Positions 1 to 64,000 of a DNA stretch of 64,000 nucleotides are shown here, piece after piece. The first letter of the stretch is position 1; every line of letters starts with the position of its first letter. Below the pieces are notes generated by a model, which did no database searches, was not told the DNA's origin, and was given only the letters and a program-made list of their open reading frames with translations. Source of the stretch: Oscillospiraceae bacterium (GTDB lineage Bacteria; Bacillota; Clostridia; Oscillospirales; Oscillospiraceae); assembly GCA_015067885.1 (NCBI GenBank), contig SVLO01000009.1:1-64000 (forward strand), read 5' to 3'. A program made the translations under genes and the position numbers.

Positions 1-7
1 ATTTATT

Positions 8-505
8 GTGTTTATTATGGCAAGAGCCAATTCTACCTATCATCCTCATTTGCTATTTAAGCGATATGTTATCATCAAAAACAAAACCATTTCAAAGCTA
101 TTGATCGGCCAATCTGATCCTGTAAATGGCCGCACAAAAAATGCAAAAGCAAACCAAAACAAACTTACATATTGCGGAATAATTTTTTATTCCCTTTTTC
201 TTTTATTAGTTTGTTTCTCTATTATTATGGCATTGCTTCCGGATCTTCCTTGCAATAGTTTCATCTTTGATTCGAAAACTTTATTTTTGGCTGGAAACAC
301 TCTTAACGAGAAACTTCCAGTTATATTTGCTTTTACGCTGCTCTTTGCTGAAGCTGCCTTTCATTTTGTTAATACTTCAAAATACGCAGTCGAGAAAACT
401 ACCGCAAAACGATTTACACGATTTCTATATTACTTTTTTGCGATAATGTTTTCCGCGGGTATGATTGGTAGCCTTTGGATGTTTGTTGAATCTATTCTGA
501 GGTAA
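8..505 (+). CDS. hypothetical membrane protein (start uncertain, may extend off the window)
   Basis: ORF with hydrophobic segments (GIIFYSLFLLLVCFSIIMALL; FLYYFFAIMFSAGMIGSLWMF); GTG at 8, ATG at 17; no family recognised. Confidence 0.5.
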   Translation: MFIMARANSTYHPHLLFKRYVIIKNKTISKLLIGQSDPVNGRTKNAKANQNKLTYCGIIFYSLFLLLVCFSIIMALLPDLPCNSFIFDSKTLFLAGNTLNEKLPVIFAFTLLFAEAAFHFVNTSKYAVEKTTAKRFTRFLYYFFAIMFSAGMIGSLWMFVESILR

Positions 506-509
506 GCAT

Positions 510-992
510 ATGAATGAGCTTCCAAAACGCAAAGCCATTCGCATTGAAGATTACGATTATTCCACCCCGGGGGCATATTTCATTACGGTCTGCACCGCAA
601 ACAGAGAGAAAATCTTCTGGTCTGATCGTAGGGGCGAACTGTGTTCGCCCGCCAATCCACCGTTGTCGGATATTGGAATTATTGTGGATAATGAAATCAA
701 AAAACTGAATACCGTGTATGATGCTGTTCGGGTTGATAAGTATTGTATCATGCCGGATCATATTCATTTCATCATTTCAATTAACACCGACGAGAACGGG
801 CGCACACAGTGCGCCCCTACGATATCACGGGTGATAAAGCAATTCAAAGGGTCGATTACAAAACAGGTTGGCAGACCCATTTGGCAGAAATCCTTTTATG
901 ACCACGGGATACGGAATCAGCAGGATTACGATGAGATTTGGCAGTATATAGAGAACAATCCTCTAAAATATGCATTGAAAAAGGCACCGTGA
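510..992 (+). CDS. REP-associated tyrosine transposase (RAYT, Y1/IS200-like)
   Basis: Motifs YDYSTPGAYFITVCTANRE, YCIMPDHIHFIISI (HxH) and YIENNPLKYAL (Tyr helix) are typical of Y1_Tnp RAYTs. Confidence 0.92.
   Translation: MNELPKRKAIRIEDYDYSTPGAYFITVCTANREKIFWSDRRGELCSPANPPLSDIGIIVDNEIKKLNTVYDAVRVDKYCIMPDHIHFIISINTDENGRTQCAPTISRVIKQFKGSITKQVGRPIWQKSFYDHGIRNQQDYDEIWQYIENNPLKYALKKAP
632..650. repeat. REP-like palindrome inside the RAYT ORF
   Basis: GGGCGAAC-TGT-GTTCGCCC, preceded by GTAG. Confidence 0.8.
798..820. repeat. REP-like palindrome inside the RAYT ORF (opposite orientation)
   Basis: GGGCGCA-CACAG-TGCGCCC followed by CTAC. Confidence 0.8.
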
Positions 993-1007
993 AAACGGTG
1001 CCTTTTT
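978..1007 (+). terminator. rho-independent terminator of the RAYT
   Basis: AAAAAGGCACCGTGAAAACGGTGCCTTTTT, overlapping the RAYT stop codon. Confidence 0.8.
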
Positions 1008-1009
1008 GC

Positions 1010-1076
1010 GGGCGAACGCAGTTCGCCCCTACGGGAATGTACGATAGGGATTGTAGGGGCGACCTGTGTGTCACCC
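1010..1076. repeat. pair of inverted REP-like palindromes (BIME-like)
   Basis: GGGCGAACGCAGTTCGCCCCTAC (1010-1032) and GTAGGGGCGACCTGTGTGTCACCC (1053-1076) in opposite orientation. Confidence 0.8.
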
Positions 1077-1077
1077 G

Positions 1078-1197
1078 TTAGAACAGCGTTGTTATCCAAT
1101 AGATAATTCCATAGACTACACTTGCGCTCACGCCGTACACGATCACAGGGCCGGCGATGGTGAACATCTTTGCTCCGACGCCCAGGATGAAGCCCTC
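1078..1197 (-). pseudogene. 3' remnant of a spoVAC-like gene
   Basis: Minus-strand translation EGFILGVGAKMFTIAGPVIVYGVSASVVYGIIYWITTLF* matches the intact SpoVAC C-terminus EGFILGVGAKMFTIAGPVIVYGVSASVVYGIIYYFCQFVL*. Confidence 0.85.
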
Positions 1198-1274
1198 TGC
1201 TGGTGTCAACTCAGAACCCAAATTTCGTGTCTGCTAGGACTAAAATTATGCCGAAATACAATGCTTTACGAAAA

Positions 1275-2507
1275 TCATTTCCATTCCAACAACAAAAAGT
1301 ACGGATTCTCTTCTCTGCCACAGTCCATTGAATAACTGGCAATATACCGCACTCCACCGATATTCTCGTTGTAAGCAAATATCAAATAATAGTAATCAAT
1401 TTCTGCTTTCGCTTCTTCAAAATCAAGAGTCTCATCCGTAAAACTCAGGCAAGTCCATTCGCCCCATTCTGCTTGCTGTTTTGCGCCATCCGGATGATAA
1501 TTATGGATTCGGTTTAGTTCTTCAGAAAATTCATTCTCTGGCAGAACCCATTCCGCGTAAATATGAAAACTGGGATCAATAACTTCTTGAAAATAGTAAT
1601 AATATTTAGTTGTTTCTAAGAATTTGTCCGGTGGATACCATTTTGAGTCTTCTGCTACAGCACTTCTCGGTATATTCGCAGGAAATACCTTATAAATATC
1701 ATCCCCATACATTTTCACATGGTTTCCCATTATTAAATAGTTTTCAGGATTATGTGTTTCTGAATAAACAGGCGGCATTAACATGATCGATGCCATTCCT
1801 ATCGGTTGCATAATTGTCAAAATCGCTATTCCGAAAACAACTCCTGCAATCCACCTTCGTTTTTTACGTTCCTTGGGAAGCAATGCATGTTTTCGATAAA
1901 GAAACAAGACTACCGCTGACAAAAAAATTGGAATCAGAATATATGCTGTTCCGATGTAATTTACAGGATTCATATAAAATTGCGGAAATACAAAATCTTC
2001 ACGGTATGTAAGCCACACACCAAGGCCAAACACTCCCCAAACTGCAAGTATGATGATTGCTACGGATCGCATAAATCCCTTTTCAAACCGCTCACCTTTT
2101 GATTCTTTTTTATCCGCTTCGGGCAGCGGAACACTTTCAATTCTTTCCTTAATTTTCGCGCATACATTTTCAATTGTTATAGGTTCTTCTTCAGAAAAAT
2201 CTTTTAGGGCTCCTACGATTCTTTGTCCCATAACCACGGATTCCCGCTTGGCAGACAGGTACTCAAGCAGGACTTCCCGTGCAGCTTCTCCTCCCTGTTT
2301 AAGTGTCTTAATTTGTTCCAAAGAAAAATCTGCTTTGCGCAGCGTTGCAATTTGATCAAAACAATCTATGTCTGCTTGCGTAAAAATATAGTTATTGCGT
2401 CCGGTATAAGATTTTTGGTTTTCAGGCGTTACCAAACCATTTTCAATATACAAGCGAATGGCACGGTCTGTCAGCCCAGTTGCGGCAATTACTTCTTTGA
2501 TTTTCAA
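1275..2507 (-). CDS. MerR-family regulator fused to a membrane-spanning C-terminal region
   Basis: N-terminal MerR HTH (MKIKEVIAATGLTDRAIRLYIENGLV...FTQADIDCFDQIATLRKADFSLEQIKTLK), then three hydrophobic segments and a ~150-aa C-terminal region. Confidence 0.85.
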   Translation of the reverse strand: MKIKEVIAATGLTDRAIRLYIENGLVTPENQKSYTGRNNYIFTQADIDCFDQIATLRKADFSLEQIKTLKQGGEAAREVLLEYLSAKRESVVMGQRIVGALKDFSEEEPITIENVCAKIKERIESVPLPEADKKESKGERFEKGFMRSVAIIILAVWGVFGLGVWLTYREDFVFPQFYMNPVNYIGTAYILIPIFLSAVVLFLYRKHALLPKERKKRRWIAGVVFGIAILTIMQPIGMASIMLMPPVYSETHNPENYLIMGNHVKMYGDDIYKVFPANIPRSAVAEDSKWYPPDKFLETTKYYYYFQEVIDPSFHIYAEWVLPENEFSEELNRIHNYHPDGAKQQAEWGEWTCLSFTDETLDFEEAKAEIDYYYLIFAYNENIGGVRYIASYSMDCGREENPYFLLLEWK

Positions 2508-2528
2508 AAAAACACCTCCTGTGACATG

Positions 2529-2559
2529 ATTATACTATTTCACCTAAGGTAAATGTCAA
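2529..2559 (-). promoter_or_regulatory. MerR-type promoter with long spacer and internal dyad
   Basis: On the minus strand TTGACA-N19-TATAAT, with the spacer containing TTTACCTTAGGTGAAA. Confidence 0.7.
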
Positions 2560-2568
2560 TATATTTAG

Positions 2569-2601
2569 AAAAAATGTCAGTCCGTCAAAGGACGAACTGA
2601 C
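2569..2601 (-). terminator. rho-independent terminator of spoVAC
   Basis: Minus strand GTCAGTTCGTC-CTTT-GACGGACTGAC followed by ATTTTTTC. Confidence 0.75.
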
Positions 2602-3025
2602 AAAAATAATAGATTATCCCATACACCACGCTGGCACTCACACCATACACGATCACCGGGCCAGCGATGGTGAACATCTTTGCTCCGACGCCCAGTATAA
2701 AGCCTTCTGTCTTGAACTCTACTGCCGGGGCGGCGATGGAATTGGCGAACCCGGTAATCGGTACCAGTGTACCTGCTCCGGCATGCTTTGCGATATTATC
2801 GTAAAGGCTCAGGCCTGTAAGCAGCGCCGACAGTGCCACCAGGCTCATAGCTGTGGCCGTACCCGCATCGGTCTTGTCCAGACCCAAGGCTTTGAATCCG
2901 TTCATTGCCAACTGACCCAAAGTGCAGATAAGCCCGCCGATCCAGAAAGCGTTAAAACAGTCTTTCCACATTGGCGATTTCGGTGACAGCTCCCCTACCA
3001 GCTGCTGATATCGTTTTTCCGTCAT
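2585..3025 (-). CDS. spoVAC: stage V sporulation protein AC
   Basis: MTEKRYQQLVGELSPKSPMWKDCFNAFWIGGLICTLGQ...PITGFANSIAAPAVEFKTEGFILGVGAKMFTIAGPVIVYG is SpoVAC-like. Confidence 0.9.
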   Translation of the reverse strand: MTEKRYQQLVGELSPKSPMWKDCFNAFWIGGLICTLGQLAMNGFKALGLDKTDAGTATAMSLVALSALLTGLSLYDNIAKHAGAGTLVPITGFANSIAAPAVEFKTEGFILGVGAKMFTIAGPVIVYGVSASVVYGIIYYFCQFVL

Positions 3026-3076
3026 GATGATCCCTCCAAAAACAGTTTTCCGAAGAATCGCAAAAATATACAAAGC

Positions 3077-3106
3077 GCCGCTGCACAGTTTTCGCTGTAC
3101 AGCGGC
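3077..3106 (-). terminator. hairpin downstream of rnc
   Basis: GCCGCTGCACAG-TTTTCG-CTGTACAGCGGC. Confidence 0.55.
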
Positions 3107-3112
3107 GTTCTT

Positions 3113-3796
3113 TTATGCATTGGAGCGCAGCATTTCAATTGCCTCCCGCGCGGCATCCTGCTCAGCGCGTTTTTTGCTTCTGCCGGTGCCGGTACCGACT
3201 ACATTGCCGTTGAGACTGACCTCTACCAGGAACTGCTTGTCGTGATCCGGGCCGGATTCTCCCACCAGGCTATAGGTAAGTGTCTGGTTTTTCTTTTGCT
3301 GCACCAGTTCCTGCAGGGCTGTTTTATAATCCGCATTGTGGAGTTTTTTCACAGGGACCTCTGTGAGGATAAATTTCTCAATAAAGCCTCTGGCAGCCTC
3401 CATGCCGCCATCCAAAAATGCTGCCGCAATGACCGATTCTACTGCATCTGCCAAAATGGATGCCCGGGTTCTTCCGCCAAAGCGGTCCTCGCCGTGGCCA
3501 AGCAATAGATGCTGGCCCAGGCCGATCTTATTGGCCACTGCTGCCAGGCTGGTCTCGCAGACCATATCTGCCCGCATGCGGGTCAGCTCACCCTCGGGAC
3601 GGTCCGGAAAACTCTGGTAAAGATACTCCGCAACCACCATGCCCAGAATCGAGTCGCCCAAAAATTCCAGCCGCTCATTGCTCTTGAGGCTGTCATGCCA
3701 GCGTTCATTGGCATAGGAAGAGTGGGTCAGCGCATTCTGCAGCAAGCTGATGTTCCGAAACCGGTAACCGATGGCGCTCTCCAGATCCTTAATCAT
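3113..3796 (-). CDS. rnc: ribonuclease III
   Basis: NERLEFLGDSILGMVVAEYL signature plus C-terminal dsRBD (DYKTALQELVQQ...GTGRSKKRAEQDAAREA). Confidence 0.97.
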   Translation of the reverse strand: MIKDLESAIGYRFRNISLLQNALTHSSYANERWHDSLKSNERLEFLGDSILGMVVAEYLYQSFPDRPEGELTRMRADMVCETSLAAVANKIGLGQHLLLGHGEDRFGGRTRASILADAVESVIAAAFLDGGMEAARGFIEKFILTEVPVKKLHNADYKTALQELVQQKKNQTLTYSLVGESGPDHDKQFLVEVSLNGNVVGTGTGRSKKRAEQDAAREAIEMLRSNA

Positions 3797-4826
3797 TGGC
3801 GGTCTCCTTCATGCGGCTGAGCATCTGCAGACCCTGCTCCAACTCTGCGGAAATATCGCTCTTGGCGGCTTCCATAGCCTGATGTACAGCATTGCGGAAA
3901 GCCAGCGCATCGGAAGAACCGTGGGCCTTGATCACGGGCTTGCGAATACCCAGGAAGGGTGTGCCGCCGATTTCCCGATAATCCATCATCTTTTTAAATG
4001 CCTTGATATCCTTCATCACCAGGGCTGCTGCCAGCTTACTGATGATGTTCTTCTTGAACATCCGGGATACCAGGCTGCCCATAAACATGGCAGTACCCTC
4101 AATGGATTTCAGCAGCACGTTACCGGCAAAGCCATCGCAAACCACCACATCCACAGCGCCCATTGGTACAGCTCTTGCCTCTACATTGCCCACAAAGTTG
4201 ATCAGGCCCTGATCGGAGGCTTCCTTCAGCAGGCTGTAAGCTTCTTTCTGCAGGGGAGTGCCCTTGGAATCCTCGGTGCCGATATTCAGCAGGCCGATCC
4301 TGGGATTCTCCACACCCAAAGCCTTTTTCGCGTACAAAGCGCCTACCAGGCCAAACTGCAGCAAAAATTCCGGTGTGCACTCGGCGTTGGCACCGCAATC
4401 CAGGATGACAGTCTTACCGCCGGCTTTATTGGGCATAGCAGGACCCATGGCCGCACGGCGGATACCCTTCACACGCTTTACCAGCAGCGTAGCACCGGTG
4501 AGCAGTGCACCGGTGGAACCGGCAGAAATAAAGGCATCGCCCTGTCCGTCAGCGAGCATTTTCAGGCCAACTACCATAGAAGAGCCCTTACGCTTGTGGA
4601 TAATGGAGCTGGGATCATCGTGCATATCCACCACATCATCGGCATTGGCGATCTGCACGCCATCGGGCAGGTTGTCAATGCCGTTTTTCCGCATCGCTTC
4701 CAGGATTGCCTCTCCACGGCCTACCAGGGTGATCTGTGCACCAAAATCCTTTGCTGCCTGGATCGCGCCCAGCACGGGAGCTTCGGGGGCCAGATCGCCG
4801 CCCATTGCGTCAAGAATGATTCTCAT
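3789..4826 (-). CDS. plsX: phosphate acyltransferase PlsX
   Basis: MRIILDAMGGDLAPEAPVLGA... and ILDCGANAECTPEFLLQFGLVGALYAK. Confidence 0.97.
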   Translation of the reverse strand: MRIILDAMGGDLAPEAPVLGAIQAAKDFGAQITLVGRGEAILEAMRKNGIDNLPDGVQIANADDVVDMHDDPSSIIHKRKGSSMVVGLKMLADGQGDAFISAGSTGALLTGATLLVKRVKGIRRAAMGPAMPNKAGGKTVILDCGANAECTPEFLLQFGLVGALYAKKALGVENPRIGLLNIGTEDSKGTPLQKEAYSLLKEASDQGLINFVGNVEARAVPMGAVDVVVCDGFAGNVLLKSIEGTAMFMGSLVSRMFKKNIISKLAAALVMKDIKAFKKMMDYREIGGTPFLGIRKPVIKAHGSSDALAFRNAVHQAMEAAKSDISAELEQGLQMLSRMKETAND

Positions 4827-4895
4827 AGCCGCACCTCTTTCTTTGGGGCAGAAAGCGCCTGCCGCTTCACAGCCCCTATGTTCATAGTTCTCTTC

Positions 4896-6200
4896 TCAGA
4901 TACCCCGGGCCTTCATCTCGTCAATGATCGCCAGGGAACGGTTGGCAATTGCCAGATTTTTTTCTGCTTTCTTACGGATACGCTGCTCCAAAGGAGCAAT
5001 GATACTGAAATTGATGTTCATAGGCTGGAATTCTGTGATCCGCTCATCGCTGACATACAGACCCAGCGCACCGATGGCCGTGGTCTGGGGGAAATCCGGA
5101 AGTTCTCTTCCCTGAACCTTGGCTGCCATAGCCACCGCTGCCAGGAAACCGGATGCGGCACTCTCCACATAGCCTTCCACGCCGGTCATCTGTCCGGCAA
5201 AGGCCACCAGAGGATCGCGCCGGTCGGCATAGTATCTGTCCAGCAGCTTGGGAGACTGCAGGAAGGTATTCTGGTGCATCACACCATAGCGGACGAATTC
5301 GGCATCATGCAGTGCCGGGATCATAGAGAATACCCGCTTCTGTTCGCCAAATTTCAGGTGTGTCTGGAAGCCTACCAGATTGAACACACTCTTTGCCGCA
5401 TTGTCCTGCCGCAGCTGTACGACTGCGTAGGGCTCCTTACCGGTTTTGGGATCCGTCAGGCCCACAGGCTTCAGCGGACCATAGCGCAGAGTGTCAAACC
5501 CCCGGCGAGCCATGACTTCCACGGGCATACAGCCTTCAAAGACATTCTTATCCTCAAAGCCATGGACTTCCGCTTCCTCTGCCGATACCAGTTCCTTCAT
5601 GAAGGCCTCATACTCTTCCCGGTTCATGGCACAGTTGATATAATCCGCAGTACCCCGGTCATACCGGGACTGCCACCAGGCAAGGTCCATATCCACGGAT
5701 TCTGCCGTAACCAGAGGCGCCGCCGCATCAAAAAAATGCAGGTATCCGGTGCCGAAGTATTCACCGATGGCTTTGCTGAGCGCATCGGAAGTCAGAGGGC
5801 CTGTGGCAATGATCACAGGGCCTTCCGGCACCTGGGTCACTTCCTCAGCTCTGACTGTGATATTGGGATGATTGCGGATCTTCTCTGTAATCATGGCAGA
5901 GAAACCGTGGCGATCCACCGCCAGGCATCCGCCTGCCTCCACACGGGTGGCATCGGCGCAGGCGATGATCAGGCTGTCCAGCCGCCGCAGCTCTTCTTTC
6001 AGCAATCCAACAGCATTTTCCAGCCGGTCTCCCCGCAGGGAGTTGGAGCACACCAATTCACCGAAATCCGTGCTGTGATGTGCAGGACTCATCTTGTGAG
6101 GCTTCATCTCCACAAGATCTACCTGGATCCCCCGCTGTGCCAACTGCCAGGCAGCCTCGGAGCCGGCCAGTCCCGCGCCTACTACGGTTACTTTATTCAT
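4896..6200 (-). CDS. trmFO: methylenetetrahydrofolate-tRNA-(uracil-5-)-methyltransferase TrmFO
   Basis: VTVVGAGLAGSEAAWQLAQRGIQVDLVEMKP...ELVCSNSLRGD. Confidence 0.97.
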   Translation of the reverse strand: MNKVTVVGAGLAGSEAAWQLAQRGIQVDLVEMKPHKMSPAHHSTDFGELVCSNSLRGDRLENAVGLLKEELRRLDSLIIACADATRVEAGGCLAVDRHGFSAMITEKIRNHPNITVRAEEVTQVPEGPVIIATGPLTSDALSKAIGEYFGTGYLHFFDAAAPLVTAESVDMDLAWWQSRYDRGTADYINCAMNREEYEAFMKELVSAEEAEVHGFEDKNVFEGCMPVEVMARRGFDTLRYGPLKPVGLTDPKTGKEPYAVVQLRQDNAAKSVFNLVGFQTHLKFGEQKRVFSMIPALHDAEFVRYGVMHQNTFLQSPKLLDRYYADRRDPLVAFAGQMTGVEGYVESAASGFLAAVAMAAKVQGRELPDFPQTTAIGALGLYVSDERITEFQPMNINFSIIAPLEQRIRKKAEKNLAIANRSLAIIDEMKARGI

Positions 6201-8404
6201 TCCTTTTTCCCCTCTTTTTTTCGGGTTGTCTTTTTTGTGGTTTTCTTGGCGGCAGACTTTGCCGGTTTCTTTTCTGCCGGGGCTTCCTCTCCGGTCTTCT
6301 TCTGATAATAGCCCCGCTTATCCTCCGGCAGGAAGTTGCTGCAGCTTTCGTTGATGCAGAAAGGCTTCATACGGCCTCTGCCGGATTTCTTGAACAGTGT
6401 CTGACCGCAGACTTCACAGTCCTTGTCCGTAGGCACATCCCAGCTCATAAATCCGCATTCGGCACCCCGCTCACAGGCATAGTAAGCGTAACCGCGCTTG
6501 GACTTGCGCTTCAGGATGGTACTGCCGCATTTGGGGCAGCGGCCCGGCATTTTCTCTACGATGGGCTTGGTATTGGTACATTCCGGCCAGCCGGGGCAGG
6601 CCAGGAACTTGCCGAAACGGCCGATCTTGACCACCATGTTTCTGCCGCAGACCTCACATACCTCTTCTGTGACCTCATCAGGCACTTTCAGCCGCTTGCC
6701 TTCCAGCGCCTGCTCTGCATCCAGCATTTCCTGATGGAAGCCCCGGTAGAATTCCTCCATGACTTCCTTCCAGTTCCGCTTACCGGCTTCCACATCGTCC
6801 AGCTCCTGCTCCATATTGGCGGTGAACTCCACATCGATGATGTCGTTGAAACGCTCCATCATCAATCCGGTGACGACCTCGCCCAGAGCAGTAGGCGCCA
6901 GACGCTTGTCTACTTTATTGACATATTCCCTGTCCTGAATGGTAGAAACAATGGTGGCATAGGTAGAGGGTCTGCCCACGCCCTTTTCCTCCATGGCTTT
7001 GACCAGGGTCGCTTCGGTATACCGGGCCGGGGGCTGGGTAAAGTGCTGCTCCTTTTCCATCTTGGAAGCAAGGGCTTTGTCCCCTTCCTGCAGATCCGGC
7101 AGCGGGGATCCCACAGCCTCGGCTTCCTCATCTCTGCCCTCTTCATAGACAGCGATAAAGCCGGCAAACTTCATGCTCTGGTGGCTGCTGCGGAATACAT
7201 GGCCCGCACAGGTGCTGTCGATGGATACCGTGTCATACACGGCATTGGCCATCTGGGAAGCCAGGAATCGGCTCCAGATCAGCTTATACAGCCGATACTG
7301 TTCCCGGGTCAGGCTGGATTGGATCCGTTCCGGATCCAGTTCCACATGGGTAGGACGAATGGCCTCGTGGGCATCCTGCGCCCCGGACTTCGTCTTGAAT
7401 ACATGGTGCTTGCCGTAGTAATAGGCATCACCGTAACGGTGGCGAATAAAGCCGGCTGCCTCATTCATGGCCTCGTTAGACAGGCGCAGAGAGTCTGTAC
7501 GCATATAGGTGATCAGACCCAGCGTGCCCTCACCTTCCACATCCACGCCTTCATACAGCTGCTGTGCAACCGCCATGGTGCGCTTGGGCGTCATGTTCAG
7601 CTTTCTGGAAGCTTCCTGCTGCAAAGTGGAAGTGGTAAAGGGCGGCGCGGCACTGCGTTTCTTTTCCGCGCGCTTGACGTTGGTCACAGTAAATTCCTTA
7701 CCGGTAATATCCGCAATGATCTTCTGGACCTGCGCTTCATTTTCCAGTTCCTTTTTCCGGGCATCGCCATGGTAGCGAGCCACAAAGCTGCCGGGTTTTC
7801 CGATGCGCTCCAGTGTCACATCCAAAGACCAGTACTCCCTGGGAATGAATGCACGGATCTCATTTTCCCGATCCACCACCAGGCGGGTCGCCACAGACTG
7901 TACACGACCGGCAGACAGGCCCCGACGAACCTTCTTCCAAAGCAGCGGGGACAGCTGATAGCCCACGACACGGTCCAGCACACGGCGTGCCTGCTGCGCA
8001 TCTACCAGAGCATAGTCAATATCTCTGGGGTTCGCAATGGATTCTTTGACCACCTTCTGGGTGATCTCGTTGAAGGTCACCCGCTTACCCTTGCCCTCAG
8101 GCAGTTCCAGCAGTTCCTTCAGGTGCCAGGAGATGGCTTCTCCCTCACGGTCAGGGTCCGTTGCCAGATAGACAGTCTGCACTTTCTCTGCAGCCTTCTT
8201 CAGTTCAGAAATAATATCCTCTTTGCCGGCAACGGGAACATACTCCGGTTCAAAGTTCTTCAGGTCGACACCCATTGTGCTCTTGGGCAGATCCCGCAGG
8301 TGACCCATACTGGCTTTCACGGTGTAGTCCGGTCCCAGATATTTTCCAATGGTCTTCGCCTTGGACGGCGACTCCACAATTACAAGATTCGACGCTTTTG
8401 CCAT
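6197..8404 (-). CDS. topA: DNA topoisomerase I
   Basis: LVIVESPSKAKTIGKYLG, YLATDPDREGEAISWHL, TYMRTDSLRLS and C-terminal zinc ribbons. Confidence 0.98.
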   Translation of the reverse strand: MAKASNLVIVESPSKAKTIGKYLGPDYTVKASMGHLRDLPKSTMGVDLKNFEPEYVPVAGKEDIISELKKAAEKVQTVYLATDPDREGEAISWHLKELLELPEGKGKRVTFNEITQKVVKESIANPRDIDYALVDAQQARRVLDRVVGYQLSPLLWKKVRRGLSAGRVQSVATRLVVDRENEIRAFIPREYWSLDVTLERIGKPGSFVARYHGDARKKELENEAQVQKIIADITGKEFTVTNVKRAEKKRSAAPPFTTSTLQQEASRKLNMTPKRTMAVAQQLYEGVDVEGEGTLGLITYMRTDSLRLSNEAMNEAAGFIRHRYGDAYYYGKHHVFKTKSGAQDAHEAIRPTHVELDPERIQSSLTREQYRLYKLIWSRFLASQMANAVYDTVSIDSTCAGHVFRSSHQSMKFAGFIAVYEEGRDEEAEAVGSPLPDLQEGDKALASKMEKEQHFTQPPARYTEATLVKAMEEKGVGRPSTYATIVSTIQDREYVNKVDKRLAPTALGEVVTGLMMERFNDIIDVEFTANMEQELDDVEAGKRNWKEVMEEFYRGFHQEMLDAEQALEGKRLKVPDEVTEEVCEVCGRNMVVKIGRFGKFLACPGWPECTNTKPIVEKMPGRCPKCGSTILKRKSKRGYAYYACERGAECGFMSWDVPTDKDCEVCGQTLFKKSGRGRMKPFCINESCSNFLPEDKRGYYQKKTGEEAPAEKKPAKSAAKKTTKKTTRKKEGKKE

Positions 8405-8436
8405 GAATATCCTCCGCTGTGTTAATAGAATTGCGC

Positions 8437-9582
8437 TTAAGGATCGGTTCTTTCCACCCAGCCGCCGGGCTGTGTTGCCACGATCCCCTTGACCTCCAGC
8501 ATGGTCAAAGCTGCCAGAGCCGTACCCGCAGGGAGCCCGGTCTTGGCGATAATGGTATCCATAAGCTGCCGTTGGCTGCCCAGGCAGGACAGGATCAACC
8601 GTTCTGTCTCGTCCAGGTCTTCAGCAGCACAATTATCCACGTCACTATACGGCGCAGCAGCCGGAATGTCAATGGCTTTTTTGTCGCAAGCCGTTGCCGC
8701 AGCCGCTTTTTTCCGGAGCTTCTCCGGGAAAATATGCACATACTCACTGAGCAGATCCCAACCGGAGGCAACTGCCATCGCCCCATCCCGGAGCAAGGCG
8801 TTGCTGCCCTCACAGGAATCCACACCAATATTTCCCGGCACAACAAACACATCCCTGCCCTGCTCCATAGCCTGCCGGGCAGTGATCAATGCACCGCTGG
8901 TTTTCGGCGCTTCCACCACCAGCACACCGCAGGAAAGGCCGCTGATAATTCGGTTGCGCTTCGGAAAATTCCACCGGTTGGGTGGCGTGCCGGGAGGGAA
9001 TTCCGACAGCAGGCAGCCCTGCTGATCCATGGTGGTATACAGCTTTCGGTTGCACGCCGGATAGACCCGGTCCACACCGCAGCCCAGTACACCCACAGCA
9101 CCTTTTCCTTGCTTCAGGGCACCTTCCGTAGCCTGGGCATCAATGCCCTCGGCCATGCCGGAAACCACCAACGCACCGCAGGCAGCGATTTCTCCGCCCA
9201 GCTTTCTGGCAGCGCTTAATCCGTAAGCCGATGCGCCGCGGGTTCCCACCACGCCAATGGTAGGGTTGGAATCAAAGTCCGGCAGAATTCCCCGGTAATA
9301 CAGTACCAGAGGCGGATCTGCAATGTTTTTCAGCCGTTTGGGGTAAAGTTCATCATTCCAGGTAAGGATGCGGATCTTCTTTTTTGCACAGGCTGCCAAA
9401 ATCTTTTCCGCTTCGTCCAAGTCTCTGTCCTGCAATGATACCACGGCCTCAGAACTGAGACCGTCCGGGAACACTTTTGCAAAATAACAATCCTCGGGGG
9501 TTCCGAAATATTCCAATACCGCCAGCTTTTCCCGGTCATTCAGATGCTGCCGGGTGGCCAGCCATATCCAGTAAATCAGCAT
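8437..9582 (-). CDS. dprA: DNA processing protein DprA/Smf
   Basis: IGVVGTRGASAYGLSAARKLGGEIAACGALVVSGMAEGID; RNRIISGLS. Confidence 0.95.
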   Translation of the reverse strand: MLIYWIWLATRQHLNDREKLAVLEYFGTPEDCYFAKVFPDGLSSEAVVSLQDRDLDEAEKILAACAKKKIRILTWNDELYPKRLKNIADPPLVLYYRGILPDFDSNPTIGVVGTRGASAYGLSAARKLGGEIAACGALVVSGMAEGIDAQATEGALKQGKGAVGVLGCGVDRVYPACNRKLYTTMDQQGCLLSEFPPGTPPNRWNFPKRNRIISGLSCGVLVVEAPKTSGALITARQAMEQGRDVFVVPGNIGVDSCEGSNALLRDGAMAVASGWDLLSEYVHIFPEKLRKKAAAATACDKKAIDIPAAAPYSDVDNCAAEDLDETERLILSCLGSQRQLMDTIIAKTGLPAGTALAALTMLEVKGIVATQPGGWVERTDP

Positions 9583-9600
9583 TTCGGCACCCCTTGTCTT

Positions 9601-10353
9601 TTAGTTTTGTTTCATCTGCCACATGACGATGGCCGCAGCAATGGCGGCATTGAGCGACTCACAGTTGGGATTCATGGGGATGATCAGCTCCTGATCTGCC
9701 GCATCCAGGATCTCCTGGCGCACGCCCTGACCCTCACTGCCGATCACCACTGCAGCCTGCTGCAGATTTGCTTTCCGCAGATCTTTTGCTCTTTCTGTCA
9801 GTGCCGTCACTGCCACGGGAATGCCTGCCTCCCGGCAACATGCCTGCACAGATTCCCAGTCTGCCTGCACCACCGCTGTGCGGAACACAGCGCCCATAGA
9901 CGCGCGCACCACCTTATGACTGTAGGGATCGGCGCAGCCTTCCAGCAGCACCACCGGCACTTCCAGTGCATCGGCAGTCCGCAGGATCGTGCCCAAATTC
10001 CCGGGGTCCTGAATCCCATCCAGCAGCAGCATGCCCGGTTTGGGAACGAACTGCGTCCGCTGAGGGAGGCGGCAAAGGAACAGCGCACCCTGGGGTGTCT
10101 GCATGGGAGAAATGTATTCCATGATCTCTCCGGGAACCCGGATGACGCGAACGGCATCCGGCACCTGCACCTGCACACCATCAGACAGAATCACCGTATC
10201 CAGTCCCGGCCACCAGCGCACTGCCTCAGCAAGCAGCTTCACACCGTCCGCCACAAACAGGCCGGCCTGCTGCCGCTCCCTGCGGGAGGACACAAGCCTG
10301 CGAACCTGCTGGATCAGCGGATTCTTTCGGGCTGTAATTCTCTGCTCCATCAC
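9601..10353 (-). CDS. SpoU/TrmH-family RNA 2'-O-methyltransferase
   Basis: LLLDGIQDPGNLGTILRTADA ... VIGSEGQGV ... IIPMNPNCESLNAAIAAAIVMWQ. Confidence 0.93.
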   Translation of the reverse strand: MMEQRITARKNPLIQQVRRLVSSRRERQQAGLFVADGVKLLAEAVRWWPGLDTVILSDGVQVQVPDAVRVIRVPGEIMEYISPMQTPQGALFLCRLPQRTQFVPKPGMLLLDGIQDPGNLGTILRTADALEVPVVLLEGCADPYSHKVVRASMGAVFRTAVVQADWESVQACCREAGIPVAVTALTERAKDLRKANLQQAAVVIGSEGQGVRQEILDAADQELIIPMNPNCESLNAAIAAAIVMWQMKQN

Positions 10354-10997
10354 AGCTTCTGCACCTTCTCCAGGGCAAGGGTATCGCCCAGCACAACCAT
10401 AATATCCTTGCTGGCGATCTGGTAATCGGCACCGGGAGATACATTGATCTCACCGTCGCACTTCACTGCCAGAATATTCACGCCCAGCTTTGCCCGGACA
10501 TTCAATTCCTTCAGGCTTTTGCCTACCCAGCTATTGGGAGCCGGTACTTCAATAATACCGTAGTCCGCCGACAATTCGATATAATCCAACACATTGTGGG
10601 AAGACAGGCTCTTTGCCAGCCGTGCCGCATTTTCCTGCTCCGGGATCACCACCTGGTCAGCGCCCAGCTTCAGCAGCACCTGCCGGTGGGTCTCATCATG
10701 GGCTTTGCAAACGACCTTGGGAATTCCCAGTTCCTTCACATTCAGGGTAGCCAGCACACTGTCGCCCAGACTGCCGCCAATGGCAACGATGGCGCAGTCA
10801 AAATTTCGGGCACCCAAAGCGCGCAAAACATCCTTATCTCTGGCATCCGCCACTACCGCGTGGGTCACATCCGGGCTGATATGCTGCACCAGTTCGCTGC
10901 TGTTGTCCACTGCCAGGACCTCACAACCCAATTCGCACAGCCGCCGGGACACTTCCGAGCCGAAACGGCCCAATCCAATTACAAGATATGATTTCAT
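10350..10997 (-). CDS. Trk/Ktr potassium uptake regulatory subunit (TrkA_N/RCK)
   Basis: MKSYLVIGLGRFGSEVSRRLCELGCEVLAVDNS. Confidence 0.93.
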   Translation of the reverse strand: MKSYLVIGLGRFGSEVSRRLCELGCEVLAVDNSSELVQHISPDVTHAVVADARDKDVLRALGARNFDCAIVAIGGSLGDSVLATLNVKELGIPKVVCKAHDETHRQVLLKLGADQVVIPEQENAARLAKSLSSHNVLDYIELSADYGIIEVPAPNSWVGKSLKELNVRAKLGVNILAVKCDGEINVSPGADYQIASKDIMVVLGDTLALEKVQKL

Positions 10998-11007
10998 AAA
11001 CATACTC

Positions 11008-12390
11008 CTAACCAATGAGAAGATTCGTGTTTGCGTAACGGAACCGCTCCTGTGCCTTATCCGCCATCAGGAATCCAAGGCTGATGGTCAGCACGCCCAC
11101 GCGGCCAAAATACATATACAGGATGATCAGGATCTGGGCCGGGATTCCCAGGCTTCCGGTAACACCGGCAGTCAGGCCCACAGTGGCCAGCGCGGATACT
11201 GCCTCAAACAAACCATCGGTAAAGCTTACCGGGCTGGTAGCACTGATGAAGATCGCGCCGAAGACACTCAGACCCACAACGATAGACACGATGGTCATAG
11301 CATCGAGGACCTTATCGGCAGGGATCGTCCTGCGGAAGATGCACACCGTTTCTCTGCCCCTGGCTCTTGTCCACATAAAGAGCAGCAGCACGACCAGCGT
11401 AACGGTTTTAATACCGCCGGCTGTGGAACCGGAAGAACCGCCTACCAGCATCAGCAGCATGCTCACGCCTTTTCCGGCATCTGTCAGCAGTGCCTGATCC
11501 ACACCGGCAAAACCTGCTGTACGCACCGTTACCGACTGGAAGAAAGCATTGAGGATTTTCTGGGGAACCGACATAGCACCCAGCGTGTCGGGATTATTCC
11601 ATTCCAGCAAGCAAAAAGCCACAGCACCGCCCAAAATCAAGACCGCACTGGTGATCAGCACCAGTTTGGTGTATACACTGAATTTCCGGAATGTCCGCAC
11701 TCTGGCCACTTCTTCCCATACAAAGAAGCCAAGGCCGCCAACGATGATCAGCAGCATCAGTGTAACGCAGACCACCACATCGTTGTTAAATATCGTCATG
11801 CTCGCACCGGGCGCAATGACACCGAATACATCAAAGCCTGCGTTGCAGAATGCGGAAATGGCATGAAAGAAGCCCCACCAAAGAGCCTGCTTCAATCCAA
11901 ACTCCGGCAGGAAGCGGACAAACAGGATCAGGGCACCTGCCAGCTGCATACCAAGGCTTCCGAAAACGACCAGTTTCTGCAGCCGGACAACACCTTCCAT
12001 CTCGTTGAGGCTCAGGGCCTGGGCCATCACCATGCGCTGCTTCAGTCCCACCTTTCGCCGCAGCAGGAAGATCACCAGGGATGCGGCAGACATAAAGCCC
12101 AAACCGCCGATTTCGATCATCGCCAGGATCACACCCTGACCAAATCCGCTCCACTGCGTCCAGGTATCAAAGAGCACCAGTCCCGTCACGCAGGTAGCCG
12201 AGGTGGCCGTAAACAACGCCGGAAGGAAGCCGCAGCTTTCTCCACTGCGGGAGGCTCCGGGCAGGCTCAGCAATCCGGCACCTGCCAGGATAATGCCTGC
12301 GAAAACCAGTGCGATGATCTGTGTGGAGTTTAAGCGAACGCGATAACTGCGCAGACGCGAACGAAGCTTTTTCCTGGGCACAGCCGCCAT
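11008..12390 (-). CDS. TrkH/KtrB-family potassium transporter
   Basis: FTATSATCVTGLVLFDTWTQWS...GGSSGSTAGGIKT...FGRVGVLT. Confidence 0.95.
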   Translation of the reverse strand: MAAVPRKKLRSRLRSYRVRLNSTQIIALVFAGIILAGAGLLSLPGASRSGESCGFLPALFTATSATCVTGLVLFDTWTQWSGFGQGVILAMIEIGGLGFMSAASLVIFLLRRKVGLKQRMVMAQALSLNEMEGVVRLQKLVVFGSLGMQLAGALILFVRFLPEFGLKQALWWGFFHAISAFCNAGFDVFGVIAPGASMTIFNNDVVVCVTLMLLIIVGGLGFFVWEEVARVRTFRKFSVYTKLVLITSAVLILGGAVAFCLLEWNNPDTLGAMSVPQKILNAFFQSVTVRTAGFAGVDQALLTDAGKGVSMLLMLVGGSSGSTAGGIKTVTLVVLLLFMWTRARGRETVCIFRRTIPADKVLDAMTIVSIVVGLSVFGAIFISATSPVSFTDGLFEAVSALATVGLTAGVTGSLGIPAQILIILYMYFGRVGVLTISLGFLMADKAQERFRYANTNLLIG

Positions 12391-12625
12391 CTTCTCCTTC
12401 CAAAACCACCCTTTCCGGTGGCAATACTTCTGAATATACCTTATATTATACCGATTTTGTCTATGATTGCAAGTGTGTTTTCCGAATTCTGCCCACAGGA
12501 GGCAATTGTTCCGTTTCTCTTGGCATTATGCTTCTTTCGAATTTTAAATTTTATGCAAATTGTTTATTTTACTTTTCAACCGTACTATGATATGATAGGA
12601 AAAATCAAATCGGGAGGATGCATAT

Positions 12626-14359
12626 ATGGGATATAAAGAAACCTGGTCCGGCAAAATCAACCGGAAACTGATCAAAAAGCAGCATATTATCGATGTTGCG
12701 GCAGGTCGCTGCAAGGCCGATCTGGTTCTGAAAAATGCCACTTATGTCAATGTATTCTCCGCCGAGTTGGAAACCCAGGACATTGCCGTTGCGGAAGGCC
12801 TGATCGTAGGTCTTGGCAGCTATGAGGGCATTCAGGAAGTGGACATGACCGGAAAAATCGTATGCCCCGGCTTTATCGATTCTCATATCCATCTGGAATC
12901 CAGCCTGGTCTCCCCTGTGGAATTTGCCCGGGCTGTCATCCCCCATGGCACTACCACCGTCATTACGGATCCCCACGAAATCACCAATGTTATGGGTACT
13001 GACGGTATCGACTATATGCTGGCAGCCACCGAAGAGCTGCCTGTGGATGTGCGGTTTATGATCCCCTCCTGTGTCCCTGCCTCTGCGCTGGATGAAAGCG
13101 GTGCCAATCTGGACTACCGGGACATCGACAGTTTCTTCACCCACCCCAGAGTACAGGGCCTGGCAGAAATGATGAATTACCCCGGTATCATCGCCGCAAG
13201 CGCAGAACCTGTTTCCAAGATCGTCACCTCTCAGGCCCATCACAAGAAGATCGATGGCCATGCCCCCGGTATTCGGGACAAGGATCTCAACGCCTATATT
13301 TCCGCAGGCGTGTATTCCGATCATGAGTGTGCCGATCTGGAAGACGCCATGGCCAAGCTGCGGCTGGGCCAGTTCATCATGATCCGGGAAGGTACCGCTG
13401 CCCGGAACCTGGAAGCTTTGATAGACCTGATCAAATCCGAAAGGATGTTTGACCGCTGCATGTTCTGCACCGACGACAAGCATCCCAACGATCTGTTGGA
13501 AAAAGGTCACATCGATTACATCTGCCGTCAGGCTGTGGCACTGGGTGCCGACCCTATCCGTACCGTCCAGGTAGCCTGTCTCCACGCGGCCCGGTACTTC
13601 CTGCTGAATAACCGCGGTGCCATTGCCCCGGGTTACCTGGCAGACTTCGCCATTGTGGAAGATCTGAAAGATTTCCATGTGGTTACGGTTTACAAGAAAG
13701 GCGAGTTGGTTTATCACGACGGTCAGGTGGCTAAGATCGCTGCACCCGTGATCCCGCCCCATCTGGAATCTGCCGCGCACAACACGTTCCACCTGCCGGT
13801 GCTGACCCCTGCCATGTTTGAAAACCACCGGCAAAGAGGTGTGATCGGTATGATCCCCGGTCAGATCATCACAGAAGACCGGGGCTATGCCAACAGCGTG
13901 GATACGCAGAAGGATATTCTGAAAATGGCAGTCATTGAACGCCATAAGAATACCGGCCACATCGGTATCGGTTACCTCAATGGCTATGGTCTGAAAGCGG
14001 GTGCTGTGGCCACCTCCGTCTCTCACGACAGCCACAATATTATTTGTGTCGGTGCCACTGACACGGATATGGCCTTTGCCGCCAACCGCATTGCCGAAAA
14101 TCACGGCGGCATCGTGGTGGTAAAGGATGGCCGGATCCTGGCCGAGCTGCCTCTGGAGATTGCGGGTCTGATGAGTGACAAGCCCTTGGCCGAAGTCAAT
14201 GACCTGCTGGAAACCGCCAAGGAAGCTGCCTATACCCTGGGTGTGGGCAAGGAGATCGACCCCTTCATGACTCTCTCCTTCATGAGCCTTCCTGTGATTC
14301 CCACCGTGCGCCTGACTACCCGCGGCGTTGTGGATGTCATCACCCAGCAGTATATCTAA
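12626..14359 (+). CDS. ade: adenine deaminase
   Basis: CPGFIDSHIHLESSLVSPVEFARAVIPHGTTTVITDPHEITNVMG; FCTDDKHPNDL. Confidence 0.96.
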   Translation: MGYKETWSGKINRKLIKKQHIIDVAAGRCKADLVLKNATYVNVFSAELETQDIAVAEGLIVGLGSYEGIQEVDMTGKIVCPGFIDSHIHLESSLVSPVEFARAVIPHGTTTVITDPHEITNVMGTDGIDYMLAATEELPVDVRFMIPSCVPASALDESGANLDYRDIDSFFTHPRVQGLAEMMNYPGIIAASAEPVSKIVTSQAHHKKIDGHAPGIRDKDLNAYISAGVYSDHECADLEDAMAKLRLGQFIMIREGTAARNLEALIDLIKSERMFDRCMFCTDDKHPNDLLEKGHIDYICRQAVALGADPIRTVQVACLHAARYFLLNNRGAIAPGYLADFAIVEDLKDFHVVTVYKKGELVYHDGQVAKIAAPVIPPHLESAAHNTFHLPVLTPAMFENHRQRGVIGMIPGQIITEDRGYANSVDTQKDILKMAVIERHKNTGHIGIGYLNGYGLKAGAVATSVSHDSHNIICVGATDTDMAFAANRIAENHGGIVVVKDGRILAELPLEIAGLMSDKPLAEVNDLLETAKEAAYTLGVGKEIDPFMTLSFMSLPVIPTVRLTTRGVVDVITQQYI

Positions 14360-14363
14360 ACAC

Positions 14364-14390
14364 AAAAGCCCGGATCGATTCCGGGCTTTT
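14364..14390 (+). terminator. ade terminator
   Basis: AAAAGCCCGGATCGATTCCGGGCTTTT. Confidence 0.85.
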
Positions 14391-14400
14391 CCTATGCAAA

Positions 14401-14427
14401 CATCCCCGGCCATTGGCCGGGGATGTT
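14401..14427 (-). terminator. rpe terminator, convergent with the ade terminator
   Basis: CATCCCCGGCCATTGGCCGGGGATGTT. Confidence 0.75.
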
Positions 14428-14431
14428 ACCG

Positions 14432-15082
14432 TTATGCTTCGATGCTCTTAACAAAAGCGGGCTTGTCGGCTGCCTTGAAGTAGGCAGAGCCGGCGACCAG
14501 CACATCGGCACCGTTTTCTTTGCAGACTTCACCGGTAACCAGATCCACACCACCGTCCACTTCCAGATGGCAGGCAGGATTCACTTCGTCCAGCATGCCG
14601 CGCAGCTGCTTCAGCTTGGGCATCATGTCAGCCATGAACTTCTGGCCGCCAAAGCCGGGCTCCACGGTCATCACCAGCACCAGATCCACCATGGGCAGGT
14701 ACTCGGCAATGGCTTCGGCAGGGGTCTTGGGCTTGACCACGATACCGGGCTTAACACCCAGGGAACGGATCAGCTCCAGGGTCTTCTTGATATTTTCGGG
14801 GGTATCGGCCTCTACATGGATGGTCAGGTAATCGGCACCGGCCTTGCAGAAATTCTCAGCGTACTTGATGGGAGTGTCGATCATCAGGTGCACATCCAGC
14901 ACCAGGTCGGTGACAGGCCGCATGGACTGCACCAGAGAATAACCAAAGGACAGATTGGGCACAAAGTGACCGTCCATGATATCCACATGGAGCCACTTGC
15001 AGCCAGCTTCCTTGCATGCAGCAAAGTCGCGCTGCATGTTCATATAATCACAGGACAGAATAGAAGGGGAAAGAATAGCCAT
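14432..15082 (-). CDS. rpe: ribulose-phosphate 3-epimerase
   Basis: LSPSILSCDYMNM...LHVDIMDGHFVPNLSFG...VMTVEPGFGGQKF...LEVDGGV. Confidence 0.95.
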   Translation of the reverse strand: MAILSPSILSCDYMNMQRDFAACKEAGCKWLHVDIMDGHFVPNLSFGYSLVQSMRPVTDLVLDVHLMIDTPIKYAENFCKAGADYLTIHVEADTPENIKKTLELIRSLGVKPGIVVKPKTPAEAIAEYLPMVDLVLVMTVEPGFGGQKFMADMMPKLKQLRGMLDEVNPACHLEVDGGVDLVTGEVCKENGADVLVAGSAYFKAADKPAFVKSIEA

Positions 15083-15097
15083 TGTTATGTTCCTCCG

Positions 15098-16552
15098 TTA
15101 ATTGATGCCGTTGATTTCCAGCGCTGCCTTGTACAGGGCGCAGAACCGGCGATACTTCTTTTCCAGGCGTACACTGGGATGGGGCTCATACTGATGCAGC
15201 AATGCAACACAGTGCTCCGCTGCAGCTGCATAGCCGGCAAAGTGGCCGTCACTGACAGCAGCGATCATGGCCGCGCCCAGGCAGGCAGCTTCCTTTTCCT
15301 TGGGGATCGCCACCGGCAGTCCGGTGATGTCTGCCTGCATCTGGCACCAGATGGCGCTCTTGGCACCGCCGCCGGTGGCAATGATGGACTTCAGATCCAC
15401 ACCGTTGGCTGCAATATGATCACAGTTTTTCCGAAGCACGAAGGCCACGCCTTCCATAACGGCGCCGGCCATATCGATGGCATCGTGCTCCTGCCGCAGG
15501 CCCCAGAAAACGCCGTTAGCCTCCGCGTCAAACTCCGGTGCGTTGGTACCTACCAGGTAAGGCAGGAACAGCAGCTCGTTGGGTTCCCGCTTGGCCAGCT
15601 CCGCGTTCATGGTATCGTAGTCCACTGCCATGCAGCTGCGCTTGAACCATTCCAGGCTCACGCCGCCGCTTTCCGCAACGGGCAGCATGATATGGGTATC
15701 GGGAATGAAACCGTAGTGCATGGCAATGCCGCTGTCCTTGGAAGTGTTCTCGCTGCCCATGGTGGCCAGGGCCATGACCGTGCCGGTGGACAGGGTGATG
15801 CCGCCGGGGGCGATGTTGCCGGTGCCGATCATGCCGGCAAAATGGTCCAGCGTGCCCACATTGATCTTGGTGGCAGTGGTCAGGTGCATTTTTTCTGCCA
15901 CATCTGCCTTCAGGCTGCCTGCCACAGAGCAGGGCTCACACAGCGCAGGAAGCTGATCGTAACGAATGCCAATGGCATCCATCATCTCTTTCCAGTAGAC
16001 CTTCTTATAAATATCGAAGTAGAAAGAGAAGGTGGCAATGGACATATCGCTCAGCTTCTCACCGGTGAGGCAGTAAACGATATAGTCCTTCAGCAGCATA
16101 TAGGTTGCCGCGTTTTCATAGATCTCGGTGCGGTTATTCTTCAGCCACAGGATCTTGGTGGCAGGCCATGTGGGCAGCACGGCCATCTGGCCGGTGACTT
16201 CCTCACAGATCGCATGGCTGAACTGCTTCTCCAGCACCTTGCATTCTTCGGTGCTGCGCTCATCCATCCAGGAGATGGCATTCATCAGCGGCATGCCGTC
16301 CGCACCCAGCACCACCAGGGATTCTGCCTGGCCGGTGAAGGCGATCTGATCTACATGGGATACCTTGTTGGCAGCCATCATGTCGCCCAGCAGGCCCACC
16401 AGATCGGTATAATACGCATAAGCATCGAATTCCACAAAGCCATTGTCCCGGATATAGTTGACGGGGCGGCTCTGACGGTCGATGAGATGAAAGCTCTTGT
16501 CATAAATGGCAGCCTTGATATTGGTGCTGCCCAGATCCACGCCGATATACAT
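15098..16552 (-). CDS. FGGY-family carbohydrate kinase (xylulokinase-like)
   Basis: MYIGVDLGSTNIKAAIYD...FTGQAESLVVLGADGMPLMNAISWMDER...IIATGGGAKSAIWCQMQADITGLPV. Confidence 0.92.
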   Translation of the reverse strand: MYIGVDLGSTNIKAAIYDKSFHLIDRQSRPVNYIRDNGFVEFDAYAYYTDLVGLLGDMMAANKVSHVDQIAFTGQAESLVVLGADGMPLMNAISWMDERSTEECKVLEKQFSHAICEEVTGQMAVLPTWPATKILWLKNNRTEIYENAATYMLLKDYIVYCLTGEKLSDMSIATFSFYFDIYKKVYWKEMMDAIGIRYDQLPALCEPCSVAGSLKADVAEKMHLTTATKINVGTLDHFAGMIGTGNIAPGGITLSTGTVMALATMGSENTSKDSGIAMHYGFIPDTHIMLPVAESGGVSLEWFKRSCMAVDYDTMNAELAKREPNELLFLPYLVGTNAPEFDAEANGVFWGLRQEHDAIDMAGAVMEGVAFVLRKNCDHIAANGVDLKSIIATGGGAKSAIWCQMQADITGLPVAIPKEKEAACLGAAMIAAVSDGHFAGYAAAAEHCVALLHQYEPHPSVRLEKKYRRFCALYKAALEINGIN

Positions 16553-16573
16553 ATGGTTTCCTCCCTTTGGGAG

Positions 16574-16601
16574 AAAAGGCTATCCAAGCGGATAGCCTTT
16601 T
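16574..16601 (-). terminator. hairpin between the isomerase and kinase genes
   Basis: AAAAGGCTATCCAAGCGGATAGCCTTTT. Confidence 0.6.
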
Positions 16602-16609
16602 CCTGATTA

Positions 16610-17974
16610 TTACATGACCAGTTCGATATCCATCATTTCGCAGAAGTCGCGGATGGCTTCCACATAATCGCCGTAGGCGAAGATCACATGCTGGCTGCAG
16701 ACATTCTGTGCGAACTCTTCCACAGTGCAGGAATCGGGGAAGACTTCCAGGCTGGGCAGCTGGGGAGCGGGATCATCCCAGCCGAACTCATTCCATGCGG
16801 GGGGAGTCTTGGCCTCGGCGGTGTAGACGTGCATCTTGTACCAGCCGTTGACGTAAGCCAGGCGGGCGCAGGTGACATAGCCGGTCTTTACCTTGGAGAC
16901 ATTCAGCAGGCTGGCGTTCAGCAGGCCGAAGGCTGCGGGCAGCACGGTGACATCGCCGTCGGTAATGGCAGCGGGCACGAAGTCGGGCACGCCGATGAGC
17001 ATGGAGTTCTCAAAGAACTCGTAGTACTCCATGTAAGGCACGATCTCCTGGCCGGAGATGTACTTCATGATCAGCTGGGTGACAGCGCCCATAACGTCGT
17101 TTTCAGGCACAGTCAGCACGCTGCAGTAGTGCTCCAGGAGCATAAAGACCATTGCAGGGGGGAAGCCTTCCAGCTTCTTCATGCCGTCCACATCGATGAG
17201 GGTGATGGCTTCCCAGCCACGCTCCTCGATCTTCTTGGCAATAGCCAGGGCATACTTGACGCCCTTTTCAATAACGGAATCGTCGCAAGCCTTCTTGAAT
17301 ACCCAATTGGTCTTCACATACTCGATGCCCTCGGCGATCTTCTCAGCCTCCAGGGTGTCGATGGTGCGAACCATCTCCAGCATCTCGTAGGTCTCCACTT
17401 CCACGCCGATCTGGCCGCGCATGGAGTTGCCTTCGTACTGGGTGCCGTAGAGCAGCATGTCACGGTAGCCCATGGTGCCGACCTTAGCGGAGCGCAGGTT
17501 CTTTCTTGCACGGCAGGCAGCGATGTAGGAGGTGATCTTCTCCATGGGCCATTCCTTGCCGATGATGTTGTAGATATACTTGAAGGTGTAGCCCAGAGCC
17601 TCGAAAGCGGGACGGATGGCAGTGGTACCGGCCTGCTCAGCAGTGGTGATGATCCGGCCGTTTTCCTTCCAGCCGCACAGGCCCCACAGGATCATGGGAA
17701 CATGGCGGAAGTGATCGGTGACGCGGACAACCGCATGGGTGGGAACCCAACCGGCAACGCAGACCACCAGGCAGTCCAGATCCAGGCCTTCCAGCTTGGC
17801 GTAGGCAGCATCTGCAGTCTCATAAGCGGGATCGTCAATGACCAGACCGCCGTCCACAACGCCTGCAACCTTAGCCTGCAGGGCTGCCAGAGCCTCGTCA
17901 TGCTTCATCTGCAGACGCTCAATGGGGGTGTTGACCTCACCAAAACATACATAACCAACAATGTTCTTCTTCAT
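16610..17974 (-). CDS. L-fucose/L-arabinose isomerase-like sugar isomerase
   Basis: Overall resemblance to the fucose/arabinose isomerase superfamily (DCLVVCVAGWVPTHAVVRVTDHF...LWGLCGW...GTMGYRDMLLYGTQYEG). Confidence 0.78.
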   Translation of the reverse strand: MKKNIVGYVCFGEVNTPIERLQMKHDEALAALQAKVAGVVDGGLVIDDPAYETADAAYAKLEGLDLDCLVVCVAGWVPTHAVVRVTDHFRHVPMILWGLCGWKENGRIITTAEQAGTTAIRPAFEALGYTFKYIYNIIGKEWPMEKITSYIAACRARKNLRSAKVGTMGYRDMLLYGTQYEGNSMRGQIGVEVETYEMLEMVRTIDTLEAEKIAEGIEYVKTNWVFKKACDDSVIEKGVKYALAIAKKIEERGWEAITLIDVDGMKKLEGFPPAMVFMLLEHYCSVLTVPENDVMGAVTQLIMKYISGQEIVPYMEYYEFFENSMLIGVPDFVPAAITDGDVTVLPAAFGLLNASLLNVSKVKTGYVTCARLAYVNGWYKMHVYTAEAKTPPAWNEFGWDDPAPQLPSLEVFPDSCTVEEFAQNVCSQHVIFAYGDYVEAIRDFCEMMDIELVM

Positions 17975-18000
17975 AATGATACTCCTTAATAAGATTTTTC

Positions 18001-18786
18001 TTAATTTTCTTCATTGATATGCAGCTGTACACCGCATTCTTTCAGCTGCTGCAGTGCCTCCGGGTCTCCCCCGTCATTGGTCACCAGAGTCAGCATCGGG
18101 CTGCATTCGCAGACACGGCTGAAGCCTGCCCGGCCGATTTTGCTGCTGTCTGCCGCGATCAGCTGCTGCTTGGCTCCTGCTGCCATCATCCGGTCGATAA
18201 TTGCCTCTTCCGCATGATGGGTGGTAATACCGCCTTTGGCGCTGATCCCATCCACCGACAGGATCGCCCAGTCCGCCTGATACTTGCTCAGCTGTTCCTG
18301 CGCATCACCGCCATGGGTAAAACCGTATTGGGCGTTGATCTCTCCGCCTACCAGAAGCACCCGGAAAGAGGGTACAGCGCCCAGTCTGGCGGCAACATTC
18401 AAGGAATTGGTAACGATGTTCAAATTTCTTCTGGCGGCCAGCTCCAAGGCCACAATTTCGCTGGTGGTGCCGGAATTGATAAACAGCGTATCTCCATCGC
18501 GCACCATCTGGGCGATGGCATGTCCGATACTCTGCTTTTGGGAAGCATTGACGATCTGGCTGCTGCCGGTCTCCACGACCCCGGGTCTGCGCACAGCACC
18601 GCCCTGGACACGCATCAGATGTCCTTCCTGCTCCAAAATGCTCAGATCATTGCGGATCGTGACCGGGGTGACCCCCAGGGATTCACACAATGCGCTGACA
18701 GTGACCTTTCCCTCCAGACGAAGCTGTTCCAGTATCCGTTTTCTGCGAATATCGATCTTGAGCCTGCTGTCTGTCAAGGTCTTCAC
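18001..18786 (-). CDS. DeoR-family transcriptional regulator
   Basis: RRKRILEQLRLEGKVTVSALCESLGVTPVTIRNDLSILEQEGHLMRVQGGAV. Confidence 0.95.
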   Translation of the reverse strand: MKTLTDSRLKIDIRRKRILEQLRLEGKVTVSALCESLGVTPVTIRNDLSILEQEGHLMRVQGGAVRRPGVVETGSSQIVNASQKQSIGHAIAQMVRDGDTLFINSGTTSEIVALELAARRNLNIVTNSLNVAARLGAVPSFRVLLVGGEINAQYGFTHGGDAQEQLSKYQADWAILSVDGISAKGGITTHHAEEAIIDRMMAAGAKQQLIAADSSKIGRAGFSRVCECSPMLTLVTNDGGDPEALQQLKECGVQLHINEEN

Positions 18787-18793
18787 ATCCTTA

Positions 18794-19399
18794 TCAAAGT
18801 GCTTTGTTATTCAGCCGCTCGCCAACTGCTCCGCCGGGATGAATCAGGGCAAACTGCTCAGCCTGGTAACCGGTCTGCTCCACCATGGCTGCCTGCAGTG
18901 CATGGAAGATCATACACAGCGCGGTGGTGGAAGTGGTGCCCTGGGCATTCCACTTGTCGGTCTCGCGGTTGACGTGCTGCTTCAGCACCACATCGGCAGA
19001 CAGAGCCAGAGGAGACTCCAGGTTCTCGGTAATGGTAATGATGGAAACGCCCTTAGCCTTGCAGATATCCACGATGGGCAGCAGTTCCTTGGTCTTGCCG
19101 CCGCGGGAAGCAAACACCATAACATCACCCTTCTGCAGGAAACCGGTAGCGCCGTGGACAGCCTCAGCAGGGCTGATGAATCGGGCGGGCTGCTCGATGC
19201 AGCACATCAGGTGCGCAAAATGCTGGCAGATAATACCGGAATGACCGCAGCCGGCAGCACCGATCCGGGGAGCTGCGCACAGCAGCTCTACTGCCTTGGA
19301 AAACTGCTCGTCGTCGATATAGTCCTTCATCTCGTTGATGCAGGCTGCCTCGATATCATACGCAGCGCGGGCTGCCTGCAATGCTTCTTTTGTAATCAT
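18794..19399 (-). CDS. SIS-domain sugar-phosphate isomerase-like protein
   Basis: GAAGCGHSGIICQHFAHLMCC...VHGATGFLQKGDVMVFASRGGKTKELLPIVDICKAKG; start at ATG 19399 after GGAGGT. Confidence 0.85.
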   Translation of the reverse strand: MITKEALQAARAAYDIEAACINEMKDYIDDEQFSKAVELLCAAPRIGAAGCGHSGIICQHFAHLMCCIEQPARFISPAEAVHGATGFLQKGDVMVFASRGGKTKELLPIVDICKAKGVSIITITENLESPLALSADVVLKQHVNRETDKWNAQGTTSTTALCMIFHALQAAMVEQTGYQAEQFALIHPGGAVGERLNNKAL

Positions 19400-19568
19400 A
19401 GCCGTTACCTCCATATCAGTAAATGTGTCGGATTTTACCCCGATTCCATAGTTCTGCTAATGTAGAGGATAAAGGTTTTTCGTCAACTTTTCAATTCGCA
19501 AACTTCACAATTTTATCCAGTCCAAAATAGCCAACATTAACGAATCGAAAAAACAAAGCAAAATTACA

Positions 19569-19611
19569 TTGACGAAAAGAAAGCGCCTTGGTATAATGTG
19601 GTAAACTACCA
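19569..19611 (+). promoter_or_regulatory. promoter of the TIM-like/YjbQ unit with an inverted repeat near +1
   Basis: TTGACG (19569-19574)-N17-TATAAT (19592-19597), then TGGTA-AAC-TACCA (19599-19611). Confidence 0.7.
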
Positions 19612-19630
19612 TGTAGAAAGGAATGTCTCT

Positions 19631-20329
19631 ATGGAAAAGCGCAAAATCGGTGTGCCCTTCTTTGAAATCGGCCCCAAGTCCTACCTGTACGGTGACGATA
19701 TTCTGGCACTGGCACAGGCTGCTGATGCTGCATCTGCCAAGTATGATGTCGACATCATCTTCACCTGCCCTGTTGTGGATATCCGCCGTGTAGCGGAGGC
19801 TACCTCCCATATCCACGTTTTTGCTCCGCATATGGATCCCATCTATCCCGGCCGCGGTCTGGCAGATACCCTTCCCGAATCTCTGGTTGCCGCAGGTGCT
19901 GCCGGCGTTATGCTGAACCATGTGGAGAAGCCCCTTGCCTTCGATGTCCTGGCTGAGACCATCAAGCGTGCCGACGAAGTGGGTCTGGTATCCATCGTTT
20001 GTGCCGACTCCATGGCCGATGCCAGTAAGATCGCTGCTCTGAACCCCGATATCGTGGTCGCTGAGCCCTCTGAGCTCATCGGTACCGGTATCAGCGTGGG
20101 TCCTGAGTATGTCAAGGCTGCCACTGAGTGTGTCAAGAGCGTCAATCCCGAGATCCTGGTCCTCACCGCTGCCGGTATCGCCAACGGTCAGGATGTTTAC
20201 AACACCATCATCGCCGGTGCCGATGCTACCGGTTCTTCTTCCGGCGTTGCCAAGGCTCCCGACAGAGCTGCCATGGTGGACGAAATGATCGCCGCAGTCC
20301 GCAAGGCCTGGGACGAGCGTCATAACTAA
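19631..20329 (+). CDS. triosephosphate isomerase-like protein (atypical/archaeal-like TIM)
   Basis: VMLNHVEKPL and VAEPSELIGTGISVGPE resemble archaeal TIM motifs (NHSERP, EPPELIGTG). Confidence 0.8.
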   Translation: MEKRKIGVPFFEIGPKSYLYGDDILALAQAADAASAKYDVDIIFTCPVVDIRRVAEATSHIHVFAPHMDPIYPGRGLADTLPESLVAAGAAGVMLNHVEKPLAFDVLAETIKRADEVGLVSIVCADSMADASKIAALNPDIVVAEPSELIGTGISVGPEYVKAATECVKSVNPEILVLTAAGIANGQDVYNTIIAGADATGSSSGVAKAPDRAAMVDEMIAAVRKAWDERHN

Positions 20330-20369
20330 GTCATCCAATTAAATTAACATATAACTGGAGGAAATTAAA

Positions 20370-20990
20370 ATGGAACTTAAGATTATTCAGAAGGAAATCC
20401 AGCTTCAGTCCCGCGGTTGGGTCCCCACCTTCCACGACATCTCCACCGATGTTATGAAGATCGTTGAGGAGTCCGGCATCAAGAACGGTACCTGCGCTAT
20501 CGTTTCCCACCACACCACCTGCTCCGTCATGATCCAGGAGTGCTCCCACGACTTCGACACCTTCGATCTGGAGTACCTGCAGCATGACCTGCTGGACATC
20601 ATGCGCAAGATGATCCCCGACTACGTCAACGAGGGTGACTACCGTCATCCCGGCCCCGTCCACGCCCAGTTTGGCCGCTACGTGGACGAGCCCGGCAACT
20701 TCACCTCCATGAACACCGACGGTCACCTGCGCTCCTGCTTCTTCGGCCGCAGCGAGGCTATGACCATCAAGGACGGCGTGCTGGACGGCGGCGAGTTCGC
20801 TCACATCTACTTCATCGACTGGGACCATGTCCGCGCCCGTCGCCGTCAGGTGAACGTGACCATCATGGGCACCACCGAGGATGTCAACGACCGCAAGTAC
20901 AACGATGGCAAGGTGGTCAACACCCTGCGCAAGTTCACTGCCGACGATAAGGCTTATCTGGAGCAGTACGACGAGTGGAAGAAGCGCTAA
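20370..20990 (+). CDS. YjbQ/UPF0047 family protein
   Basis: GTCAIVSHHTTCSVMIQE...DLLDIMRKMIP...DGHLRSCFFGRSEAMTIKDGVLDGGEFAHIYFIDWD. Confidence 0.88.
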   Translation: MELKIIQKEIQLQSRGWVPTFHDISTDVMKIVEESGIKNGTCAIVSHHTTCSVMIQECSHDFDTFDLEYLQHDLLDIMRKMIPDYVNEGDYRHPGPVHAQFGRYVDEPGNFTSMNTDGHLRSCFFGRSEAMTIKDGVLDGGEFAHIYFIDWDHVRARRRQVNVTIMGTTEDVNDRKYNDGKVVNTLRKFTADDKAYLEQYDEWKKR

Positions 20991-21012
20991 GCTGATTTCA
21001 TACCGCAAACTG

Positions 21013-21048
21013 AAAACGGGTCTGTCCCAACGGACAGGCCCGTTTTTT
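21013..21048 (+). terminator. terminator after yjbQ-like gene
   Basis: AAAACGGGTCTGTCCCAACGGACAGGCCCGTTTTTT. Confidence 0.9.
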
Positions 21049-21065
21049 CCAACGAGGTGAGGACC

Positions 21066-22028
21066 ATGATCACAAAGCTATACTGTGTCCGCGGCACCGG
21101 CAGCGACCCCTACGCCAACCTGGCGCTGGAGGAGCGGCTGCTGGATACCCTTGAGCCGGGTCAGTGCATCCTGTACCTGTGGCAGAATGAGAATACGGTG
21201 GTCATCGGCCGCAACCAAAACGCCTGGAAGGAGTGCCGCACCGCCCTTTTGTGTGAGGAAGGGGGGCGGCTGGCCCGCCGTCTGTCCGGCGGCGGGGCGG
21301 TGTTCCACGATTTGGGCAACCTGAACTTCACCTTTTTGATGGCGGAGGAGGACTACGACCTGGACCGCCAGCTCGCCGTCATCGAGACCGCCTGCCGCAG
21401 CCTGGGTATCCCCGTGGCACGCTCCGGCCGCAACGATGTGCTGGCCGACGGGCGCAAATTCTCCGGCAACGCCTTCTACCACCACAGGGGCCGGGCCTAC
21501 CACCACGGCACGCTGATGGTGGCGGTGGATGGGGACAAGCTGGGTCGGTACTTGAGTCCCTCCAAAGCGAAATTGCAGGCCAAAGGGGTGGACTCCGTCC
21601 GCTCCCGGGTGGTCAATCTGTCCGAATTCTGCCCCGGCCTGACCTGCCGGGAGCTGGCTGACCGGCTGGAGGGGGCCTTTGGCCTGACTTACGGCCTTGC
21701 GGTGGAGCGAATGGAGGCCCCCGACGCGGCGGACCTGCGGGCCAAGTACGCAAGCGACGAATGGCTCTACGGCCCCCGGCTGCCCCTGAGCCTGGAGTGT
21801 GAGCAGCGCTTTGACTGGGGCGAGGTGCAGATACAACTGCAGGTGGAGTCCGGCGCAGTGGCGGCGGCAAAGGTCTACTCCGACGCCATGGACGCGGACT
21901 TTGCCCCCGCGCTGGAGCGGGCGCTGACGGGCAGCGTGTTCTCCCGGGCGGCTCTGTGCGCCCGGGTGGAGGAATTGGGGCAATATGCCCCCGACCTGCG
22001 GTCTATGCTGGGTCAGTTGGATATCTGA
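21066..22028 (+). CDS. lplA: lipoate-protein ligase A
   Basis: DPYANLALEERLLD...QNENTVVIGRNQNAWKEC...LARRLSGGGAVFHDLGNLNFTF. Confidence 0.93.
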   Translation: MITKLYCVRGTGSDPYANLALEERLLDTLEPGQCILYLWQNENTVVIGRNQNAWKECRTALLCEEGGRLARRLSGGGAVFHDLGNLNFTFLMAEEDYDLDRQLAVIETACRSLGIPVARSGRNDVLADGRKFSGNAFYHHRGRAYHHGTLMVAVDGDKLGRYLSPSKAKLQAKGVDSVRSRVVNLSEFCPGLTCRELADRLEGAFGLTYGLAVERMEAPDAADLRAKYASDEWLYGPRLPLSLECEQRFDWGEVQIQLQVESGAVAAAKVYSDAMDADFAPALERALTGSVFSRAALCARVEELGQYAPDLRSMLGQLDI

Positions 22029-22159
22029 GCCGGGTTTTGCTCCCGAACAGGTGGAAAAAGGCCTGTTCTCACCCTTGCAAAGGGTGGAAATGTGTGGTAA
22101 AATCAAGCTACCAATATTTTGGAACCATTTTGGAAAATTTTTGGAAAGGAATGATCCCC

Positions 22160-23125
22160 ATGATTAAAGTCGATCCTGCAACCAAGTTTGACTTCCAGCC
22201 CGCTGACTTTGTGCCCTTCAAGGACAAAGAGGTTTGCGAGCGTGTTCGCAAGCTCAGCGGCAAGGACCTGGAGAAGCGCGAGGCCTGGTGGCATCCCGAG
22301 TTCAACGTCAAGGTCATGATGAACCCCCACCCCGTGCTGATCGCCACCCTGTTCTCCCGCCTGAAGGAGGCTGCCGAGGCTGGCCGTCCCTTCTCCATGA
22401 TCCTGGGCAACCCCGAGCCTGACACCTACATCCCCCTGGCCCAGCTGATCAACTACTTCCAGATCGACTGCTCCAAGGTGTCCCTGTTCGCCGAGGACGA
22501 GTGGGCCGACCAGGACGGCAACATCGCCCCTGTCACCTACGAGGCCGGCTTCGCCCACTCCATGCTGAAGTACCTGTACTATCAGATCGACGAGAAGCTG
22601 CGTATGCCTCTGGAGAACGTCTACTACCCCACCAACGCCAACATCAAGGACTACTCCAAGATCATCCACGAGGTTTCCGGCGGCGGCGCCGACATCGCCT
22701 CCACCTCTCCCGGCTGGACCGGCCACATGGCCTTCGTGGACCCCATCCCCGAGTTCATCGGCAGCGGTGACATCGAGGAGTGGCTGAACCAGCCCGCTCA
22801 GCTGGTCACTCTGCATCCCATGACCATCATGCAGAACTCCCTGAACGGCACCTTCGGCCAGTCCGGTGACATCGCCAACGTGCCTCCCAAGGCTGCCACC
22901 ATTGGTCCTCTGGACGTGATGCGCGCCAAGGAGCGTATCGAGGTCCATGCCCTGGCCACCTGCGGTACCTTCTCCAGCTGGCAGCGTATGACCTCTCGTC
23001 TGGTCACCCACGGCCCCATCACTCCCTACATCCCCTCCACCATGCTGCAGACCAAGAAGACCCAGGTCTACATCAGCGAGGAGCTGGCTGCGCCCTTCGA
23101 GTGCTGGGAGAAGGTCGGCTACTAA
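22160..23125 (+). CDS. NagB-like (glucosamine-6-phosphate isomerase/deaminase superfamily) protein
   Basis: SLFAEDEWADQDG and GWTGHMAFVDP resemble the NagB motifs (DEY; GxxGHxAFNEP); RBS GGAAAGGA upstream. Confidence 0.72.
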   Translation: MIKVDPATKFDFQPADFVPFKDKEVCERVRKLSGKDLEKREAWWHPEFNVKVMMNPHPVLIATLFSRLKEAAEAGRPFSMILGNPEPDTYIPLAQLINYFQIDCSKVSLFAEDEWADQDGNIAPVTYEAGFAHSMLKYLYYQIDEKLRMPLENVYYPTNANIKDYSKIIHEVSGGGADIASTSPGWTGHMAFVDPIPEFIGSGDIEEWLNQPAQLVTLHPMTIMQNSLNGTFGQSGDIANVPPKAATIGPLDVMRAKERIEVHALATCGTFSSWQRMTSRLVTHGPITPYIPSTMLQTKKTQVYISEELAAPFECWEKVGY

Positions 23126-23158
23126 GCCGTACCCCACAGCGATATACCGACAAAACCC

Positions 23159-23188
23159 GCCCTGCACAAGCGTGCAGGGCGGGTTTTT
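23159..23188 (+). terminator. terminator after NagB-like gene
   Basis: CGCCCTGCACAAGCGTGCAGGGCGGGTTTTT. Confidence 0.85.
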
Positions 23189-23303
23189 CTGTGCGCCGAG
23201 GGAGGGCGTTGGGAGATACGAGATGCAAATTAGAAATTAGGGATGAGGAACGAGAAATTTTGGGACGACCCGGCCCGCCGAATGTTCGTCCTGCGCCGAT
23301 GGT

Positions 23304-23509
23304 GTAGGGGCGCGCTGCGCGCGCCCGCGGGCGGCCATACGGGGCCGCCCCTACGACAGACCTGCAAGTTTTCGCAATAGTCGGCGGGACTTCGATAGAC
23401 AGATAGATTTACAGAGGGTACGCAGGGCGGCAGCTCAATCGGAGCAGGCAAAGCCGGATATGACCGCCGACCATGTGGGTGCGATCCCACGGAGGTCGCC
23501 CAAAGGAAG
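23304..23509. repeat. composite intergenic repeat, copy 1
   Basis: Starts with GTAGGGGCG...CGCCCCTAC palindromes; ends with GATATGACCGCCGACCATGTGGGTGCGATCCCACGGAGGTCGCCCAAAGGAAG; same order as copy 2 at 25891-25996. Confidence 0.7.
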
Positions 23510-23644
23510 TACATAGAAACCATGGGTTTCTATGCTGATTTCTGGCTTCTTATGTTCAGCGACAAAAGAAACCCGCCGCCGGAGCGGCGGAACAGCCCCA
23601 TCCCGCCCCGCAGGGGCGAAATTTTGGAAAATTTTGCGGAAAAA

Positions 23645-23673
23645 TTGCAGTTGTGCGCGGAGTCTGTTATAAT
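23645..23673 (+). promoter_or_regulatory. sigma-A-like promoter of the MATE gene
   Basis: TTGCAG-N17-TATAAT. Confidence 0.65.
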
Positions 23674-23708
23674 ATCCCGCAGATGATTTCGAAAAGGATG
23701 GGCGGAGG

Positions 23709-25094
23709 ATGGCGAAGGTAAAAATCGGGGTCCGGGACGTGCTGGGCGACCGGGGCTTGTATAAACAGATGGCCCGCATCGCCATACCTGTGTCCCTGCA
23801 GGGCCTCGTCACTGTCAGCATCAACCTGATGGACACCATCATGCTCAGCGGCATGGGGGACGCCCAGCTGTCCGCCTCATCCCTGGCGGGCCAGTTTATC
23901 AACCTGTTTATGATCTGCTGCATGGGTATCGGTATGGGCGCTTCCGTGCTGACCAGCCGCTACTGGGGCATGAGGGATTTGCTCAGTCTGAAAAAGACGG
24001 TCACCATCATGCTGCGGCTGGCGACGGTTTTTGCCGCGGTGTTCACCCTTGCCACCATCGTGGCGCCGGGCCTGATCATGCGCCTGTACACCGACGAGGA
24101 GAATTTGATCTACTATGGAATCCTGTACCTGAAGTGGATGGTTCCCACCTACATCTGCACCGGCTTGAGCCTGACCTGTACCATCGTGCTTCGCACAGTG
24201 GGGCAGGTGCGGGTACCCATGGCGACGAGTATTGCGGCGTTTTTTGTTAACGTGTTCTCTAACTGGGTGTTTATTTTCGGCAAGCTGGGGGCGCCCCGGA
24301 TGGAAATCGAGGGCGCGGCGCTGGGTACGCTGATCGCCCGCGTGTTTGAATTGGCCTGCATCTGCGGCTGGTTCTTTTTCAAGGACGACCGCATCGGCTA
24401 CCGGGTGAAGGATCTGATAATGAAGTGCCGGGACCTGCTGCGGGAGTATATCCGAATCAGCATCCCGGTTCTGGTCAGCGACAGCTTGCTGGCCCTGGGC
24501 AACAACGCCGTGGCCATGGTCATGGGACATATTGGCGAGGCCTTTGTGGCGGCCAACTCCGTGACCGTGGTGGTGCAGCAGCTCAGCAGCGTGCTGACCC
24601 AGGGCATCTCTAACGCCAGCGGCATCATCACCGGCCACACCATGGGCCGGGGAGAGGGAGACAAGGCCCAGCGACAGGGCTACGCCTTCCTGTTTATGAG
24701 CTTTGTCATCGGTTGTGTGGCGGCGCTGGTGATTTTGGTTCTGCGTGGGCCGATCATTAACTTCTATGAGGTGTCCGAGGAGGCCAAAAGCATCGCCTGG
24801 GAGCTGATGGACGCCATTTTGATCATCGTTATTTTCCAGTCCATGAGTTCGATTTTGACCAAGGGCGTGCTGCGGGCCGGCGGGGACACCAAGTTTCTGA
24901 TGGCCGGGGACATCCTGTTTTTGTGGGTGGCGTCCATTCCCCTGGGGTATTTGGCCGGATTGGTATTTGAATGGCCGCCCTTTTGGACCTACACCTTTTT
25001 GAAGATCGATCAGGTCATCAAATGCGTGTGGTGTTTCTTCCGCCTGCGCAGCGGCAAGTGGATGAAGAAAATTTATTCCGCTCAAGGAGGCTGA
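23709..25094 (+). CDS. MATE-family multidrug/cation efflux transporter
   Basis: LYKQMARIAIPVSLQGLVTVSINLMDTIMLSGMGDAQLSASSLAGQ; multiple TM segments. Confidence 0.93.
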   Translation: MAKVKIGVRDVLGDRGLYKQMARIAIPVSLQGLVTVSINLMDTIMLSGMGDAQLSASSLAGQFINLFMICCMGIGMGASVLTSRYWGMRDLLSLKKTVTIMLRLATVFAAVFTLATIVAPGLIMRLYTDEENLIYYGILYLKWMVPTYICTGLSLTCTIVLRTVGQVRVPMATSIAAFFVNVFSNWVFIFGKLGAPRMEIEGAALGTLIARVFELACICGWFFFKDDRIGYRVKDLIMKCRDLLREYIRISIPVLVSDSLLALGNNAVAMVMGHIGEAFVAANSVTVVVQQLSSVLTQGISNASGIITGHTMGRGEGDKAQRQGYAFLFMSFVIGCVAALVILVLRGPIINFYEVSEEAKSIAWELMDAILIIVIFQSMSSILTKGVLRAGGDTKFLMAGDILFLWVASIPLGYLAGLVFEWPPFWTYTFLKIDQVIKCVWCFFRLRSGKWMKKIYSAQGG

Positions 25095-25095
25095 C

Positions 25096-25824
25096 ATGGG
25101 AACCTTAATTAACTGTGGATTGATTTTACTGGGCGGCATTGTTGGTCTGCTGTTCAAAAAGGCGGTCAGCCCGGAGATGGAGCGCTCCGTCCAAAAGGCG
25201 GTGGGCGTGGCCGTGGTGATGGTGGGTCTGTGCGGCGCCCTGAGCGTTATGCTGAGTATGGAGGACGGCAAGCTGAAAAGCTCCGGCGAGCTGCTGCTGG
25301 TGGTCAGTCTTGCCCTGGGTACCTTCGTCGGCGAGGCGCTGAAGCTGGACCGGCGCATTGACAGCGGCTGCAAGGCCATAGAGCGCAAGTTCAAGGCCAG
25401 CAATTTTTCCGCCGGCTTTATCACCGCAAGTCTGATCTACTGCATTGGGGCCATGGCCATCGTGGGATCCATCCAGGACGGCCTGCTGGGGGACAGCAGC
25501 ACCCTGATCACCAAGGGCATCATCGACGGTATCACCTCGGTGGTGCTGGCGGCGACACTGGGCTACGGCGTGCTGTTCTCCGTTATCCCGGTGCTGATAT
25601 ACCAGGGGGCCATGACCCTGCTGGCCGGGACCCTGGACGGCGTGCTGCAGGGGCAGCTGCTGGACAATATCTGTATGGTGGGCTACGTGCTGGTGCTGTG
25701 TATCGGCATCAACTTCCTGTCCAATAAGGACAATCAGATCAAGACGGTGAATATGCTGCCGGCGGTCTTGGTGCCGGTGGGGTATGAGGTGATACACAGA
25801 CTGTCGCTTTGGATGCTGAACTGA
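25096..25824 (+). CDS. DUF554-family membrane protein
   Basis: MGTLINCGLILLGGIVGLLFKK...DRRIDSG...SAGFITASLIYCIGAMAIVGSIQDGLLGDSSTLITKGIIDGITS. Confidence 0.92.
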   Translation: MGTLINCGLILLGGIVGLLFKKAVSPEMERSVQKAVGVAVVMVGLCGALSVMLSMEDGKLKSSGELLLVVSLALGTFVGEALKLDRRIDSGCKAIERKFKASNFSAGFITASLIYCIGAMAIVGSIQDGLLGDSSTLITKGIIDGITSVVLAATLGYGVLFSVIPVLIYQGAMTLLAGTLDGVLQGQLLDNICMVGYVLVLCIGINFLSNKDNQIKTVNMLPAVLVPVGYEVIHRLSLWMLN

Positions 25825-25830
25825 ACGACA

Positions 25831-25862
25831 ACGGGCGCACCGCCGGGGTGCGCCCGTTTCGT
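25831..25862 (+). terminator. terminator after DUF554 gene
   Basis: ACGGGCGCACCGCCGGGGTGCGCCCGTTTCGTTT. Confidence 0.8.
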
Positions 25863-25890
25863 TTGCGGGGGGCGAGGAATGAGGAATGTC

Positions 25891-25996
25891 GTAGGGGCCG
25901 GCGTCCTCGACGGCCCGCAACTTAATAGAAGTTTGCAGGGTCAGATATGTCCGCCGACTGCGTGGGGGTGACCCCACGGCGGTCACCCAAAGAAAG
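25891..25996. repeat. composite intergenic repeat, copy 2
   Basis: GTAGGGGCCGGCGTCCTCGACGGCCCGC...GATATGTCCGCCGACTGCGTGGGGGTGACCCCACGGCGGTCACCCAAAGAAAG. Confidence 0.7.
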
Positions 25997-26040
25997 CGAG
26001 CATCCCCCACGGGATGCTCGCTTTTTGCCGAAGCAGGCGC

Positions 26041-26757
26041 TTATTCAAAGACCTTGCCCAAAAAGCTCACGTCGCTTTGGCTGTCGCTTATGACCCACTC
26101 GTTGTTGGTGTTTACGGCGACCAGGGTAATGGAACCCTTTTGGGGTGTCAGCTCCGCAATGCTGCGGGTCAGCTCCACCTTAAGGTTCTCGATAACGGGG
26201 GCGATGGCGGCCTTGATAATATCGGTCATGGAGCCGTCACCCAACATCATCATAAATCCGCCGCCCATAACGGCCAGCATGATTTCCGACTCCAGATCCT
26301 CCATGTCGATTTTTGCGATGGCGGCATCCAAAAGTTCGGTCATGGTGACAAGAGAAACGTATTCCACGTCTACGGTAAAGACCACGGTATCGCCCTGGAT
26401 CTGGGCGTTTGTGATTTTATAGGACGCGTAGGACTCGTAGGCGGAGAATATCTCGTCCACGATCTCCTGAAACTCGTCGGTGGAAATGCCCAGGGCCTCA
26501 AAGGTGGCGAAGGGGACGAGCATACGGTCTTTCAACTCGTCCAGACTCAAAAAAGCGATCTGGCTGTAATCGACCTGGGCGTCGGTTTCCTCCGCCATGG
26601 CCTTCAGGTCCAGCTTGCAAAAGGCGGTCATATAGGCATCGACCGGAACCTGAGCCGCCTGGATCGTCTTGGCGTCTTTGTCATCCGCCGGCTGACAGGC
26701 GGAAAGCGAACACATAAGCGCGACGACGGTAAGCAGCGAAATGACTTTCTTAAACAT
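26041..26757 (-). CDS. putative lipoprotein of unknown function
   Basis: Signal peptide and lipobox MFKKVISLLTVVALMCSLSAC|QPADDK. Confidence 0.8.
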   Translation of the reverse strand: MFKKVISLLTVVALMCSLSACQPADDKDAKTIQAAQVPVDAYMTAFCKLDLKAMAEETDAQVDYSQIAFLSLDELKDRMLVPFATFEALGISTDEFQEIVDEIFSAYESYASYKITNAQIQGDTVVFTVDVEYVSLVTMTELLDAAIAKIDMEDLESEIMLAVMGGGFMMMLGDGSMTDIIKAAIAPVIENLKVELTRSIAELTPQKGSITLVAVNTNNEWVISDSQSDVSFLGKVFE

Positions 26758-26930
26758 ATAAACCCCTCTTTCTCTCTGTGCGGCGAAACGTGCTGCAAAA
26801 ACAGCGTGTTCAGTATAACACGGCGCGGGTGTATTGACAAGTGCTTTTAGGAGCGGGTTTTGTATGTGTTCCATGGTTTTGGCCGAGGTGACGGTGTGAC
26901 GAGGGGGTGGTGGGGCGGCGCTGAAATAAA

Positions 26931-26959
26931 TTGATATTTCCTTGGGTGTATGCTACAAT
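26931..26959 (+). promoter_or_regulatory. promoter of the polysaccharide cluster
   Basis: TTGATA-N17-TACAAT. Confidence 0.6.
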
Positions 26960-27056
26960 ACAGGTATATTTCGACGTGGTGTGCCGCAAGCGAAGCTGCC
27001 GTGGGTTGGCCGAGTCTGTTGCCGCAGGGAGCGCGCGGGCGAAGGAGGAGTCCAAA

Positions 27057-29408
27057 ATGGGCAAAAACAACAGAAGGACCGGGGGCCGGACATTGGCGCA
27101 GTTGCCCCTTGTGTCGGGCGTGATGCCGTATTTGATGGCGATCGTGTTTTTCTACGCGGTGTGTCTGTGTTCCACCACCACGGTGAAGGTCACGGCGCTG
27201 GTGCTGCTGGCGGCGGCGCTGCTGGTGGGCGGTATTCGGGCCAAGGCGCTGTGGCAGCAGGTTCGCTGGCCGCTGATGGCGCTGCTGGCGGTGGTCGCCA
27301 TGGATTTCGTGTCCACGCTCTACGCGGTTTCGGGCAAGTTCGCCCTGACTGAATTTGTAAAGGTCGCGGCCGCCTTCTCGTTGACGCTGCTCCTGCTGGC
27401 CCTGACACCCAAGAAGGAAGAAACTCTCGGCGCGAGCGTGGCAGCCGTGCTGGCCCGGGCGACGGCCCTGATGGGACTGGTGAGCATCGATTTGCTGTCC
27501 ACCCGCTGGATCAGTGGCGCCGTGCTGAGCGTTCTGCGGCGGTTCAGCTTTGACTTTATCATGCTCAGCGGTGTGGAAGAGGGGGTTCGTATGATCTCTC
27601 TGTTCCGCAACCCCAACGTCTTTGCCGGTGTGGCCGGTATCGGCGTGCTGCTGTCCCTTGGGCTGGTCCACTCCTGCCAACCGGGGAAGAGGCGTATGGA
27701 GCATTTGGTATTTCTGTTCATCAATGCCCTGTCCTTCGTGCTGGCCTTCAGCATGGGTGCCACGGCCACCATTGCCGTGGCTTTCGTGGTGTATCTGCTG
27801 CTGGAACAGTCCACCCGGCGGGCAGGACTGCTTGTGTTGATGCTGGAAACGCTGCTTGTTACGATTGCGGCGGTCATTCCGATCTCGGTTACGGCCTTCG
27901 ATGCCTGGAACGGAGTCCAGCCGATCCCCTTACTGTGCGTAGTCTTTGGAAGCGTGGTGCTGTGTCTGCTGGACCGCTACGTGGTCGGCCGTTTGGAGGA
28001 GCGATTGGCCGGGCGCGGCAAGGCCGCGCTGGCGGCTGTGGCGGGACTGGTGGCGGCGGTGCTGGTGTTTGCCGTGGTCGCCTATAATCTGACCGGAGCC
28101 ACGGAGCTTGGGGCGGGGGAAAGCCTGCGCCGCAGCATCTATCCTCAGCCGGGACAGTACACCCTCAGTGCGCAGACCTCTGCCCCGGTCAAGGTGGTCA
28201 TCGAAAGCCAAAATCGGGAGCAGACCATGATGCACACCAGGACGGAGCTGTACCGGGGAGATTTGGCCCGGGCGGAGTTTACCGTCCCGGAGGACTGCCT
28301 TGTGGTTTACGTTACCCTCAGCGCCGGGGAGGATGTCCGGCTGGAACAGGTGCTGTGGTCCGGAGCCGATGACGGCGGAGCGGTCCCCCTGGGATACAAG
28401 CTGCTGCCCGGCTTTGTGGCAAACCGTATCCAGGGCTTGTTTGCCAACCAAAACGCCATTCAGCGCACCGTGTTTTTTGAGGATGGCATCAAACTCTTTC
28501 AGCGCAGCCCGGTGGTTGGCCGGGGAATGGGCAGCTATGAAAACGGCGTACCCAGCGTGCAGCAGTTTTTCTATGAAACCAAGTACGCCCACAACCATTA
28601 CATTCAGGTGCTGGCGGAAACCGGAGCCATCGGACTGCTGCTCTTCGTGGGTCTGCTGGCGGTCTGCGCCGTGGTGATCCTGCGCTGCCGGCGGCAGCGG
28701 CCGGATACGGCGCTGACCGCGTGCCTGGGCGGGGCGCTGGCCTTTATGGCCGGCCACGCCGGAGTAGAGGTGGTATTTTCCTACTACGCCTACCTGCCCT
28801 TTGCCTTCGGTGTGTTCGCGCTGATCAATCTGTGCTGCGCCCGGCCCGTGGGACGAAAGGCGGTGCGCGGGGGCGTTTTGGCGGTCGCCGCGGCGGTCTT
28901 GGGCGTGTTTCTTGTTCTGCTGGCCAACAACGTGAGTGTAAAGCGGATAACGGAGAAGAGCCGGGTCACCTTTGAGGAGCTGGCGCAAGCGGCGGCAAAG
29001 GACCGGTACGAATGGGCGGACTATATGCTCACCTACGTGTCCGCCGCCCATAACGCGCCGGACAGCCCTGAAGTGCAGGCCCAGGCGGCGGAGTACGCCG
29101 CCCGGCTGGAGCGGGTGGACTCCAACACCATTCCCCTGTACCTGGCTGAATATTACTTTGACAGCGGGAACGTGGAGCGGGCAATGGCTATGCTGGAAAA
29201 ATACGTGACGTACGTTTCCTCCGACCCGAAGGTGTGGCAAAAAGCGGTGGACGTGATGGAGGCAAACGAGGTTGATGCCCAGCCCTTCCGTGACGGCGTG
29301 GCGCGCATTGTCGATCTTTTGCGGCAGTGGAATGAGGAGAATATGGGCCAAATTACCCTTACCCCATCCAATCAGGCGTTTCTGCAGAGAATGGGCGTAC
29401 AACAGTAA
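27057..29408 (+). CDS. O-antigen ligase/polymerase-like (Wzy_C) membrane protein with C-terminal repeat region
   Basis: Many TM helices, KLFQRSPVVGRGMGSYENGVP...KYAHNHYIQVLAETGAIGLLLFVGLL motif; GAAGGAGG RBS. Confidence 0.88.
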   Translation: MGKNNRRTGGRTLAQLPLVSGVMPYLMAIVFFYAVCLCSTTTVKVTALVLLAAALLVGGIRAKALWQQVRWPLMALLAVVAMDFVSTLYAVSGKFALTEFVKVAAAFSLTLLLLALTPKKEETLGASVAAVLARATALMGLVSIDLLSTRWISGAVLSVLRRFSFDFIMLSGVEEGVRMISLFRNPNVFAGVAGIGVLLSLGLVHSCQPGKRRMEHLVFLFINALSFVLAFSMGATATIAVAFVVYLLLEQSTRRAGLLVLMLETLLVTIAAVIPISVTAFDAWNGVQPIPLLCVVFGSVVLCLLDRYVVGRLEERLAGRGKAALAAVAGLVAAVLVFAVVAYNLTGATELGAGESLRRSIYPQPGQYTLSAQTSAPVKVVIESQNREQTMMHTRTELYRGDLARAEFTVPEDCLVVYVTLSAGEDVRLEQVLWSGADDGGAVPLGYKLLPGFVANRIQGLFANQNAIQRTVFFEDGIKLFQRSPVVGRGMGSYENGVPSVQQFFYETKYAHNHYIQVLAETGAIGLLLFVGLLAVCAVVILRCRRQRPDTALTACLGGALAFMAGHAGVEVVFSYYAYLPFAFGVFALINLCCARPVGRKAVRGGVLAVAAAVLGVFLVLLANNVSVKRITEKSRVTFEELAQAAAKDRYEWADYMLTYVSAAHNAPDSPEVQAQAAEYAARLERVDSNTIPLYLAEYYFDSGNVERAMAMLEKYVTYVSSDPKVWQKAVDVMEANEVDAQPFRDGVARIVDLLRQWNEENMGQITLTPSNQAFLQRMGVQQ

Positions 29409-29426
29409 TGGTTTGAGGTGAATGGT

Positions 29427-30818
29427 ATGATCAAAGAAAATCAGAAACTGATCAACCAACTGAACGTACTCAGTGATGGGGTCATCATTCTGCTGATGAT
29501 GCCGCTGGCCTGGTGGATCCGATTTTTCCTCATGCCCGGCGGGCGATTTTCGGTACCCTTTTCCGGCTATATGCTGTTGGCGCTGGGGATGGTGGTCCTG
29601 TGCCTGTTCACCTATGCGGGGGCCGGTATGTACCAGTCCTTTCGCCGGGTATCCATTTTGAAGGAGCTGACCCGGCTGTGGCTGGCCAGCCTGCTGGACA
29701 TGGCGCTGGGATTGAGTATGCTGTTCGTTCTGCGCGGCATTGATTTTTCCCGTTGGACCATGGCGCTGTTCTTTCTGTTGAGCGTCGGATGCCTGAGCGC
29801 AAAGCGGGTGCTTGGGCGCAGGGTCATGCGACAACTGCGCGCCAAGGGCTACAATCAAAAACACGTTGTTGTTTTGGGCAACGGTCCCACGGCGGACCGA
29901 TACCTGCAGGTCATTGGGAGCCAACGCCACCTGGGCTACCACGCGGCCGGATACGTTGCCGGCTGTCCGGCAGAGGGCATGGAAGGGCTGCGCTACTTCG
30001 GCACCTATGACCGGTTGGAAACGATTTTGGATGAGCAGCGCCCGGACGAGGTGGTCTGCGCCCTGGAGCCGGAGGATTATAAGCACACGCCGGCCCTGAT
30101 CGCCGCCTGCGAGAAGACCGGGACCAAGCTGGCCATTATCCCCTTCTACTCCGCGTACATGACCGCGAACCCGCAGTTTGACGACATTGGCGGCGTCCCC
30201 CTGCTGAATATCCGAAGGCTTCCGCTGGACAACTGGGGCAACGCCTTTGTCAAGCGGGCGGCGGATCTGGTGATTTCGGGGGTTCTGCTGCTGCTGACCA
30301 GCCCCGTCATGCTCCTTTGCGCCGTGGGCGTGAAGCTGTCCTCTCCGGGACCCGTCATCTTCCGGCAGGAGCGGGTAGGCCGGGGCAAAAAGACGTTTTA
30401 TATGTACAAATTCCGCTCCATGCGGGTCAACGATACCCAGGACACCGGCTGGAGCCGGGCGCAGGACTGTCGCAAGACGGGCTTTGGCGCGTTTATCCGC
30501 AAATTCTCTTTGGATGAATTGCCCCAGCTGGTCAACGTGTTCCGGGGGGATATGAGCCTGGTGGGACCCCGGCCCGAGGTACCCTATTACGTGGAGCAGT
30601 TCAAAGAGGAGGTCCCCCTCTACATGGTCAAGCATCAGGTGCGCCCCGGCATTACCGGCTGGGCCCAGGTCAACGGTCTGCGGGGGGATACCTCCATCAA
30701 AGCGCGCATTGAGCATGACCTGTACTACATCGAAAACTGGAACGTACTTCTGGACGTGAAGATTTTGTTTATGACCATCTTTGGAGGGAAATTTATCAAC
30801 GACGAAGCGCTGAAATAA
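29427..30818 (+). CDS. undecaprenyl-phosphate sugar phosphotransferase (WcaJ/EPS-type polyprenyl glycosylphosphotransferase)
   Basis: C-terminal KRAADLVISGVLLLLTSPVMLLCAVGVKLSSPGPVIFRQERVGRGKKTFYMYKFRSM...GFGAFIRKFSLDELPQLVNVFRGDMSLVGPRPE. Confidence 0.96.
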   Translation: MIKENQKLINQLNVLSDGVIILLMMPLAWWIRFFLMPGGRFSVPFSGYMLLALGMVVLCLFTYAGAGMYQSFRRVSILKELTRLWLASLLDMALGLSMLFVLRGIDFSRWTMALFFLLSVGCLSAKRVLGRRVMRQLRAKGYNQKHVVVLGNGPTADRYLQVIGSQRHLGYHAAGYVAGCPAEGMEGLRYFGTYDRLETILDEQRPDEVVCALEPEDYKHTPALIAACEKTGTKLAIIPFYSAYMTANPQFDDIGGVPLLNIRRLPLDNWGNAFVKRAADLVISGVLLLLTSPVMLLCAVGVKLSSPGPVIFRQERVGRGKKTFYMYKFRSMRVNDTQDTGWSRAQDCRKTGFGAFIRKFSLDELPQLVNVFRGDMSLVGPRPEVPYYVEQFKEEVPLYMVKHQVRPGITGWAQVNGLRGDTSIKARIEHDLYYIENWNVLLDVKILFMTIFGGKFINDEALK

Positions 30819-30847
30819 CGGCCCGGCGTTGAGGAAAGGAGCCGCCC

Positions 30848-31978
30848 ATGGGACACAAGGTGCTGTTTACCGCATCTACATACTCGCATATCCGCAACTT
30901 CCATCTGCCCTATTTGAAGCTGTTCGGGGATGCGGGGTGGCGGGTCCGCGTGGCCTGCGGCGGCGGGGAGATGGACCTCCCCGGTGCGGACGCCGTTCTC
31001 CATGTACCCTTTCGCAAGACCATGACGGCTCTGGGCAACCTCCGGGCGGCGGCGAGGCTGCGCCGGGACATCCGGGCGGAGGGCTATGACCTTGTCATCA
31101 CCCACACCTCCCTGGCGGCCTTTTTCACCCGGCTGGCCCTGCTGGGGCTGAAAGGGCGGCCCACGGTCATCAATATGGTCCACGGTTATCTGTTTGATAA
31201 CCGCACCGGCGGGTTGAAACGGCGGATTTTGCTGACTGCCGAACGGTTGACGGCGCCGGTGACCGACCTGGTTTTGACCATGAACCGGGAGGACTATGAG
31301 ATCGCCTGCAAATACAAATTGGGCCGCCGGGTGGAGAATGTCCCCGGTGTGGGGGTGGACTTTGCCAAACTGGACGGGGACCGAAGGCAGGCGGCTGCCG
31401 CCCTGCGGCGGGAGCTGGGCATCGCCCCGGAGGCCTTCGTGCTGTTCTACGCCGCGGAGCTGTCCGGCCGCAAGAGCCAGCCGGTGCTGATCCGGGCCAT
31501 GGAGCGCCTGCCCCGGCGGGCGGTGCTGGTGCTGGCCGGAGCGGGGGCGGAGGAGCGGCGTTGCCGCCGGCTCGCCCGGGAGCTGGGCGTGGAGGACCGG
31601 GTGATCTTCCCGGGCCATGTGAGCGACGTTCCCCTGTGGTACGCAATGGCGGACGCGGTGGCACCCTCCAGCCGCAGCGAGGGGTTGCCCTTCAACGTTA
31701 TGGAGGCCATGTACCGCGGCCTGCCTGTGGTGGCAAGCGCGGTAAAGGGTCACACCGACCTGATCGACCACGGCGAAACCGGCCTGCTGTACCCCTACGG
31801 CGACCATGTGGCCTGCGCCGAAGCCGTAGCGCGGCTGATGGAGGATCCGGTGCTGGCCCACGCTTTGGGTGAAAACGCCCGGGAGCAGGTGGTGCGGTAT
31901 GATTTGGGTCCTGTGGGCGAACTGGTATTTGACCGATATCTGTCCTGCGTGGAGCAGGCGGAGCCGGTAACGCGATAA
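30848..31978 (+). CDS. glycosyltransferase family 4 protein
   Basis: ERVIFPGHVSDVPLWYAMADAVAPSSRSEGLPFNVMEAMYRGLPVVAS-type GT4 motif. Confidence 0.93.
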   Translation: MGHKVLFTASTYSHIRNFHLPYLKLFGDAGWRVRVACGGGEMDLPGADAVLHVPFRKTMTALGNLRAAARLRRDIRAEGYDLVITHTSLAAFFTRLALLGLKGRPTVINMVHGYLFDNRTGGLKRRILLTAERLTAPVTDLVLTMNREDYEIACKYKLGRRVENVPGVGVDFAKLDGDRRQAAAALRRELGIAPEAFVLFYAAELSGRKSQPVLIRAMERLPRRAVLVLAGAGAEERRCRRLARELGVEDRVIFPGHVSDVPLWYAMADAVAPSSRSEGLPFNVMEAMYRGLPVVASAVKGHTDLIDHGETGLLYPYGDHVACAEAVARLMEDPVLAHALGENAREQVVRYDLGPVGELVFDRYLSCVEQAEPVTR

Positions 31979-31983
31979 AATAA

Positions 31984-32022
31984 AAAACCGTGTATCCGCC
32001 AAACGGCGGATACACGGTTTTT
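31984..32022. terminator. bidirectional terminator
   Basis: AAAACCGTGTATCCGCCAAACGGCGGATACACGGTTTTTGTT. Confidence 0.88.
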
Positions 32023-32027
32023 GTTTG

Positions 32028-32768
32028 TCACTTTTTGTCCAAAAAGGCCTGATAGCGGTCGCAGATGCCCTGCACGTCGTCACCGAACTCCACCTGCTGA
32101 CCCTTGTGCAGCCACAGAATTTTGTTGCACATTTGGCGCACCTGGGCGATGGAGTGGGAAACCAGGATGGTGGTGGCACCGCCGGTGATGATCTCGCGCA
32201 TTTTGGCCTCGCTCTTTTTGCGGAAGGCGCCGTCGCCTACGGACAGCACCTCGTCCAAGATCAGAATGTCCGGCCGGACCAGGGAGGCGATGGAGAAGGC
32301 CAGCCGGGACTTCATACCGGAGGACAACTGCTTGAAGGGGCGGTCCTCAAAATCCTTCAGCTCGGCAAAGTCGATGATCTGGTCGTACATTTCCTTCATG
32401 AATTTGCGGGTGTAGCCCAGCATGGCGCCCCGGAGATAGGTGTTCTCCCGGACGGTCAGGTCGCCGTCAAAGCCGCTGCCCAGCTCCAGCAGGGCGGCGA
32501 TGGTACCCTCCCGCTTGACCCAGCCGGTGGTAGGTTCCATAATGCCGGAAACGGCCTTGAGCAGGGTGGACTTGCCCGCGCCGTTGCTGCCGATGATGCC
32601 CAGCATATCGCCCTTTTCCAGGGAGAAGGTGATATCCTTGTCCGCCCAAAACTCCGTGACCCGATATTTGCCCCTCAGCTTGCGCAGCACGTACTCTTTC
32701 AGGCCGATGTCCTTGAAGTCCCCCGTCATGTAACGGATGGAAACGCCGTTTACTTCCAATATGCTCAT
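32028..32768 (-). CDS. polysaccharide ABC exporter ATP-binding protein (Wzt/TagH-like)
   Basis: MLGIIGSNGAGKSTLLKAVSGIMEPTTGWVKREGTIAALLELGSGFDGDLTVREN...LSSGMKSRLAFSIASLVRPDILILDEVLSVGD. Confidence 0.95.
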   Translation of the reverse strand: MSILEVNGVSIRYMTGDFKDIGLKEYVLRKLRGKYRVTEFWADKDITFSLEKGDMLGIIGSNGAGKSTLLKAVSGIMEPTTGWVKREGTIAALLELGSGFDGDLTVRENTYLRGAMLGYTRKFMKEMYDQIIDFAELKDFEDRPFKQLSSGMKSRLAFSIASLVRPDILILDEVLSVGDGAFRKKSEAKMREIITGGATTILVSHSIAQVRQMCNKILWLHKGQQVEFGDDVQGICDRYQAFLDKK

Positions 32769-32779
32769 AGCGCCCTCCG

Positions 32780-33547
32780 TCACACGTAATACAGGAATTT
32801 GGTGTTGTACTTCTTATACATCCGGCAGCCGACACCCAGCACGATGATCACATACGCCGCCATGAGCAGGTGGAACCAAAGGGAGGGGACGGTGGCCTCG
32901 ATAACGATCTTGCGGAAGTAGCGGATAAAGAGGTACACCGGATTGAGCAGGAACAGGTTTTGCACCGTGGGGCTGTATCCGTCGATGCTGTAGAAGATGG
33001 CGGACATATACATCAAAAGCTGCACGAAGACCGACCAAAGGTACTGCACGTCCCGGAAGAAGACGTACAGGGCGGACAGGACCAGGCCCACGCCCAGATT
33101 GAACAGCACCAGGCAGGCCGTGGGGTACAGCAGACAGACGAACTTCCAGGTGAAGGTGATGTTGTCCAGCAGACAGAACAGGAAGAACACGCACAGGGTC
33201 AGGCCGAAGTTGATCAGGGTCTGTACGTTCTTGGACAGCAGGAACATATACTTGGGGACGTTCACCTTGGTGAAGATGCCGGCGTTGCTCATCAGGGAGG
33301 TCATACCCTGACTTGTGGCCTCGTTGAAGTAGGAAAATACGAGGTTGCCGCAGAACAGATAGGTGGTGTAATGCTCCACAGAGCGGCCGAAAAACTGCGT
33401 GAAGACCAGCCGCATGACCAGCAGGGTCAGCAGCGGGGACAGCACGCTCCAGGCCATGCCCAAAACGGTGCGCTTGTATTTCTTTTTGAAGTCGCGCTTG
33501 ACCAGTTCCTCGAAGAGGAATTGGTGCTGAAACAGCGTTGTCTTCAT
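32780..33547 (-). CDS. polysaccharide ABC exporter permease (Wzm/TagG-like)
   Basis: VKRDFKKKYKRTVLGMAWSVLSPLLTLLVMRLVFTQFFGRS...; six hydrophobic segments. Confidence 0.95.
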   Translation of the reverse strand: MKTTLFQHQFLFEELVKRDFKKKYKRTVLGMAWSVLSPLLTLLVMRLVFTQFFGRSVEHYTTYLFCGNLVFSYFNEATSQGMTSLMSNAGIFTKVNVPKYMFLLSKNVQTLINFGLTLCVFFLFCLLDNITFTWKFVCLLYPTACLVLFNLGVGLVLSALYVFFRDVQYLWSVFVQLLMYMSAIFYSIDGYSPTVQNLFLLNPVYLFIRYFRKIVIEATVPSLWFHLLMAAYVIIVLGVGCRMYKKYNTKFLYYV

Positions 33548-33551
33548 ACTC

Positions 33552-34676
33552 TCAGTTCTTTCGTCGTAATTTATAGCGCAGCCAAGCCAGAAAATACTTT
33601 GCGATATATCGCAAACCCACTTGTCCGCTGGCAAACTGCCGCAAAACAACGTCTTTGTAGTGCGGCTTGGGAGCGTTCGCTTTTTGGGCTAGGGTCAGGG
33701 CGTGCGCCAAAGAGGCTTCCAGCAAGGCCTTCATCGTCTGCATTTGCCAGGTGCGGATGGCCTGTTCGTCCCGGGCGGGGAGCGGCTGTACCGGGCAATT
33801 CAAAAAGGCACGAATCTCCCGAATCATGCGCTCCCGGAAAGGGATGTGCTTTTCTGCGTTTTGGGGCGGGTTTGCAAAGGAGAACGGAAACTGTCCGGCG
33901 GCAATCTGCCGGGGAGTGGCGGTTTCCATCCAGTCCACGTAGGGCTGGAAGCGCTTGTCGTCCATATCGGGTCGTACCAGAAGGACGGGGACGCCCATGG
34001 CCAGGCAGGGCAGGGCACAGTGCAGGCGGCAGGTTACGACGCAGCGGGCGTTCTGATAGAGGGCCAAAAGTTCCTTTACCTTCGATTCCCGCACGCTCCA
34101 GGGCGTTCCCTCCTCGTATTTGGGGATGGAGTGGGTGATTTTTTTCACCTGCATACCCTCGGACCTGGCTTGCTTTGTAATCAGGGCCTCGGCCTCCTGC
34201 TCAATATCTACGATACAGATGTAGTTACCCGGTTTTTCGGGGATGTTTCGGGGCAAGGTCAGGGTTAGGCAGCCGGAAAAGAAGGCGGGAATCCCGCGCT
34301 CCTCCAGCAGCCTTTGTGTGTCCAGATCCCGGCAGCCGATGGGACCCCACTGGTTCAGATAGGTTTGCCCTTCTCCCTCCAAAAATGTGCTTTTCATATA
34401 CTTGTCATAGTAAAAATAAGACTCTTCGGAGTAGTTGAAGGCGAAAAATGTGGGGATGATGTCTTTGCTGGGGGGCCAATTCCATTTTTGGTGCATATAC
34501 CAGCCGTTCATAATGGCCTTGACCGGCTCGCCGTGGTCGGACGAGAAGGTGTCCGTATTTTCCCGATCGATGATATAGTCGATTTGGGGCAACAGGCAGG
34601 CTGCGGCGTAGCTTTGAATGTCGTCGCCGATGTTTGTGGTATCTTTGTATATAACGAGTCCGTACTTGTTATCCAT
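33552..34676 (-). CDS. polysaccharide pyruvyl transferase family protein
   Basis: NIGDDIQSYAAACLLPQ...ARCVVTCRLHCALPCLAMGVPVLLV; C-terminal tail RQFASGQVGLRYIAKYFLAWLRYKLRRKN. Confidence 0.87.
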   Translation of the reverse strand: MDNKYGLVIYKDTTNIGDDIQSYAAACLLPQIDYIIDRENTDTFSSDHGEPVKAIMNGWYMHQKWNWPPSKDIIPTFFAFNYSEESYFYYDKYMKSTFLEGEGQTYLNQWGPIGCRDLDTQRLLEERGIPAFFSGCLTLTLPRNIPEKPGNYICIVDIEQEAEALITKQARSEGMQVKKITHSIPKYEEGTPWSVRESKVKELLALYQNARCVVTCRLHCALPCLAMGVPVLLVRPDMDDKRFQPYVDWMETATPRQIAAGQFPFSFANPPQNAEKHIPFRERMIREIRAFLNCPVQPLPARDEQAIRTWQMQTMKALLEASLAHALTLAQKANAPKPHYKDVVLRQFASGQVGLRYIAKYFLAWLRYKLRRKN

Positions 34677-34680
34677 AGCA

Positions 34681-35688
34681 TTAAGACCTCTTTATTCTGA
34701 GCTTATAAGCGAACCACGCCTTGATATAACGCAGAATATATCGAAACCCGAGCTTTCCGGTCCGGTACATATCCAGCACCGCGGTTTCGGGGCCGGAGGG
34801 AACGGCTCTGGCGGCGGGGGTGGCACTGACAGCCGGAACCTCTGCGTTGAGACGAATCAAGTCGGCGGTCAACTGCTCGCAGTAGGGCGTGGAGCGGATA
34901 TATTCCATGAAGTATATATACGAGGGGATGAAAAGCTGGGCCCACGGTTTTCCCTGGTCCAGATAATGGAGAATGTGGAACTGGCCGGGCTGAGCCGCGC
35001 CGGATTGAAGGTCGCGCTCAAAATAGCGGTAATAGGTGTTCCAGCCGGAATCCAAATATTCAATTCGCCCCTTACACACAAAGTTGAGCACGTCCTGATC
35101 CATCCACAGAAAGTCCCGTCTGACGGCCAGCGTATCCATACATTTTTTGCGGATCTCTTCCTGCCGGAACAGCTTCGCGTTGATTAGCAGGACTCCGGCG
35201 TTGATGTATTGTTCCGGCTCCATACCAAGGGTTTTTCGCAAATAGGCCCGCTTGCTTTTGTTTTCCTCCGGAGTGTTTCGGAACACAACAACGCCGCCCA
35301 AAATGTTGTTTCCCATATCAAGTTCAAGCAGACGGGCAAGGTCCGTATTTACGATGATGTCGCAATCCAAATAGACTATGGTGTCGTACTGGGGCAGGAC
35401 TTCGCCGATATACAGCCGCAGATAAGTGGTGATGGAAATGCGCCCGCGGGCGTAGAGGACGTCTTTGTCCATAAGCGCGGTGACGGAAATGCATTGAATG
35501 GAAACGTTCGCCTTGGCCTGGGAACAGAGCTTTGCAATGTTTTTCTCGCTCAAACTATCGTAGAACACGTAAATGTCATAGAAATTGTCCGGAGAGCTTT
35601 GCGCAATGATGGACGCAATTGCCACGCTGCAATAGGGAGCGAACTTATCGTCTGTGGCCAGCACAGCGGGTATCGTTTTTTGATACAT
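34681..35688 (-). CDS. glycosyltransferase family 8 protein
   Basis: IPAVLATDDKFAPYCSVAIASII...YDTIVYLDCDIIVNTDLARL...INAGVLLINAKLFR; C-terminal tail MYRTGKLGFRYILRYIKAWFAYKLRIKRS. Confidence 0.93.
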   Translation of the reverse strand: MYQKTIPAVLATDDKFAPYCSVAIASIIAQSSPDNFYDIYVFYDSLSEKNIAKLCSQAKANVSIQCISVTALMDKDVLYARGRISITTYLRLYIGEVLPQYDTIVYLDCDIIVNTDLARLLELDMGNNILGGVVVFRNTPEENKSKRAYLRKTLGMEPEQYINAGVLLINAKLFRQEEIRKKCMDTLAVRRDFLWMDQDVLNFVCKGRIEYLDSGWNTYYRYFERDLQSGAAQPGQFHILHYLDQGKPWAQLFIPSYIYFMEYIRSTPYCEQLTADLIRLNAEVPAVSATPAARAVPSGPETAVLDMYRTGKLGFRYILRYIKAWFAYKLRIKRS

Positions 35689-35689
35689 A

Positions 35690-36745
35690 TTATGGTCTCC
35701 TCTTGAGTTTGTATGTCAGCCACGCCCGGCTGCAGTTCAGCAGGCAGCGCAGTCCGTGCCTGCCGGCGGCAAATTGCCGCACAACATCGGTGTTGGCGAC
35801 AGGGGTTGAGCCGGATCGGCGCATCAGCGCGTCTGCGATGCGCTGGCCGCCCCAATGCTTGACTAGGCAATTCATTCCGGCGTCTTTTTCCTCTGCTTTC
35901 AGACCGAAAAACACGTCGATACAGTATTGAATCAGTCGATTTTCAATGGCGCGAAATTCCTGAATATACTCCTGAAAGATACCGTTGCGCTCCAAAAATT
36001 CTTGGATGGTTTGGATGACGCCTTCTTGGTCGCAGTACCGGTCAAAGCGTGCCAAACTTGTGCTGGGAGAACCGCTTACGCCCACGCCGTAGTTGTAGTG
36101 GTACAGCTTGTCCTCGATACCGACGAAGAGGGTTGCGTTGCAAGCCAAAATGAAAAAAGCGCAGGCATCCTCGGCCATAGTGCAATACTGATCCGGGATC
36201 TCCGAATAGCTCTGTTTGCACAGTGCGGCCCTGTAAAACTTGTTCCAGATATTGTGGGTGCAGGTACGCGGGATAAAACAGCTTCTGGCAATCTCGCGGC
36301 CGGTCAGCCGGTCGGCGTGCATGCTGTACCGCCGCTCCAACTGCGTGCGGATGCTGCCGACATCGCCGTCCACGATGACACCGAAGGCAATGATATCCGC
36401 ACCGGTCTGTTCCATGTTTCGGTACAGGACTTCGCAGGCGTTGGGTTCAATGTGGTCGTCGGAGTCCACGAACAGGATGGCCTCGCCGGTGGCCTGCATA
36501 ACGCCGTCCTTTCGGGCTTGCAGCAAACCCTTGTTTTTTTCGTGTTTGAGTATACGGATGCGGCTGTCCTTCCGGCAATACTCGTCCAAAATCGTTAAAC
36601 TGCCGTCGGTAGAGCCGTCATCCACGCAGATGATTTCGATTTCGGGCAGCGTTTGGGCCAAAATACTGTCCAGGCAATGGGCCAAATACGGCTCTACGTT
36701 GTATACCGGGATGACCACGGATACTTTTGGGGGTGTTGTGTTCAT
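35690..36745 (-). CDS. glycosyltransferase family 2 protein
   Basis: VSVVIPVYNVEPYLAHCLDSILAQTLPEIEIICVDDGSTDGS; C-terminal tail RQFAAGRHGLRCLLNCSRAWLTYKLKRRP. Confidence 0.95.
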   Translation of the reverse strand: MNTTPPKVSVVIPVYNVEPYLAHCLDSILAQTLPEIEIICVDDGSTDGSLTILDEYCRKDSRIRILKHEKNKGLLQARKDGVMQATGEAILFVDSDDHIEPNACEVLYRNMEQTGADIIAFGVIVDGDVGSIRTQLERRYSMHADRLTGREIARSCFIPRTCTHNIWNKFYRAALCKQSYSEIPDQYCTMAEDACAFFILACNATLFVGIEDKLYHYNYGVGVSGSPSTSLARFDRYCDQEGVIQTIQEFLERNGIFQEYIQEFRAIENRLIQYCIDVFFGLKAEEKDAGMNCLVKHWGGQRIADALMRRSGSTPVANTDVVRQFAAGRHGLRCLLNCSRAWLTYKLKRRP

Positions 36746-36778
36746 AATTCTACCTCATCTCAAGGGGGCGTGCGCTGA

Positions 36779-37780
36779 TTACAGCACCCTGCCATTCTTG
36801 CATTTATACAGCCAGCCGATGAATCCGGCGGCGGCGAAGGCCCACCAGGTCGCGTAGGGGGTCAGGCGCAGGACCAGCCGGCCGGCCAGGCCGAGGCCGG
36901 TGTGGGCCAGGGCATCCCGCAGGCGGGGTCTGGCAAAGGCGGCGATGTCCCGGAGTTGCTCCCGGTACTCCGCTCGCATGGCTTTTGGGGAGGAATAATA
37001 GCCGCTCCAGATGTGGGCGGCGGAGGCGAGGCACTGTGCCTCCAGCAGGGGGCGGAACTGGGGCCAGTCGGCGGCCATTTCGTCGTACCGCTGCCGCGCG
37101 GCCAGGAAAAAGTTGATGCGGTTGGCGATGGAGGCGTCGGCAAGGATGCTGCCCTGCCGCTGCAGATAGTGGTACTTCGCCTCCGGCAGCAGTACCGTCC
37201 GGCGTGCCGCCATAAACAGGCGGTGGACCACCGCGATGTCCTCGAAGGTCTTGCCCACGGGGAAGCGGACGGCGTCGAACAGCTCCCGCTTCCACAGCTT
37301 GTCCCAGACGAAGTTGTGCAGGACCTTGTCCTCCAGCAGGTGCCGCAGGGCCGCCTCCCGCTCCATGACCTCCGACCGGGGCCAGCCCTTGGGCTCGGAG
37401 CGGTTGGGGAATTCTTCAAAGCGCCCGCAGAAGGCAATGTCGGCGTCGGCGCGCTGCAGATTGGTCAGCAGGTATTCGAACATATCCGGCTCCACCCAGT
37501 CGTCGCTGTCCACAAAGCCGAAATAGTCGCCGGTGGCAACGTCCAAGGCGGCGTTGCGGGCGGCGGACAGGCCGCCGTTTTGCCGGTGGATGACGAGGAT
37601 GCGCCCGTCCCGGGCGGCGTACTCGTCGCAGATGGCGGGGCAGTTGTCCGGGGAGCCGTCGTCCACCAGGATGATTTCTAAATTTCGGTAGGTCTGATTG
37701 ACGATGCTGTCCAAACACTTGCGCAGGTACGGCTCCACCTTATAGACCGGGACGATGATCGAAATTTTTGGGGTTTCCAT
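36779..37780 (-). CDS. glycosyltransferase family 2 protein
   Basis: ISIIVPVYKVEPYLRKCLDSIVNQTYRNLEIILVDDGSPDNC. Confidence 0.95.
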   Translation of the reverse strand: METPKISIIVPVYKVEPYLRKCLDSIVNQTYRNLEIILVDDGSPDNCPAICDEYAARDGRILVIHRQNGGLSAARNAALDVATGDYFGFVDSDDWVEPDMFEYLLTNLQRADADIAFCGRFEEFPNRSEPKGWPRSEVMEREAALRHLLEDKVLHNFVWDKLWKRELFDAVRFPVGKTFEDIAVVHRLFMAARRTVLLPEAKYHYLQRQGSILADASIANRINFFLAARQRYDEMAADWPQFRPLLEAQCLASAAHIWSGYYSSPKAMRAEYREQLRDIAAFARPRLRDALAHTGLGLAGRLVLRLTPYATWWAFAAAGFIGWLYKCKNGRVL

Positions 37781-37785
37781 ATACA

Positions 37786-38898
37786 TCACCCTCTGAATGT
37801 GGTTTCCACCGTGGACGCAACGCAGGCAACGTCAAACCCGGCCCGGGCCACGGCCTCGTGTGCGGATTGACGTTCGCCGCTTGTGCAATTCAGCAGGGCG
37901 GCGGCCCATTCCGCGGCCCCGGCGGACAGGGGCAGTTGCTGAACGTTGGGGGTAATAAAGGCTTGATTGGTAATATGCTCGGAGCAAACGATGGGCAGGC
38001 CGGCGGCCTGGGCCTCCACCGCCACTACGGGCAGCCCCTCGAACCGACTGGGGAAGGCAAGAACGTCCATTGCCCAGAACAGCCGCTCCACCTGATTGGT
38101 GGTGCCGTAGAAGATCACCCGGTCCGCGATGCCGAGGGCCTTTGCCTTTTCTTCCAGGGCGGGGCGGTCCTCCCCCTCGCCCACCAGCAGCAGGCGGCAA
38201 TCGGGGCGAAGCTTAATTGCCTCGGCCATCACGTCCAGCAGGAAGGCTTGGTTTTTCTGATAGCACAGCCGACCCACACTGCCCATAACGAACTGATCGG
38301 CAAGGCCCAGCTCCTGCCGCGCGGCGTCCCGGGCGGCGGGGTCGAACCGGAACCGCCCGGTGTCGATCCCGTTGGGGATGAAGGTGTAACCCCGGGCCTG
38401 CAGCAGGCGGGCGGGGAACATGAACTCCGCAGCCCTCTGGGAACAGGCCCAAAGGGCGGTGGCGTCCCCGGTGTAGCGCCGGGCATACCGGCGGTGGAGC
38501 CACAGCTTGAGGGGGCGGGTGAGGCTTTGGCGCAGGTCGGTGTTGTGGCTGTGGGCGATGCGGACCGGCACCCCGGCCTGTTTGGCCAGGTGGGCGTAAT
38601 ACAGGGACATACCCTGAAAGATGTTCAGATGCACCACGTCGTATTGCCGCTGCTGCAGCAGGGCGCGGAACATACGATGGTTGGCGGCCAGGTCGTTTTG
38701 CTTGCCGGAAAGCTGGTAAAACCGCACGCCGCAGTCCTGCAGCGGTTGGGTGAACACGCTGGAGTCCAACCGGGCGGCCACTAAATCCACCTCCAAACCG
38801 GACAGGTCGGCGCGGCGCAGCACGTTGCACAGGAAGGACTCAATCCCGCCGGACTCCCAGCGTTCACAGAACACGCAAATTCGTTTTGTCGCTTTCAT
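37786..38898 (-). CDS. glycosyltransferase family 4 (family 1-like) protein
   Basis: ICVFCERWESGGIESFLCNVLRR...VMGSVGRLCYQKNQAFLLDVM...LAFPSRFEGLPVVAVEAQAAGLPIVCS. Confidence 0.95.
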   Translation of the reverse strand: MKATKRICVFCERWESGGIESFLCNVLRRADLSGLEVDLVAARLDSSVFTQPLQDCGVRFYQLSGKQNDLAANHRMFRALLQQRQYDVVHLNIFQGMSLYYAHLAKQAGVPVRIAHSHNTDLRQSLTRPLKLWLHRRYARRYTGDATALWACSQRAAEFMFPARLLQARGYTFIPNGIDTGRFRFDPAARDAARQELGLADQFVMGSVGRLCYQKNQAFLLDVMAEAIKLRPDCRLLLVGEGEDRPALEEKAKALGIADRVIFYGTTNQVERLFWAMDVLAFPSRFEGLPVVAVEAQAAGLPIVCSEHITNQAFITPNVQQLPLSAGAAEWAAALLNCTSGERQSAHEAVARAGFDVACVASTVETTFRG

Positions 38899-39033
38899 AG
38901 GCGCCTCCATTCAACGGCGGGTGGCGAGGTGGCGGAGAGGAACGCGCTTTCATACAAATTAAATTCTACCACAAACAGGCCGTAATTGCAACAACTGCGC
39001 CCCATTCTTGTTGGGGCGCGGTCGTTCTGCGTG

Positions 39034-39966
39034 TCAGGGGAACCGCCGCTGGATGTTCTTCAGCAGCTCGTTGGCCAGCAGGGAACGCACGGTGTTCTCC
39101 CGCTGGATGTAGCCGAACTCTGCCTGGATGGTACCTTCGGCAAAGGGGATGAAGCGCACGTCGGAATAGAATCCCTCCGGGGCGTAGGGGACGTCCACGT
39201 AGGCGCCGATGGCGTAGCCGTCCACAAGGCCCAGCATATTGCGCAGCACGTTGAAGTTGTTGACGGTGATCTCGTGCCGGGGGGTCAGGTGGATGCCCCG
39301 GGTGATGTGCAGGTAGTCGGTGATAGTCTGGGTATTGAACTCCCGGCCCGCCAGGCGCAGGAAGGGCAGGGAGCGGATCTTGTCGAAATCCACCTGGGTA
39401 TCCCCGGCGGAGAAGCGGGGGTTGGAGGCACCCACGTAGATACCGGTGCGCATTTGGCCGATGGTGTGATACTCCAGCTTGCGCAGGGCCAACTGCCGCA
39501 TGAGGACGGACTTGGTGAAGTGGTACACGGTGCAAAAACCGATCTCCGCCCGGCTTTGGGCCACGTGGTCCAGCAGCTTGATACCGGCGGAGTCCAGCAG
39601 GTTGATCTTGACGAAGTTGGGGTCGTACCGCTGCAGCAGACGGGCCACCTCCATCTCCACCACCCGGTGGCTGACCGACACTAAATTCAGCTCCAGCGGC
39701 ACCCGGTTGTTGTCCACCCGGCAGGCGGCGGTCATGGCGTCCACCTGCTGCAAAATCTCCCGGGCGCGGTCCACGAACTCCGCCCCGGCGGCGGTCAGGG
39801 TCATGCCGGTGCTGCTGCGGTGGAAGAGCTTGGCGTTCAGCTCCTCCTCCGCCCGCTTGATGGACAGGGACAGGTTGGGCTGGGACACGAAGAGGTTGGC
39901 TGCGGCCTGGGACAGGGTGCCGGTGTCGGCCACCTCGATGATTTGCTCCAACTGGGAAAGATTCAT
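39034..39966 (-). CDS. LysR-family transcriptional regulator
   Basis: MNLSQLEQIIEVADTGTLSQAAANLFVSQPNLSLSIKRAEEELNAKLFHRSSTGMTLTAAG; start trimmed from the longer ORF. Confidence 0.95.
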   Translation of the reverse strand: MNLSQLEQIIEVADTGTLSQAAANLFVSQPNLSLSIKRAEEELNAKLFHRSSTGMTLTAAGAEFVDRAREILQQVDAMTAACRVDNNRVPLELNLVSVSHRVVEMEVARLLQRYDPNFVKINLLDSAGIKLLDHVAQSRAEIGFCTVYHFTKSVLMRQLALRKLEYHTIGQMRTGIYVGASNPRFSAGDTQVDFDKIRSLPFLRLAGREFNTQTITDYLHITRGIHLTPRHEITVNNFNVLRNMLGLVDGYAIGAYVDVPYAPEGFYSDVRFIPFAEGTIQAEFGYIQRENTVRSLLANELLKNIQRRFP

Positions 39967-40107
39967 GGGAACCCCTCCTGACATAATATTAAAAAAACAA
40001 ATAGTTCGGTCGGGTCGGCACCAGTTTAGCACGAAAAAAGCAGATGCGCAAGGGGAAAATAAAAGACGTGGACTCGTTGTTGCGCCTGGAAAAATAAGAA
40101 TACGCCG

Positions 40108-40163
40108 CCGGATGGGGCGGGAAAGGGCCGCGCTATAAGTTTTGTTAATGACACCCCATCCGG
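40108..40163. promoter_or_regulatory. 10-bp inverted repeat in the LysR/CoA-transferase divergent region
   Basis: CCGGATGGGG (40108-40117) and CCCCATCCGG (40154-40163). Confidence 0.5.
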
Positions 40164-40254
40164 ATTTGGCAATGGTTGGGGGAGAGCGGGTGTGATAAGG
40201 TGTATTCGTAATATCCCGCAGTCTGTCGACCGCGGAGAAAATGAGGTGCGAACG

Positions 40255-41466
40255 ATGGGAAAACCTCTGGAAGGTATTAAGGTAGTGGAGCTGGCCACCT
40301 ACGTGGCGGCCCCCACAGTGTGCAGAATGATGGCCGACCTGGGCGCCGATGTGGTGAAGATCGAGGGTCGGGGCGGTGACGCCTGGCGCATGACGGCCAT
40401 GGGCATGACCAACTCGCCGGCGGACGAAAACCCGGCCTTTGACGTGTTCAACGCGGGCAAGCAGTCCATCTGCCTGAATTTGAAGGACCCCAAGGGCAAA
40501 GAGGTCTTTTTCAAGCTGCTGGAGCAGGCTGACGTGCTGGTGACTAACACCCGGCACCAGTCCCTGGTGAAGCTGGGGGTGGACTACGAGTCCATCAAGG
40601 ACCGCTTCCCCCGGCTGATCTATGCCACCCTCACCGGCTACGGCTACGAGGGTCCCGACTGCGACGCCCCCGGCTTTGACAACGTAGCCTTTTGGTCCCG
40701 GTCGGGCATTTTGGCATCCCTGCTGGTGGACGCTCCGGGCAACTATCCCCTGAACACCCGGGGGGCAATGGGGGACGTGACCTCCGGTTCCATCCTGTTT
40801 GGCGGCGTGATGACCGCCCTGTATCAGCGGGAACGGACGGGTAAGGGCGACTTTGTCACCATGTCCCTCTACAACGCCGGCATTTGGGTGTCCGGCGGCT
40901 GCATGATGATGGCGGAGAAGCCCTACAGCTACCCCTTCCCGGCCCCCCGCTTCGGCAACAGCAACCCCATGAACCTGCCCTACCGCTGTGCCGACGGGCA
41001 GTGGATGCGCTGCACCATCTTTGAGTATGAGCGCTACGCGGACAAGCTATTTGCCGCCATGGGCATTGCCGACGACATCGCCGCCCTGGGCATTACCGAT
41101 ATGAACAGCCTGACGGCCCTGTCGGACCGGGCCGGCCCCCTGCTGGAGCGGGCCTTTGCCACCCGGACGGCGGAGGAATGGCTGGAGAAATTCAAGGTGC
41201 TGGACATCGTGTGCGGCAAGCTGAACCTCTACGCCGATGTGTTTGAGGACGAGCAGGCCCTGGCCAACGAGTACATTCAGTCCTACCATTGTTTGAACGG
41301 CGCCGAACGGATGATCACCACCGCCCCGGTCCGGCTGGGTTCTCAGGGGGCGCTGAAGGTGGGCCAGCCCTTCGCCCCCGGTCAGCACGGGGAGGAGATC
41401 TTGCGCGCTTTGGGATACTCCGACGAGGACGTGGCCGGAATGAAGACCTCCGGCGCACTGTTCTGA
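40255..41466 (+). CDS. CaiB/BaiF (family III) CoA-transferase
   Basis: MGKPLEGIKVVELATYVAAPTVCRMMADLGADVVKIEGRGGDAWR...LNLKDPKGKEVFFKLLEQADVLVTNTR. Confidence 0.95.
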   Translation: MGKPLEGIKVVELATYVAAPTVCRMMADLGADVVKIEGRGGDAWRMTAMGMTNSPADENPAFDVFNAGKQSICLNLKDPKGKEVFFKLLEQADVLVTNTRHQSLVKLGVDYESIKDRFPRLIYATLTGYGYEGPDCDAPGFDNVAFWSRSGILASLLVDAPGNYPLNTRGAMGDVTSGSILFGGVMTALYQRERTGKGDFVTMSLYNAGIWVSGGCMMMAEKPYSYPFPAPRFGNSNPMNLPYRCADGQWMRCTIFEYERYADKLFAAMGIADDIAALGITDMNSLTALSDRAGPLLERAFATRTAEEWLEKFKVLDIVCGKLNLYADVFEDEQALANEYIQSYHCLNGAERMITTAPVRLGSQGALKVGQPFAPGQHGEEILRALGYSDEDVAGMKTSGALF

Positions 41467-41478
41467 GGGGGCGCGAGC

Positions 41479-41970
41479 ATGACGGATTATCAAACCAAAA
41501 GCCTGTGCTTTGACGACATTGAAAAGGGGCAGGAGTACCTGACCGCCAGCCGTATGGTCACCGGGCAGGACGTGCTGGACTTCGCCCGGCTCACCGGCGA
41601 CCACAACCGCCTGCATACCGACCCGGAGTACGCCAAAGGCACCGCCTTCGGCGCACCCATTGCCCACGGCCTGCTGACCCTGTCGGTGGCCAACGGCCTT
41701 TATATGCAGCTTGGCCTGTTTGAAAAGTACACCGTGGCCAATCTGGGCATCGAGAGCTGGAACTTCAAAAAGCCGGTGTTTTTCGGGGACAGCCTGCACG
41801 TTCATTTGCAGTTGGAGGGCAAGCGGCAGACCTCCGACCCCCGGCGGGGCGTGATCCGCTGGAAGGTGACAGTGGTCAATCAAAAGGGACAGTCGGTGGC
41901 CGAGGGCATTTGGAACAAGATGTTTCTGACCCGGGCGGCCATCGGACAGAGCGAGGAGGAGAACGGATGA
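41479..41970 (+). CDS. MaoC-like (R)-specific enoyl-CoA hydratase
   Basis: DFARLTGDHNRLHTDPEYAKGTAFGAPIAHGLLTLSVANGL (hydratase D/H motif). Confidence 0.93.
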   Translation: MTDYQTKSLCFDDIEKGQEYLTASRMVTGQDVLDFARLTGDHNRLHTDPEYAKGTAFGAPIAHGLLTLSVANGLYMQLGLFEKYTVANLGIESWNFKKPVFFGDSLHVHLQLEGKRQTSDPRRGVIRWKVTVVNQKGQSVAEGIWNKMFLTRAAIGQSEEENG

Positions 41971-43163
41971 GAGAAGTTGTTATCGTAGACGGTATGCGCA
42001 CGGCCTTCGGCCGCAACGGCGGGTCCCTGCGCAGCTTTTATACTACCGACCTGTGCGCGGCGGTGCTGAAAGCGCTCACGGCCAAGTACGACCTGCCCGC
42101 CCGGGCGGCCATCGACAGCGTGGTGCTGGGCAGCGCCTTCCACGACGTGCATTGCAACAACCTGGCCCGCTACTCGGTTTTGAGTGCCGGTCTGCCCTAT
42201 ACCACCCCGGCCACCTTTATGGAGATGCAGTGCGGTTCCGGCATCGCCGCCATCAACCACGCCGCCATGCAGATCCTGTGCGGGGCGGCGGAGGTTGCCA
42301 TCGCCGGGGGCGGCGAGTCCTGCAGCCAGCGGTTTGCCAAGTTTTCCATGGCGGTGGAGCCGTATAAGGCCATCCCGCCCGCGGCGGTACCCAACTTCCT
42401 GGCCCCGGAAAAGGCGGATCAGATGGATATGATCAACATCTCCGACGACATGGCCAAGAAATGGGACATTTCCAGAGAAGCCTGCGACGCGTTCGCCCTG
42501 CGCAGCCAGCAGTTGGCGGCACAGACCGTGGAAAGTGGCTGGTTCGACGGCGAGATCGTCCCCATGGAAGTGCCTGCCCGCAGTAAAAAGGAGCCGGGAT
42601 TTACCTTTGACAAGGACGAGCATCCCCGGCCCGGCACGACCATGGAGGGCCTTGCCAAGCTGCGCACCGTCAACGAGGACGGCGTGACCACTGCCGGCAA
42701 CGCCAGCGCGCGGAACGACGGCGCCTCTGCCCTGCTGCTGATGAGCGGGGAAAAGGCGAGAGAGCTGGGATTGACCCCCATCGCCCGCTGGGTGGCGGGG
42801 GCCGACGTGGGCGTGGACCCCAAGTGCATGGGCATCGGCCCGGTGTTCTCAAATTTGAAGGCCCTGAAACTGGCGGGCCTGTCCCTGGACGACGTGGACG
42901 TGTTTGAGTGCAACGAGGCCTTTGCGGCCCAAAATCTAGCCTGTATCCGGGAGCTGGAGAACCAAACCGGCGGCAAGATCGATATGGATAAGTGGAACCC
43001 CAACGGCGGCGCCATCGCCTTCGGACACCCCAACGGGGCCTCCGGCGGCCGCATTGCCATCGCGGCAGTGCGCCAACTGGAGCGCAGAGGGGGCCGGTAC
43101 GGCCTTGTGTCCTCCTGCTGCGGCGGCGGCCTGGGCGTGTCGGCTCTGTTTGAACGGATGTAA
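41967..43163 (+). CDS. thiolase (acetyl-CoA C-acetyltransferase family)
   Basis: REVVIVDGMRTAFGRNGG...FMEMQCGSGIAAINHAAMQI...NPNGGAIAFGHPNGASGGRI...SSCCGGGLGVSALFE; ATGA overlap with maoC-like gene. Confidence 0.95.
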   Translation: MREVVIVDGMRTAFGRNGGSLRSFYTTDLCAAVLKALTAKYDLPARAAIDSVVLGSAFHDVHCNNLARYSVLSAGLPYTTPATFMEMQCGSGIAAINHAAMQILCGAAEVAIAGGGESCSQRFAKFSMAVEPYKAIPPAAVPNFLAPEKADQMDMINISDDMAKKWDISREACDAFALRSQQLAAQTVESGWFDGEIVPMEVPARSKKEPGFTFDKDEHPRPGTTMEGLAKLRTVNEDGVTTAGNASARNDGASALLLMSGEKARELGLTPIARWVAGADVGVDPKCMGIGPVFSNLKALKLAGLSLDDVDVFECNEAFAAQNLACIRELENQTGGKIDMDKWNPNGGAIAFGHPNGASGGRIAIAAVRQLERRGGRYGLVSSCCGGGLGVSALFERM

Positions 43164-43183
43164 TCAGAAAGGAGAAAACGATC

Positions 43184-43933
43184 ATGAAAAATCTTGCGGG
43201 AAAATTCGCGGTGGTCACCGGTGCGGGTAAGGGCATCGGCGCCGCCATCGCCAAGCGCTTTTTGGAGGAGGATGTGGCCGGCGTAGCGCTGCTGGACATG
43301 AACTTCGAGCTGGTGCAGCAGACCGCCCGGGAGCTGGACCCCACCGGGGAGCGGGCGGTGGCCTACGCCTGCAACATCACCGACGTGGAGCAGGTCAATG
43401 CCGTGGTAGACGAGATCGTGGCCAAGTTTGGCCGCATTGATATCCTCATCAACAACGCCGGTATTACCAAGGACCGTATGCTGCACAAAATGGCGGACGA
43501 GGACTGGCTGGCGGTGCTGAACGTCAACCTGACCGGCACGTACAATATGTGCCGCAAAATCGTACCCATGCTGCGAGAGCAGGAAAGCGGCAGCATCGTC
43601 AACATCTCCTCCACCGCTGCCTATGGCAACGCCGGACAGACCAACTACTCCGCCACCAAGGCCGGCCTGCAGGGCTTCACCCGGGCCCTGGCCCTGGAGC
43701 TGGGCCGTAAGAATGTCCGGGCCAACTGTATCGCCCCCGGCTTCATCGAAACGGACATGATGCTGGCCGTCCCGGCCGAGCAGCTGAAGGCCTCCATCGA
43801 CAACAAGGTACCCATGCACCGCCTGGGTCAGCCGGAGGAGCTGGCGGCCGCCGTGGCCTTTTTGGCCGGCGACGATGCCAGTTGGATCACCGGACAGACC
43901 CTGTTCGTCAGCGGCGGCTACCGTATGCCCTGA
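43184..43933 (+). CDS. SDR-family 3-oxoacyl-(ACP/CoA) reductase, FabG-like
   Basis: VVTGAGKGIGAAIAKRF, NNAGITKD, NISSTAAYGNAGQTNYSATKAGLQGFTRALA. Confidence 0.94.
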   Translation: MKNLAGKFAVVTGAGKGIGAAIAKRFLEEDVAGVALLDMNFELVQQTARELDPTGERAVAYACNITDVEQVNAVVDEIVAKFGRIDILINNAGITKDRMLHKMADEDWLAVLNVNLTGTYNMCRKIVPMLREQESGSIVNISSTAAYGNAGQTNYSATKAGLQGFTRALALELGRKNVRANCIAPGFIETDMMLAVPAEQLKASIDNKVPMHRLGQPEELAAAVAFLAGDDASWITGQTLFVSGGYRMP

Positions 43934-43943
43934 TGCACAAGCA

Positions 43944-43980
43944 AAAAGCGCCCCGTGTCGCGGACACGGGGCGCTTTTTT
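43944..43980. terminator. bidirectional terminator
   Basis: AAAAAGCGCCCCGTGTCGCGGACACGGGGCGCTTTTTT. Confidence 0.9.
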
Positions 43981-44749
43981 ATGCCGGGCATTGCCGCCCG
44001 GTGTGGTCGATGGTGTAGTTCCCGGTCAAAATCAGTTGGGAGATGGGAACGAAGGTGTACCCGTCGGCCAAGAGCTGCTCGATAATGGCGGGCAGGGCCT
44101 GGGGGGTATGCTTGGCGGCGTTGTGGAACAGCACGATGGAGCCGGGGCAGACCTTGCCCGTGACCCGCTTGGTGATTTGGTCGGCGGACAGGTCCTTCCA
44201 GTCCAGGCTGTCCACGTCCCATTGGATGGGTTCCATGCCCATGGAGCGGATAGTCCGGATGGAATTGTCGTCGTAGTCGCCGTAGGGCAGGCGAATGAGG
44301 GTGGGGCAGACCCCGGTGATGGCCCGGATCTTCTCGTTACAGGCGGTCAGGTCGTCGGTGATCTGCTGGGCGGACAGCCGGGGCAGGTGGGCGTGGGTGT
44401 TGGAGTGGTTCATGATCTCGTGTCCCGCGTCGTGGAGCGCCTTCACCGACTCCGGATAGCGGTCCACCCAGTCCCCTACCACGAAGAAGGTGGCCTTGAC
44501 GTTGTACCGGGCCATAATGTCGATAAGCTGCTGGGTGTCCTCATTACCCCAGGCGGCATCGAAGCTGATGGACAGCAGCTTTTGATCCCGCTGTACGCAG
44601 TAAATGGGCAACTGTCGTGGGCCGGTGGACGCCCCCACGGCGGCAGGGTAGTTTACCGTCCAAAAGATGGCGCAGGTGGCGAGCAGACAGGCGAACGCGG
44701 TCAGATGTTTTCGGCGGAAGTACACGACACTGAACACAGGCTTTTTCAT
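43979..44749 (-). CDS. polysaccharide deacetylase (PdaB-like)
   Basis: LSISFDAAWGNEDTQQLIDIMARYNVKATFFVVGDWV...HEIMNHSNTHAHLPRLS...IRLPYGDYD. Confidence 0.93.
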   Translation of the reverse strand: MKKPVFSVVYFRRKHLTAFACLLATCAIFWTVNYPAAVGASTGPRQLPIYCVQRDQKLLSISFDAAWGNEDTQQLIDIMARYNVKATFFVVGDWVDRYPESVKALHDAGHEIMNHSNTHAHLPRLSAQQITDDLTACNEKIRAITGVCPTLIRLPYGDYDDNSIRTIRSMGMEPIQWDVDSLDWKDLSADQITKRVTGKVCPGSIVLFHNAAKHTPQALPAIIEQLLADGYTFVPISQLILTGNYTIDHTGRQCPA

Positions 44750-44812
44750 ACGGTTGACCTCCCAAATGTGCTTTATGGGAGTATATGTGCCGGGACAGGC
44801 GGAGCATACCGC

Positions 44813-45676
44813 CTATTCAGCCCGATTTTCTGCCAACAGCCTGCGATAGGTCGAGGGGGCCATGCCCTTTTGCTTGCGGAACAGGCGGCTGAAGTACAGA
44901 GGGTTGTCGTAGCCCACGGCGGTGGCGATCTGGGTCAGGTTCCAGTCCGTGTCCCGCATGAGTGTAATGGCGTTGGTTATGCGCAGGGATAGAATATACT
45001 GCATGGGGGTCTGTCCCGTGACCTGTTTGAAGCAGCGCAGGAACCAGCTTATGCTGACGTTTTGGCTTGCGGCGTAGTCCCGGATGCTGATGGGGGTGTT
45101 GTAGTGTTGGGCAAAGTAGCGGCGGGCATCCTCCATCTGCCGGTGCAGGGCGGGGGTGAGGGCGGCGGTCGGCGGCGGGGTGCGGCGGCTGAGCAGAAAC
45201 AACTGCCGCAGGTACAGCTCCAGCATGGTTTGGAAGTTGGCCCGGCGGGTCTGCAGCTCACAGATCATGCTGTCAAACACCTGGCCCAGGGCTGGGTCCG
45301 GTCCGGCGAAACAGATGCTGTCCCGGGGCGAAAAACCGCTGCTTGCAAGGATCTCCTCCACTTGACCGCCGGTGAAATGCACCCAGTAGGTCTGGGTGTG
45401 GTCCCTGCCGTGGTAGCGGTAGTGCTGGGGCTGGTGGGGACGGAAGAGTACCATGTGTCCGGCGGTGAGCTGGTGAGCCTTGCCGCCGATGACGAATTCC
45501 GCCCTGCCGCTGACCACGTAGAGCAGTTGATAGTCCGGGCGGCCCATGGGCCGCTGGGTGCAGGAACGGTCGTCCCCGCTGAGCCGATAGTTGCCGCAGC
45601 TGCACACCAGCAGAGGGACGGTGTGGTCGGCAAAGGGAATTTCGGGTATATTCAGATAGCCGCAAGAGATATACAC
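44813..45676 (-). CDS. AraC-family transcriptional regulator
   Basis: C-terminal HTH ISIRDYAASQNVSISWFLRCFKQVTGQTPMQYILSLRI...IATAVGYDNPLYFSRLFRKQKGMAPSTYRR. Confidence 0.95.
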   Translation of the reverse strand: MYISCGYLNIPEIPFADHTVPLLVCSCGNYRLSGDDRSCTQRPMGRPDYQLLYVVSGRAEFVIGGKAHQLTAGHMVLFRPHQPQHYRYHGRDHTQTYWVHFTGGQVEEILASSGFSPRDSICFAGPDPALGQVFDSMICELQTRRANFQTMLELYLRQLFLLSRRTPPPTAALTPALHRQMEDARRYFAQHYNTPISIRDYAASQNVSISWFLRCFKQVTGQTPMQYILSLRITNAITLMRDTDWNLTQIATAVGYDNPLYFSRLFRKQKGMAPSTYRRLLAENRAE

Positions 45677-45772
45677 AGCAGTCGCTCCTTACAGTTTGGT
45701 TGCGGCCATTGTATCATTTTGTGCATGTTTTGTCTAATGTTATTCATTGTGTTTTCAAGATGGAGGGGGTAA

Positions 45773-48856
<3,084 letters not shown>

Positions 48857-48859
48857 GCG

Positions 48860-48899
48860 CAAAAAACGCCCCCGGATGCCATGCATCCGGGGGCGTTTT
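48860..48899. terminator. bidirectional terminator
   Basis: AAAAACGCCCCCGGATGCCATGCATCCGGGGGCGTTTTA. Confidence 0.88.
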
Positions 48900-48907
48900 A
48901 CTGTCTG

Positions 48908-49732
48908 TTACAGGGCGGTGTAGCCGCCGTCGATGGGGATGTTCAGGCCGGTGAGGTAGGCACCGGCGTCGGAGGCCAGGGTCAGGATCAAACCGGACAC
49001 GTCCTCCTGATTGGCCAGGCGACCAAGCTGGGTGTGCTTGGAGTACTGCCGGGCAAAGTCCTCGCTGGTGCGGTGGGAGTTCAGACCGCCGGGGCAGACG
49101 GCGTTGATACGCACACCGTACTGGCCGTAGTAGCTGGCAGCATGGCGAATCCAGGCAGTTAGACCGGATTTGTCTACGGCGTAGGTGTGGCCGCCAGCGC
49201 CCGGGGCGCCGAAGGTGCCCTGTTCGGGGACGTCGTAGTTGTGCTTCTCCACGCCGATCAGACCCATCATGGAGCCAAAGACCACGATGGAGCCGCTGTG
49301 CTGTTTTACCATCTGCTGGCCGGCCAGCTGCACCATACGGATGGTGGCCGCGGAGTTGGTGCGCACGTTGGCTTCGATGGCATCGTCGCCGGTATCCCAC
49401 GGGGTGGGGCCGTTTTTGGTGGAGGTGGGGATGGTGCGGCTGCAGTGGATAAAGGCGTCCAGGCTGCCGGCATCGGCGATGACGGTTTGGAACATGGCCT
49501 CGATGCTGGCGGGGTCGCCCTGGTCGAAGGGGACGGCGGTGACCTTGACCCCCTTCTCGGCGCTGAGCTGCTCCACGAATTCCCGGGCGCTTTCCACCGA
49601 GTGGCTGGCCAGGTACAGGTTGGCACCCGCGTCGGCCAGGGCCATGGTGGCGCCCAGCCCGTACATCACGCGGCCGCCGGTGATCAGGACGTTTTTGCCC
49701 TTCATGGAGAACAAATCGTAGGTATTAAACAT
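48908..49732 (-). CDS. SDR-family oxidoreductase
   Basis: GKNVLITGGRVMYGLGATMALADAG; YAVDK; DGGYTAL C-terminus. Confidence 0.9.
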   Translation of the reverse strand: MFNTYDLFSMKGKNVLITGGRVMYGLGATMALADAGANLYLASHSVESAREFVEQLSAEKGVKVTAVPFDQGDPASIEAMFQTVIADAGSLDAFIHCSRTIPTSTKNGPTPWDTGDDAIEANVRTNSAATIRMVQLAGQQMVKQHSGSIVVFGSMMGLIGVEKHNYDVPEQGTFGAPGAGGHTYAVDKSGLTAWIRHAASYYGQYGVRINAVCPGGLNSHRTSEDFARQYSKHTQLGRLANQEDVSGLILTLASDAGAYLTGLNIPIDGGYTAL

Positions 49733-49745
49733 GATGACCCCTCCC

Positions 49746-50510
49746 TTACTTTGCGGTGTAGCCGCCGTCCACAGGCAGGGTGATGCCGGTGACGTAGGCG
49801 GAGGCATCGGATGCAAGGAAGGTCACCGCGGCGGCGATATCCTCCGCCGTGGCAAGACGCTTGATCTGACTGTGGGCGGCAAAGGCATCCTCAAAGGATT
49901 TGGGCTGCTTGCCCGCCATGGGGGCGAAGGCCAGGGCGTTACAGCGGCAGCCGTATTCGCCCAAATAACCTGCGGCCTGGCGCGCGTAATTGACGCAACT
50001 GCCCCGGACGTAGCCTCGCAGCAGGGAGAAGTCCCGCTCGTAGAGTTCCGGACAGCCGTCGTAGTTGTGGGGGTCGTAACCCACCAGGGCGCCGTAGTCG
50101 GTGGACAGGATCACGCTGCCGTGGCCCTGGGCCGCCATCAGGCGGCCGACGGCCTGCACCGTGAGGATCATGCCGCCCATAGTGGTCTGGGCCTGGGCGT
50201 TGATGGAGTCGAAATCGTGGCTCCAGCCCGAGGCGGTATCCATGTTCAGCACGTTTTCCACCAGCACGTCCACGCTGCCCATCTCACCCTTTGCCCAGGC
50301 GGAAAGGGCGTCGGCTTCGTCGGCGTCGGTGTGGCGGTAGGGGAAAAATCCCTCGCTCTCCACGCCGTCCACAGGGGTGGCGCCCGCCGTCCAGACCCGG
50401 GCGCCGGCGGCGCGCAGACCGGCGATCAGCTCCGCACCGTAGGGATGCTCGCCGCCCACCACCAGCGCGTTCTTGCCGGCCAGGGAGAAGGAGGTCAACA
50501 GATTCTGCAT
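49746..50510 (-). CDS. SDR-fold protein lacking the catalytic Ser/Tyr/Lys (putative pseudoenzyme)
   Basis: GKNALVVGGEHPYGAELIAGLRAAG; HNYDG; DGGYTAK; no YxxxK at the position aligned with the neighbouring SDR. Confidence 0.8.
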   Translation of the reverse strand: MQNLLTSFSLAGKNALVVGGEHPYGAELIAGLRAAGARVWTAGATPVDGVESEGFFPYRHTDADEADALSAWAKGEMGSVDVLVENVLNMDTASGWSHDFDSINAQAQTTMGGMILTVQAVGRLMAAQGHGSVILSTDYGALVGYDPHNYDGCPELYERDFSLLRGYVRGSCVNYARQAAGYLGEYGCRCNALAFAPMAGKQPKSFEDAFAAHSQIKRLATAEDIAAAVTFLASDASAYVTGITLPVDGGYTAK

Positions 50511-50522
50511 GGGGAACCCTCC

Positions 50523-51497
50523 TTATCGCTCGGAAATCTCGGACAGGTAGACCCGGCGGCCGCCCTCTTCCCGGCTGCGGATACCGGCCACCAAGATCTT
50601 GGCACACTCGATGGTTTCCTCAAAGGGGAAGGGATGCACGCCGGTGCGCAGGTAGTCCACGAAGACCTCCAACTGCTTTTTGAAGGAGTAGAAGGAGTCA
50701 CCGCTGGCCACGTTCTTGGACGCGTACTCGCCGCACAGCCACAGGCCGGGGGCGGGGGTGTTCATGGGGATGGTCACGTGGCAGCCATCCTTGTGGTACA
50801 GGTTGACAAAGGGCCGCTCGTAGGTACCCAGATTTTCCACCCACTCAAAGCCGCAGCCCACCAGGTGGAAAAAGGCTTCGATGGCGTGCATACCGTAGGT
50901 CTCCCACTTCTTGGCCATGGGGGAGATGATGTAGCGGAACTTGCCAAACTCGAAGTGGCGATCGTAGTAGATCTCGATCTCTTTCTTGTAGCGCAGGGAG
51001 GAGCCGGACATGATGTGAGCGCCCTCGTCATACCACTTGACCATGGTGCGCAGGTCCTCCTCATTGTCGGCCAGGGGCTTGTCGATGAAGATGGGCAGGC
51101 CCGCCTCGATAAAGGGACGGCAGCGCTCTACGTGTTCGGCACCGATGTCGGTGGCGCAGATGATGGCGTCCACCTGGCCGATCATATCCTCGGGCTTATC
51201 CACCACGTTGGGGATGAAGGTGGCCCGGGCGCAGTTTTCCGCCATCTCCCGCTCGGCGTAGCCGGTGAAGCACACGTGGGTGACCTTGACACCGGGGATA
51301 CCGAAGGTATCCTTGGGCTGCTTGGACAGGTAGGCGGGGATGGTGGGGTACTCCTTAGCGGTCCACTTGACCATCTCCTCGTGGTCGTAGCCGTTGATCA
51401 TGGCGCTCCAGGAAAAGGGGTGGGCGTTGCCCTCGGTCATGCCCAGCATGCCAATGCGGATCTCCTCATTGCCCAAAGGGAACATGGGCTTTTCCAT
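50523..51497 (-). CDS. Gfo/Idh/MocA-like oxidoreductase
   Basis: IRIGMLGMTEGNAHPFSWSAMINGY...VDAIICATDIGAEHVERCRPFIEAGLPIFIDKPLADNEEDLR. Confidence 0.87.
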   Translation of the reverse strand: MEKPMFPLGNEEIRIGMLGMTEGNAHPFSWSAMINGYDHEEMVKWTAKEYPTIPAYLSKQPKDTFGIPGVKVTHVCFTGYAEREMAENCARATFIPNVVDKPEDMIGQVDAIICATDIGAEHVERCRPFIEAGLPIFIDKPLADNEEDLRTMVKWYDEGAHIMSGSSLRYKKEIEIYYDRHFEFGKFRYIISPMAKKWETYGMHAIEAFFHLVGCGFEWVENLGTYERPFVNLYHKDGCHVTIPMNTPAPGLWLCGEYASKNVASGDSFYSFKKQLEVFVDYLRTGVHPFPFEETIECAKILVAGIRSREEGGRRVYLSEISER

Positions 51498-51538
51498 AAT
51501 AATTACCTCGATTCTTGCTTTTGGTAGAATGATTGGGT

Positions 51539-52006
51539 TTAGTCCAAAGACATGGGGACCTTGACCACAATGCGGCGGGCGGTGGCGGGCTCGCCGATGG
51601 CGATGTCGGGGCCGTGGGCATCCTGAGGCATGAAGACGATGAAGTAGCCGGGCTTCATGGGCACCTCAAGCGCGTCGTCATCCAGGTCGGCCAGCAGGCA
51701 GTCTCGCTCCTCCACGTACGCCTCGGTGATGTTCTTCAGGTCGGGGGTGGACTTCCAGGCCAGCTTCTCCTCGCCGGCGGCGAAGATCATGATGTCGGCG
51801 TACTTGCGGTGGGCCTCGAAGATGACCTCGCTGCGGTCCTTGGTGGTAGGCTCGAACTGCAGGAAACGGACACCGTTTTCCAGCTCGGTCTTGGCACCCT
51901 TCTCGAACTTGGCGGGGTCATACTCCATGACGGCGGTCAGCGCGGTCTTCCACTGGGGGCCAAGACCAAAGTAGTGGGGGGCGTTTTCGATGCGATCAAT
52001 AATCAT
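51539..52006 (-). CDS. YhcH/YjgK/YiaL (DUF386) family protein
   Basis: FEAHRKYADIMIFAAGEEKLAW...PGYFIVFMPQDAHGPDIAIGEPATARRIVVKVP. Confidence 0.9.
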   Translation of the reverse strand: MIIDRIENAPHYFGLGPQWKTALTAVMEYDPAKFEKGAKTELENGVRFLQFEPTTKDRSEVIFEAHRKYADIMIFAAGEEKLAWKSTPDLKNITEAYVEERDCLLADLDDDALEVPMKPGYFIVFMPQDAHGPDIAIGEPATARRIVVKVPMSLD

Positions 52007-52667
52007 TTTCTGCATCCTCCTTGTTGTTTTTTGTTGTATCCATTCCCAACGTCTGCTGTGCAAAGCGGATGAAGGGTTTGTTCATAAGCCAGACGGCGGC
52101 CCATGCCACCATGGAGAAGTAAAAAAAGACCCACAGTACGGCCAGCACCAGGAAAATGGGGAAGGTGGTGGGGAAAAAGGCCAGGGCGAAGGGGAGGGCG
52201 AACAGCACGGCGACAACGGCGGCGCGCAGGAAGTTGGACATGGCCAGCTCCACACCATACCGCAGCAGCCGGAACAGCTTGGCCTCAAACCGGGAGTAGA
52301 AGATGAAGACGGTGAAGGTGATGGACAGGGCCAGCAGCGCGCACAGGGCCACAAAAATCAGTTGGAGCTGCGCCCCCTCCCGCCAATGGGGGATGAGGGA
52401 AACGCAGTGGGAGACCAGCAGACCGTCAATAGGCAGCAAGATCAGCCATGCGGCGGTGGCGCGCCAAAAGCCGGCGCGGAAGGCGTGGAAGAAGGCGCGG
52501 AAGCAGGGTTCTTTCTTGATCAGGGCGCGCTGGCCGGCACACAGGGCGGTCAAAGATGCCCCTACAGTGACCACGGGCAGGCTGCAAAGCAGGAACAGAA
52601 CGTTCAGCACCGCCACGTGCATCACCCAGTCCAGCAGGGAAAAGGCCCAAGAGGAAAGCTTTTTCAT
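51996..52667 (-). CDS. YesL-like (DUF624) membrane protein
   Basis: LLDWVMHVAVLNVLFLLCSLPVVTVGASLTALCAGQRALIKKEPCFRAFFHAFRAGFWRAT. Confidence 0.88.
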   Translation of the reverse strand: MKKLSSWAFSLLDWVMHVAVLNVLFLLCSLPVVTVGASLTALCAGQRALIKKEPCFRAFFHAFRAGFWRATAAWLILLPIDGLLVSHCVSLIPHWREGAQLQLIFVALCALLALSITFTVFIFYSRFEAKLFRLLRYGVELAMSNFLRAAVVAVLFALPFALAFFPTTFPIFLVLAVLWVFFYFSMVAWAAVWLMNKPFIRFAQQTLGMDTTKNNKEDAENDY

Positions 52668-52689
52668 GGTTTCTCCTTTCGACCCCGGG

Positions 52690-54825
52690 TCACTGGACGC
52701 TGGCCTTATAGTCGGCGGGGGTCATCTGATAATACTTCTTAAAATTGCGGTAGAAGGTACTGATGGCGGGGTAGCCGCATTGTTCGGCCACTTCGTTGAT
52801 GGAGCAATCGGTCTGCTGCAGCAGGCGGGCGGCCTCCTGCATACGGCATTGCAGCAGGAAATTGCTGAAATTCATGCCGGTGGTGGATTGAATGGCGTTG
52901 TGGGTAAACCGCTCCGACACGTCGAACTGGCTGGACAGGGAGAACAGGCACAGGGTGGGGTCGGAGAAGTTGGTGCGAATAAAGGTCACCAGGTCCTCAC
53001 ACAACTGCTGCTTGTCTGACAGCTGCATGGCGGCTTTTTGGCGGAACAATTCGTTGACAACACCGCGCAACTGCTGGAGATTGGCGGTGGGGGTGCCTGT
53101 GGGGAGGTAGGAGCAGGCGTTGCCGTCGGGGAAGGGCAGGTTGCCGGCGGCGGCAGCGTCCCGCAACAGGAAGAGGATGCTGTAGAACAGCTCCTCCGGG
53201 TGGGGGCCGGGGTTGGCACAGGCCTGGTCCAGCAGGGCAAGCAGCTCCGGCTGGTTCCAGGTGGTCAGGGCCTGCTGAAATCGTTTCAGGTCGAAGACGG
53301 CGGAGGACGGGGCGGCGCCGTTGCCGGTGGAATCGGCAAACTGAAGGATGGGCCGGCGGCTGTCCGCGCTGATACAGAACTGGGCCTGTCGGATCGCGGC
53401 GGAAAGCTCGTCAAGACCAGTGAAGGGGGCGCTGATACCGCAGAAAAGGCGGGACGGCGTTTCGATATTCAGGGTGGTCAGAGTGGCGTGGAACAGCTCT
53501 GACTCGGCGGCTTCGGCCGGGAAGAGGACGAGGGTTTCCTGGGGGGCGATATACTCGCAGAGGAACTGCTCGGGCAGCGCGCTGCGAAGCAGATGGAACA
53601 TGGGTTCATCGGACGGAGCGGTGCTGTGGTCCCGGACCACGGCGGCGTACTGGGGCTGCAGAAACTGGGGCAGGGCATCGGACAGAGATTGATACTCCTC
53701 CTGACGGACGGGCTGGCCGGAGAAGGAGCGCAGCAGCAGGCTGGAGGTCAGCATACCGTGCAGTGCGGTGGCCCGCTGCTGGGTGGTACGCAGAAAGCTG
53801 TCGATGGTGGCCAGCTCGTTTTCGGAGGGGGTCTGAGCTTCGTCCATGGCGTGTGTTTTGATCAGTTGACGGAAGGGGCGCACGCTCAGGTGGGAGAACA
53901 GAAAGCAAATGGCGATACCGATGACCATGCAGACCAAAAAAATCAGCAGGGGGATGGTGCGCACGTTTTGGGTGGTCTGCTGGAAAAAGGTGCGGGGGAT
54001 GCCGATGACGGCGGTGCAGGAAAGGCTTGGGACTGCGGAGGTAAGCTGGATAAAGCCGTCCTCGGCGACCTCACCGTAAGAGAACATCACGGTGCCGTCG
54101 GAACGCACCAGCTGCAGATAGGTGTCATCGGGCAGAGTGCTGAGATGGAAATGCTCGCTGATGGTGGCGCCGGAGTACAAAAAGCCGTACGTGTCGCTGC
54201 CGTAGGTGGAGGAGGCAAGCACGGTCAGGTATGGGGCGGGAGCAGCGCCGGCCACGGACACGTTTTGGGCGGGGATCAGATGCAGGCTGTTGTGGCCGCG
54301 GGGCTGATCCAGGGCGGTGCGCAGCACCTCGCCGCCGTCCTCGTAGACCAGGTAGGAGGAAAAACACTTTTCCCCCTCGGTAAAGATGCTGCTGCGCGTC
54401 AAACACACCCGGGACTGGCCGAACAGCAGGAAACATTCGCTGGGCAGGTCCAGCATGGAGCATTGCACGACGAAGGAGTCCCGCAGAGAGAGCAGTGAGG
54501 GATACGCCTGCCGCGCCAGGGGGTAGCTGCTGTTGGCGATAGTGGAATAATCGTTGTTGTCCTCCAACGCGGCGGGGAGAGTGTGGGTCAGGAACAGCGC
54601 CCGGGAGAAGGAGTGGCAGTTCTGGTCAAAGCTCTCCTGCGCCTGCTCCAGGTAAGTACCCTGCAGGGATTGGGTGAACTGCCGGGTGGAAATGGACAGT
54701 GCGGCCAGAAAAAGCGCGACCACGGTGCTGAGCAAAATAAAGTACTGCCAAAACAGGGGCAGACGCGCGGCAAGGCGGCCGAAAAACTGACGCACATTCT
54801 CACTTCCTTTCAAACTGACACCCAT
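52690..54825 (-). CDS. YesS-like AraC-family regulator with TM segments and extracytoplasmic sensor
   Basis: N-terminal TM (FWQYFILLSTVVALFLAAL), second TM (IPLLIFLVCMVIGIAICFLF), C-terminal AraC HTH (LSSQFDVSERFTHNAIQSTTGMNFSNFLLQCRM...EVAEQCGYPAISTFYRNFKKYYQMTPADYK). Confidence 0.92.
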   Translation of the reverse strand: MGVSLKGSENVRQFFGRLAARLPLFWQYFILLSTVVALFLAALSISTRQFTQSLQGTYLEQAQESFDQNCHSFSRALFLTHTLPAALEDNNDYSTIANSSYPLARQAYPSLLSLRDSFVVQCSMLDLPSECFLLFGQSRVCLTRSSIFTEGEKCFSSYLVYEDGGEVLRTALDQPRGHNSLHLIPAQNVSVAGAAPAPYLTVLASSTYGSDTYGFLYSGATISEHFHLSTLPDDTYLQLVRSDGTVMFSYGEVAEDGFIQLTSAVPSLSCTAVIGIPRTFFQQTTQNVRTIPLLIFLVCMVIGIAICFLFSHLSVRPFRQLIKTHAMDEAQTPSENELATIDSFLRTTQQRATALHGMLTSSLLLRSFSGQPVRQEEYQSLSDALPQFLQPQYAAVVRDHSTAPSDEPMFHLLRSALPEQFLCEYIAPQETLVLFPAEAAESELFHATLTTLNIETPSRLFCGISAPFTGLDELSAAIRQAQFCISADSRRPILQFADSTGNGAAPSSAVFDLKRFQQALTTWNQPELLALLDQACANPGPHPEELFYSILFLLRDAAAAGNLPFPDGNACSYLPTGTPTANLQQLRGVVNELFRQKAAMQLSDKQQLCEDLVTFIRTNFSDPTLCLFSLSSQFDVSERFTHNAIQSTTGMNFSNFLLQCRMQEAARLLQQTDCSINEVAEQCGYPAISTFYRNFKKYYQMTPADYKASVQ

Positions 54826-55222
54826 TATAAAACAAAATCGACAAAATGGCTAGAGCTAAAATGAAAAATGCGAGAAGGAAAATGGCGGGACAGAAAAAGA
54901 GGGGGCGAAATCACGAGCGAAAAATGAGAATTGCGCCGTTGAATTTTCGGCGGAACGACGAAAATGAAAAAACGGCAGAATGACGAAGCGCGAAACGGTT
55001 GCAAACAGGGGGTTTTTGCGAGGTTGTTGAGCGAGAGGAAGGAAATATTGTGCAACCTGCCCAAAAACCGGAATTGAGGCGCTTGCTGGCAACAAATGGA
55101 AATCAAGGAAAAAACAAGGAGAAAAACTTGGGGTAAAATCGGGAAAATGCGAAAAATGAGAAAAAGGATGGGGGAATGGATATTGCGAAAATGAGGGCGA
55201 GGAATTAAAATATACACTGGAC

Positions 55223-55246
55223 GTCCCCCTTTGACGGGGGTTTTGT
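55223..55246 (+). terminator. terminator upstream of the ABC-permease promoter
   Basis: GTCCCCCTTTGACGGGGGTTTTGTTGTTG. Confidence 0.65.
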
Positions 55247-55279
55247 TGTTGCTTTTGACGAGAGAGGGAAAATCCGCTC

Positions 55280-55308
55280 TTGCATAAAAGCGTAAACACA
55301 TATATAAT
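55280..55308 (+). promoter_or_regulatory. promoter of the ABC permease unit
   Basis: TTGCAT-N17-TATAAT. Confidence 0.75.
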
Positions 55309-55486
55309 GTGTACAATAACGATGCCGTCTGCGTATCGGCGTCCGCACTGCCTGTCAGGGCAGACACATCATCTGAACAGGGTCGGCGTGTTGTGCCGGG
55401 CCTTTTGATGGTGTCGCCGGACAGTCCCCCTTTCCGGCGAGGCCGAGAACGTGGGGCAACCCACAAGCGAGAAAGGAAGTTTGCGC

Positions 55487-56452
55487 ATGAACACTACCGC
55501 CAAAAACACCTTGGCCGACCAGAGCGTAGTCCGTAAAATCGGATTTTGGCTCCGGGTCCGCAAGAACTGGCAGCTGCATCTGCTGATGATCCTGCCTGTT
55601 CTGTACCTGCTGATTTTCTACTACTCCCCCATGTACGGTTTGCAGATCGCCTTCAAGGACTACCGTGTCCGCGACGGTATCTGGGGCAGTGACTGGGTCG
55701 GCTTCAAGCACTTTGTTGACTTCTTCCAGGCGACAAACTTCTGGGAGCTGATCAAGAACACGTTGTTCCTGTCCCTGTACAACATCATCGTGGCCTTCCC
55801 CATTCCCATTGTGCTGGCCCTGATGCTGCACGTCAGCGAGCGCAAGATCCTCAAGAAGCTGACTCAGAACGTGTCCTATATGCCCCACTTCATCTCTGTG
55901 GTGGTTCTGGTCGGTATCGTCAACCAGATCCTCAACCCCGTGGGTGTCGTGACCAACCTTTATAATGCTTTTGGCGGCGTAGGTATCGCGCCGGATATCC
56001 GCGCCAGCGCCGCTGCCTTCCGTCACCTGTACGTGTGGTCCGGTGTGTGGCAGCAGATGGGTTGGAGTACCATCATCTACGTGGCCGCTTTGGCCGGCGT
56101 GTCCCACGAGCTGCACGAGGCGGCCGAGCTGGACGGTGCCAGCCGCTGGAAGCGCGTGCTGAACGTGGACCTGCCCACCATCCTGCCCACCATCTGCATT
56201 ATGCTGATCCTGCGATTCGGCTCCGCCATGAGCGTGGGTTATGAGAAGGTCTATCTGATGCAGAACAACCTGAACCTGTCCACCTCCGAGGTTATTTCTA
56301 CTTACGTGTACAAAGTCGGCTTTACCAAGATGAATCAGCAGTCTTTCGGTTCCGCCATTGACCTGTTCAATGCGGTTATCAACACCGTGATGCTGGTCAG
56401 TGTGAACACGATCACCAGCAAGCTGACCAACGGCGAACAGAGCCTGTTCTGA
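55487..56452 (+). CDS. ABC sugar transporter permease (LplB-like)
   Basis: HLLMILPVLYLLIFYYSPMYGLQIAFKDYRVRDGIWGSDWVGFKHF...ELHEAAELDGASRWKRVLNVDLPTI. Confidence 0.95.
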   Translation: MNTTAKNTLADQSVVRKIGFWLRVRKNWQLHLLMILPVLYLLIFYYSPMYGLQIAFKDYRVRDGIWGSDWVGFKHFVDFFQATNFWELIKNTLFLSLYNIIVAFPIPIVLALMLHVSERKILKKLTQNVSYMPHFISVVVLVGIVNQILNPVGVVTNLYNAFGGVGIAPDIRASAAAFRHLYVWSGVWQQMGWSTIIYVAALAGVSHELHEAAELDGASRWKRVLNVDLPTILPTICIMLILRFGSAMSVGYEKVYLMQNNLNLSTSEVISTYVYKVGFTKMNQQSFGSAIDLFNAVINTVMLVSVNTITSKLTNGEQSLF

Positions 56453-56470
56453 GAAAGTGAGGCGATAGTT

Positions 56471-57397
56471 ATGGCTAAGACGAAAGACATTCGTATCAAG
56501 CACCACCGCGGCTGGGACGACCGATTCCTGTACGCTTCCACCGACATCATCCTGGTGCTGCTGCTGGTTATCGTGGCGTACCCCATCATCTACGTTTTGT
56601 CCAACTCCTTCTCCGCCGGCGTTGCCGTTTCCAGCGGCCGCGTGTTGCTTTGGCCCGTCGGAGCTTCGGGCGAGCTGGCCTTCTCGGTAGAGGGCTATAA
56701 GATCATTTTTGACTACAACAACGTGTGGACCGGCTTTGCAAACAGCATTTTCTACACCGTTGTGGGTACGGTGATCAACATGGTCCTGTCCGTGCTGGCG
56801 GCCTACCCCCTGTCCCGCCCCCACTACCAGGGTCGCGGCGTGGTTACCGTTATGTTCACCATGACCATGATCTTCTCCGCCGGTATGATCCCCACCTATC
56901 TGATGATGAGTAAGCTGGGCCTGACCAACAGCCGTTTGGGTATCCTGCTGTTGGGCGGTATCAGCGCCTACAACATGATCATCATCCGTACCTACTTCAA
57001 GAGCAGCATCCCCGGTGAGCTGATTGAGGCCGCCCGTATCGACGGCTGCTCCGAGCTGCGCACGCTGATCAGCGTGGTGCTGCCCCTGTCCAAGGCGGTG
57101 CTGTCCGTGGTTACCCTGTACTACGCCGTGGGCCACTGGAACAACTACTTCACCTGCATGCTGTATCTGCGTGATGCCAGCAAGCAGCCTTTGCAGATCG
57201 TGCTGCGTAACATCCTGGACGCTCAGCAGGTGGACCAAATGGTCACCGACCCCGAGCTGCGTCGTCAGATGGCCGGTATGGCCGACCTGATCAAGTACTG
57301 CTTGATCGTGGTCACCTCCGCCCCCATCATTGCCATGTACCCCTTCGTCCAGAAGTTCTTTGAGAAGGGCGTTATGATCGGCGGCGTCAAGGGCTAA
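56471..57397 (+). CDS. ABC sugar transporter permease (LplC/YtcP-like)
   Basis: IILVLLLVIVAYPIIYVLSNSFS...GELIEAARIDGCSELRTLISVVLPLSKAVLSVVTLYYAVGHWNNYF. Confidence 0.95.
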   Translation: MAKTKDIRIKHHRGWDDRFLYASTDIILVLLLVIVAYPIIYVLSNSFSAGVAVSSGRVLLWPVGASGELAFSVEGYKIIFDYNNVWTGFANSIFYTVVGTVINMVLSVLAAYPLSRPHYQGRGVVTVMFTMTMIFSAGMIPTYLMMSKLGLTNSRLGILLLGGISAYNMIIIRTYFKSSIPGELIEAARIDGCSELRTLISVVLPLSKAVLSVVTLYYAVGHWNNYFTCMLYLRDASKQPLQIVLRNILDAQQVDQMVTDPELRRQMAGMADLIKYCLIVVTSAPIIAMYPFVQKFFEKGVMIGGVKG

Positions 57398-57417
57398 TTC
57401 AAATAGTCTATACATTG

Positions 57418-57446
57418 TTTGCCCCGGGCTTTGTGCCCGGGGCAAA
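57418..57446 (+). terminator. terminator after permease genes
   Basis: TTTGCCCCGGGCTTTGTGCCCGGGGCAAA; poor T-run. Confidence 0.55.
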
Positions 57447-57504
57447 CTCAACTCCGGAAAAATGGAAACCGGAGAAGGAAATGTGACACAGGAGGAGAAA
57501 GAAT

Positions 57505-58440
57505 ATGAAGAATATCAATATCCGTGGCCTGGACATCTCCCAGTTCAGCCTGGGTACCGTTCAGCTTGGCGTCAACTACGGCCTGGCCAACACCGTCGGC
57601 GTACCCAGTGAGGAGCAGGCATTCGGCCTGCTGAACGCCGCCCGCCAGGTGGGTGTCAACTGCCTGGATACCGCCAACGCCTACGGCACCAGCGAGCAGG
57701 TGGTGGGCGACTGGCACAAGGCTACCGGTGGCGGCATGAACATCGTCAGCAAGTTCAAGGTCCGTGACCCCGCCGACCCCATCGGTCAGTTCAAAGCGCA
57801 GTTGGCCCTTTCTCAGGAGCGGCTGGGTACCGTGGCCGGCTACCTGTTTCACGACGACAAGGACCTGCGTGCCTACGGCGACGTGATTCGGGACGAGTTC
57901 CTGCGGGCTAAGGAGGAGGGCAAGGTGTCCTTCGTGGGCGCCTCCGTCTACACCGCCGACGACGTGGAGTTTATGCTGGATAAGCACCCCTGGCTGGAGG
58001 CGGTTCAGCTCCCCATGAGCGTGCTGGACACCCGTATCGTGGAGCGCGGCCTGCTGGAGGAGCTGAACAAGCGCAACATCATCGTCTTTGTCCGCAGCGT
58101 GTTCCTGCAGGGTATGCTGTGCATGGAGAAAGCTCCCGAGCAGCACAGCCTCATGCAGCCAAGCCTGGATGCTGTGGCCGAGGTGGCTCGGGCCGGCGGC
58201 CTGACCATGCCCCAGCTTGCTGTGGCCTATATCCGTGACCTGCCCGGCGTGACCAGCCTGGTGCTGGGGTGCGAGAAGGCCGAGCAGGTGGTGGATAACG
58301 CCAACCTCATCAACACCCGCCCCCTGACCGCCGCCGAGATGGATGCCATCGGTGAGATCGGCCGCAAGGCTCCCATCGAGAAGACCATGGAAATTATCCG
58401 CAGCGCCAAGTGGGACCCCAAGACCGGCAAGGCCAAGTAA
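57505..58440 (+). CDS. aldo/keto reductase
   Basis: LDISQFSLGTVQLGVNYGLANTVG...CLDTANAYGTSEQVVGDW...QLPMSVLDTRI...LPGVTSLVLGCEKAEQV. Confidence 0.93.
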   Translation: MKNINIRGLDISQFSLGTVQLGVNYGLANTVGVPSEEQAFGLLNAARQVGVNCLDTANAYGTSEQVVGDWHKATGGGMNIVSKFKVRDPADPIGQFKAQLALSQERLGTVAGYLFHDDKDLRAYGDVIRDEFLRAKEEGKVSFVGASVYTADDVEFMLDKHPWLEAVQLPMSVLDTRIVERGLLEELNKRNIIVFVRSVFLQGMLCMEKAPEQHSLMQPSLDAVAEVARAGGLTMPQLAVAYIRDLPGVTSLVLGCEKAEQVVDNANLINTRPLTAAEMDAIGEIGRKAPIEKTMEIIRSAKWDPKTGKAK

Positions 58441-58454
58441 ATAAAACCGACAAA

Positions 58455-58496
58455 CCCGGGCGCACAGCTTTGCTGTGCGCCCGGGTTTCTTTTGCA
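58455..58496 (+). terminator. terminator after aldo/keto reductase
   Basis: AACCCGGGCGCACAGCTTTGCTGTGCGCCCGGGTTTCTTTT. Confidence 0.85.
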
Positions 58497-58505
58497 AGAA
58501 AAATC

Positions 58506-58534
58506 TTGCCAAGAAAAGGGGGATACTGTATAAT
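58506..58534 (+). promoter_or_regulatory. promoter of Na/Pi cotransporter
   Basis: TTGCCA-N17-TATAAT. Confidence 0.75.
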
Positions 58535-58607
58535 AGTGCTGTTATTACAATGGGTGAGAAGGTCGTCCTGCGTGACGGCGAAAACAAACGAAGGAGTTGT
58601 TTTTATT

Positions 58608-60416
58608 ATGAGTGCAATTCAACTGATCATTAAGGCAATTACCCTGCTGGGCGGCCTGGCCATGTTCCTGTACGGCATGGAACTCATGGGCGACGGTCTG
58701 AAGCAGGGGTCCGGTGCGGCGCTGAAAAACGTGCTGGGCAAGATGACTCAAAATGTGTTTATGGGTGTGCTGACCGGCGCGCTGGTCACCGCCATTATTC
58801 AAAGCTCCACCGCCACCATCGTGCTGACCGTGGGTCTGATCGGTGCCGGCATCCTGAATTTGAAGCAGGCGGTGGGCATCGTCATGGGCGCCAACATCGG
58901 CACCACCGTGACGGCGCAGATCATCCGTCTGATGGATATTGATAACAAGGGCGACTCCCTGCTGGCGTTCTTCAATCCCGATACGCTGGCGCCTTTGGCT
59001 CTGGTCATCGGTATCGTTCTGTTCATGTTTATCGGCAAGAACGTGTCCAAGAATGTGGGTATGATCTGCCTGGGCTTTGGTATTCTGTTCACCGGACTTG
59101 CCCTGATGACCGATGCGGTGGACTTTTTGAAGGACTCCGATACCTTCAAAAATATCATTGCCTATTTCGCTGATATGCCCCTGGTTTCCATGCTGCTTGG
59201 TGTGGTGCTGACGGTGATCATGCAGAGCTCCTCCGCCATGGTGGGTATTCTGCAGACCCTGGCATCCTCCACTGGCACCATCACCTTCGACGTGGTCTAC
59301 CCCATGATCATGGGCATCAACATCGGTACCTGCGTGACTACCGCGCTGGTCTGTTCCATCGGCACCGGCAAGGATGCCAAGCGTACCGGTGTGGTACATA
59401 TCGTGTTCAATGTGATAGGCACTGTGATTTTCATGGTCGCCATGACTCTGCTACGCCACTTCGGCTTCTTCCCCGAGCTGTGGGACAGCGTTTCCGACAG
59501 CGGTGTGATCGCGAACTTCCAGACCATCTTCAATCTGGTCACTGCCATCGTCCTGCTGCCCTTTGCCGGCGTACTGATGAAGATCGCCTGCAAGGTGGTC
59601 AAGGAGGACCCGCCCAAGGAGGACAAGTACCCCGAGCTGAAGGCCTTGGACAAGAAGTTGATGATTTCTCCCACCGTGGCGCTGAGCCAGGCGGGCCGCT
59701 CTTTGGGTGTGATGGCCCGGGCCGCTTTGGACAATACCAAGCTGAGCTTGGCTCAGTTCAAGGGCTATGACGAAGCGCGGGCGGCGGAAATTGCCGAGTG
59801 TGAGGAACAGTTGGACAACTTTGCCGACGATTCCGACAGCTTCCTCATCGAGCTGTTCCAGTACGTGGAGAACGAGCGTGACAACCGCCAGTTGAACATG
59901 GTCATGCAGTGTGTACCCGCGGTGGAGCGTATCGGTGACTATGCCACCAACTTCGACGAGCTGGCTAAAAAGTTGCACGACGCAGGGCTGACCTTCTCCG
60001 AAAGCGCCCAAAAGGAACTGGATATTTTGGGTGGCGCGGTGGAGGAGATCATCGGCCTGACCGCTTCCGCTTTGGAGGAGGACAACGAGGATACCGCCCG
60101 CCGTATCGAGCCGCTGGAAGAGGTCATCGATGACATGGTCCTGCTGCTGAAGGACCGCCATGCATCCCGCCTGCGCCAGGGTGTCTGTTCCGTGGATACG
60201 GGCCTGACCTTCATGGATATGCTGACCCATCTGGAGCGCGCGGCCGACCAGTGTTCCAGCATTGCCATGCTGATGCTGGGCCGCCACAACGAGGATATCA
60301 TGAAGAACCACCACCTCTACCTGCAGGAGCTGCACCAGTCCGGCGACCACTCCTATTTGGGCGAGCTGGAGGCGCGCACGGCGCAGTATTTGGAGCCGCT
60401 GCGCAACATTCAATAA
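58608..60416 (+). CDS. Na/Pi-cotransporter family protein with C-terminal PhoU-like domain
   Basis: LGGLAMFLYGMELMGDGLKQGSGAALKNVLGKMTQNVFMGVLTGALVTAIIQSSTATIV; second QSSSAMV motif. Confidence 0.94.
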   Translation: MSAIQLIIKAITLLGGLAMFLYGMELMGDGLKQGSGAALKNVLGKMTQNVFMGVLTGALVTAIIQSSTATIVLTVGLIGAGILNLKQAVGIVMGANIGTTVTAQIIRLMDIDNKGDSLLAFFNPDTLAPLALVIGIVLFMFIGKNVSKNVGMICLGFGILFTGLALMTDAVDFLKDSDTFKNIIAYFADMPLVSMLLGVVLTVIMQSSSAMVGILQTLASSTGTITFDVVYPMIMGINIGTCVTTALVCSIGTGKDAKRTGVVHIVFNVIGTVIFMVAMTLLRHFGFFPELWDSVSDSGVIANFQTIFNLVTAIVLLPFAGVLMKIACKVVKEDPPKEDKYPELKALDKKLMISPTVALSQAGRSLGVMARAALDNTKLSLAQFKGYDEARAAEIAECEEQLDNFADDSDSFLIELFQYVENERDNRQLNMVMQCVPAVERIGDYATNFDELAKKLHDAGLTFSESAQKELDILGGAVEEIIGLTASALEEDNEDTARRIEPLEEVIDDMVLLLKDRHASRLRQGVCSVDTGLTFMDMLTHLERAADQCSSIAMLMLGRHNEDIMKNHHLYLQELHQSGDHSYLGELEARTAQYLEPLRNIQ

Positions 60417-60470
60417 ACGGCAAAACGGCAGCTGACCCCCGGTCGGCTGCCGTTTTTTACAGGAGAAACC

Positions 60471-61310
60471 ATGAAACGATTTCGGAAAGTGTATTTGGAA
60501 ATATCCAACCTGTGCAACCTGCGCTGCCGCTTCTGCCCCGGCACCGGGCGGAAGGCGGAGGCCATGGACCGGGAGCGGTTTGAGCATCTGCTGGAAAAAC
60601 TGGTGGGATGGACGGATCATCTCTACTTCCACCTGATGGGGGAACCCTTGTGCCACCCGCTGCTGGGCGAGTTTTTGGACCTGGCGGGGCAGCGGGGGTT
60701 CAAGGTGATTTTGACCACCAACGGCACCCTGCTGCCCGCGCGGCAGGAGCTGCTGTTGGCTGCCCCTGCCCTGCATAAGGTAAACATCTCCCTCCACGCC
60801 TTTGAGGCCAATGATCTGCCCGCCACTTTTGAGGACTATCTGTCCGGGTGCGTGGACTTCGGCCGGGCGGCGGCGGGAAGCAAGCTGGTGGTCTACCGCC
60901 TGTGGAACGAGGGGGGCGAGGACCGGCTGAATGAGCGGGTGCTTGAAGTCTTCCGCGGGGCGTTCCCGGGGGAGTGGAAGCCCCAGCGGCGGGGCGTGAA
61001 GCTGGCCGGGGGCGTATTTTTGGAGCATGGGGAGAAGTTTGACTGGCCCGACCTGTCCGCCCGGGAGGGTAGTGAGGACGTGTTTTGCTACGGTTTGCGT
61101 GACCAGATCGGCGTGCTGTGCGACGGCACGGTGGTACCCTGCTGCCTGGACCACGAGGGAGATGTGGTTCTCGGCAATTTGTTGGAACAGACCATGGGTG
61201 AGATCATGGCCGCCCCCCGCACCCGGGCCATCTGCGCCGGCTTTGCGCAGGGGAAAGCGGTGGAGGCGCTGTGCCGCAGGTGCGGCTTTGCAAAGCAAAA
61301 ATTCGGATAA
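60471..61310 (+). CDS. radical SAM protein with SPASM-like Cys-rich C-terminus
   Basis: EISNLCNLRCRFCPG (CxxxCxxC); C-terminal CYGL...LCDGTVVPCCLDHEGDVVLGN...CRRCGF. Confidence 0.9.
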   Translation: MKRFRKVYLEISNLCNLRCRFCPGTGRKAEAMDRERFEHLLEKLVGWTDHLYFHLMGEPLCHPLLGEFLDLAGQRGFKVILTTNGTLLPARQELLLAAPALHKVNISLHAFEANDLPATFEDYLSGCVDFGRAAAGSKLVVYRLWNEGGEDRLNERVLEVFRGAFPGEWKPQRRGVKLAGGVFLEHGEKFDWPDLSAREGSEDVFCYGLRDQIGVLCDGTVVPCCLDHEGDVVLGNLLEQTMGEIMAAPRTRAICAGFAQGKAVEALCRRCGFAKQKFG

Positions 61311-61345
61311 AAAACGCGCCCAACGGTAAGTTGGGCGCGTTTTTG

Positions 61346-62044
61346 TCAATATTCCTGTGCCACGGGGACAGCAATGAGGATGTAGTCAAAGGATTGGATT
61401 TTGGACAGCAGCTCGGCGGAACTTTTAGCCGCCGGGGTGACGATTTCCAGACCGATGTGTTCGGGAGTACCGCTTTTGGCGGGCAGCACCTGAATGGAGG
61501 ACACCTGATGGGAGATCTCGTTGACAAACTCGTTGACGTGGGAGATGTGGGACAGCTCCAAATAGTAGGTGTCGGAGTGCATCTGCTTGATGCCGTGTTC
61601 CAGCTTGGTGAAGATGGTGATGGTCACCGCCATCAGCAGCCACGCGGCGATGGCGCCGGCATAGAACCCCGCACCGATGGCCAGACCCAGGCAGGCGGTG
61701 GCCCACAGGCCGGCGGCGGTGGTCAGACCGGTGACCCGGGTGTGGTTGCGGGTGATGATGGTGCCGGCGCCCAAAAAGCCAACGCCGGTGATGACCTGGG
61801 CGCTGATGCGCATGGGGTCGCCGTCCAAATGAAGGATTTGGGTGGAGTACAGCCCCACCATTACCGTCATGGCGGAACCGAGGCACACCAAAATGTGGGT
61901 GCGCAGGCCGGCGGCCCGGCCGTGGCGGCCCCGCTCGGAGCCGATGCAGCCGCCGATGAACACCGCAAGCAGGATGCGGAACAGGGCGGAGGCCAGGTTG
62001 AATTGGGTCAATGTGGTATAAATATTGCTCAACAGTTCGTTCAA
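61346..62044 (-). CDS. MgtC/SapB-family protein (TTG start proposed)
   Basis: RILLAVFIGGCIGSERGRHGRAAGLRTHILVCLGSAMTVMVG...RISAQVITGVGFLGAGTIITRNHTRVTGLTTAAGLWATACLGLAIGAG; TTG at 62044 preceded by GGGAGGGAACTGC. Confidence 0.88.
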   Translation of the reverse strand: MNELLSNIYTTLTQFNLASALFRILLAVFIGGCIGSERGRHGRAAGLRTHILVCLGSAMTVMVGLYSTQILHLDGDPMRISAQVITGVGFLGAGTIITRNHTRVTGLTTAAGLWATACLGLAIGAGFYAGAIAAWLLMAVTITIFTKLEHGIKQMHSDTYYLELSHISHVNEFVNEISHQVSSIQVLPAKSGTPEHIGLEIVTPAAKSSAELLSKIQSFDYILIAVPVAQEY

Positions 62045-62122
62045 AGCAGTTCCCTCCCCGAAAATATTTCCAATAGGATACTGCAAAATGGTGTGGTTGT
62101 CAAGAAGAATTACGACAGCCGC

Positions 62123-62151
62123 TTGACCTGCGGTTCGGGATGGTATATGAT
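62123..62151 (+). promoter_or_regulatory. promoter of aldose 1-epimerase
   Basis: TTGACC-N17-TATGAT. Confidence 0.65.
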
Positions 62152-62183
62152 AAGAAAAGCAAAACCGGGGAGGTAATGTAACA

Positions 62184-63161
62184 ATGAAAAAAGTGACATT
62201 TGGCACACTGAATGGCGTGGAAATTATCAAATATACCCTGTCCTGCGGCGGCATGGAGGCCGATGTGATGACCTACGGCGCCACCCTGACCGCCCTGCGG
62301 GTGCCTGACCGGGAAGGAAAGCCCGTCAGCGTGGTCTTTGGCCATGAAACTCTGGAGGACTATTTGACCAAGTCCGGCTATCACGGGGCTACCGTGGGCC
62401 GCTTCGCCAACCGCATCGGCAAGAGCCGGTTCGTCATTGACGGTGTGACCTATCACGTGTCCGCCAACGAGGGGGCCAACTGCCTCCACGGCGGTAAGAC
62501 CGGCCTGGATAAGCGGATCTGGACCGTGGTGCGGGAGCAGGAGGACCTGTTGCAGCTGCACTACCTCAGCCCCGACGGGGAAGAGGGGTTCCCCGGCAAC
62601 CTGGACCTTACCGTGACCTACCGCCTGACGGCAGAGATGGGTCTGGTCATTGAGTACGACGCCGTCAGCGACAAGGACACCGTCATCAGCCTGACCAACC
62701 ATTCCTACTACAACGTGGGGGGTGTGGATACCACCACCGCCGGTCTGCTGCTGCACATTGATGCCGACCGCATCACTCCTGCTGACGAGGAGCTGATCCC
62801 CCACGGCGAATTCCGGGACGTGGAGGGTACGCTGTTTGATTTCCGCGCCCCCAAGCCCTTCGTGGGTGACCTGTCCGCCGACCCGGTGCTGGGTAAGCGG
62901 GGCTGCTATGACGAGAACTTCGTTCTCAACGGCAGCGGTATGCGCCGCATCGCCACCCTGGAGGGGGGCGATCGGGGCCTCAAGCTGGAGGTGTTTACCG
63001 ACCAGCCGGGTATGCAGATCTACACCGGCAACCCCAACGCCATCGCCCTGGAAACGCAGAATTTCCCCAATGCGGTCAATTGTCCCCAGTATCCCAGCCC
63101 CCTGCTGCGGGCCGGGGAGCATTACCGTACCAGTACTGAGTATCGGTTGCATAACGTGTAA
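62184..63161 (+). CDS. aldose 1-epimerase (galactose mutarotase)
   Basis: YGATLTALRVPDREGKPVSVVFGHETLEDYL...YHGATVGRFANRIGKSRF...NEGANCLHGGKTGLDKRIW...LTNHSYYNVGG. Confidence 0.95.
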   Translation: MKKVTFGTLNGVEIIKYTLSCGGMEADVMTYGATLTALRVPDREGKPVSVVFGHETLEDYLTKSGYHGATVGRFANRIGKSRFVIDGVTYHVSANEGANCLHGGKTGLDKRIWTVVREQEDLLQLHYLSPDGEEGFPGNLDLTVTYRLTAEMGLVIEYDAVSDKDTVISLTNHSYYNVGGVDTTTAGLLLHIDADRITPADEELIPHGEFRDVEGTLFDFRAPKPFVGDLSADPVLGKRGCYDENFVLNGSGMRRIATLEGGDRGLKLEVFTDQPGMQIYTGNPNAIALETQNFPNAVNCPQYPSPLLRAGEHYRTSTEYRLHNV

Positions 63162-63243
63162 AAGATAAAACGAGAACGACCGCCCAACGGGCGGTCGTTC
63201 TTTTGTGTTTGGAAAGAGTTTCACCCCCGGCGGGTGTTCGGAA

Positions 63244-63326
63244 GAATTTCGCCCTGCGGGGCGAGGTAGGGGATGTTCCGCCCCGCAGGGAGAAATTTAG
63301 CGGCCCGATGAGGGCATCGGGCCCTA
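63244..63326. repeat. intergenic inverted repeats plus REP-like palindrome
   Basis: AATTTCGCCCTGCGGGGCG / CCGCCCCGCAGGGAGAAATTT, then GGCCCGATGAGGGCATCGGGCCCTAC. Confidence 0.6.
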
Positions 63327-63394
63327 CGCAAGGGAGTGGTTTTTGCATTTTTGTCAGGGGCCTCAAACAGCAAGCCCAAGCCCGCGAAAAAAAG

Positions 63395-63425
63395 CAACCC
63401 CAAAACCGAAGTTTTGGGGTTGCCG
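63395..63425 (-). terminator. groEL terminator
   Basis: CAACCCCAAAACCGAAGTTTTGGGGTTG. Confidence 0.75.
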
Positions 63426-63437
63426 GGGAAGGTTTGC

Positions 63438-64000
<563 letters not shown>

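Follow-up and report, generated by a model that had tools for sequence, protein, structure and literature searches.

Two inverted, matched REP hairpins lie within the coding sequence of a clostridial RAYT gene

Introduction

REP-associated tyrosine transposases (RAYTs) are expected to cut REPs, which are short DNA hairpins. In the window (the whole 64,000-nucleotide stretch analyzed here, from contig SVLO01000009.1 of an Oscillospiraceae genome), a RAYT gene contains two in-frame REPs, and we ask why the presumed substrate should be encoded within its own enzyme. Other RAYTs recognize a GTAG-tagged hairpin on a single strand, leave its complement unbound, and cleave next to it, and the choice of loop and stem differs between RAYT groups that co-evolve with their REPs (PMC8266576). 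In-frame REP insertions, generally between the HuH and Y motifs, are published for tnpA-REP genes of subclass 2.4, which also have an unexplained segment of about 8 amino acids at the end of helix B (Quentin 2018, PMC6006769), so the bare fact of in-frame REPs in RAYT genes is not new. Loci (L) and genomes (G) of our survey are cited below by our own numbers.

Results

The gene encodes a HuH single-tyrosine transposase. The features of the gene are as follows.

(i) 510 to 992, plus strand: RAYT/TnpA-REP open reading frame (ORF) of 160 amino acids, a HuH single-tyrosine transposase by profile, sequence, and fold matches.

(ii) 759 to 767, plus strand: HuH motif (DHIH; residues H84-I85-H86), with H84 and H86 invariant among the 48 sequences of alignment A1.

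(iii) 945 to 962, plus strand: Y motif YIENNP (residues 146 to 151), with Y146, N150, and P151 invariant among the same 48 sequences.

(iv) 978 to 1007, plus strand: terminator-like inverted repeat over the 3' end of the ORF (AAAAAGGCACCGT / ACGGTGCCTTTTT), with 13-nt arms that are 100% complementary.

The protein exceeds the cut-off of the Pfam profile Y1_Tnp (2.4e-06) and matches the NCBIfam profile REP_Tyr_transpos (NF047646) with an E value of 3.8e-21 and 75.5 bits, under the curated cut-off of 80, a narrow miss that is probably due to its two inserts. The top PDB match, by sequence and by fold, is 4er8, the TnpA-REP of E. coli; together with the Y1_Tnp match and the invariant residues, this identifies a Y1 transposase fold with a HuH motif and a single tyrosine. 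By analogy with Y115 and N119 of the E. coli enzyme (PMC6006769, PMC8266576), Tyr146 is probably the catalytic residue and Asn150 probably a metal ligand. The predicted structure has a mean pLDDT of 84, with values of 64 to 66 in the blocks that hold the REP sites; both sites form low-confidence loops (residues 41 to 50 and 91 to 104) around a helix (54 to 69), a strand (84 to 91), and a second helix (105 to 120). We found one RAYT in the source genome (assembly 87% complete) and no relatives of it among viral contigs. An Rfam match at 964 to 1038 scored 27.2 bits against a threshold of 114 and was taken as chance.

The reading frame includes two perfect REPs. The hairpins of the locus are as follows.

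(i) 628 to 650, plus strand: internal REP 1 (site 1), GTAG-GGGCGAAC-TGT-GTTCGCCC, in the loop that precedes the HuH motif, its position kept in homologues.

(ii) 798 to 820, minus strand: internal REP 2 (site 2), GTAG-GGGCGCAC-TGT-GTGCGCCC, inverted and lying between the HuH motif and the tyrosine, its position kept in homologues.

(iii) 1010 to 1032, minus strand: perfect flanking REP of the GAAC type, from a pattern scan and folding.

(iv) 1053 to 1076, plus strand: degenerate flanking REP, with a folding energy of -2.4 kcal/mol that does not surpass those of shuffled sequences and a hairpin formed only jointly with 1010 to 1032.

An earlier note on this DNA had placed two in-frame hairpins inside the ORF at 629 to 650 and 798 to 820, and both are there, the second at exactly these positions and the first starting at 628. 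Their translations, given in that note as RRGELCSPANPP and NGRTQCAPTI, are as we find them; we read the two peptides as (R)RGELCSP and GRTQCAPT. Each hairpin is perfect, with GTAG followed by an 8-bp stem and a 3-nt loop, and the two are a single compensated base pair apart (stems GAAC versus GCAC). Folded as single-stranded DNA (ssDNA), they have energies of -9.1 (REP 1) and -10.5 (REP 2) kcal/mol, which none of 200 shuffles equaled, and GTAGGGGCG is seen six times in the window against 0.56 expected (0/100 shuffles). When codons were shuffled with the protein kept, 13 of 5000 shuffles retained the hairpin of site 1 and 62 of 5000 that of site 2. The internal hairpins are neither a product of chance nor forced by the peptide.

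The inverted pair that had also been noted downstream holds up for 1010 to 1032, a perfect REP on the minus strand, and not for 1053 to 1076, which is degenerate and folds no better than shuffled sequence. The cognate GTAG-tagged REPs that accompany this RAYT are the two internal ones and, downstream, one perfect and one degenerate; the 509 bases available upstream contain none. Within the gene, the inverted REP sites lie about 145 nt apart, and in the predicted fold of the RAYT mRNA they anneal to form one long stem (z of -3.5).

Elements of the IS200/IS605 type are multicopy, have subterminal hairpins outside the ORF, and often carry tnpB. The window RAYT resembles them in combining a HuH single-tyrosine enzyme with ssDNA hairpins and in that their transposase lies between two hairpin ends, but it has no tnpB beside it, is present in one copy per genome, and has its hairpins in coding sequence. 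We rejected this assignment (transpos_IS200 scores 16.7 bits against 55; single copy; hairpins inside the ORF).

REPs occupy the same two sites in most clostridial relatives. By protein similarity to the window protein, 200 loci were gathered from GTDB genomes, and 156 RAYT genes among them were usable; the genomes are mostly fragmented metagenome assemblies, and group sizes vary with the thresholds applied. Site 1 was defined as query residues 34 to 53 and site 2 as residues 89 to 103. In a strict hairpin scan, 84 of the 156 genes had both REPs, forward at site 1 and reverse at site 2, 22 had one of the two, and 50 had none, about 20 of these last being distant relatives outside Clostridia; only 8 REP-like matches fell off both sites. 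The set of 84 is a lower bound: because the strict scan missed matched imperfect pairs (L153, L190), we added a type-agnostic comparison; of 136 clostridial RAYT genes, 96 have a site 1 that matches site 2, as opposed to 35 of 408 mixed control pairs. The earlier note had proposed asking whether homologues encode the same residues without palindromic DNA, and in general they do not, as most clostridial relatives are palindromic at these places too.

A matching pair is absent from 40 of the 136 clostridial relatives with the gene still open, and the pair is therefore not essential. Some of these genes (L032, L044, and L076) have decayed REPs with the peptide kept, and others have unrelated loops. 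Median loop lengths in REP-less versus REP-bearing genes are 17 versus 19 amino acids at site 1 and 17.5 versus 19 at site 2, so the inserts do not simply add 8 amino acids; insertion into an empty site was rejected as a description, there being no clean empty site among these relatives. The internal REP type varies from gene to gene (GAAC in L031, GGAAGGCA in L147, GGGCCGAC in L158), while the orientation, plus at site 1 and minus at site 2, is that of all 84 genes and is opposite in one, L178. Arrays of two or three REPs stand at site 1 in L067, L081, L090, and L141, and site 1 is therefore still gaining copies in some lineages.

Two departures from the common arrangement were seen. L178 has its reverse REP at site 1 and its forward REP at site 2, still inverted and still matched (GTAGGGGCGGGTT...AACCCGCCC). 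In Elusimicrobia, L116 and L118 have in-frame REPs of another kind near both sites (GTAGTGGC..., GTAGTTGC...), with poorer matching.

The DNA, not the peptide, is conserved at both sites. For the ten genes picked by protein similarity as the clade of the window gene, differences at four-fold degenerate positions number 34 in 477 comparisons inside the REPs (7%) and 680 in 1364 outside them (50%); a separate within-type comparison, which is conditioned on equal arms, was left out of the evidence. Of 1680 synonymous shuffles, 25 and 30 retained a hairpin. Translation of the site-1 REP moreover uses either of two frames: 71 genes read VGA... and 13 read RRG..., the peptides are unrelated, and the frame has switched at least four times on the tree. 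What is conserved at both sites is the DNA and not the peptide, which makes this an unusually clear case of a coding stretch conserved for a DNA palindrome.

The two internal REPs covary within each gene. Site-1 stem arms fall into 38 types among the 84 genes, their loops being 3, 4, or 6 nt long, and the site-2 arm is identical to the site-1 arm in 66 of the 84, a level of agreement that none of 10000 permutations reached. Because permutation ignores kinship, we also compared disjoint nearest pairs of genes with differing site-1 types: in 41 of 42 the match is better within the gene, and one is a tie. Arm changes on the tree number at least 48 at site 1 and at least 46 at site 2, both rough minima given that the tree was built from 106 columns of masked core protein and most of its deep forks are unsupported. 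Nine genomes contain two or more paired RAYTs; there, 18 of 23 within-gene comparisons match as opposed to 3 of 42 between genes, and the link is therefore to the gene and not to the genome. Mismatched pairs are usually a single compensated base pair apart (L031, L070, L048, L053, L102).

Internal types match dispersed REPs in several genomes, and flanking REPs are scarce. The earlier note had asked whether the palindrome is enriched genome-wide, and the REP class is: the source genome has 46 copies of GTAGGGGCGNNC against 19 of the reversed control, and 34 exact matches to the class pattern GTAGGGNCGN9CGNCC. The GAAC stem type occurs there only at the RAYT locus, and elsewhere the stems are GGCC, GCGC, GCAT, and others. 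Most simply, the window RAYT would have come in together with its internal pair without multiplying it since, or else cognate copies would lie within the 13% that the assembly lacks. Dispersed REPs in this genome (G000) stand head to head in tight doublets that combine two different stem types, GGCC and GCGC (positions 23304 to 23354 of the window and many further sites of the genome, such as C17:84952-84999, C27:996-1043, and C35:70497-70544); a RAYT with internal GGCC or GCGC REPs was not found in the source assembly.

Dispersed pools were fully compared in six genomes. The internal type is the dispersed type in G001, G004, and G233, and in G012, G092, and G125 the dispersed pool is related to the internal type and not identical to it; the assignment of internal to dispersed types within their own genomes was reached by 2 of 720 permutations. 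RAYTs of the GAAC type co-occur with dispersed GAAC REPs in G362, G364, G365, and G366, and they are also found where the genome has next to no REPs of this class (G358, G360, G363). The source genome has few or no dispersed copies of the internal type, and nearly the same holds for these last three, so that in such genomes the enzyme may lack activity or be a recent arrival.

The premise that REPs flank RAYTs, from which the earlier note set out, fails for most of this group. A REP of the gene's own type lies within 1.5 kb at 23 of 84 loci (4% in a control with the types of other genes), is absent within that distance at 61, and occurs on both sides at one.

Discussion

An explanation of the internal REPs starts from what is observed, namely, both sites, their inversion, their covariation, their conservation at the DNA level, and their match to dispersed REPs in several genomes. 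The reading that we favor, to which we give even chances, is that this is a RAYT resembling subclass 2.4 with a matched, inverted pair of cognate REPs that is kept matched by the enzyme's own processing of REPs. By analogy with studied RAYTs, the enzyme would recognize its own internal REP type as single strands and cleave beside it. Because both internal REPs would be substrates, they might be overwritten repeatedly by, or exchanged with, REPs of whichever type the enzyme currently recognizes, so that the two copies keep resembling each other and the dispersed family; the coding gene would survive this since both loops appear to tolerate any stem sequence. We saw no case of an internal REP exchanged with a dispersed one, and the near-constant orientation fits inheritance with change in place better than fresh insertion. 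The relatives with an open gene and no matching pair, and the genomes whose dispersed REPs are few or only related to the internal type, also count against this reading. On entering a new genome, the gene would bring both enzyme and target with it, and this could account for the dispensability of flanking REPs in this group. A further step, which we put forward tentatively and think possible though less probable than the first, is that the ORF is a substrate carrier, whose embedded inverted pair replaces flanking REPs, tracks specificity, and travels as a specificity tag.

The main rival to processing by the enzyme is autoregulation, in which the internal REPs would be putative operators: the RAYT would bind its own gene (as ssDNA) or mRNA, or the copies would pair with each other, and synthesis would be lowered. 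Selection for binding would make both copies follow changes of specificity, and a self-recognition or regulatory role is compatible, as far as sequence comparison goes, with the two sites, their inversion, the covariation, and the DNA conservation. The long stem predicted in the mRNA also speaks for regulation, as do the self-match even where the genome has other RAYTs and the maintenance of the pair in genomes with almost no dispersed copies. Regulation does not sit well with the many clostridial relatives that lack a matching pair or with sites deep in the ORF, far from the start; and, given that the enzymes of E. coli and S. maltophilia do not accept the complementary strand (PMC8266576), a RAYT able to bind RNA would recognize site 1 alone in the mRNA. 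We consider autoregulation somewhat doubtful. Passive tolerance, by which REPs inserted by chance into two permissive surface loops persist as harmless filler, is the published reading for subclass 2.4, whose insertions fall in a peripheral variable region (PMC6006769), and the low-confidence loops and the decayed REPs of L032, L044, and L076 are in keeping with it. It is strained by the four-fold comparison: under neutrality, such sites in the REPs would not be conserved sevenfold over those in the remainder of the gene. Nor would neutral filler stay matched over 38 stem types or keep a single orientation, 84 genes to 1, and we judge this reading improbable. The related proposal of the earlier note, self-insertion tolerated as coding sequence, would explain why the loops accept inserts, and by itself leaves the two conserved sites, near-constant inverted orientation, covariation, and DNA conservation unexplained.

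Two further readings were weighed. Template switching during replication could restore a hairpin from its own arm and a site from its inverted partner, with no need of RAYT activity or of selection; mismatched pairs that differ by one compensated base pair, and sites that are inverted repeats about 145 nt apart, are in line with such self-correction. The agreement with dispersed genomic REPs and the conserved GTAG tag, which lies outside the stem, have no explanation under it, and we think it quite unlikely as the whole account, although template switching could add to the compensated changes. Alternatively, the REP-encoded peptides might form part of the DNA-reading surface, such that the target writes its own recognition loop. 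The peptides do follow REP type in a fixed code (VGADIIRP and GRIISAPT for GGAT; VGATCGRP and GRPQVAPT for GACC), but this reading is disfavored because the site-1 REP is read in two frames, one REP class giving unrelated peptides (VGAHSVRP or RRGAQCAP for GCAC), and the corresponding insertions lie away from the DNA surface according to PMC6006769. We regard a recognition loop of this sort as very improbable indeed.

Among described systems, the nearest is TnpA-REP subclass 2.4 (RAYT group 4; PMC6006769). The window RAYT shares its WQ and YIxNNP motifs, its long GTAG REPs, and a REP inserted in frame within the gene; the segment of about 8 amino acids at the end of helix B corresponds to site 1, and the variable insertion between strand 3 and helix C corresponds to site 2, both inserts being present in the predicted structure. 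It differs at the HuH motif, NH[IFV]H there and DHIH here, so that two of the three subclass motifs (NH[IFV]H, WQ, YIxNNP) are matched exactly (DHIH, WQ, YIENNP). In the main text of PMC6006769 we found no mention of a second REP at site 1, inverted pairing, covariation, or missing flanking REPs. Relative to the literature on in-frame REPs that we consulted, the second internal REP, the inverted matched pair, the covariation, and the scarcity of flanking REPs are new.

Classical RAYTs, or REPtrons (Nunvar 2010, PMC2817692; 4er8), likewise combine a HuH-Y1 fold with inverted, GTAG-tagged cognate REPs, of a family specific to each RAYT (PMC2817692), but there the inverted pair flanks the ORF and here it is inside. 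The substrate of the group 3 TnpA-REP of S. maltophilia has the same build, with GTAG, a perfect 8-bp stem, and a 3-nt loop in 23 nt; that enzyme belongs to subclass 2.5, and internal REPs are not described for it in the portion of the text consulted (PMC8266576). Intragenic REPs in unrelated genes are also GTAG tagged, in frame, and read as peptide (Di Nocera 2013, PMC3733652), but those are single or dimeric inserts scattered over many proteins, unlike the two fixed, matched sites in one family seen here.

These observations touch on how RAYTs and REPs stay matched and on how the pair survives transfer between genomes. With enzyme and target in one ORF, the REP type that a RAYT recognizes could be read from its own gene, which would allow specificity to be predicted for some 38 stem types and would supply a collection of natural enzyme-substrate pairs.

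Surroundings of the locus

One further feature adjoins the RAYT.

(i) 1096 to 1199, minus strand: partial copy of the 3' part of spoVAC, downstream of the RAYT; the full spoVAC lies at 2585 to 3073 on the minus strand.

The duplicate of this sporulation gene spans about 34 codons, from EGFILG onward. Copies of the 3' end of spoVAC are stacked beside spoVAC in other genomes as well (L062, L061, L035, L034, L079, L114, L213; in L062 at 2073 to 2217, 2719 to 2850, and 3405 to 3474), separated by one or two small genes in the manner of a cassette array. Genes carried between the copies include RAYTs, a MerR-family gene, DUF5412, DMP19, and an uncharacterized gene common to L062 (2928 to 3359) and L213 (4889 to 5362). 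No recombinase was identified near the arrays in the stretches viewed, and in L213 a retron-type reverse transcriptase adjoins the array.

RAYTs 75 to 92% identical to that of the window (L061 to L069) occur in metagenome-assembled genomes from the gut of cattle, goat, buffalo, sheep, and deer, and other sampled members of the window's genus have either no RAYT or only a distant one. This distribution suggests horizontal transfer of the RAYT.
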